Shown here piece by piece: positions 1-33,486 of a DNA stretch of 33,486 bases. Every line of letters starts with the position of its first letter. Positions within the stretch are counted from its first letter, which is position 1. The notes beneath the pieces are model-generated. The model saw nothing but the letters and a program-made list of their open reading frames with translations, was not told the DNA's origin and ran no database searches. The translations under genes were made by a program, and so were the position numbers. Source of the DNA: Patescibacteria group bacterium (lineage in GTDB: Bacteria > Patescibacteriota > Saccharimonadia > UBA4664); assembly GCA_028288925.1 (NCBI GenBank), contig JAQGHG010000024.1, positions 1 to 33,486 of the forward strand, given 5' to 3'.

Positions 1-1173
1 GGCAAATCGCGCCGGGGTGAATTTGATGGTGCCTTCGCGCACGACTTCCAGCGCTGGCTCGGCCAGCGGGGCCATCTTCACGAACCATTGATCGCTCAGG
101 TACGGCTCGATCGGCGTCTTGCTGCGGTCGCTGTGGCCGACCTGGGTTTCGTACGGCTCTTCCTTCTCCAGCAGCCCGGCGGCCTTGAGGTCTTCCACCA
201 CCTTTGCGCGGGCAGTATCGCGCTTCATGCCGGCGTACTTCTGCCAGCGAGAGTCGTCGACGAGCCGACCATCGGGGGTAAGGATGTTGATCAGGTCGAT
301 CTCATCGGCCTGACCCTTGTGCCGTTGCCAGACGGCATAGTCGTTGGGGTCGTGGGCGGGGGTGACCTTGACGACGCCGGTGCCGAACTCGGGATTTACG
401 AAGTCGTCGGCGATGACGCGGAGCCGAATGGGGCCGTTGAGGTCTTCGGCTTCTATGGTCTGGCCAACGTACTTGGCGTAGCGTTCATCTTTCGGATTGA
501 CGGCGATGGCGGTGTCGCCGAATTTGGTCTCGGGGCGGACGGTGGCGAGCACGAAGGGGCCGTATTTGATGTAGTAGAGCGGGTCTTTTTGCTCGCGGTA
601 TTTGATTTCGATATCGGCGAAGGCGGAGCGACAGAAGGGACACCAGTTGACGATGCGGTTGCCTCGATAGATGTAGCCGGCTTCGTGAAGTTCTTTGAAC
701 GTGTCGTAGACGGTAGAGACGATATCTTCGTCGAGGGTGAACTTGAAGCGCGACCAGTCCACGGAGAAGCCGAGCTGGCGGACCTGGTCTTGCATATTGG
801 TCATGTTGAGATGGGAGAAATCCCAGACTTCTTTGTAGAACTGCTCACGGCCGAGGTCGAAGCGGCTTTTGCCTTGCTTTTGGAGCTGGCGCTCGTACAT
901 GACCTGGGTTTCGATGCCGGCGTGGTCGGCGCCTGGGAGCCAGAGGGCCTTGTGGCCTTGCATGCGGCGGTAGCGGATCATGACGTCTTCGACCACATAC
1001 ATGGCGTGGCCGAGGTGGAGATCGCCGTTGGCGTTGGGTGGCGGCATGATGATACTAAAAGGGTCTTTAGGGGCCTTCATGTCCGGCTGGAAGGCGCCGG
1101 AGTCTTCCCATTGCTGGTAGAGCTTGGCTTCGTATTTCTGGGGATCGTAGGTTTTGTCGAGCTGGTGGCTCAT
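1..1173 (-). CDS. valS: Valyl-tRNA synthetase, N-terminal part (runs off the left edge)
   Basis: Reverse-strand translation from ATG at 1173: MSHQLDKTYDPQKYEAKLYQQWEDSGAF...IIMPPPNANGDLHLGHAMYVVEDVMIRYRRMQGHKALWLPGADHAGIETQ. HLGHA signature and typical ValS N-terminus. SD AGGAG upstream. Absent from the ORF track because it is open at the edge. Confidence 0.95.
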   Translation of the reverse strand, partial: MSHQLDKTYDPQKYEAKLYQQWEDSGAFQPDMKAPKDPFSIIMPPPNANGDLHLGHAMYVVEDVMIRYRRMQGHKALWLPGADHAGIETQVMYERQLQKQGKSRFDLGREQFYKEVWDFSHLNMTNMQDQVRQLGFSVDWSRFKFTLDEDIVSTVYDTFKELHEAGYIYRGNRIVNWCPFCRSAFADIEIKYREQKDPLYYIKYGPFVLATVRPETKFGDTAIAVNPKDERYAKYVGQTIEAEDLNGPIRLRVIADDFVNPEFGTGVVKVTPAHDPNDYAVWQRHKGQADEIDLINILTPDGRLVDDSRWQKYAGMKRDTARAKVVEDLKAAGLLEKEEPYETQVGHSDRSKTPIEPYLSDQWFVKMAPLAEPALEVVREGTIKFTPARFA

Positions 1174-1199
1174 GTGGTGACTCCTGTCAACGTTTGTCG

Positions 1200-1445
1200 T
1201 TATGTGCGGTTAAGTGTATCGAGCTCGGGGCGAATGTAAAGAGTGAGCGTGAGATCCAAGGCGGTGCAGACACGCTGAATGAGGCTGATGGTGGGGTTGC
1301 CGTGGCCGGCTTCGAGACGGGCGATGCCGGTTTGGGAGGTGCCGGCAAGCTTGGCGAGCCCGGCTTGGGTGAGGCCGAGGATCTTGCGCCGCTGCGAGAC
1401 ACGGAGGGCGAGCTGCTTTTGGGGAGACATGGGGATGAGAGGCAT
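1200..1445 (-). CDS. Small XRE/Cro-type HTH transcriptional regulator
   Basis: RVSQRRKILGLTQAGLAKLAGTSQTGIARLEAGHGNPTISLIQRVCTALDLTL is a typical HTH_3 fold sequence; SD AAGGA upstream. Confidence 0.85.
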   Translation of the reverse strand: MPLIPMSPQKQLALRVSQRRKILGLTQAGLAKLAGTSQTGIARLEAGHGNPTISLIQRVCTALDLTLTLYIRPELDTLNRT

Positions 1446-1499
1446 ATGTTTCCTTGATAAATGTGCGGGTGGGGTGGTGGCCCGAATGCTCAGTGATTT

Positions 1500-1572
1500 T
1501 AACCCATATATGGTATGTACAAATGCAATTCGACCGTACTTAGAGTGAATTAATTATACCATATATGGGTTA
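1500..1572. promoter_or_regulatory. Paired-palindrome element, copy 1 (TAACCCATATATGGTAT-N39-ATACCATATATGGGTTA)
   Basis: Perfect 17-bp inverted arms at 1500-1516 and 1556-1572; each arm carries the 10-bp palindrome CCATATATGG (1504-1513, 1559-1568). Starts 55 bp upstream of the XRE start codon. Confidence 0.8.
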
Positions 1573-1606
1573 TCAAACGCTATATTGAGTTGATGAGCGG
1601 ACTCAA

Positions 1607-3343
1607 TTAGGCCACAAGGCTGGGCGCGGCTTCGAGGAAGATGTCTGCTGCCGCGGAATTGATAGGCTTAAAGTCGCAATGAGCGGCGGCTAGCCGGGTT
1701 TCGAGCTCGTGGCGGTCGGGGGTCTCGAAACCGATGAGGACGCGGCCGGTGTCGCCGCCCATGCCACGGTAATGGAAGAGGCTGATGTTAGCGGTGTCGT
1801 GGATGTGGCTGAGGAACTCACTGAGGGCGCCGGGACGTTCGGGGAAGGTGACTTGGTAGAGTTGTTCGTCCCGGGCTTCGGGGGCGGGGCCGCCGACCAT
1901 GTGGCGGATGTGCTCTTTGGCGGTGCCGTCGAGGGACAGATCGGTGTATTGGTAGTTGGATTGGACCATCTTGGCGGTGAATTTGGCTTTGTCGGTGGCG
2001 CCGCTGACGTTGATGCCGACGAAGACATGGGCCTGGGCGCGTCCGGCGAGGCGATAGGCGAACTGAGTGATGTTATAACCTTTGACGGCGGTTTGGCAGA
2101 AGCGTTGGAGGGCGCCGGGGGTTTCGGGGAGGGTGACGGCAAATAGGGCTTCGCGGCCGCTGCCCAGGAGGGTGCGCTCGGCGATGAATTGCAGACGCTC
2201 GAAGGTCATATTGGCGCCGGAGCAAATGGCGGCGGCGTGTATGCCGGCGGCGGGGTGAGCGGCGGCGTATTTGGTGATGCCGGCTACGGCTAGGGCGCCG
2301 GCCGGTTCGACGATGCTACGGGTGGCTTCGAAGATGTCTTTGATGGCGGCGCAAAGCTCGTCGGTGGTGACGGTGAGGCTGTTGTCGACGAGGTCGCGGC
2401 AGATATCGAAGGTGGTGGCGCCGAGCTGTTTGACGGCCACGCCGTCGGCGAAGATGCCGACGTGGGGCAGCATGACGCGCTCGCCGGCGGCCAGGGAGGC
2501 TTGCAGGACGTTGCTATCGGCCGGCTCGACGCCGATGATCTGGATGTCCGGCCGCAGGGCCTTTACATGCTGGGCGATGCCGGCGATGAGGCCGCCGCCG
2601 CCGACCGGCACGAAGATGTGGGTGAGGTGGGGCAGCTGCTCGAGCAGCTCGCGGCCGATGGTGCCTTGGCCGGCGATGACGAGCGGATCGTCGAAGGGAT
2701 GAATGTAGGTGCGGCCGGTGTCTTTGGTGCGACGGGCGGCGTGCTCGGCGGCGTCGGAGTAGTTGTCACCGGCGAGCTCGACCTTGGCGCCGTAGGACCG
2801 GACGGCTTCGATTTTGATCTCCGGCGTGGTACGCGGCATGACGATGAGGGCGGAGAGACCGAGCTTTTGGGCCGCGAGGGCGACGCCCTGAGCATGGTTG
2901 CCGGCGCTGGCGGCGATGACGCCACGGTGGCGCTCGGCGGGCGTGAGGCTGACCATTTTGTTGTAAGCCCCGCGCAACTTGAAGGAGTGTACGGGCTGGA
3001 GGTCTTCGCGCTTGAGGTAGACGTGGCAGCCGAGCTTGGCACTGAGCTTGGCGGCGGGTTCGCAGGGAGTTTCGATAGCGACGTCGTAGACAGGGGACAG
3101 GAGGGTTTGTTTGACGGTGACGCTGTAGACGTCGATGAGTTTCTCGAGAGCACGCGTAATTTGGCCGATATCGGTGACGTTGTGGACGGTAATGGTCATG
3201 TGCGACCAAGGGGTGCCGGCGGGGTGTTCGACGTGGATGCGGCTGATGTTGCAGCCGCGGCGGGCGAAGACTTGGGTGGTGCGCACGAGCACGCCGGGGG
3301 CGTCGCGGACTTCGAGTAAGAGATTGTAGGTGGTGTTTGGCAT
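1607..3343 (-). CDS. ilvA: Threonine dehydratase with an N-terminal IlvN-like ACT domain and C-terminal IlvA regulatory domains
   Basis: N-term YNLLLEVRDAPGVLVRTTQVFARRGCNISRIHVEHPAGTPWSHMTITV resembles the acetolactate synthase small subunit; then VYLKREDLQPVHSFKLRGAYNKM and ASAGNHAQGVA (PLP enzyme); then two ACT-like repeats. Confidence 0.93.
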   Translation of the reverse strand: MPNTTYNLLLEVRDAPGVLVRTTQVFARRGCNISRIHVEHPAGTPWSHMTITVHNVTDIGQITRALEKLIDVYSVTVKQTLLSPVYDVAIETPCEPAAKLSAKLGCHVYLKREDLQPVHSFKLRGAYNKMVSLTPAERHRGVIAASAGNHAQGVALAAQKLGLSALIVMPRTTPEIKIEAVRSYGAKVELAGDNYSDAAEHAARRTKDTGRTYIHPFDDPLVIAGQGTIGRELLEQLPHLTHIFVPVGGGGLIAGIAQHVKALRPDIQIIGVEPADSNVLQASLAAGERVMLPHVGIFADGVAVKQLGATTFDICRDLVDNSLTVTTDELCAAIKDIFEATRSIVEPAGALAVAGITKYAAAHPAAGIHAAAICSGANMTFERLQFIAERTLLGSGREALFAVTLPETPGALQRFCQTAVKGYNITQFAYRLAGRAQAHVFVGINVSGATDKAKFTAKMVQSNYQYTDLSLDGTAKEHIRHMVGGPAPEARDEQLYQVTFPERPGALSEFLSHIHDTANISLFHYRGMGGDTGRVLIGFETPDRHELETRLAAAHCDFKPINSAAADIFLEAAPSLVA

Positions 3344-3347
3344 TGGT

Positions 3348-5054
3348 CTAGGTGCTCCCGGTGGGTTTAGCGAGTTTGGTAGTGGGCGGTTCGATGATCA
3401 TGTCTTCGAGTGGGGCGCCGGGCGGGATCATGGGGAAGACATTGTCGGTTTTGACGACTTCGACGTTGATAATGGTGGGCCGGCCGGTGACGGCAAAGGC
3501 TGCGGCCAGTTTGGTTTCGAGCTCGTCCGGGGCCTGGATGTGAAAGCCGGCGGCGCCGTAGGCCTCGGCGAGTTTGACGAAGTCGGGGTTGCCGACCAGA
3601 TCGGAGCCGGATTCGTGGTTGTCGAAAAAGAGCTCCTGCCATTGGCGGATCATACCGAGGTAATGGTTGTTGAGGATGATGATCTTGACGGGTAATTGGT
3701 TGATGACGGCGGTGGCGAGCTCGAAGAGGGTCATCTGGAAGCCGCCGTCGCCGACGATGGCCAGGACGGTGGCCTGAGGCTTGGCGAACTGGGCGCCGAT
3801 GGCGGCGGGGAAGCCGAAGCCCATGGTGCCGGCGCCGGAACTAATCCAGCGATTGGGGCGGCCGGTCTTGTAGAATTGCGCTGCCCACATCTGGTGCTGG
3901 CCGACGTCGGTGGTGACGATGGCGTCGCCGCCCGTAAGGCGGTAGACGGCGTCGATGACGGCCTGCATGGTGAGGCCGCGCTTATCTGGCTCGTAGTGGA
4001 GCGGGTATTTTTGGCGGTAGGCGTCGAGATGGGTGTTCCAGGCGGTGTGGCGGGTGGGTTTGGTGGCCTGGAGCAGGGTGACGAGGGCTTCCTTGGCGTC
4101 GGCGTGGACGGGGACGTCGGCGGTGATGATTTTGTTGAGCTCGGAGGCGTCGATGTCGATATGGGCGATGAAGGCATCCTTGCAGAATTGCGAGGGCTTA
4201 CCAACGATGCGGTCGTCGAAGCGGGAGCCGATGTTGAGCAGGAAATCGCATTCGACCATGGCTTTGTTGGCGTAGGCGGTGCCGTGCATACCGAGCATGC
4301 CGAGTGAGAGGCGGTGGGTTTCGGGCAGGACGCCCTTGCCGAGGAGGGTGGTGGTGACGGGGGTGTCTGTGGCTTCGGCGAGGGTCTGGAGCTGCTGCTC
4401 GGCGCCGGCGATGAGTACGCCGTGGCCGGCCAGGATGACGGGGCGCTTGGCTTGGGACCAGGCGGTGGCGATACGCTTGATTTGAGCGTGATCGGGTTTG
4501 GGCACCGGCGTGTAGGCGGGCAGGTCGAGGGCCGGCTGGAGCGAGCCGTGGAAGGGCCCGGAGCTGACGTCCTTGGGGATGTCGATGAGTACGGGGCCGG
4601 GCCGGCCGGTGGTGGCGAGGTGAAAGGCTTCGATGACGACGCGGGGGAGATCGCCGGTGTGGCGCACGAGGTAGTTGTGCTTGACCACCGGCATGGTGAT
4701 GTTGAAGGTGTCGGCTTCCTGGAAGGCGTCGAGGCCGAGCATGGGCGTGATCTGTTGGCCGGATATGACTACGAGCGGCACGCTATCCATGTGCGCGGTC
4801 ATGAGGCCGGTCACGACGTTACCGGCGCCGGGGCCGGAGGTCACCAGGACGACGCCGGGTTTGCCGGAGGCGCGGGCGTAGCCGTCGGCGATGTGGGCGG
4901 CGCCTTGCTCGTGGCGGACCTGAATGAACTTGATCTTGGTGCCGCTGGTGATGAGCGCGTCGAAGATGGGCAGCACGGCGCCGCCGGAGTAGCCGAAGAT
5001 GTATTCGACGCCGTGGGCTTCGAGGGTTTTGATGAGGGCGGTGGCGCCGTCCAT
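3348..5054 (-). CDS. ilvB: Acetolactate synthase large (catalytic) subunit
   Basis: MDGATALIKTLEAHGVEYIFGYSGGAVLPIFDAL...VTSGPGAGNVVTGL...GDGGFQMTLFELATAVINQLPVKIIILNN, ThDP-binding motif. Start set at the internal Met because ridA ends at 5056. Confidence 0.95.
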   Translation of the reverse strand: MDGATALIKTLEAHGVEYIFGYSGGAVLPIFDALITSGTKIKFIQVRHEQGAAHIADGYARASGKPGVVLVTSGPGAGNVVTGLMTAHMDSVPLVVISGQQITPMLGLDAFQEADTFNITMPVVKHNYLVRHTGDLPRVVIEAFHLATTGRPGPVLIDIPKDVSSGPFHGSLQPALDLPAYTPVPKPDHAQIKRIATAWSQAKRPVILAGHGVLIAGAEQQLQTLAEATDTPVTTTLLGKGVLPETHRLSLGMLGMHGTAYANKAMVECDFLLNIGSRFDDRIVGKPSQFCKDAFIAHIDIDASELNKIITADVPVHADAKEALVTLLQATKPTRHTAWNTHLDAYRQKYPLHYEPDKRGLTMQAVIDAVYRLTGGDAIVTTDVGQHQMWAAQFYKTGRPNRWISSGAGTMGFGFPAAIGAQFAKPQATVLAIVGDGGFQMTLFELATAVINQLPVKIIILNNHYLGMIRQWQELFFDNHESGSDLVGNPDFVKLAEAYGAAGFHIQAPDELETKLAAAFAVTGRPTIINVEVVKTDNVFPMIPPGAPLEDMIIEPPTTKLAKPTGST

Positions 5055-5055
5055 A

Positions 5056-5436
5056 TTAGGCCGTACCCCGGGCGGCGATAGCCTCGATTTCGACGAGCAG
5101 CGGCACATCGCCGCCCAGCCGGGGCAGTTCTTTAACGCCGATGGTGGAGCGGGCCGGGCGGGGAGTGGCGAAGTGTTTGAGATACTCTTCGTTGACTGCC
5201 GCGAAATCGGCCATATCGGTGAGGTAGATGGTGGTTTTGATGACGTCGTTCATGGTGAGGTGCTCTTGAGCAAGGGCGCTGGTGAGGTTGGCCAGGACTT
5301 GGGCGGTTTGCTTTTGGACATCTGGGTGCGCGGTTTTGGTCTGCGGCTCGAGGCCGACTTGACCAGACACATAGTACAGATCGCCGGCTTGGCGGATAGG
5401 GGAGTAAGGGCCGTAAACGGGGGTTTGGTCTGACAT
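5056..5436 (-). CDS. ridA: RidA/YjgF enamine/imine deaminase
   Basis: RidA family sequence (YVSGQVGLEP...DVIKTTIYLTDMADFAAVNEEY...PARSTIGVKELPRLGGDVPLLVEIEAIA); SD AAAGGA upstream. Confidence 0.93.
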   Translation of the reverse strand: MSDQTPVYGPYSPIRQAGDLYYVSGQVGLEPQTKTAHPDVQKQTAQVLANLTSALAQEHLTMNDVIKTTIYLTDMADFAAVNEEYLKHFATPRPARSTIGVKELPRLGGDVPLLVEIEAIAARGTA

Positions 5437-5460
5437 GGGTTTATCCTTTCGCGATAAATG

Positions 5461-5490
5461 AAAAGCCCCGCACTTGGTGCGGGGCTTTTA
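5461..5490 (-). terminator. Attenuator hairpin upstream of ridA-ilvB-ilvA
   Basis: Minus strand AAAAGCCCCGCAC-CAA-GTGCGGGGCTTTT, between the leader peptide ORF and the ridA SD. Confidence 0.85.
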
Positions 5491-5509
5491 GTGTTTTTTA
5501 GATCAACAA

Positions 5510-5569
5510 CTAGGGCCGCGCACGGTGCGAGGTGAGTACCAGCTGAATAATTACGATTTGTTTGACCAT
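5510..5569 (-). CDS. Branched-chain amino-acid leader peptide MVKQIVIIQLVLTSHRARP
   Basis: 19 codons, ATG GTC AAA CAA ATC GTA ATT ATT CAG CTG GTA CTC ACC TCG CAC CGT GCG CGG CCC TAG. Eight Ile/Val/Leu plus one Thr among residues 2-13. Begins 6 nt after a -10 box and precedes a terminator hairpin. Confidence 0.8.
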   Translation of the reverse strand: MVKQIVIIQLVLTSHRARP

Positions 5570-5575
5570 AGGTGA

Positions 5576-5604
5576 AGGCTACACCGCATCGGCTTTACGG
5601 TCAA
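5576..5604 (-). promoter_or_regulatory. Promoter of the ilv attenuator operon
   Basis: Minus strand TTGACC (5604-5599), 17-bp spacer, TAGCCT (5581-5576). Confidence 0.75.
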
Positions 5605-5626
5605 GAAATGGTGTCGGGATCAATGG

Positions 5627-5648
5627 TTGTACGAATTTATTCGTACAA
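5627..5648. promoter_or_regulatory. 22-bp palindromic operator in the divergent ilv / HTH intergenic region
   Basis: TTGTACGAAT-TT-ATTCGTACAA, perfect 10-bp arms. Confidence 0.75.
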
Positions 5649-5682
5649 TTAATATAAATTCAATACAGATGTTTGGGCCTAT

Positions 5683-5711
5683 TTGACTAAAAGGCCATAA
5701 TCCATTAGGCT
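5683..5711 (+). promoter_or_regulatory. Promoter of the HTH/dehydrogenase operon
   Basis: TTGACT-17 bp-TAGGCT, 7 nt before the ATG at 5719. Confidence 0.75.
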
Positions 5712-5718
5712 TGCTGGC

Positions 5719-6969
5719 ATGTTTTCCCTTACTCCAGAAGAAACGTTATTGATTGCAGAGGTTCGCCGCAGCGGTCAATTGAGCTTGCCGGAATTGACGA
5801 AAGTCTTGAAACTTCACCGTTCGACGCTGTATTACCAGCTGCAATCGCTGGTGAAGAAGGGGATTTTGCAGGAGGTGAAGCTGTCGTCGCGGCGGTCGGT
5901 GTACCGGTTGGTGTCAACCGAGCGTCTGGAGAAGGTGGTAGAAGCCCAGCGGCAGACGTTGACTGAGCTTCTGTTGGATTCGCCGCGGACACAACTGCGG
6001 GGCAAACGGCCAAAACTAGTGTTCACAGATTCGTATAGGCTGACAGACGAGCTGATGGCTCAACTTGGCGAGTACGAGGTGGTAATGCACCCTGATTCAC
6101 CGGCGCGGATTAGTCCCGAGGCGTTTGTGTTGCGCTGTCAGGACGCCGATGTGGCGGTGACGAGTTTTTCGGTGATGATTACGCGGGAGATGTTGTTGCA
6201 GTGTCCGAATTTGAAGTGCATCGTGACGGCTTCGATTTCGACCGAAATGATTGATGTGGAGGCGTGCCGGACGTTGGGAGTGCAGGTGCAGTCGCTGCCT
6301 GCTAGCCGGAATTATAAGAAGGCGGCGCGAGCGGAGTTTGTATTTACCTCGCTCTTTAATGTGCTGCGGCCGCTGTATCCAGCTGCAGAAGCGTTGCGGT
6401 TGGGCCAGTTTGAGCATCGCGGATTTACGGCGGAGGAACTGCGCGGCAAGATCGTGGGCGTGGTGGGGGTAAAGCGGGAGGGGAGAGAGATTATTCCTTT
6501 GTTGCGAGCGTTTGGATGTGGAGTGGAGGTATGTAATCCGGATGGGGCGACCGTAGCGCCAAGCGATGTGGGTGTAGCGGAGTTTGTGACCTTGGGAACG
6601 ATATTTCAGGAGTGTGATGTCGTGATATTCCCGGAGGACTTTAGTGAGATGCTGGATTTGGGACCAGATTTGATGAACGCAACGATGCGGCCACGGTATT
6701 TCTTGTTTTTGAGCTACTCATTGAAGCTGCACTTGGATACGATTCGAGAGCTGATTGTGTCACGGCATATTACGGCTCTGGCGTTGGATTACTTTGCGGA
6801 TGTAGCGGGCGTGTTTAAGGATTTTCCACGGAGCCAGTACCGTAAGATTATGAATTTTCCGAACGTGGTGATTACGCCGGAGATTGGCTATCTGACGCGA
6901 CAATCGATGGAACTGAATAACCAGCAGGTGTGGGAGATTTTGCATAACCTGGAGCTGGCGCGGCAATGA
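5719..6969 (+). CDS. Regulator: N-terminal winged HTH plus degenerate D-2-hydroxyacid dehydrogenase-like domain
   Basis: N-term LSLPELTKVLKLHRSTLYYQLQSLVKKGILQEV (wHTH); residues ~95-416 align by eye with D-isomer 2-hydroxyacid dehydrogenases but the catalytic motifs are altered (TPEIG instead of TPHIA, GVVGVKREGRE at the Rossmann loop). Confidence 0.8.
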   Translation: MFSLTPEETLLIAEVRRSGQLSLPELTKVLKLHRSTLYYQLQSLVKKGILQEVKLSSRRSVYRLVSTERLEKVVEAQRQTLTELLLDSPRTQLRGKRPKLVFTDSYRLTDELMAQLGEYEVVMHPDSPARISPEAFVLRCQDADVAVTSFSVMITREMLLQCPNLKCIVTASISTEMIDVEACRTLGVQVQSLPASRNYKKAARAEFVFTSLFNVLRPLYPAAEALRLGQFEHRGFTAEELRGKIVGVVGVKREGREIIPLLRAFGCGVEVCNPDGATVAPSDVGVAEFVTLGTIFQECDVVIFPEDFSEMLDLGPDLMNATMRPRYFLFLSYSLKLHLDTIRELIVSRHITALALDYFADVAGVFKDFPRSQYRKIMNFPNVVITPEIGYLTRQSMELNNQQVWEILHNLELARQ

Positions 6970-7913
6970 AGACGATTGTATTTACGGATCCGCCGCTAGC
7001 GCTTGCGGACAAGACGGTGAAGGCAGTGAAAGCGCTGGCCGGTGTGACCGTGCGGTCGTATGAGGGGTTTGCGGCTGATGAAGAAGAGCTCTATAACCGG
7101 GGTAAGGATGCGGATATCATCATCATTGATATGACGCAGTATACGACGGTGTTGCGACGGTGGCCGAAGCTGAAGGCGATCGTGACGACAAGTGTAGGGA
7201 CTGACCATATCGATGTGGCGTACTGTCGGGAACGGGGTATCCAGGTGGTGAACTTTCCCGGCTATAACGCACGGTCGGTGGCGGAGATGTCGATTGCGAT
7301 TTTAATTTCGTTATTGCGGAAGGTGCCCATGGCGCAAATGTACGTGCGGGGCGGCGGATGGAACTTTGAGTATTTTGAAGGACGCGAACTGGCTGACAAA
7401 ACGTTCGGGATAGTCGGAGCCGGTAATGTGGGGCGCGAGATGGCACAGATTGCTTTGGGTCTTGGGATGAGGGTGCTGTGCACTACGAAGCATCCATCTG
7501 AGGAGCGGGCACGAGAATTGGGGATTGAGCGGTTTGTGGACTTTGCGGTGCTGTTGCGAGAGGTGGACTTCTTGGCTGTGGCGGTGCCGGCTGACGCAAG
7601 TACGATGCATTTAATTGGCGCCAAGGAACTGGCCACGATGAAGCCGGCCGCGATTTTGGTGAATGCTGGGCGTGGCAGTGTGGTTGATACGTTGGCTTTG
7701 GCAGACGCTTTGTATCGCGAGAAGCTGGCGGGTGCGGCTTTGGATGTGATTGAGAACGAGCCATTTGATATTCGGACGGTGGATTTGCGGATCCAGGAGA
7801 TGGTGAATTCGAATAATGTAGTGGTGACGCCGCACATCGCCTTTAATACCTACGAGAGCACTGAACGGTTGGGGATGCGGTTGATTGAGGCTGTAGAGAG
7901 CTTAGTAAGCTAG
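6966..7913 (+). CDS. D-isomer specific 2-hydroxyacid dehydrogenase (intact catalytic motifs)
   Basis: FGIVGAGNVGREMA, VNAGRGSVVD, ALDVIENEP, VVVTPHIAFNT; ATGA-type overlap with the upstream regulator. Confidence 0.92.
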   Translation: MKTIVFTDPPLALADKTVKAVKALAGVTVRSYEGFAADEEELYNRGKDADIIIIDMTQYTTVLRRWPKLKAIVTTSVGTDHIDVAYCRERGIQVVNFPGYNARSVAEMSIAILISLLRKVPMAQMYVRGGGWNFEYFEGRELADKTFGIVGAGNVGREMAQIALGLGMRVLCTTKHPSEERARELGIERFVDFAVLLREVDFLAVAVPADASTMHLIGAKELATMKPAAILVNAGRGSVVDTLALADALYREKLAGAALDVIENEPFDIRTVDLRIQEMVNSNNVVVTPHIAFNTYESTERLGMRLIEAVESLVS

Positions 7914-7939
7914 CTTTTCTTGGTATAGATGGTAATATA

Positions 7940-8893
7940 ATGCCGATGTTACCGGTAACGACAACTGAAGAAGCGGTGAGACTGCTACTGGATGGTGGTG
8001 CCGGAGTGATGCCGACGGATACGGTGTACGGTCTGGTGGCGCGGGCGCAGGATAAACGCGCTGTGAAGCGGTTTTACGCGCTCAAACATCGCGAACACAA
8101 GCCGGGTACGGTGATCGCGGCCAGCGTAGAGCAGCTGGCGGAGCTGGGAGTGGATAAGCAGCACTTGAAGCGGGTGCAGCACTTATGGCCGAATCCTCTG
8201 AGCGTAGAGACTCCCTTGGGCGAGGAGCTAGCTTATCTGCACCAGGAGACAGGTCGACAGGCGCTACGGGTAGTGGCGGATGTGAAGCTGCGGGAGATCT
8301 TGGAGCAGACGGGGCCCCTGGTGACTTCTAGTGCAAACCAACCTGGTGAGCCGGGAGCAGTGAACTTGAGTGAGGCCCAGGACTACTTTGAGGACAAGGT
8401 GGACTTCTATGTGGATGGGGGAAATCTGTCGGGCCGGGCGCCTTCGACGATTATCCGGCTGGTAGCGGATGAGATCGAGGTTATTCGCCAGGGGGCGGTG
8501 GAGATAGATGAGCACGGCACCCACTATATTTTGCCGAGCCGGCAGGATTGTCCGTTCTGCCGGAGTAACGGCCGGCTGAAGGGTGAGATTGTTGCGACCT
8601 CGGAGGGGGCTTATATGATCGATTCCTCCTCGAATTCCGGTAATTATTTGATTATTCCCGAGACGCATGTCGAAGCGCTGACCGAGCTGCCGGATACCTG
8701 GTGGGTGGATCTTAAGGCGTTATTGGCGCAAGTTCCGGGTTTGGCACAGGATTATAATTTGTCGATCAATATCGGAAAGCTGGCTGGACAGACGGTGAAG
8801 CATTTGCATTTTTGGGTGATCCCGCGGGCTGCCGGCGAGGCGGCTTCGGGTAAGGGTTTTGTGGGGCTGATTGACGAAGTGAACCAAGTCTAG
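7940..8893 (+). CDS. Fusion of a Sua5/YciO/YrdC (threonylcarbamoyl-AMP synthase-like) domain with a HIT domain
   Basis: N-term GVMPTDTVYGLVARAQDKRAVKRFYALKHREHKPGTVIA...GPLVTSSANQPGEP...IIRL (Sua5); C-term CPFCRSNG...GNYLIIPETHVEAL...LSINIGKLAGQTVKHLHFWVIPR (HIT). ATG at 7946 is an alternative start. Confidence 0.85.
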   Translation: MPMLPVTTTEEAVRLLLDGGAGVMPTDTVYGLVARAQDKRAVKRFYALKHREHKPGTVIAASVEQLAELGVDKQHLKRVQHLWPNPLSVETPLGEELAYLHQETGRQALRVVADVKLREILEQTGPLVTSSANQPGEPGAVNLSEAQDYFEDKVDFYVDGGNLSGRAPSTIIRLVADEIEVIRQGAVEIDEHGTHYILPSRQDCPFCRSNGRLKGEIVATSEGAYMIDSSSNSGNYLIIPETHVEALTELPDTWWVDLKALLAQVPGLAQDYNLSINIGKLAGQTVKHLHFWVIPRAAGEAASGKGFVGLIDEVNQV

Positions 8894-8894
8894 C

Positions 8895-8923
8895 TTTACT
8901 AATTTATGTTTTTGTAGTATAAT
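8895..8923 (+). promoter_or_regulatory. Promoter for the HIT gene
   Basis: TTTACT-17 bp-TATAAT in the intergenic gap. Confidence 0.55.
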
Positions 8924-8980
8924 ATGCCAGTCTGAATCAGATCGCCTGATCAGTAAACAAACGAGAAGGGCGTGATTGTC

Positions 8981-9382
8981 ATGGCCCCCGCAACGCTACC
9001 TGACGCCTGGGCATTTTGCATCTTCTGCCCCAACTCGAATGACGAGGTGCCGGCTGGAGAGGTGACCGCCAAGAACGATCTTGGGTATCTTACTCAGGCC
9101 GGACGCATGGTGGATGGCACGCTGGTTCTCGAAGAAGAGCACTGGCTACTGGTCCCGCGGGAGCACATCTCGATCCGGTCCAAGATGCCGCAGGGCTGGG
9201 ATGAGGCGGAATACTACCTCATCTCCCAGATCCCCGGCTTCGGACCCGACGAGGCTGATTGGCCTCCGTACGTCGCCTACAGCCTGTACGGCACCGAGGT
9301 GGGACAGACCATGGCCCACAGGCACACCCACGTCCGCATTGGCGGCAAGGATGGGATTAAGCTGACGCTCGGCGGCCAGTAG
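8981..9382 (+). CDS. HIT-like protein
   Basis: CIFCPNSN...LVLEEEHWLLVPREHI...GQTMAHRHTHVRI (HxHxH). Internal ATG at 8981 preferred over GTG 8972 because the SD-like GAAGGG lies 11 nt upstream of it. Confidence 0.7.
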   Translation: MAPATLPDAWAFCIFCPNSNDEVPAGEVTAKNDLGYLTQAGRMVDGTLVLEEEHWLLVPREHISIRSKMPQGWDEAEYYLISQIPGFGPDEADWPPYVAYSLYGTEVGQTMAHRHTHVRIGGKDGIKLTLGGQ

Positions 9383-9415
9383 GCTGCCGGTGTGGCTCGA
9401 GGTATGTTTCAGGCA

Positions 9416-9446
9416 AGGACCCGCTCGTGTAATGCGAGCGGGTCCT
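9416..9446 (+). terminator. Hairpin terminator between convergent HIT and tsaD genes
   Basis: AGGACCCGCTCG-TGTAATG-CGAGCGGGTCCT, perfect 12-bp stem, followed by a moderately T-rich CTGCTGTTTT. Confidence 0.65.
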
Positions 9447-9460
9447 CTGCTGTTTTGGGG

Positions 9461-10489
9461 TTAAATCGCGAGGCTGGGATCGGTCTTGAACTCGAGCGGG
9501 TCGGTGGTGCGGCCGGCCTGGGCGAGGTGGTAGCCCATGGCGGCGATCATGGCGCCGTTGTCGGTGCAGTATTGCATGGGGGCGTAGTGCATTTCGAGGG
9601 GGATTTTTTCGGAAATTATTTGGCGCAGGCGGCGGCTGGCGGCGACACCGCCGGCGATAACGACTGATTTGGGCTGGTGTTGTTGGTAGGCGCGATAGAG
9701 TTGAGCAGCGAGGGTGTCGTAGATAGTGAGCTGGAAGCTGGCGCACATGTCGTTGATCTGGGTTTCGGTGAGGCGGCCGGGGATTTCGGAGGAGTGGGTG
9801 CGGAAGTCGCCGCCGATTTCGGATTGGAGTGTGCGCAGGACGGCGGTTTTGAGCCCGGAGAAGCTGAAATCGAGCGAATCGCCGAGCTTGGCTTTGGGGA
9901 GTTTGTAGGCATGAGGATCGCCGAGAGGGGCGGTTTTGTCGATGATGGGGCCGCCGGGATAGGGGAGGCCCATCATTTTGGCGACTTTGTCGAAGGCTTC
10001 GCCGGCGGCGTCGTCGCGGGTGCGGCCGAGCAGGCGGTACTCCAGGGGAGATTCGAAGAGCAACATGTGCGAGTGGCCGCCTGATACGGAGAGGGCGAGG
10101 AGGGGGAATTGAGGTTGGGGCTCGATGAGGAAGTTGGCGAACGTATGAGCGACCACATGATTGACGGCGTAGAGCGGCTTGTGGCGGATGAGGGCGATGG
10201 TGCGCGCGGTGAGGGTGCCGATGAGCAGGCTGCCGAGCAGGCCGGGGCCTTGGGTGACGGCGATGCCGTCGATGTCGTCCCAGGTGACGCCGGCGGTTTC
10301 GAGGGCTTCGTGGATGACGGGCAGCACGACTTCGATGTGGCTGCGCGCGGCTACCTCGGGCACGACGCCGCCGTATTCTTTGTGGATGTCGATTTGGCTG
10401 GCGACGACGTTACTGAGTACGCGCGAGCCGTTTTCGACTATGGCAGCGGCTGTTTCGTCGCAGGAGGTTTCGAGACCGAGGATTAACAT
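9461..10489 (-). CDS. tsaD: tRNA N6-adenosine threonylcarbamoyltransferase
   Basis: MLILGLETSCDETAAAIVENG...SHIEVVLPVIHEAL...AVNHVVAHTFANFL...LALSVSGGHSHMLL...VIAGGVAASRRLR. Start set at 10489 because TACAAT sits 7 nt upstream of that ATG (track start 10498). Confidence 0.95.
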   Translation of the reverse strand: MLILGLETSCDETAAAIVENGSRVLSNVVASQIDIHKEYGGVVPEVAARSHIEVVLPVIHEALETAGVTWDDIDGIAVTQGPGLLGSLLIGTLTARTIALIRHKPLYAVNHVVAHTFANFLIEPQPQFPLLALSVSGGHSHMLLFESPLEYRLLGRTRDDAAGEAFDKVAKMMGLPYPGGPIIDKTAPLGDPHAYKLPKAKLGDSLDFSFSGLKTAVLRTLQSEIGGDFRTHSSEIPGRLTETQINDMCASFQLTIYDTLAAQLYRAYQQHQPKSVVIAGGVAASRRLRQIISEKIPLEMHYAPMQYCTDNGAMIAAMGYHLAQAGRTTDPLEFKTDPSLAI

Positions 10490-10495
10490 GTGTCG

Positions 10496-10530
10496 CATTG
10501 TAGCGCACCTGAGGCGGGTCGGCTACAATG
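10496..10530. promoter_or_regulatory. Symmetric bidirectional promoter tsaD / femX
   Basis: CATTGTAGC-N17-GCTACAATG, perfect 9-bp inverted arms, each carrying a TACAAT -10 box facing outward to an ATG 6-7 nt away. Confidence 0.6.
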
Positions 10531-10535
10531 GAATC

Positions 10536-11519
10536 ATGCAACTCGTGGAGATTTCGGACCGGACCGCGTGGGATACGTATGTGGGCGGACATGCTCAGGG
10601 CCACCCCCTACAGCTATGGGGTTGGGGCGAGGCGAAGCGGGCAAATAATTGGACACCGTACCGGCTAGCGTTGGTGGAAGGCGAGGAATGGAAGGCGGCG
10701 GCGCAAGTACTACTGTGGCCGATTCCCCGGCTGGGTAAGCGCATCGCGTATGTACCGCGGGGGCCGGTGGTGGATCCGGCGAGTCCGGAAGCGGCGCGGC
10801 TGCTGGAGGCATTGGTGGCTTGGGCCAAGCAGCACCGGGTGCTGTATGTGCGCGTGGAGCCGGCTTGGCTGAAGGCGAAGTTGCCCGAGGGTTGGCGCCG
10901 GGCTGGTAATACGCTCCAGATGAACGAGACGTATACGATTGATCTGGCCAAGTCCGAGGAGCAGCTGTTGGAGCCGATGATCCGCAAGCACCGCCAGTAT
11001 ATTCGCAAGGCCGGGCGCGATGGCGTAGCGGTAGAGCGCCAGACAGGCGGTGATTTGGCCGCGATGTACGAGATTTATACCCAGACGGCGCAGCGGGCTG
11101 GTTTTGGGATTCATACCGAGGAATATTACGCGGGATTGTTTAAAGAGCTGGGCGAGCATAATTTCTTGTACTACGCGCGGGTAGAGGGCCGGCCGGTTGC
11201 GTTCTTGTGGCTGGTGGCGACCGGGCCTGTAGCCTATGAACTATACGGCGGAGTTACCCCGGAGGGACAGGATATCAAAGCGAATTATTTGTTAAAGTGG
11301 CACGCCATTACCGAGATGAAGGCGCAGGGCCGGCAGGTGTATGACTTTAACGGCCGGGTGAGCGAGGGCGTGTCACAGTTTAAGGCGGGATTTGGGCCGG
11401 ACGAGACGGATTATATGGGGACATGGGATTATCCCCTGAGCCTGGTGGGATATCATTTGTGGGAACGTTTGTGGCCGATGGCCAAGCCGGTGGGCCGATT
11501 AATAGGGCGGAGGCGATAG
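10536..11519 (+). CDS. FemABX-family peptidoglycan bridge aminoacyltransferase (1)
   Basis: MQLVEISDRTAWDTYVGGHAQGHPLQLWGWGEAKRANNW...MIRKHRQYIRKAGRDGVAVE...YDFNGRVSEGVSQFKAGFGPDETDYMGTWDYPL. Track ORF starts far upstream, in antisense of tsaD. Confidence 0.88.
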   Translation: MQLVEISDRTAWDTYVGGHAQGHPLQLWGWGEAKRANNWTPYRLALVEGEEWKAAAQVLLWPIPRLGKRIAYVPRGPVVDPASPEAARLLEALVAWAKQHRVLYVRVEPAWLKAKLPEGWRRAGNTLQMNETYTIDLAKSEEQLLEPMIRKHRQYIRKAGRDGVAVERQTGGDLAAMYEIYTQTAQRAGFGIHTEEYYAGLFKELGEHNFLYYARVEGRPVAFLWLVATGPVAYELYGGVTPEGQDIKANYLLKWHAITEMKAQGRQVYDFNGRVSEGVSQFKAGFGPDETDYMGTWDYPLSLVGYHLWERLWPMAKPVGRLIGRRR

Positions 11520-12562
11520 TGAGGCGAGCGAGAGAAGCGGAATTAGCACAGTGGGACCGGTTGATAGCGGCCAATCCGGACGGTGGTAACGCGTTGCAGA
11601 CGCGCGTGTGGGGCGAGTTTAAGGCGCTGTGGGGCTGGGAGCCGCGGCGGTACGTGTATGAGCTGTCGGACGGGCGGCAGGTCGCGGCCCAGTGGCTGGT
11701 ACGGAATGTGCCGCTGCAGGGTGAGATCTGGTACTGCCCCAAGGGTCCGGGCGTGACGCGGCCGGGTGACTTTGCCGAGATCGTGCAAAACACGGCGGTG
11801 GCCGGATTGGGAGGCATCTTTGCCCGGTTCGAATCGGAAGTGCCGGATGATAATGCCGACAAGGCGACGTTTAAGGGCCTGGGTTTGGTGCGGGCCAACC
11901 GCGATCCGGGCTCGAAGTCGACGATCGTGGTGGATTTGGCGCCGGGGGCGGAGGCAGTACTGGCGGGCTTTAGCCAATCCGCGCGGCGCAACATCCGCAA
12001 GGCCGAGGCGGGCGGTGTGAAAGTGGCGGCGGTAGAGCCGTCGCCAGAGCATTTGCAGACGATGTTTGAGCTCATGAAGGCGACGGAGGCCCGGGCACAA
12101 TACGGCTTGCGGCCGGAGCAGTACTTCAAGGAGTATTGGACGGCCCAGATTCGGGCTGGTCAGGCGCAGCTCTTCTTCGCGCGTCACGCCGGCGAAGTGC
12201 TGGCGGGTGTGTTTGTGACGTTTGTAGGCAAGCGGGCCTGGTACAAGGACGGCGGTTCATTTGATGTTAAACGTGAGCTCAGCCCGTCGTACCTGCTGCA
12301 GTGGGAAGTGATGCGCTGGCTGATGAAGCGCGGCATCGAGAGCTACGACCTAGTAGGCGTGCCGAACCGGGACATGGTAGGTACGGGTGATCCGCGCGAC
12401 GGCTTGTACGCCTTTAAGTCGAAGTTTAATCCGGAGATTTCCGAGTTTATTGGATGCTGGGACCTGCCGCTTAGTAGTTTTAAGTATCAGGCGTGGAACA
12501 AAGTGGGCGAGCGGGTGGCCGCGCGGATGGCGATGGGCCGGCCGGAGAAGTTTCTGTACTAG
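11519..12562 (+). CDS. FemABX-family aminoacyltransferase (2)
   Basis: GTG start overlaps the upstream stop (TAGTG). AREAELAQWDRLIAANPDGGNALQTRVWGEFKALWGW...FSQSARRNIRKAEAGGVKV...YDLVGVPNRDM...FKSKFNPEISEFIGCWDLPL. Confidence 0.87.
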   Translation: MRRAREAELAQWDRLIAANPDGGNALQTRVWGEFKALWGWEPRRYVYELSDGRQVAAQWLVRNVPLQGEIWYCPKGPGVTRPGDFAEIVQNTAVAGLGGIFARFESEVPDDNADKATFKGLGLVRANRDPGSKSTIVVDLAPGAEAVLAGFSQSARRNIRKAEAGGVKVAAVEPSPEHLQTMFELMKATEARAQYGLRPEQYFKEYWTAQIRAGQAQLFFARHAGEVLAGVFVTFVGKRAWYKDGGSFDVKRELSPSYLLQWEVMRWLMKRGIESYDLVGVPNRDMVGTGDPRDGLYAFKSKFNPEISEFIGCWDLPLSSFKYQAWNKVGERVAARMAMGRPEKFLY

Positions 12563-12640
12563 CGACGGCAGTCCCGGCCGGCGTGAGGATTAAGGCCGGC
12601 GGGGTATACTCGTAGGTAGCACTAAATTCAGGATATATTC

Positions 12641-13954
12641 ATGTTTCGTAAGGTTGTGAAATCATTGATTCCGAAGGACTTATTTAAGGCGGTGGAACCG
12701 ACTGGTCACTTGCTGGAGTCGATATTGTGGCAAGTTGTAATGGGCTTCCCGGCGCGCGGTCTCAATGTAATTGGCGTGACGGGTACGGATGGCAAGACCA
12801 CGACGAGCACTATGATCTACACGATGCTCAATGACGCGGGCGTGAAGGCCGGCCTGATGACGACGATTGGCTACGGCGTACCGGGAAACTGGCACGAGAA
12901 TTATGTACATATGACGACCATGCCGACCCGGGCGATGCTGCAGCGGATCAAGGAGCTGCGGGCGGAGGGCATCGAATGGCTGGTACTGGAGACTACGAGC
13001 CACGCCTTGGCGCAGAACCGCGTGTGGGGGATTCCCTACAGCGTGGTGGCGATGACGAATCTGACGCATGAGCACTTGGATTATCATGGGACATTTGAGC
13101 GGTACCGCGAGGCCAAGGTGAAATTGTTCCGGATGGCGGCCGAGAACGCGAACGGATTGCGGGTGGGCATCGTGAACGCCGATGACCCAAGCGCGCCGTA
13201 CTTCGCGGCGGCACTGCCCAAGGTGATGCGCTATGGAGTGCGGCAGGCGCAGGCGGACTTGAAGGCGTCGAATATCCGCAGTAGCGCGGCAGGCAATGAG
13301 TATGACTTGCTGCATGAACGACAGAAGCTCCAGGTGAAGGTGAACTTGCCGGGGAGCTTTAACGTGTACAACTCGATGGCGGCGGCCGGCGTGGGTTTGG
13401 CCGTGGGCTTGACCTCGGAGCAGGTGGTACGGGGGATCGCGGCGCTCAAGAGTGTGGAGGGGCGCATGAACGCGCTCAAGGAGGGGCAAGACTTTGGCGT
13501 GATCGTAGATTTTGCACACACACCCGATAGTTTTGAGAAGATTTTGAGTAGTATGCGCGAGCTGACAAAGGGCCGGCTGATCGTGCTGTTCGGCTCGGCC
13601 GGCCGGCGTGATGAGGCCAAACGGGGTAAGCAGGGTACGTCGGCGGGCAAGTGGGCCGATGTGGTGGTGGTAACCGAAGAGGACGACCGCGATGTGGACG
13701 GTGTGAAGATCATGGACCAGATAGCCGGGGGGGCGGAACGGGCCGGCAAGGTGCGTGATAAGGATTTGTTCCTGGTGCACGACCGGACCAAGGCGGTCGC
13801 GTTCGCGATCGGGCAGGCGCGGACGGGCGATACGGTGTTGCTGCTGGGCAAGGGCCACGAGAAGACGATCGAGCGGGCTGATGGCGAACATCCCTGGGAC
13901 GAGGCTGGTACGGCGCGGAAGGCAATCGCGGCACGGCTCAAGCAGGGCAAGTAA
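12641..13954 (+). CDS. murE: MurE-like UDP-MurNAc-dipeptide amino acid ligase (lacks most of the usual N-terminal domain)
   Basis: VIGVTGTDGKTTTSTMIY (Mur ligase P-loop), TTMPTRAMLQ, LETTSHALAQNRVWGIPYSVVAMTNLTHEHLDYHGTFERYREAK, VDFAHTPDSFEKIL, LLLGKGHEKT. Confidence 0.9.
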   Translation: MFRKVVKSLIPKDLFKAVEPTGHLLESILWQVVMGFPARGLNVIGVTGTDGKTTTSTMIYTMLNDAGVKAGLMTTIGYGVPGNWHENYVHMTTMPTRAMLQRIKELRAEGIEWLVLETTSHALAQNRVWGIPYSVVAMTNLTHEHLDYHGTFERYREAKVKLFRMAAENANGLRVGIVNADDPSAPYFAAALPKVMRYGVRQAQADLKASNIRSSAAGNEYDLLHERQKLQVKVNLPGSFNVYNSMAAAGVGLAVGLTSEQVVRGIAALKSVEGRMNALKEGQDFGVIVDFAHTPDSFEKILSSMRELTKGRLIVLFGSAGRRDEAKRGKQGTSAGKWADVVVVTEEDDRDVDGVKIMDQIAGGAERAGKVRDKDLFLVHDRTKAVAFAIGQARTGDTVLLLGKGHEKTIERADGEHPWDEAGTARKAIAARLKQGK

Positions 13955-13955
13955 T

Positions 13956-14693
13956 ATGGGTCCGGTTGGAATTATTGGATACGGCACGTTTGGGCGGTTT
14001 TTGGCTAAGCATTTGGCGCGTCACGACCAAGTGTTGGCGTACGACACGCAGGATATGGCGGCGGTAGCGGCCGGCGAGGGAGTGCAATGGGCGCCGCCGG
14101 AGGCGGTATTACGCCAGCCGGTGGTGATCTTGGCGGTGCCCGTACAGGTGCTGGAGGGGTTGCTGCGCGAGATTGGCCCCAAGATACGGCCCGATGCACT
14201 GGTAGTGGATGTATCTAGTGTAAAGACGGTGCCCGTAGAGCTGATGCGTAAGTATTTGCCCGAGAGCTGCGAGATATTGGCGACGCATCCGTTGTTTGGG
14301 CCACAGAGTGGGGCCAAGGGCATCGCCGGGCTCACCATGGTGACGTGGCCGGTACGGGTGAACGACGAACGGTATGGCCGGATGGTGCGGTTCTTGGGCG
14401 AGGATTTGGGTCTCAAGGTGACTGAGGTGGCGCCGGAAGCGCATGATCGCGAGATGGCCTATGTGCAGGCCCTGACGTTCTTCTTGGGCCGGGCCCTGGG
14501 CGGCATGGAGCTGCCGGATTCGCGGCTCAAGACGGCGACGTATCAGCATTTGCTGGATTTGCAGCGGATTGTGGCTAATGATACGCCGGAATTATTCGAG
14601 ACCATACAACAGTTCAACCCCTACGCGAGCGCTGTACGAGAGCGGTTTACGCAGGGGTTGGATGAGCTAGAGGGTTCGCTGGAACGGTATTAG
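13956..14693 (+). CDS. tyrA: Prephenate dehydrogenase
   Basis: MGPVGIIGYGTFGRFLAKHLARHDQVLAYDT...VVDVSSVKTVPVELMRKYLPESCEILATHPLFGPQSGAKG. Confidence 0.88.
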   Translation: MGPVGIIGYGTFGRFLAKHLARHDQVLAYDTQDMAAVAAGEGVQWAPPEAVLRQPVVILAVPVQVLEGLLREIGPKIRPDALVVDVSSVKTVPVELMRKYLPESCEILATHPLFGPQSGAKGIAGLTMVTWPVRVNDERYGRMVRFLGEDLGLKVTEVAPEAHDREMAYVQALTFFLGRALGGMELPDSRLKTATYQHLLDLQRIVANDTPELFETIQQFNPYASAVRERFTQGLDELEGSLERY

Positions 14694-14695
14694 GT

Positions 14696-15310
14696 CTAGA
14701 ATCCGACTACTTCTTTGATCAGCACGATGTCGATGCGGCCGGGCATTTCGCGGTGGAAGACCACTTCTTTGTTGATGCTGCTGGGGCCGCCGTAGACCTT
14801 GAGGGCACGGGCGTTTTCGAGCGGGAAGGTGTGGGCGCGGAGGCGTTTGCCGGCTTGGGTGAGGTCGGTGACGATCTTTTGGGCGCCTACCACCCAGACT
14901 ACATGGCCGGCGCCGAAGGCGTAGGGCGCGAATTGGCTGCCGGTGGCGGAGGCTACGAGCACTTCGCCGGTCTGGGTGACGGCGTGGACGCTGCCGATGA
15001 CGTAGTCGGGCGCGGCGCCGAGCTTGCGCATTTCGCCGCGGCGCGCGGGGTCGCTCATCATAGCGACGAAGCGTGGGTACACCGCGTTATATTTGCCCGA
15101 CTCGTTGATGGAAACGGCGATGCCGGTAGCATCAAGCGTAGCCGAGGTGGAGGTGAGAACCTCGGCTCCCTCGGGAATGAGCGCGAGGGCCTTGGCCTTG
15201 GCGTCGTCCAGATCGGCCGCGATGGTGACGGCAAAGCCGTTGGCTTCCAGGGCCTTGGCGGTAGTAGCGATAACGGCGTCGCTGGGTATAGTATTGAACT
15301 GGTCAGACAT
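14696..15310 (-). CDS. LUD-domain (LutC/YkgG-like) protein
   Basis: ATAKALEANGFAVTIAADLDDAKAKALALIPEGAEVLTSTSATLDATGIA...VHAVTQTGEVLVASATGSQ...GAQKIV; SD AAGGA upstream. Confidence 0.8.
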   Translation of the reverse strand: MSDQFNTIPSDAVIATTAKALEANGFAVTIAADLDDAKAKALALIPEGAEVLTSTSATLDATGIAVSINESGKYNAVYPRFVAMMSDPARRGEMRKLGAAPDYVIGSVHAVTQTGEVLVASATGSQFAPYAFGAGHVVWVVGAQKIVTDLTQAGKRLRAHTFPLENARALKVYGGPSSINKEVVFHREMPGRIDIVLIKEVVGF

Positions 15311-15343
15311 AGTAAGATTCCTTGAATATTAGCAGTACATGCG

Positions 15344-15364
15344 TTACTGTATTTGGTACAGTAA
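15344..15364. promoter_or_regulatory. Palindromic operator between LUD and HxlR genes
   Basis: TTACTGTA-TTTGG-TACAGTAA; an extra CAGTA half-site at 15333 forms an overlapping dyad CAGTA-N7-TACTG. Confidence 0.7.
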
Positions 15365-15405
15365 TGTCACTATACGGCTATTAGTTTACAAAGTAAAGTA
15401 TTTTT

Positions 15406-15741
15406 ATGAACGAATTTGATAAAGAATGTACCGAGCTCAAAGGCGCCTTAGATATTTTGGGCGACCGGTGGTCGGCCGTCATCCTTTGGAGTATCAACGA
15501 GCGGCCCCGGCGGTTCGGGGAGATTCAGAAGAGCGTGCAAGGCATTAATTCGCGCACACTGACGCAGCGCCTACAGGCTCTGGAAGATGAGGGCCTGATA
15601 ACGCGGCACGAATTCAAGGAATACCCGCCGCGGACGGAGTACCGCATTACGCCCAAGGGCGTCGAGCTAGAGCCGGTGTTTACGGCCATGATGGCGTGGG
15701 CGCAGAAGCATGTGTTTAAGGGCAAAGATTTAGCTGAGTAA
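15406..15741 (+). CDS. HxlR-family winged-helix regulator
   Basis: CTELKGALDILGDRWSAVILWSINERPRRFGEIQKSVQGINSRTLTQRLQALEDEGLITRHEFKEYPPRTEYRITPKG. Confidence 0.93.
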   Translation: MNEFDKECTELKGALDILGDRWSAVILWSINERPRRFGEIQKSVQGINSRTLTQRLQALEDEGLITRHEFKEYPPRTEYRITPKGVELEPVFTAMMAWAQKHVFKGKDLAE

Positions 15742-16131
15742 CCCTTTGGCGTGCAAATCTTCAAATATGAGGTGATCGACGGGGCTGGTGAGTTCGATCT
15801 GGCTGTAGCTGAGGAAATCAAGCTTCTCGATTTCTGAGCTGGGCGTGAGCGTACCATGGTAATCGGCGGTGTAGCAGGTCATGCGGACGATGCGACCTTC
15901 AGCTTTGCCGTGGGCTTGGGCCTCGAAGGTTCCGTAGTGTTTGATACTTTCGGGGACGAGGCCGACGGTGAGTTCTTCTTGGACCTCGCGAATGAGGGCG
16001 TCTTGGTCGGATTCGCCGGCTTCGCGCTTGCCGCCGGGGATGTACCAAGTGTCCTTGCCCTTGCTGACGGTGCCGAGGATTTTGCCATCTTTGAGGTGAA
16101 TATAGGCGAGTTTGTCGATGTAGCTAGGCAT
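15730..16131 (-). CDS. NUDIX hydrolase
   Basis: Nudix box GGKREAGESDQDALIREVQEEL; 3' end overlaps hxlR by 12 bp (convergent). Confidence 0.9.
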   Translation of the reverse strand: MPSYIDKLAYIHLKDGKILGTVSKGKDTWYIPGGKREAGESDQDALIREVQEELTVGLVPESIKHYGTFEAQAHGKAEGRIVRMTCYTADYHGTLTPSSEIEKLDFLSYSQIELTSPVDHLIFEDLHAKGLLS

Positions 16132-16145
16132 TGTTTGGCTCCAGG

Positions 16146-17090
16146 TTAATTGATTTGGTTGCGGGCCATGTAGTTGGTGTACCAGGAATAGTTGTGGCCG
16201 AAGAACTTGGCGATGAGCTCGATGCCGAGTTCGGCGGTTTTGGACTGCTCGTCGTGGAGGGGATTGTACTCGACGACGTCGACGCCGACGACGTTGGCGT
16301 GGTGGCCGATGTATTCGGCGATGGTGGCGATTTCGCGGTAGGTGAGGCCTTTGGCGTTGGGCATGCCGGCGCCGGGCGCGTAGAGGCGGTCGATGACGTC
16401 GAGGTCGAGGCTAATCCAGACGTTCGGGACACGGGTGGCGAGGTCGTCGACCATGGCTAGGAGGGGCGCCAGGTTGGACTTGAGCAGGTCGAAGAGGCTG
16501 AAGGTGGCGAGGTCTTCGCGCCCGATGAGGTCGAGCTCGGGCTGGTCCCAGTCGCTGCCGCCGATATGGAGCAGGTTTTGCTTGGCGATTTTGATTTCGG
16601 GGGTGTGGACGTGGGCGAGCTCGGGCGCGCCGAAGCCCATGAGCGATGCCAGGTGCATGCCGTGGATGTTGCCGCTGAGGGTGGTGTCGGCGGTGTTCAT
16701 GTCGCCGTGGGCGTCGAGGTAGATGAGGCCGAGCTCGCCGCCGAGGGCGGTCGAAGCGCCGGAAACGAGGCCGAGGGTCATGGAGTGGTCGCCGCCGAGG
16801 CCGATGACGCGGCGGCCGCCGCGTACGAGCTGCTCGGTGAGCTTGGCGGATTTGTTTGATACGCGAATAATCTCCCCGGCGTAGCGCAGGCGGGGATTGC
16901 CGGGCTCCAGCTGGGCGCGGTCGGCGACGGTGATGGTGCCTTCGTCGCGCACTGCCAGGCCGGCTCCGGCCAGCTTGTCGATAATGCCGGCGTAGCGGAA
17001 GGCATCCGGGCCGATGTCGACGCCGAGGTTTTGGGCGCCGAGGTCGAGCGGCACGCCGATGAGCGAGTAGGGGGTGGAGGGTTTTGTCAT
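16146..17090 (-). CDS. Arginase/agmatinase-family (ureohydrolase), arginase-like
   Basis: GLGGDHSMTLG, YLDAHGDMNT, WISLDLDVID and GMPNAKGLTYREI metal-binding motifs. Confidence 0.92.
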   Translation of the reverse strand: MTKPSTPYSLIGVPLDLGAQNLGVDIGPDAFRYAGIIDKLAGAGLAVRDEGTITVADRAQLEPGNPRLRYAGEIIRVSNKSAKLTEQLVRGGRRVIGLGGDHSMTLGLVSGASTALGGELGLIYLDAHGDMNTADTTLSGNIHGMHLASLMGFGAPELAHVHTPEIKIAKQNLLHIGGSDWDQPELDLIGREDLATFSLFDLLKSNLAPLLAMVDDLATRVPNVWISLDLDVIDRLYAPGAGMPNAKGLTYREIATIAEYIGHHANVVGVDVVEYNPLHDEQSKTAELGIELIAKFFGHNYSWYTNYMARNQIN

Positions 17091-17145
17091 AGGGTTATTT
17101 TACACTGAGTTGTGCGGGACGATGGACTGGTGTAGGCTCGCGATA

Positions 17146-17222
17146 TTTAACCCATATATGGTATAGAGATTTCAAACTGAGCACGCTTGAATTAGGTCTG
17201 CGTATACCATATATGGGTTAAA
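17146..17222. promoter_or_regulatory. Paired-palindrome element, copy 2 (TTTAACCCATATATGGTATA-N37-TATACCATATATGGGTTAAA)
   Basis: Perfect 20-bp inverted arms; CCATATATGG cores at 17152-17161 and 17207-17216, again 55 bp apart. Core 17-bp arms start 58 bp upstream of the arginase start codon. Confidence 0.85.
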
Positions 17223-17260
17223 AATACCTATACGTTCTGATACATGTGCTGTCCGATAAG

Positions 17261-17830
17261 TCAGGCGTGCTTGGTGAAGACCATAAACTCGGTGTGGTTG
17301 GACTGGTCGTTTTGAATATTGGTCTTGAGGATTTTCAGACCGAAGCGCTCGGCGGCTGAGCGAGAGGCAATCACGGCCGTAGAGGGCTTGAGTTTGCCGG
17401 CGGCGAGGTCGCGGGCGGCCAGGGCGGTGTCGGCGTATTCGGCTTGGGGGGTATCGGGCCAAGCGCGGTGAAGGTATTTGTTGCTCTGGACGAGCGCTGG
17501 AAGCTGGGAAACAATTTCGGTGACATCGGCCGGCTTGGTGCCGGGCAATACCATGAGGTTCTGGTGGACGGAGATAGTGATAATTTCGAGGATCTTATAT
17601 GTGTAATCGGCCGAAGCGTAGAGGTTCTCCAGCACAAATCCCGCGTTGGAGTTGCGGATGGGCACAATGCCCAGACCGGCCTTGCCGGAGGCGACCTGGC
17701 CGAACGCGCCATGAGCCGTGCCGACGTAGACGAATTCGGCTTCCTGGTGCGTATTGGCCAAGTATTCGCGGGCGGCTTCCTCGGTGAAAGACCCGGCGAT
17801 GGCGGAAATGGCGATAGTGGTATGGCTCAT
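17261..17830 (-). CDS. pheA: Prephenate dehydratase (catalytic domain only, no ACT domain)
   Basis: MSHTTIAISAIAGSFTEEAAREYLANTHQEAEFVYVGTAHGAFGQVASGKAGLGIVPIRNSNAGFVLEN; ends without the usual C-terminal ACT domain. Confidence 0.8.
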   Translation of the reverse strand: MSHTTIAISAIAGSFTEEAAREYLANTHQEAEFVYVGTAHGAFGQVASGKAGLGIVPIRNSNAGFVLENLYASADYTYKILEIITISVHQNLMVLPGTKPADVTEIVSQLPALVQSNKYLHRAWPDTPQAEYADTALAARDLAAGKLKPSTAVIASRSAAERFGLKILKTNIQNDQSNHTEFMVFTKHA

Positions 17831-17859
17831 AGTTTTAGAAGGTAGCATGGAATGAGTTC

Positions 17860-17890
17860 AAAAAGAAGAAGGAGCAGCCGAAGCTACTCC
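17860..17890 (-). terminator. Intrinsic terminator of the ncRNA
   Basis: Minus strand GGAGTAGC-TTCG-GCTGCTCC-TTCTTCTTTTT; the T:G pair is allowed only as U-G on the minus-strand RNA, which fixes the strand. Confidence 0.85.
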
Positions 17891-18402
17891 GTTTCAGTCG
17901 GGTCCGAGAAGACCTGACCAAGGGGTGGAACGCGAGTCCCGCGGTGGCCGGTGGCCACAGGTGGATCACAGATCCAAGTAAGATGTGCATCTTGAGGCTT
18001 GGCGGAGGGCCAAACAAGGATGACATCCTAGGCAAAGCGGGCGGCTATAAGCTTGGCTGGGAGCCAAAACTTAGCGGGCCGGCTTAGAGGAGACAAAGGT
18101 CTCAACTCTTGCCTGAGGGGCGAGGACTTGTGATGCGATCACGGCGTTTTGACACTCGGTGTCGCAGGCCGTGGTGGCAGTCGGGGCGCGGGCGTTTCAC
18201 GGCGGTGAGGCGGCGGGCAGGCAGGTCAGGAATGGTCCTGAGCCTGGCCTTTTGCCACTTGCTCGTGCTGAACGCGCGGAGGTTGTTTTGAGGCCTAGCC
18301 ACATGTTGTGCTAAGGCGCACGAGCATGGTTAGCTGGCCAAACGCAAACCTTCGGGTGAAGGAGCTTTCGGCGTGGCTGGCGTAACCATGCTACGCGGAA
18401 CA
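17860..18402 (-). ncRNA. Structured non-coding RNA of unassigned family, ~0.54 kb
   Basis: No credible ORF; consensus-like promoter on the minus strand at 18436-18408; many short hairpins (e.g. GTGGCC-ACC-GGCCAC, AAGATG-CA-CATCTT, GAGAC-CTTT-GTCTC, TCAGGA-CCAT-TCCTGA); C(UUCG)G terminator followed by TTCTTCTTTTT. Confidence 0.65.
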
Positions 18403-18407
18403 CTTTT

Positions 18408-18436
18408 AACATACGATTAACAGGTGCTTTTGTCAA
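18408..18436 (-). promoter_or_regulatory. Sigma70-type promoter for the ncRNA
   Basis: Minus strand TTGACA-AAAGCACCTGTTAATCG(17)-TATGTT. Confidence 0.8.
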
Positions 18437-18491
18437 GGGCGGACCCGCCTGAGTATGGCCTGATATGTCAGATATGGGCTACACTAAGCAC

Positions 18492-19838
18492 ATGAAATTT
18501 ACCCAATCTATCTTCAAAGCTTATGACATACGCGGTTTGGTCGGAACCGAGTTAACTCCGGAGCTCGCCGAAGCTGTGGGCCGGGCTCTGGCTGACTTTT
18601 TGCCGACGGAAGGGCCGGTAGCCGTCGGCTATGATATGCGGCCGGATTCTCAGGAACTGGCTGCCCAGGTGAAGGCTGGGCTGACGCGCCAAGGGCGCGA
18701 AGTGGTCGATATCGGCCAGGTGACAAGCGATATGATTTACTTTGCGATCGGGCGCTACAATTTTGCCGGCGGCGCTATGGTGACGGCCAGTCACAATCCG
18801 GGCAAGTATAACGGCATTAAGATTTACCGGGACAAGGTTCGGGCGGTGGGGTTAGATTCGGGCTTGGCCGAGATTCGTGATGCTATTGCTGCGGATAAGT
18901 TCAAAGCGCCGGCGGCCCAGCCGGGCGGGGTGCGGGAGCAAAATATTATAGCCGACTGGGTGGAGCATTGCCTCAAGTTTGTGACCTCGCCGCTCAAGCC
19001 GTACAAGGTGGCGATTGACGCCGGAAATGGCATGGCGGGAGCGATCTTGCCGCGTATTCAGTCGAAGCTGCCGTTTGAAGTAACCGAGCTGTATTATGAG
19101 CTGGACGGAACGTTTCCCAACCACGAAGCCAATCCGATGAAAATGGAAAATCTGGAAGACCTGATAGCGGCGGTCAAGCGCGATCATTTGGACTTCGGCG
19201 TGGCGTTCGACGGCGACGGTGACCGGGCGGCGCTGGTGGACGATCTGGGGCGGCCGGTGAATGGGAGCGATTTGCTCTCGATCGTGGCGCAGCATTATCT
19301 GCGGCTGTATCCCGGGGCCGAGATTGTGCACGAGGTGCGAACGAGCCGGGGGACCCAGGAGTTGATCAAGGAGTGGGGCGGTAAGCCGTTTCGGACCAAA
19401 GCGGGGCGTGTGAGCATCGGTACGGTGATGCGTGAGCGGGAGGCACCTTTCGGCGGCGAGACGACAGGGCATTTGTTTTTCCGGGAGAACTTTTATGCCG
19501 ACTCCGGTCTGATTGGAGCCTTGGTAGCGATAGTCGCCTTGAGCGAAAGCGGCAAAAAACTGTCTGAGCTCGTGGATGAATACCACCGCTACGCTACCGA
19601 TAATGAGGCGAACTTCGAGGTAGCTGACGCGAAGGTGGTCATCGCCCGGCTGAAGGCGGCTTATGCTGACGGCAAAATTGACGAGCTCGATGGGTTGACG
19701 GTGAATTACCCGGATTGGTGGTTCAATTTGCGCATCAGCAATACGGAGCCGGTAGTGCGGCTGAACATCGAGGCTGAGAATGACGCTACTTTGAGCAAGA
19801 AACGAACCGAAGTAGTGAAGCTCATATCCCAGATTTAA
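18492..19838 (+). CDS. Phosphomannomutase/phosphoglucomutase (1)
   Basis: KAYDIRGLVGTEL, MVTASHNPGKYNGIK, VAFDGDGDRAALVD, GETTGHLFFRENFYADSGLIGAL. Confidence 0.92.
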   Translation: MKFTQSIFKAYDIRGLVGTELTPELAEAVGRALADFLPTEGPVAVGYDMRPDSQELAAQVKAGLTRQGREVVDIGQVTSDMIYFAIGRYNFAGGAMVTASHNPGKYNGIKIYRDKVRAVGLDSGLAEIRDAIAADKFKAPAAQPGGVREQNIIADWVEHCLKFVTSPLKPYKVAIDAGNGMAGAILPRIQSKLPFEVTELYYELDGTFPNHEANPMKMENLEDLIAAVKRDHLDFGVAFDGDGDRAALVDDLGRPVNGSDLLSIVAQHYLRLYPGAEIVHEVRTSRGTQELIKEWGGKPFRTKAGRVSIGTVMREREAPFGGETTGHLFFRENFYADSGLIGALVAIVALSESGKKLSELVDEYHRYATDNEANFEVADAKVVIARLKAAYADGKIDELDGLTVNYPDWWFNLRISNTEPVVRLNIEAENDATLSKKRTEVVKLISQI

Positions 19839-19847
19839 GGAGTTTTG

Positions 19848-21296
19848 ATGAAGGTTAACCCTAATATTTTTCGTGGTTATGATTTGCGGGGGCTGGTGGG
19901 CGAGGACTTGAACCCGGAGATAGTTGAGCATTTGGGCAAGGCATACGGTACTTATTTGACCCGGCATGGTATCAAGGAGGCGGTGGTGGGCCGGGATTGT
20001 CGCGAGACGAGTCCGGTATACAGTGAGCGGCTGATAAAGGGTCTGAACCAAGCGGGTGTGGATGTGGTTGATATCGGCATGCTGATGGTCGGGATGTTTT
20101 ATTGGTCGCAGTATTTTTTGAAGCGGGAAGCGGGGGTGTATGTGAGCGCCTCGCATAATCCGCCTGAGTTCAACGGCTTTAAATTCGCCAATGGTTATTC
20201 TGAGACGTTGGTGTCGGATGGGATGCAGACGTTGCGGCGGCTGGTGGAAGAAGAAGACTATGATTTGGCGGAGTCTTCGGCTCCCTCGCGGCGACAGGAC
20301 ATCCAGCAGGATTATTACGACGACGTGCTGAAGCGGGTGCCGATTGGCAAGAGGCTCAAGGTGTTGGTGGATCCGAGCTGCACTACGGCTGGGGCGTTGG
20401 CGCCGGACTTGCTGCGGCAGGCCGGTTGCGAGGTGATAGAGCGAAATACCAATGTGGACCCGACGTTTCCTTTGGGCATTGCCGACCCTACCGAGACTCG
20501 TGTCGTGGAGCGCCTGAGCCGGGAAGTGCTGGAGGCTGGCGCCGATATCGGCTTTACTTACGACGCCGACGGAGACCGGATTGGGATCGTGGACGAGAAA
20601 GGTGGGATTATCTGGAACGATGTGCTGGTGGCGCTGTTCGCCACGGACGTGCTGAAGGATTATCCCGGCGCTACGATTATGTACAACACGCTATGTTCCA
20701 AGGCGGTGGTGGAGACTATTGAGGCCAACGGCGGCAAACCGTTTATGTGGCGAACGGGACACTCGTTCTTGAAGAAGAAAAACCAAGAGGTGAAAGCGGC
20801 GTTTATCGGGGAACTGTCCGGCCATTTCTTCTTTTCGGCGGATTTTCATAACCATGATGACGGATTTTATTCGACGTTGCGGTTGTTGCGGTTTTTGGCG
20901 CGGACTGATCAGAAGCTGAGCGATGCGGTAGCGAAGTTGCCGCATTATATTTCGAGCCCGGAGATTAAGGTGTCGTGCGATGACACCAAAAAAGTAGCTT
21001 TGGTAGAAGGTTTGGAGCCGATTTTGCAGAAGGATTATCCCACGGCTGAAGTGATTAGTGATGAGCGGGCCGGGGATGGTATCCGTCTGGATCTGCCGGA
21101 CGCGATGTTTGTGGTGCGATACTCGCAGAATGGTCCTTACTTGACGATTAAGTTTGAGGCTAAGACCCAGGAACGCTATGAGGAGCTGCGGGTTTACATC
21201 TCGGAGGTGTTGCATCGGTTTGAGCAAGTAGATTGGGAATCGAAGATTAGTACGAATGTAGAGGCACTGGTGCCTCTTGACGCTCAAAAAGCATAA
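19848..21296 (+). CDS. Phosphomannomutase/phosphoglucomutase-like (2)
   Basis: FRGYDLRGLVGEDL, VSASHNPPEFNGFK, FTYDADGDRIGIVDEKG, GELSGHFFFSADFHNHDDGFYSTLRLL; SD TAAGGAG; ATG 19848 preferred over the track's TTG at 19845. Confidence 0.9.
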   Translation: MKVNPNIFRGYDLRGLVGEDLNPEIVEHLGKAYGTYLTRHGIKEAVVGRDCRETSPVYSERLIKGLNQAGVDVVDIGMLMVGMFYWSQYFLKREAGVYVSASHNPPEFNGFKFANGYSETLVSDGMQTLRRLVEEEDYDLAESSAPSRRQDIQQDYYDDVLKRVPIGKRLKVLVDPSCTTAGALAPDLLRQAGCEVIERNTNVDPTFPLGIADPTETRVVERLSREVLEAGADIGFTYDADGDRIGIVDEKGGIIWNDVLVALFATDVLKDYPGATIMYNTLCSKAVVETIEANGGKPFMWRTGHSFLKKKNQEVKAAFIGELSGHFFFSADFHNHDDGFYSTLRLLRFLARTDQKLSDAVAKLPHYISSPEIKVSCDDTKKVALVEGLEPILQKDYPTAEVISDERAGDGIRLDLPDAMFVVRYSQNGPYLTIKFEAKTQERYEELRVYISEVLHRFEQVDWESKISTNVEALVPLDAQKA

Positions 21297-21309
21297 CGCT
21301 ACGCTTGGT

Positions 21310-21336
21310 TTGGCACTCGGTATTCAGGAGTGCTAA
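21310..21336. promoter_or_regulatory. CIRCE element (HrcA operator)
   Basis: TTGGCACTC-N9-GAGTGCTAA, one mismatch to TTAGCACTC-N9-GAGTGCTAA, just upstream of groES. Confidence 0.93.
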
Positions 21337-21380
21337 TATAGAGTTACATTGTTTGAGAGATTAACAACAAGGAGCGAAAC

Positions 21381-21644
21381 ATGGCATTACATCCGCTAGC
21401 AGATCGTATCGTAGCCAAGTCAGTCGAGGCTGAATCCACTAGTCCGGCCGGGATCTTATTGCCTGAGCAGTCCAAGGAGAAGACTCAGGTCGCCAAGGTA
21501 TTGGCCGTCGGCAAGGACGTCAAAGAAGTGAAGGTCGGAGATAATATTATTCACTCGGAGTATGGTCCTAACCGCTTTAAGCAGGGTAGTGAAGAGTTGC
21601 TGATCGTCAAAGAAGAAGACGTTTTGGCCGTCGTGAAAGGTTAA
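21381..21644 (+). CDS. groES: Co-chaperonin GroES
   Basis: LHPLADRIVAKSVEAESTSPAGILLPEQSKEKTQVAKVLAVG...IIHSEYGPNRFKQGSEELLIVKEEDVLAVV. Confidence 0.97.
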   Translation: MALHPLADRIVAKSVEAESTSPAGILLPEQSKEKTQVAKVLAVGKDVKEVKVGDNIIHSEYGPNRFKQGSEELLIVKEEDVLAVVKG

Positions 21645-21653
21645 GGAGAGATT

Positions 21654-23321
<1,668 letters not shown>

Positions 23322-23352
23322 TCCAGCGCAACCCAGCTTAATCGCAAGAAAG

Positions 23353-23375
23353 AGGCCCTGTGGGGCCTTTTTCTT
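23353..23375 (+). terminator. groEL intrinsic terminator
   Basis: AGGCCC-TGTG-GGGCCT followed by TTTTCTTTT. Confidence 0.85.
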
Positions 23376-23413
23376 TTGGGTTTTTGACGAGGTTGGAGGT
23401 TCGGTCCCTGCCG

Positions 23414-23486
23414 AGGTCTGACCTTGAGCGAACGATTGTAACCAAGACTGACTGCTGTTTTCGGTGGCTCGCTCAAGGTCGGACCT
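23414..23486. repeat. Long inverted repeat with nested palindromes
   Basis: AGGTCTGACCTTGAGCGA (23414-23431) and TCGCTCAAGGTCGGACCT (23469-23486): 18-bp arms, one mismatch; each arm contains AGGTC-N-GACCT. Confidence 0.75.
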
Positions 23487-23619
23487 TGCCTGTTTGCTCG
23501 GCAAGGGTTCGAGATTTGGCGCCTAGGTTCTTGTAATTTTCGACTCAATATGGCATGGTGAGGATGTTCACACCTGCATTCAGTGGGTTTTTGACAATCG
23601 ATCGACCTAGGAGGGGCCT

Positions 23620-24072
23620 ATGCTACACAGTGTTCTGCCGTCCACAGATGGCAGGCAGTCCGACCCTGGAGTTCACCAGTTCCGGGTAACTCCGCGTCCC
23701 GAAGCTGTGAATCAGGCCCGCCATATGGTGGCGTCTATTCTGGCGGAATGGGGGGTGGATGAGGCGGCCAAGGACGAGTTTGTCCTCGTCCTCTCCGAGA
23801 TCGTAACCAATGCCGTGGAGCACGTGGAGCACTCAGATACTTGGGTGACTCTGACGGTCATCTGGGCCAACGGTCCCTGCCTCAGGGTCTGTGACGGCAG
23901 CCCCGAGATACCCATTACCCCAGGTGTAGCTCCAGACTGGAGCGCCGAGCACGGCCGGGGCTTGTTCATGGCCAGTGTGCTGGGTACTCTGAGTTGGCAA
24001 CTGCTGCCAGACGGCCGAAAGGCCTGCTGCTGGTACGCGCGCCCTCAGGATGCGGAATCGAGGGCTGCATGA
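23620..24072 (+). CDS. Stand-alone GHKL ATPase (HATPase_c, RsbW/anti-sigma-like)
   Basis: FVLVLSEIVTNAVEHVEH (N box), LRVCDGS (G1-like), EHGRGLFMASVLG (G2); SD AGGAGGGG. Confidence 0.82.
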   Translation: MLHSVLPSTDGRQSDPGVHQFRVTPRPEAVNQARHMVASILAEWGVDEAAKDEFVLVLSEIVTNAVEHVEHSDTWVTLTVIWANGPCLRVCDGSPEIPITPGVAPDWSAEHGRGLFMASVLGTLSWQLLPDGRKACCWYARPQDAESRAA

Positions 24073-24144
24073 GTGGTCGGTATCCGTCGAGTGGTTCTGG
24101 GGGCGTGGCTTGTGCCCGCCTCCAGAACTGTAATCGTTTTTGGT

Positions 24145-24170
24145 AGAGGCAAAGGCCTCTCTTTTGTTTG
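24145..24170 (+). terminator. Intrinsic terminator after the HATPase gene
   Basis: AGAGGC-AAAG-GCCTCT-CTTTTGTTTG. Confidence 0.8.
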
Positions 24171-24205
24171 TTTTGATTTAGGGTTGAAAATGCTAGGCTT
24201 AGGGT

Positions 24206-25030
24206 ATGAAATTGGTCGATGACGAGCTAGCCGAACGGTCGTATATGACGTTGAGTCATGATGTTTTCGCGCGCCGGGCGGAAGATATCTTGAGTATGAT
24301 TGATCGATTGCGGTCCGAATCGAGCTTTCACGAAGCCATTACGCAGGTGGCGCAGAAATATGTGGAAGATGAGCGGCACCCAGAGCTGCAGCGGTTTTCG
24401 GACGTGTTGGCTATGGCCCGGCGGCAGGCTTTGCTGCAGGATCAGCTAGATAACGATCGTGAGCAGCTGCATCATGGGGGCTTGAGCCACGACGAGCTGG
24501 TGTCGACGGGGCACCACTACGAGATGCTGCGGCATGAAGCTTGCGAGTACAATCACAAGCTGCGGGGGCTGATCGAATCGTGCCGGCAGTATTTCGCCCG
24601 CGACGAGTTGACCGGTTGGCTGGTGTCGGCGAGCCAAGGCCGGGCGCAATGGGCGCAGGCCGAGGTGACGGGGGCGATGTCGGAGGTGGCGCTGCACGCG
24701 GCGCTGCAGGGCATGCCGGAGCTGGCTGGTTTGCGTTACGCGACGGTCGAGGAGGATTTGGCCGGGTATGACTTCATGGGCCAATGGCAGGGCAAGTTGC
24801 TGACCATCGACGCCAAAACGGGCTATTACCAGCCCCTGACAGAACGTAAGCATGGGCATTTGCACCTAGAGATTTCGGTGCCGCGACAGGCGGTGAAGGA
24901 CTTCCGGGTAACGCGGCGGGGATTGAGCCTACTGCGACGGGAGGTGCAACAGGCGTTGTACGTGCATGTGGAGGTGGCGGCGCCACGAGAGCAGGGGCAT
25001 TTCCGACCTCATTCGTGGCAGCAAGCCTAG
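24206..25030 (+). CDS. Uncharacterised protein with predicted C-terminal PD-(D/E)XK nuclease-like domain
   Basis: GAMSEVALHAALQ...VEEDLAGYDFMGQWQGKLLTIDAKTGYY: E...GYD...(I)DAK pattern; helical/coiled-coil-like N-terminal half. Confidence 0.6.
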   Translation: MKLVDDELAERSYMTLSHDVFARRAEDILSMIDRLRSESSFHEAITQVAQKYVEDERHPELQRFSDVLAMARRQALLQDQLDNDREQLHHGGLSHDELVSTGHHYEMLRHEACEYNHKLRGLIESCRQYFARDELTGWLVSASQGRAQWAQAEVTGAMSEVALHAALQGMPELAGLRYATVEEDLAGYDFMGQWQGKLLTIDAKTGYYQPLTERKHGHLHLEISVPRQAVKDFRVTRRGLSLLRREVQQALYVHVEVAAPREQGHFRPHSWQQA

Positions 25031-25040
25031 GGGATTGCAA

Positions 25041-25056
25041 CAGATAAGCTTATCTG
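25041..25056. promoter_or_regulatory. Perfect 16-bp palindrome CAGATAAGCTTATCTG
   Basis: Self-complementary sequence 11 bp after the preceding CDS. Confidence 0.5.
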
Positions 25057-25196
25057 GTATTATTTTTGTTAATATTGATCATTTACAAATAAAGTTCGTT
25101 TCCATCGTGGAAAGAAAAGGGCAAACCTTCGGGCGGCGACTCTATTCCTAGCGTAATGCTGAGGAGGGGTGTGCCGATTTTTTGTATCTGGAAGAT

Positions 25197-25248
25197 GGTT
25201 GGGAGCAATCTGGTCTTGAGGTGGTTCAAGGCCAGGTTGGTCCCAACC
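25197..25248 (+). other. ~52-nt hairpin upstream of the 31-aa smORF
   Basis: GGTTGGGA...CTGGTCTTGA-GGTGGT-TCAAGGCCAG...TCCCAACC: nested stems in register. Confidence 0.6.
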
Positions 25249-25269
25249 CGATTTGATCGAGGAGGAAAT

Positions 25270-25365
25270 ATGGCACGGCAGCAGCTGGTGAAGCGGCCCA
25301 AGCCGCCCCGGCAGCCCATCACCCCGGACCTCCGTTCGCCGAGCGGCCGGGTTCTGCCCTACTAG
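25270..25365 (+). CDS. Small basic protein MARQQLVKRPKPPRQPITPDLRSPSGRVLPY
   Basis: Strong SD (GAGGAGGAAAT-ATG); 31 codons in an otherwise non-coding, structured gap. Confidence 0.55.
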   Translation: MARQQLVKRPKPPRQPITPDLRSPSGRVLPY

Positions 25366-25440
25366 AAGTCTCAATCTGATCGTGCGCCAGTAGTGTGGGT
25401 AGGATCAGATAATTCGCCAAGTCCTTGAATTGGAGTTCAA

Positions 25441-25683
25441 ATGAGCGGAACCGTCACATCCCCATCAAAGCCCATGACGGCGGCCGACCGCTGCGATCGC
25501 TGTGGCGCTCCGGCGTACGTTCGCGCTACCCTCACCGGCGGTGGCGAACTGCTATTCTGTGCCCATCATGGGCGCAAGTTCAATGAGGAGCTGCGCGCCG
25601 GCGGGGCGGATATTCACGACGAGACCGATCGTCTGACTGAGCCCACAGCTTTCGAAGTTCTGGGGGCTGAGAACCCAACCTGA
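25441..25683 (+). CDS. Small zinc-ribbon-like protein (DUF7455-like)
   Basis: AADRCDRCGAPAYVRATLTGGGELLFCAHHGRKFNEEL: CxxC...CxxH arrangement typical of this family. Confidence 0.75.
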   Translation: MSGTVTSPSKPMTAADRCDRCGAPAYVRATLTGGGELLFCAHHGRKFNEELRAGGADIHDETDRLTEPTAFEVLGAENPT

Positions 25684-25713
25684 CAATCGGGTACGAACAG
25701 ATGATCAAGATTC

Positions 25714-25745
25714 GAAACCCGGCGCCAATGGCGTCGCCGGGTTTC
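25714..25745 (+). terminator. Hairpin after the DUF7455-like gene
   Basis: GAAACCCGGCG-N10-CGCCGGGTTTC, perfect 11-bp stem; no strong T tract. Confidence 0.6.
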
Positions 25746-25816
25746 ACCCCAACTCCCTTACAGGTATCTGTGGGGAGTTTTCGCATTTATAATGGGAAAA
25801 GATGAGGAGAACGGTA

Positions 25817-26845
25817 ATGCTGGATGAGGCAGATTTTCGGGCGCGATACGATAAGGATGATGCCTTGGGGGTGTTGGCGGGGCAGCCGGAGCAATTGCGG
25901 CATGAGTTCGCGCGGCCGGAGGGACTGGGTGGCCGGAAGGTGGCCAATATCGTAATGGCCGGCATGGGTGGTTCGGCCTTGGGCGGCGAGTTGGCTCGAA
26001 ATTGGCTGGGTGACCGGCTAGCCGTGCCGCTTGAGCTGGTGCGGGATTATACTCTGCCCGCGTATGCTGGTCCGGAGACGCTGGTGGTGTGCGTGAGCTA
26101 CTCGGGCGGGTCGGAGGAGACACTGGCCGCTTACGCGGAAGCACGTAAACGAAAGGCGCAGGTGGTGGTGATGGCTTCGGGCGGCAAGCTGCTGGAGGCG
26201 GCGCGGGCCGATGGCGTGCCGGGCTACGAGCTGCCTAGCGAGGTGCAAGGCCGGTATGGTGTGCTATACGGCCTGCGGGCGTGGGCGCAGCTACTGGAGA
26301 CTGTAGCGGGCCTAGAGGGCCTTGTAGATGAGCTAGAGGAAGCTTCGGGCTGGGTGAGGGGAGAAGTCGCGGCTTGGCTGGGGGAAGTGCCGGCCGAGAC
26401 GAATGAGGCTAAGCAGATCGCGACCGAGCTATTGGGCCACGGCGTGGTAGTATATGGCGGCCTGATACTACCGGCGATTACGCTCAAATGGAAGCTGGAT
26501 CTGAACGAGAATGCCAAGAATGTGGCGTTTTGGAATAATTTGCCCGAGATGAACCACAATGAGTTCAGTGGCTGGGGACATCCGCGGCGGCCGGGTCTGA
26601 AGGTGGTGGAGCTGATTTCGAGCCTGGACCACTCGCAAGTGCAAAAGCGCTTTGAGGCGATGAATAGCCTGCTCTCGAGCCGGTTCGCGCCGATCGAGGT
26701 GCGGGTGCAGGGCGAGACTAAGCTGCGGCAGATGTTGTGGGCGTATATGCTGGGTAGTATGACGTCGGCGTATTTGGGTATGCTCAACCAGGTAGAGATT
26801 GGGACGTTGCCGCTCGTAGGTAAGCTCAAAGAACGATTAACGTAG
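25817..26845 (+). CDS. Bifunctional phosphoglucose/phosphomannose isomerase (SIS fold)
   Basis: VMAGMGGSALGGELARNWL, VVCVSYSGGSEETLAAYAEA, LPEMNHNEFSGW; ATG at 25817 follows a GAGGAG SD. Confidence 0.9.
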   Translation: MLDEADFRARYDKDDALGVLAGQPEQLRHEFARPEGLGGRKVANIVMAGMGGSALGGELARNWLGDRLAVPLELVRDYTLPAYAGPETLVVCVSYSGGSEETLAAYAEARKRKAQVVVMASGGKLLEAARADGVPGYELPSEVQGRYGVLYGLRAWAQLLETVAGLEGLVDELEEASGWVRGEVAAWLGEVPAETNEAKQIATELLGHGVVVYGGLILPAITLKWKLDLNENAKNVAFWNNLPEMNHNEFSGWGHPRRPGLKVVELISSLDHSQVQKRFEAMNSLLSSRFAPIEVRVQGETKLRQMLWAYMLGSMTSAYLGMLNQVEIGTLPLVGKLKERLT

Positions 26846-26858
26846 GGAGAATGCAGTA

Positions 26859-27467
26859 ATGAATATCGATTTTAAGAATGTGGGCAAACATCTGGCGACG
26901 CGCAGCCACGAGGCGATGCGGAAGGTGCTGATGCACCCGGAAGCCGAAGGCCCGGCGGTGCACTACTATATGATTCGGGGCGGCAAAGACCAGCGGAATG
27001 TGACCACTTGGGAGCCGGGTACGGTGGGCGGGGAGTACATTAAAACGTTTGGGCACTACCACATCGGCAAGCTGGATGAGACATATTGGATCGTGCAGGG
27101 CGAGGGCGTGCTGTTGATGCAAAAGCTGGAAGAGGCGGATGGCAAATTGCAGCCGGCGCGGGTGGCGGAGTTTAAGGCCCAGCGGGTGAAGGCGGGGGAT
27201 AGCGTGTTTATTCCGGCCGGGTTTGGGCACTTGGTGGCTAATGTGGGCCCGACGTTCTTCGTGACGGTCGACGATAGCCCGGTGGACTTCGAAGAGCGCG
27301 ACCCGGTGAGCCTGCCGGGCCACGCGGATTACTCGATGGTCGAGCAGATGCATGGGTTCGCCTACTATGTGGTGGAGCATGACGGCGCGCCGGCGCTGGC
27401 GCGGAACCCGCGGTATGAGGCGGTAGGTTCGGTGGACGATGGCGGGCTGCCGGTGGCGGAAGCCTAA
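26859..27467 (+). CDS. Cupin-type glucose-6-phosphate isomerase (archaeal-type GPI)
   Basis: GTVGGEYIKTFGHYHIGKLDETYWIVQGEGVLLMQ...VFIPAGFGHLVANVG. Confidence 0.85.
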   Translation: MNIDFKNVGKHLATRSHEAMRKVLMHPEAEGPAVHYYMIRGGKDQRNVTTWEPGTVGGEYIKTFGHYHIGKLDETYWIVQGEGVLLMQKLEEADGKLQPARVAEFKAQRVKAGDSVFIPAGFGHLVANVGPTFFVTVDDSPVDFEERDPVSLPGHADYSMVEQMHGFAYYVVEHDGAPALARNPRYEAVGSVDDGGLPVAEA

Positions 27468-27889
27468 GCCTTCCAGCCACGGCCGGGAGAGTTGCGGAGC
27501 TCCTCGGTTTCGTCGGGGCGGGAGTAGTCGTCCTCGAGGCGCCAGGTGGTGCCGGTTTCGGGTGTCGAGAACTCGGCGATGTCGCAGTCGGTGACGCCGA
27601 TGAGGCGGTGCTTTTGGCCGACTTTGGTGGTGTAGCCGGTCTCGGGTTTGAGCTCGATTTCGATCATTTTGCCCTCGCTGTCTTCGATGAGGACGTTGGC
27701 GCGGCCTTTCATTATGAGGTACGTTTCGGTTTTTTCATCGTGGACTTGGAGGCTCTGGCGGGTGCCGGCGTTGATGTGCATGATTTTGGCGGTGTAAGGG
27801 CTGGCGGGTGGGGCCAAGTGCAGCTCATAGCCCCAGGGCTTTTCGATTCGTTTGACGTAGCTTTCGGTGGAGAAGTTGGTGTTGGGCAT
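27464..27889 (-). CDS. Cupin, type II mannose-6-phosphate isomerase-like
   Basis: VKRIEKPWGYELHLA...QSLQVHDEKTETYLIMKGRANVLIED; convergent 4-bp overlap with the GPI gene. Confidence 0.8.
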   Translation of the reverse strand: MPNTNFSTESYVKRIEKPWGYELHLAPPASPYTAKIMHINAGTRQSLQVHDEKTETYLIMKGRANVLIEDSEGKMIEIELKPETGYTTKVGQKHRLIGVTDCDIAEFSTPETGTTWRLEDDYSRPDETEELRNSPGRGWKA

Positions 27890-27910
27890 AGTAGATCCTT
27901 TGATATAGAG

Positions 27911-28291
27911 CTATTTTAACTGATTTAAGAGGCGTTGGATCTCGGGTGGCGTTTCGTCATCGAAGTAGCCGGCGGCTTCGCCGATTTCGACGGCGTGACG
28001 GAGGCGCAGGAGCTCCTCTTTGGCGCGGAGGCGACCTTCCGGCGTGACGGTGTAGTGCATGCGGCTTTGGCCGGAGGGGCCGGCGGGTTTGAGGCCGGCT
28101 TCGGTGATAAGGCCGGCCTTGAGCATGGTTTTGAGGAGGGGGTAGAGGGTGCCTTCTTTGGGTGATACGGCGTTAAATGAGCTGTTGGTAACGGCCTGGG
28201 CAATGGCATAGGCGTAGAGCTCTGAGCGGGATAACACGAGAAGGATATAGAATTCGTAGGTTGATAGGGCCTTAGGGAGTGGGGCGGGCAT
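27911..28291 (-). CDS. PadR-family transcriptional regulator
   Basis: LSTYEFYILLVLSRSELYAYAIAQAVTNSS...SPKEGTLYPLLKTMLKAGLITE...RMHYTVTPEGR. Confidence 0.88.
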   Translation of the reverse strand: MPAPLPKALSTYEFYILLVLSRSELYAYAIAQAVTNSSFNAVSPKEGTLYPLLKTMLKAGLITEAGLKPAGPSGQSRMHYTVTPEGRLRAKEELLRLRHAVEIGEAAGYFDDETPPEIQRLLNQLK

Positions 28292-28305
28292 ATGTAGGTC
28301 TCGAT

Positions 28306-28343
28306 TTTACTTAGATTATCGATGCATCGGAAATCTAAGTAAA
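28306..28343. promoter_or_regulatory. 38-bp near-perfect operator palindrome upstream of padR
   Basis: TTTACTTAGATT-AT-CGATGCATCG-GA-AATCTAAGTAAA; outer 12-bp arms and inner 10-bp palindrome share one centre (28324.5). Confidence 0.8.
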
Positions 28344-28407
28344 GTGGCAAGATGCATGTCGAGCGGGTGGTCGTGTGTGAAAAAACGAACAATGGGCTGA
28401 CGGTCAA

Positions 28408-29640
28408 TTATTCGGCTTTGAGGGCCTGGATGGGGCGCTTGCGGGCGGCTTTGATGGCAGGCATGATGCCGAAGATGATGCCGACGGCGGCCGAGACGCC
28501 TACTGCCAGCATGATGGCGTTGGGTGTGAAGACGGGGGTGATGTGGGCGAGCTTGCCGGCGACGGTGGCTAGGGCGACGGCTACGAGGATGCCAAGGGCG
28601 CCGCCGATGATGCTGAGCACGACGGCTTCGATGAGGAACTGGCTGAGAACGGTGAAGCTGGAGGCGCCAATGGCTTTGCGCAGGCCGATCTCGCGGGTGC
28701 GCTCGGTGACGGAGACCAGCATGATGTTCATGATGCCGATGCCGCCGACGAGCAGCGAGATGCTGGCGATGGCGACGATGAAGGTGGTGAGCAGGTTGAG
28801 GACGGTGTCGACGGTGGAGAGGATGTCTTTTTGGGTAAGGACGGTGAAGTCATCCTGGCCGCCGTGGGACTTGAGGAGGGCCTTTTTGGCATCGGCGGCG
28901 ACGGCGGTTACGTTGTCGGCGGCGTCGGCTTGGGCGATGAGGCGGAGGATTTGGGGGGTGGTGCCGCCGGCGAAGGTCTTGGCCGTCTCGAAGGGCAGGT
29001 AGGCGGCGTTGTCAAAGCTGGAGCCGGTGAGGCTGGAGGCGCCGGAGTCGGAGGCTTTGATGCTGCCAATGACGGTGAAGGGCAGGCCGCGGATGGTGAC
29101 GGTTTGGCCGATGGCGCTGGCGTCGCCGAAGAGGTCTTGTTTGGCTTGGCCGCCGAGCACCACGACTTTTTTGCCGCTGTCGGCGGATTCGAGGAAGCGC
29201 CCACCGGTGAATTTGAGGGTCTGCGTCTTGGAGAAGTCGGGCGTGGTGGCCAGGAGCAGGGCGCCGTTGGCGGTGATGGCGCCGTGGGCCATGATGCCCG
29301 AAACGAGGCTGATGGGCGCGACGGCGGTGACGTGCTTGACCTTGGCGAGGGCGGCGATGTCGGCCGGCGTGAGGGTGGAGGCGCCGAGCGAGGAGGCCGC
29401 GCCTTGGCCGCCAGAGGTTTTGCCGACGTTGATTTTGCCGGAGGCTACGGCCACGGCGTTGGCATTGACCACCCCGGTGATCTGGTCTTGCACGGCTTTT
29501 TTGACGCCGGCGCCGATGGCCAGGATGGAGACCACGGCGGCTACCCCGATGATAATGCCGAGCATGGTCAGGAGCGAGCGGAGCTTGGCGTTCATGAGGC
29601 TTACGAGGGCCATTTTGAGGTTTTCCCAGAAGAGCATCAT
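28408..29640 (-). CDS. MacB/FtsX-type ABC transporter permease
   Basis: NLKMALVSLMNAKLRSLLTMLGIIIGVAAVVSILAIGAG...GIGIMNIMLVSVTERTREIGLRKAIGAS. Confidence 0.93.
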   Translation of the reverse strand: MMLFWENLKMALVSLMNAKLRSLLTMLGIIIGVAAVVSILAIGAGVKKAVQDQITGVVNANAVAVASGKINVGKTSGGQGAASSLGASTLTPADIAALAKVKHVTAVAPISLVSGIMAHGAITANGALLLATTPDFSKTQTLKFTGGRFLESADSGKKVVVLGGQAKQDLFGDASAIGQTVTIRGLPFTVIGSIKASDSGASSLTGSSFDNAAYLPFETAKTFAGGTTPQILRLIAQADAADNVTAVAADAKKALLKSHGGQDDFTVLTQKDILSTVDTVLNLLTTFIVAIASISLLVGGIGIMNIMLVSVTERTREIGLRKAIGASSFTVLSQFLIEAVVLSIIGGALGILVAVALATVAGKLAHITPVFTPNAIMLAVGVSAAVGIIFGIMPAIKAARKRPIQALKAE

Positions 29641-30329
29641 TTTTTGGCTCCTTTCTTGTCGCTGACGATGCCGCCGTCGCGGACGGTGATTACCCGGTCG
29701 GTTTGGCCGGCTATTTCGGGGTTGTGGGTGACGATGACGATGGTGGCTTTGGTCTCGCGGTTGAGGCGGCGGAGCTCATCGATGATGGCGGTGGAGGATT
29801 TGGTGTCGAGATTGCCGGTGGGCTCGTCGGCCAGGATGAGGCTGGGGCGATTGGCGAGCGCGCGGGCGATAGCGACGCGCTGGGTCTGGCCGCCAGAGAT
29901 CTGGTTTGGCCGGTAGTTGGCGCGGTCTTCCAGGCCGACGAGCTTGAGTAGCTCGAGAGCGCGGGCCCGGCGCTGCTTGCCGCGAATGCCGCCGTACACC
30001 AGGGGCAGCTCGACGTTTTGGGCGACGCTAAGGCGCGGGAGGAGGTTGAAGCTCTGGAAGACGAAGCCGATTTTGTCGCGGCGCAGGCGGGCGAGCTGGC
30101 GGTCGGAATAACCCGAGATTTCTTGGCCATCGAGCAGATAATTGCCGTCGCTGGGTGAATCGAGCAAGCCGAGTACGTTCATGAGGGTGCTCTTGCCGGA
30201 GCCGGAGGGGCCAATAATAGCGATAAATTCACCGGATTTGATGGTGAGATTGATGTCGGTGAGGGCGACGGTGGGTTCGTCGCGGTCGGTAAAGGTTTTA
30301 CCGATGTTTTTGAGCTCGATAACGTTCAT
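29637..30329 (-). CDS. ABC transporter ATPase (MacB/LolD type)
   Basis: IIGPSGSGKSTLMNVLGLLDSPSDG (Walker A), ISGGQTQRVAIARAL (signature), LILADEPTGNLD (Walker B). Start MNVIELKNIGKTF at 30329, 6 nt after TACAAT. Confidence 0.95.
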   Translation of the reverse strand: MNVIELKNIGKTFTDRDEPTVALTDINLTIKSGEFIAIIGPSGSGKSTLMNVLGLLDSPSDGNYLLDGQEISGYSDRQLARLRRDKIGFVFQSFNLLPRLSVAQNVELPLVYGGIRGKQRRARALELLKLVGLEDRANYRPNQISGGQTQRVAIARALANRPSLILADEPTGNLDTKSSTAIIDELRRLNRETKATIVIVTHNPEIAGQTDRVITVRDGGIVSDKKGAKK

Positions 30330-30421
30330 GCTCTGATTGTAGCAGGTTGAGGGTGGGTAATTGTATTCTTGCAACATGGGCTGGCCGAAATCTGATAAGC
30401 CCGGTATAATATGCCGGTCGC

Positions 30422-30511
30422 GGAGAGGTCGCATAGTGGCCTAGTGCGCGCGCTTGGAAAGCGCGTGAGGGGGCAACTCCTCCGAGAGTTCGAATCTCTC
30501 CCTCTCCGCCA
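30422..30511 (+). tRNA. tRNA-Ser (anticodon GGA), class II with variable arm, CCA encoded
   Basis: GGAGAGG acceptor / CCTCTCC; anticodon arm CGCGC-TTGGAAA-GCGCG; T arm GAGAG-TTCGAAT-CTCTC; ends GCCA. Confidence 0.95.
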
Positions 30512-30526
30512 GGAATTATTTCTTCG

Positions 30527-30546
30527 AGCCCCGGTGGGGCTTTTTT
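30527..30546 (+). terminator. Intrinsic terminator after tRNA-Ser
   Basis: AGCCCC-GGT-GGGGCT-TTTTT. Confidence 0.85.
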
Positions 30547-30584
30547 GTTGGGCGGTGTAGGATTATAGGGAATAGGAGAACGGG

Positions 30585-30989
30585 ATGGCCGAAGATTGGA
30601 AAGGTAAGCCGGATTCGTACTGGCGGGAGAAGCTGACGGCGGAGCAATACCGGGTGATGCGCGAGAAGGGTACGGAGGCGCCGTGGGCAGGGGTGCTCGT
30701 GGATAATCACGACGATGGTATGTACCGGTGTATGGCATGCGGGCAGGAATTGTTCTCGAGCGAGACGAAGTTTGAAAGTAACTCGGGCTGGCCGAGCTTC
30801 TACGATGTGGCGGCCGAGGGCCATGTAGAGCTGCACGAGGATAACACGCTGGGGATGAAGCGCACCGAGGTGACGTGTGCGCGGTGCGGGGCACACTTGG
30901 GCCATGTGTTTGATGACGGCCCGGCCGATAAGACGGGGCAGCGGTATTGTATTAATTCGTGCGCTTTGGACTTTGAGGGTAAGAAGTAG
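30585..30989 (+). CDS. msrB: Peptide-methionine (R)-S-oxide reductase
   Basis: YRCMACGQELFSSETKFESNSGWPSF...VTCARCGAHLGHVFDDGPADKTGQRYCINSCAL. Confidence 0.95.
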   Translation: MAEDWKGKPDSYWREKLTAEQYRVMREKGTEAPWAGVLVDNHDDGMYRCMACGQELFSSETKFESNSGWPSFYDVAAEGHVELHEDNTLGMKRTEVTCARCGAHLGHVFDDGPADKTGQRYCINSCALDFEGKK

Positions 30990-30993
30990 CAAA

Positions 30994-31842
30994 ATGGGGC
31001 CGTTTTGGGAGCTAGTGTGGGATTTTTACCACGAACATGGCCGGGATTTGCCGTGGCGGCACGATCCGACGCCGTACCAGGTGGTGGTGAGCGAGGTGAT
31101 GTTGCAGCAGACTCAGGTGAGCCGGGTACTGGAACGGTACCCGCGGTGGCTGGCGCGGTTTGGGGGCTTCGAGGCGCTGGCGGCGGCGAGTGTGGTTGAA
31201 GTACTGGAGGAGTGGCAGGGCATGGGCTATAACCGCCGGGCGTTGTGGCTGCGGCGGCTGGCACAGATGGTGACGCGGGACTTCGGCGGGGAATTGCCGC
31301 GGGACCCGGCGGTGCTGATGACACTACCGGGGATTGGGCCGAATACGGCTGGGAGCGTGGTAGCGTTCGCTTATGACGCGCCGGTGGTGTTCATCGAGAC
31401 GAATATTCGGCGGGTGTTTATACATCATTATGAGGAGCTTATCTCTAGCTTTGGCGGGAGCGTCGGCGATCTCTCCGGCCAGCGAACGCTGTCCGTCTCT
31501 CCTCCCGAGGTGGTATCGGACGCTCAGCTGCGGCCGCTCATTGAGGCGGCGCTGGACCGGGAGTATCCGCGCGAGTGGTATTACGCGCTGATGGATTATG
31601 GGGCGGATTTGGCGAAGCGGGTGCCGAATCCGAACCGGCGGAGCAAGCATTACGCGGTGCAGAGCAAGTTCGAGGGGAGCGTGCGGCAGTTGCGCGGAGA
31701 GGTACTGCGGCAGCTGGTGGCGGGGTCGAAGACGGCGGAGGAGTTGGCGCGATTGGGTGATCATCGGCTCGATGGGGTGTTAACGACGCTGACCAAAGAG
31801 GGATTCATAACGGCGACTGATGGGCTCTATCGTTTGAAATAG
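30994..31842 (+). CDS. MutY-like HhH-GPD DNA glycosylase without an Fe-S cluster motif
   Basis: GRDLPWRHDPTPYQVVVSEVMLQQTQVSRVLERYPRW...LPGIGPNTAGSVVAFAYDAPVVFIETNIRRV; no Cys cluster after YYALMDYGADLAK. Start placed at ATG 30994 after msrB. Confidence 0.85.
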   Translation: MGPFWELVWDFYHEHGRDLPWRHDPTPYQVVVSEVMLQQTQVSRVLERYPRWLARFGGFEALAAASVVEVLEEWQGMGYNRRALWLRRLAQMVTRDFGGELPRDPAVLMTLPGIGPNTAGSVVAFAYDAPVVFIETNIRRVFIHHYEELISSFGGSVGDLSGQRTLSVSPPEVVSDAQLRPLIEAALDREYPREWYYALMDYGADLAKRVPNPNRRSKHYAVQSKFEGSVRQLRGEVLRQLVAGSKTAEELARLGDHRLDGVLTTLTKEGFITATDGLYRLK

Positions 31843-31871
31843 AACTAATAATGGCAAAAAAGCGGTGGGGC

Positions 31872-32270
31872 CTATGTGAGGCCCAGGAGGCGGTTGATCA
31901 GGGCCTGCGTGGGGTAGGCGACCGCGGTGTCGGAGTCGATGGTGACCCATCCGCGGCTTTCCAAGGCTTGAAAGTCGCGCCGAACGGCATGGGTAGAGAG
32001 ACGGAGCCAGACCAAGGGAACGCTTATCGTGAACATGGGATGTTTGCCCAGCGTGAAAGCGAATGCCTGAAGGTTGAGGCCTACCCAGCAGCTTTCTTCT
32101 TGGGCGAACGCCGCCAGGTAGGAGAGGGCCTCTTGGCTTCAGTGTCGAGGTCGAGGTTGAGGGGGCGGATCTGTTCGGCGGGTAGGATGTTATTTGGCTC
32201 TCCCTCAAGCGGGTAGGGGGGGCTGCCTACCGGTATTAAACCATAATTTATCGAGAATTGGCTTTTTCAG
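31872..32270 (-). pseudogene. Frameshifted small winged-helix-like gene
   Basis: Minus-strand frame A reads ...LKKPILDKLWFNTGRQPPYPLEGEPNNILPAEQIRPLNLDLDTEAK; after a -1 shift near 32131-32134 it continues EALSYLAAFAQEESCWVGLNLQAFAFTLGKHPMFTISVPLVWLRLSTHAVRRDFQALESRGWVTIDSDTAVAYPTQALINRLLGLT*. No convincing start codon. Confidence 0.4.
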
Positions 32271-32297
32271 GTTACCCGGATGACGTAGGATGAATGG

Positions 32298-32702
32298 ATG
32301 GCAGGTTATTCACCCAAATCATTGATCGATAAGCTGGGAGTAAAGCCGGGAGCGCGGGTGATCGTGATGCGCGCGCCCAAAGGGTACCTGGAGCTGCTGC
32401 TAGAGCTGGACGACCGGGCGAATGTGAGCACGCGGTTGGTGGGGCGATTTGATTTTATTCAATATTTCGCTACGAGTGAGGAGCAATTGAGCGCCGTGAT
32501 GCCGAATCTGGCGCAGCATTTGGTGCCTAACGGCATGTTGTGGGTGAGCTGGGCCAAGCGAACGTCGTCGTTGCATACCGGTTTGGATGAGAATGTGGTG
32601 CGGCGCCTGGGGCTGGCGGCGGGTTTGGTGGATGTGAAGGTGGCGGCCGTGACCGATGATTGGTCGGGGCTAAAGTTTGTGTACCGGGTGGCTGATAGGT
32701 AA
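32298..32702 (+). CDS. DUF3052-like protein
   Basis: MAGYSPKSLIDKLGVKPGARVIVMRAPKGYLELL...HLVPNGMLWVSWAKR. Confidence 0.75.
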   Translation: MAGYSPKSLIDKLGVKPGARVIVMRAPKGYLELLLELDDRANVSTRLVGRFDFIQYFATSEEQLSAVMPNLAQHLVPNGMLWVSWAKRTSSLHTGLDENVVRRLGLAAGLVDVKVAAVTDDWSGLKFVYRVADR

Positions 32703-32728
32703 TTTCTGATAACGCGAGTATTTTCCCA

Positions 32729-33486
32729 ATGAGTTTAAAATTTGAATCCTTACATAATCACACGACCGCGTCGGATGGCATGCAGTCCTACGCGGAGGTG
32801 TTGGAGACGGCGGCCCGGACTGGGTTTGGCGTGGTGGCGTTTACGGATCACGATATGTTGCCGAGCGAGAAGGATCTGGCGTGGCTGCGGGCCTACGAGG
32901 GCCCGGTGAAGTGGCTGCTGGGTTGCGAGATTACTAGCGGGTTGCCGAAGGAGCTGGGGGGCGGCGCGGCCAGTATGTTCCATATTTTGGGGCTGTTTAC
33001 CGACCCGACGAACCAGGCGCTGCGCGAGCATTGTGTGCGGGCTTTGGCGGCGCGGACGGAGCGGATGGAACGGATCGTGGCGAACCTGAAGGGCTTGGGC
33101 TTTACGATCTCGGTCGATGACTGTTTGCAGGCGTCAGGCGGCGAGAGCGTGGGCCGGCCGCATATTGTGCGGGCGTTGAACTCGCACGCGGAGAACGCGA
33201 CGGTTTTGGCTGGGATTAAGGCTGATATGGCGAAGGACGCGGTAAGTAGTATGGAGGTGGCGCACAAATATATGCGCATGGCGCAACGCGATGCTAGTGA
33301 CGAACCGTACGCGTTGTTTTTGAGCGACGCGGCGTACTTGCCAGGAATTTATGTGGATTATTTGTATAGTCTCGATATGGACGCGGGCGTGAAGTTGATC
33401 CGCGAGGCCGGCGGCCAAGCGATTTTGGCGCATTGGCCGACGATTAAGCGCAAGATCAACGCCGAGATGGTTGAGGGCTTCTTGCG
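32729..33486 (+). CDS. PHP-domain metal-dependent phosphoesterase (truncated by window end)
   Basis: FESLHNHTTASDGMQSYAEVLETAARTGFGVVAFTDHDMLPS...GCEITSG: PHP motifs HNHTTASDG and TDHD. Confidence 0.88.
   Translation, partial: MSLKFESLHNHTTASDGMQSYAEVLETAARTGFGVVAFTDHDMLPSEKDLAWLRAYEGPVKWLLGCEITSGLPKELGGGAASMFHILGLFTDPTNQALREHCVRALAARTERMERIVANLKGLGFTISVDDCLQASGGESVGRPHIVRALNSHAENATVLAGIKADMAKDAVSSMEVAHKYMRMAQRDASDEPYALFLSDAAYLPGIYVDYLYSLDMDAGVKLIREAGGQAILAHWPTIKRKINAEMVEGFL

Follow-up and report, generated by a model that had tools for sequence, protein, structure and literature searches.

A predicted, putatively leaderless branched-chain amino-acid attenuator upstream of a ridA-ilvB-ilvA operon in a class of small-genome Patescibacteria

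Introduction

Does the short hydrophobic open reading frame (ORF) that precedes ridA-ilvB-ilvA in a patescibacterial genome encode the leader peptide of a branched-chain amino acid (BCAA) transcription attenuator, and is it translated from the very 5′ end of its RNA? The locus lies in a stretch of 33,486 nucleotides (hereafter the window), part of a 1.22-Mb draft genome from a class of small genomes. An initial annotation, made from the sequence alone, proposed a promoter, a 19-residue leader peptide beginning at the inferred transcription start site (TSS), a terminator hairpin and three mutually exclusive RNA pairings, with ridA as the first structural gene. The comparative evidence described below makes it very probable that the element is a cis-acting, ribosome-mediated BCAA transcription attenuator with a leaderless leader, for which a response to starvation is predicted.

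Results

Anatomy of the leader region

The features of the locus and of related loci are collected in Table 1. The promoter hexamers, the 19-codon ORF and the 13-bp hairpin were borne out to the base, and segments 2 and 3 lie at the coordinates first assigned to them. An intrinsic terminator sits between the leader ORF and the first gene, and folding of the leader region, as the initial annotation had suggested, yields a minimum free energy (MFE) of -37.4 kcal/mol (z = -3.65 versus shuffles) with the terminator intact. The window contains 670 ORFs of 12-30 codons. Of these, the leader ORF alone combines at least 8 Ile/Leu/Val per 11 residues with a terminator, and no other has both a suitably spaced -35-like hexamer and a terminator.

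The minus-strand U-tract is short (UUUU, paired inside the stem), and a generic terminator scan listed the hairpin on the plus strand only, where the T-run is better. It could be argued from this that the hairpin is a constitutive terminator between divergent genes, able to stop antisense transcription, next to an ORF that is hydrophobic by chance and without any regulation. The uniqueness of the leader among the 670 small ORFs argues against this explanation, as do its recurrence in 15 genomes, the covarying pairings and the fixed promoter geometry, and taken together they leave it scarcely any credibility.

Table 1. Features of the window and of related loci. Coordinates are those of the window unless a locus (L) is named.
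Feature	Location	Strand	Basis or remark
-35 hexamer TTGACC	5604-5599	-	Read from sequence
Candidate -10 hexamer TAGCCT	5581-5576	-	17-nt spacer after -35; ATG 6 nt further
Leader ORF MVKQIVIIQLVLTSHRARP*, 19 codons	5569-5510 (ATG 5569-5567, TAG 5512-5510)	-	Putatively leaderless; A of ATG is the inferred +1
Revised segment 1 GGUCAA, start-codon region	5567-5562	-	Pairs with 5506-5501 in MFE
UUGAUC, immediately 3′ of stop codon, partner of segment 1	5506-5501	-	MFE, duplex test
Segment 2 GUGCGCGGC, antiterminator 5′ strand, end of leader ORF	5523-5515	-	Stalled-ribosome nascent fold, duplex test
Segment 3 GCCCCGCAC, common to antiterminator and terminator 5′ arm	5485-5477	-	Folds, duplex test
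Terminator hairpin 3:4, 13 bp, loop CAA, UUUU end, then CAUUUA	5489-5461	-	Sequence, fold
ridA Shine-Dalgarno AAAGGA	5449-5444	-	In contrast to the leader, which has none
ridA, enamine/imine deaminase	5436-5056	-	TIGR00004 above cut-off; ATG at 5436
ilvB, biosynthetic acetohydroxyacid synthase (AHAS) large subunit	5054-3348	-	TIGR00118 747.7 bits (cut-off 538.35)
Biosynthetic threonine deaminase IlvA with an N-terminally fused ACT domain (residues 8-73) of AHAS small-subunit type	3343-1607	-	PF22629, PF00291, PF00585; TIGR01124 667.8 bits (cut-off 411.3)
Second-type leaders	L131:862-954 and 2212-2325, L133:2138-2245, L167:4521-4670, others	+ of locus	Conserved RNA GGGCTGTGCTTCANNATGGTTGAAGCC, terminator AGGCTTCAACCGAAGCCT
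LeuA-like HMGL-family enzymes right behind second-type leader	L131:1025-2203, L187, L182, L188, L191, L200, L209, L210		
Small ORFs (about 55-125 codons) that follow second-type leader	L174, L175, L170, L167, L194, L195	- for L174, L175, L170	

Conservation of the leader across genomes

The class and the phylum were searched with IlvB and IlvA, and the sequence upstream of the hits was then read. Leaders of the window's kind number 16 and come from 15 genomes, of which 14 belong to the class and one, G524, to another class of the phylum; they stand before operons of ridA, ilvB and ilvA. Two genomes of the same family as the window's illustrate the variation: G005 carries the leader MAQASVIILVVIPSPPARR before ilvB, and G006 carries MQLQKVMIIELIIPSHSARL before ridA-ilvA, no ilvB having been found in that genome. 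When this leader type and the second one described below are both counted, an Ile/Val/Leu-rich leader with a terminator precedes the biosynthetic ilvB in 12 of the 13 class genomes that have the gene; the sole exception is G201, where the operon is present and no leader is recognisable. In other lineages the leader criteria of our script were satisfied at 1 of 80 ilvB loci, a count in which a few contigs offer little upstream sequence and for which the script is imperfectly sensitive (it missed one class leader, L110, that was found on reading). The single such locus, L082, has MVLADIWRFHLVKKFSVVSVLLVLVITLVIIGGGP and a terminator 200 nt upstream of ilvB. Inheritance of the leader together with ilvB from the best database relatives of that gene (Verrucomicrobia, 63-64% identity) was considered and rejected, as no leader was found upstream of their genes.

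The character of the leader peptide is kept among relatives and the nucleotide sequence is not. Ile, Leu and Val account for 103 of the 280 residues of the 16 leaders (Ile 62, Val 21, Leu 20), with the Ile codon AUU the commonest of their codons. Loss of the peptide and of the pairings in homologous loci, an outcome that the initial annotation had named as telling against its proposal, was not what the comparison revealed, and the attenuation logic gains support from both.

The ilvB genes of other bacteria can be controlled by T-box RNAs. A ppGpp riboswitch has also been described upstream of ilvB (PMC10272879). The short ORF could be a mere bystander in a leader that works as a T-box or riboswitch or by binding a protein. 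Conservation of peptide character without conservation of nucleotide sequence points the other way, and no T-box or riboswitch family appears among the Rfam matches to region 5400-5760 even at E up to 10, where the best weak matches include the Thr, Trp and Leu attenuator families, which share a terminator. An RNA element of that sort is therefore very improbable here. At the gathering threshold Rfam reports only a tRNA in the window, the weak Thr/Trp/Leu-leader matches at permissive thresholds are driven by the terminator, and the matches found in two relatives are L10 leaders, which are unrelated.

Promoter geometry and the leaderless start

All 16 leaders have a TTGMMH hexamer that begins 34-37 nt ahead of the start codon, and none has another within 50 nt upstream. 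The spacer measures 16-17 nt and the distance from the -10 hexamer to the start codon 6-8 nt, as in the two family relatives, which read TTGACC-17-TACCCT-6-ATG and TTGACC-17-TATTTT-6-ATG; the sequence of the spacer itself is not conserved, though its length is kept. Two leaders that start with GTG, G354 and G336a, keep the identical spacing, although in G336a the GTG was preferred over an upstream ATG on account of that spacing. Because the arrangement of -35, -10 and start codon is kept in 16 of 16 leaders, the TSS was placed at the start codon, and the leader mRNA is almost certainly leaderless, in agreement with the initial proposal.

One objection concerns the window's own promoter. Its -10 hexamer is weak (3 of 6 positions) and was not reported by a generic promoter scan, and the intergenic region 5570-5718, reaching to the divergent gene, has room for other promoters, from one of which a leader with an untranslated 5′ region could be transcribed, attenuation being otherwise unchanged. 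Such an upstream TSS is nevertheless improbable, since the window's leader ATG has no Shine-Dalgarno sequence and the promoter spacing is held throughout, GTG-starting leaders included, while the spacer sequence is not. Support for TAGCCT as the presumptive -10 is the spacing kept among relatives.

RNA pairings and ribosome-mask folding

Duplex energies between defined regions were computed for each leader, and those of matched pairs were compared with those of pairs from different genomes by permutation. Pair counts were avoided in favour of duplex energies because, when the 16 leaders were aligned with MAFFT, the arms of several were wrongly placed. With region boundaries that were set after the sequences had been read, the antiterminator (stop-codon region with terminator 5′ arm) gave -16.9 kcal/mol in matched and -12.4 kcal/mol in mismatched combinations (p = 5e-6, 16 leaders; p = 5e-5 before one terminator was corrected and segment 3 widened to take in the loop). 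The first 20 nt of the ORF and the stop-codon region gave -9.0 versus -7.7 (p = 0.0065), and for two pairings that served as negative controls p was 0.27 and 0.64. As the arms differ in sequence between genomes, the matched-duplex signal is in effect covariation. The antiterminator overlaps the end of the leader ORF and is mutually exclusive with the terminator. The pairing of start-codon and stop-codon regions is the candidate protector (1:2), with weaker support than the antiterminator. It replaces the segment 1 of the initial annotation, CGCAC:GUGCG, which does appear as a local hairpin in the window's fold and is not conserved in relatives; there it is the start-codon region with which the stop-codon region conserves its pairing.

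Folding under a ribosome mask gave a picture that depends on the length of the RNA. With the mask stalled in the Ile/Leu/Val cluster of the nascent RNA, 15 of 16 leaders had segment 3 in an upstream pairing, and when the mask was placed at the stop codon the terminator formed in all 16. At full length, 12 of 16 leaders, the window's among them, have their energy minimum with the terminator formed even under a stalled ribosome, and the switch must therefore rely on co-transcriptional timing. In nascent RNA without a ribosome, the antiterminator often beats the start-stop pairing.

A second, Leu-rich leader type

A second type of leader, longer, rich in Leu and with a conserved end ...GLCFTMVEA, was found in 44 of 386 class genomes, versus none for a reversed control pattern; the window's own genome has no match. 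The conservation of this ending may be owed to the RNA, to the peptide or to both. In the antiterminator of these leaders 94% of cells are paired, and three of its pairs have changes on both sides; a crossing helix is likewise 94% paired, with no evidence of covariation. Most of them have a -35 hexamer at the leaderless distance.

At 8 loci these leaders precede LeuA-like HMGL enzymes (Table 1); otherwise they stand before operons with ilvB or ilvA, or before small ORFs. The one enzyme that was scanned, that of L131, has 2-isopropylmalate synthases as its best NCBIfam matches, below their cut-offs. No Pfam family matched any of the small ORFs scanned; motifs such as VIPYxGTE recur in some of them, and those of L174 and L175 resemble each other.

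Leaders also occur in tandem (L172:4086-4175 and 4711-4800; L167, L168, L174, L175), G336 having two of the window's kind. In several genomes with tandem leaders, a second-type leader is followed by one or more ORFs, a first-type leader and then (ridA-)ilvA.

The operon, its neighbours and an incomplete pathway

The start of ilvB is probably M19 of the ORF 3348-5108, directly after the ridA stop codon. Among relatives the operon draws on ridA, ilvB, the ACT subunit and ilvA, arranged in different orders and not always complete. G502 shares the arrangement of the window, ridA-ilvB-ACT-ilvA, with a related second-type leader ahead of it. The position of ridA as first gene, mentioned in the initial annotation, recurs in G006 and G502, and is not general among relatives. 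Fused to IlvA in the window, the ACT domain has a short ORF to itself in G005 and several other relatives.

Divergent from the operon (5719-6969, plus strand) lies a gene for a 416-residue protein that has a MarR/TrmB-like helix-turn-helix (HTH) at its N-terminus and whose body resembles D-2-hydroxyacid dehydrogenases; another 2-hydroxyacid dehydrogenase gene comes next, at 6966-7913. Between the operon and the divergent gene is a perfect palindrome with 10-bp arms, TTGTACGAATTTATTCGTACAA (5627-5648), which has no exact match in the loci of other genomes. It is possibly an operator, and the HTH protein could bind it upstream of its own gene.

Ketol-acid reductoisomerase (ilvC, PF01450) and dihydroxy-acid dehydratase (ilvD, PF00920) were found in none of 14 genomes searched, 11 of which have a completeness of 90% or more and a contamination of 5% or less, and both were found in 14 of 14 control genomes. 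With known enzymes these genomes cannot finish the pathway, and the attenuator would therefore govern its first committed steps alone. A role of the operon in acetoin fermentation was also considered and rejected, acetolactate decarboxylase (PF03306) being present in 0 of the 14 genomes.

Discussion

Comparison with known attenuators

The leaders of ilvB, ilvGMEDA and leu in E. coli work by the same attenuation logic and the same kind of control codons, with a Shine-Dalgarno sequence, a 5′ untranslated region and a complete pathway; the window's leader differs from them in being putatively leaderless, in lacking a Shine-Dalgarno sequence and in serving an incomplete pathway. Closest in mechanism is the experimentally studied ilvBNC attenuator of C. 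glutamicum, which corresponds to the ilvB-II motif (PMC10272879). According to PMC11857589, which cites Morbach et al. 2000, its leader peptide MTIIRLVVVTARRLP has no ribosome-binding site and a TSS one nucleotide from the start codon. There the start codon is shielded by hairpin H1, and a competing antiterminator and terminator follow. Both systems have in common a BCAA leader peptide, a TSS at the start codon (placed here from promoter geometry), the lack of a Shine-Dalgarno sequence and a competing antiterminator and terminator; the candidate start-stop pairing of the window's leader would be the counterpart of H1. In contrast, the window's leader is shorter, the ridA ATG lying about 133 nt from the inferred TSS versus 292 bp in C. 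glutamicum, and its operon, ridA-ilvB-ilvA, has no ilvC, in genomes without ilvC and ilvD. As no Rfam ilvB motif matches here (a set from which ilvB-II itself may be missing), the window's element should be said to work like the C. glutamicum attenuator and not to be one.

The ilvB1NC operon of M. tuberculosis also has a BCAA upstream ORF (uORF) with a terminator/antiterminator switch before ilvB (PMC13236596), and differs from the window in lineage and in the presence of ilvN and ilvC. A leaderless start has a precedent in the trpL attenuator of Sinorhizobium meliloti, whose RNA starts with the ATG of the leader ORF (PMC7298713), although it senses tryptophan and controls trpE(G). Candidate uORF attenuators before ilvB have been reported in other phyla as the ilvB-OMG and Leptospira ilvB motifs (PMC10272879); with E values up to 10 allowed, Rfam gave no match to such a family in the window's leader region. 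In the open-access literature nothing relevant was found on attenuators in these bacteria. While the mechanism is already known, the leader family, the lineage and the truncated regulon appear not to have been described.

A model for the switch

In the model that we favour, RNA polymerase would initiate at the A of the leader ATG or within 1-2 nt of it, and a ribosome would load at the leaderless 5′ end to read codons 5-12, rich in Ile, Val and Leu. When charged Ile, Val or Leu tRNAs are scarce, the ribosome would stall in these codons and cover the 5′ end, leaving segment 2, in the end of the ORF and the stop region, free to pair with segment 3; no terminator would then form and ridA-ilvB-ilvA would be transcribed. 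When charged tRNAs are plentiful, the ribosome would reach the stop codon and cover segment 2, and the 3:4 terminator would halt transcription. Without a ribosome, the start-codon region may pair with the stop region, blocking initiation and favouring termination.

Implications

These leaders extend amino-acid attenuation, and especially attenuation by putatively leaderless leader peptides, to a class of small-genome bacteria, in which the RNA arms have changed between genomes and the pairing has persisted. They also pose a puzzle: BCAA synthesis cannot be finished by known enzymes in these organisms, yet its first steps are apparently regulated by BCAA supply. Only the enzymes of those first committed steps would be kept under putative BCAA attenuators, namely IlvA, IlvB with the ACT subunit and, behind the Leu-rich leaders, the LeuA-like enzymes, with neither of the shared later enzymes IlvC and IlvD. 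One speculative and rather doubtful interpretation is that the pathway is split, acetohydroxy acids and possibly isopropylmalate being passed to a partner or host that bears IlvC and IlvD and would return the amino acids. IlvC and IlvD may, on the other hand, have been replaced by unrelated enzymes. The gene content and leaders described here make either hypothesis, a split pathway or replacement enzymes, directly testable.
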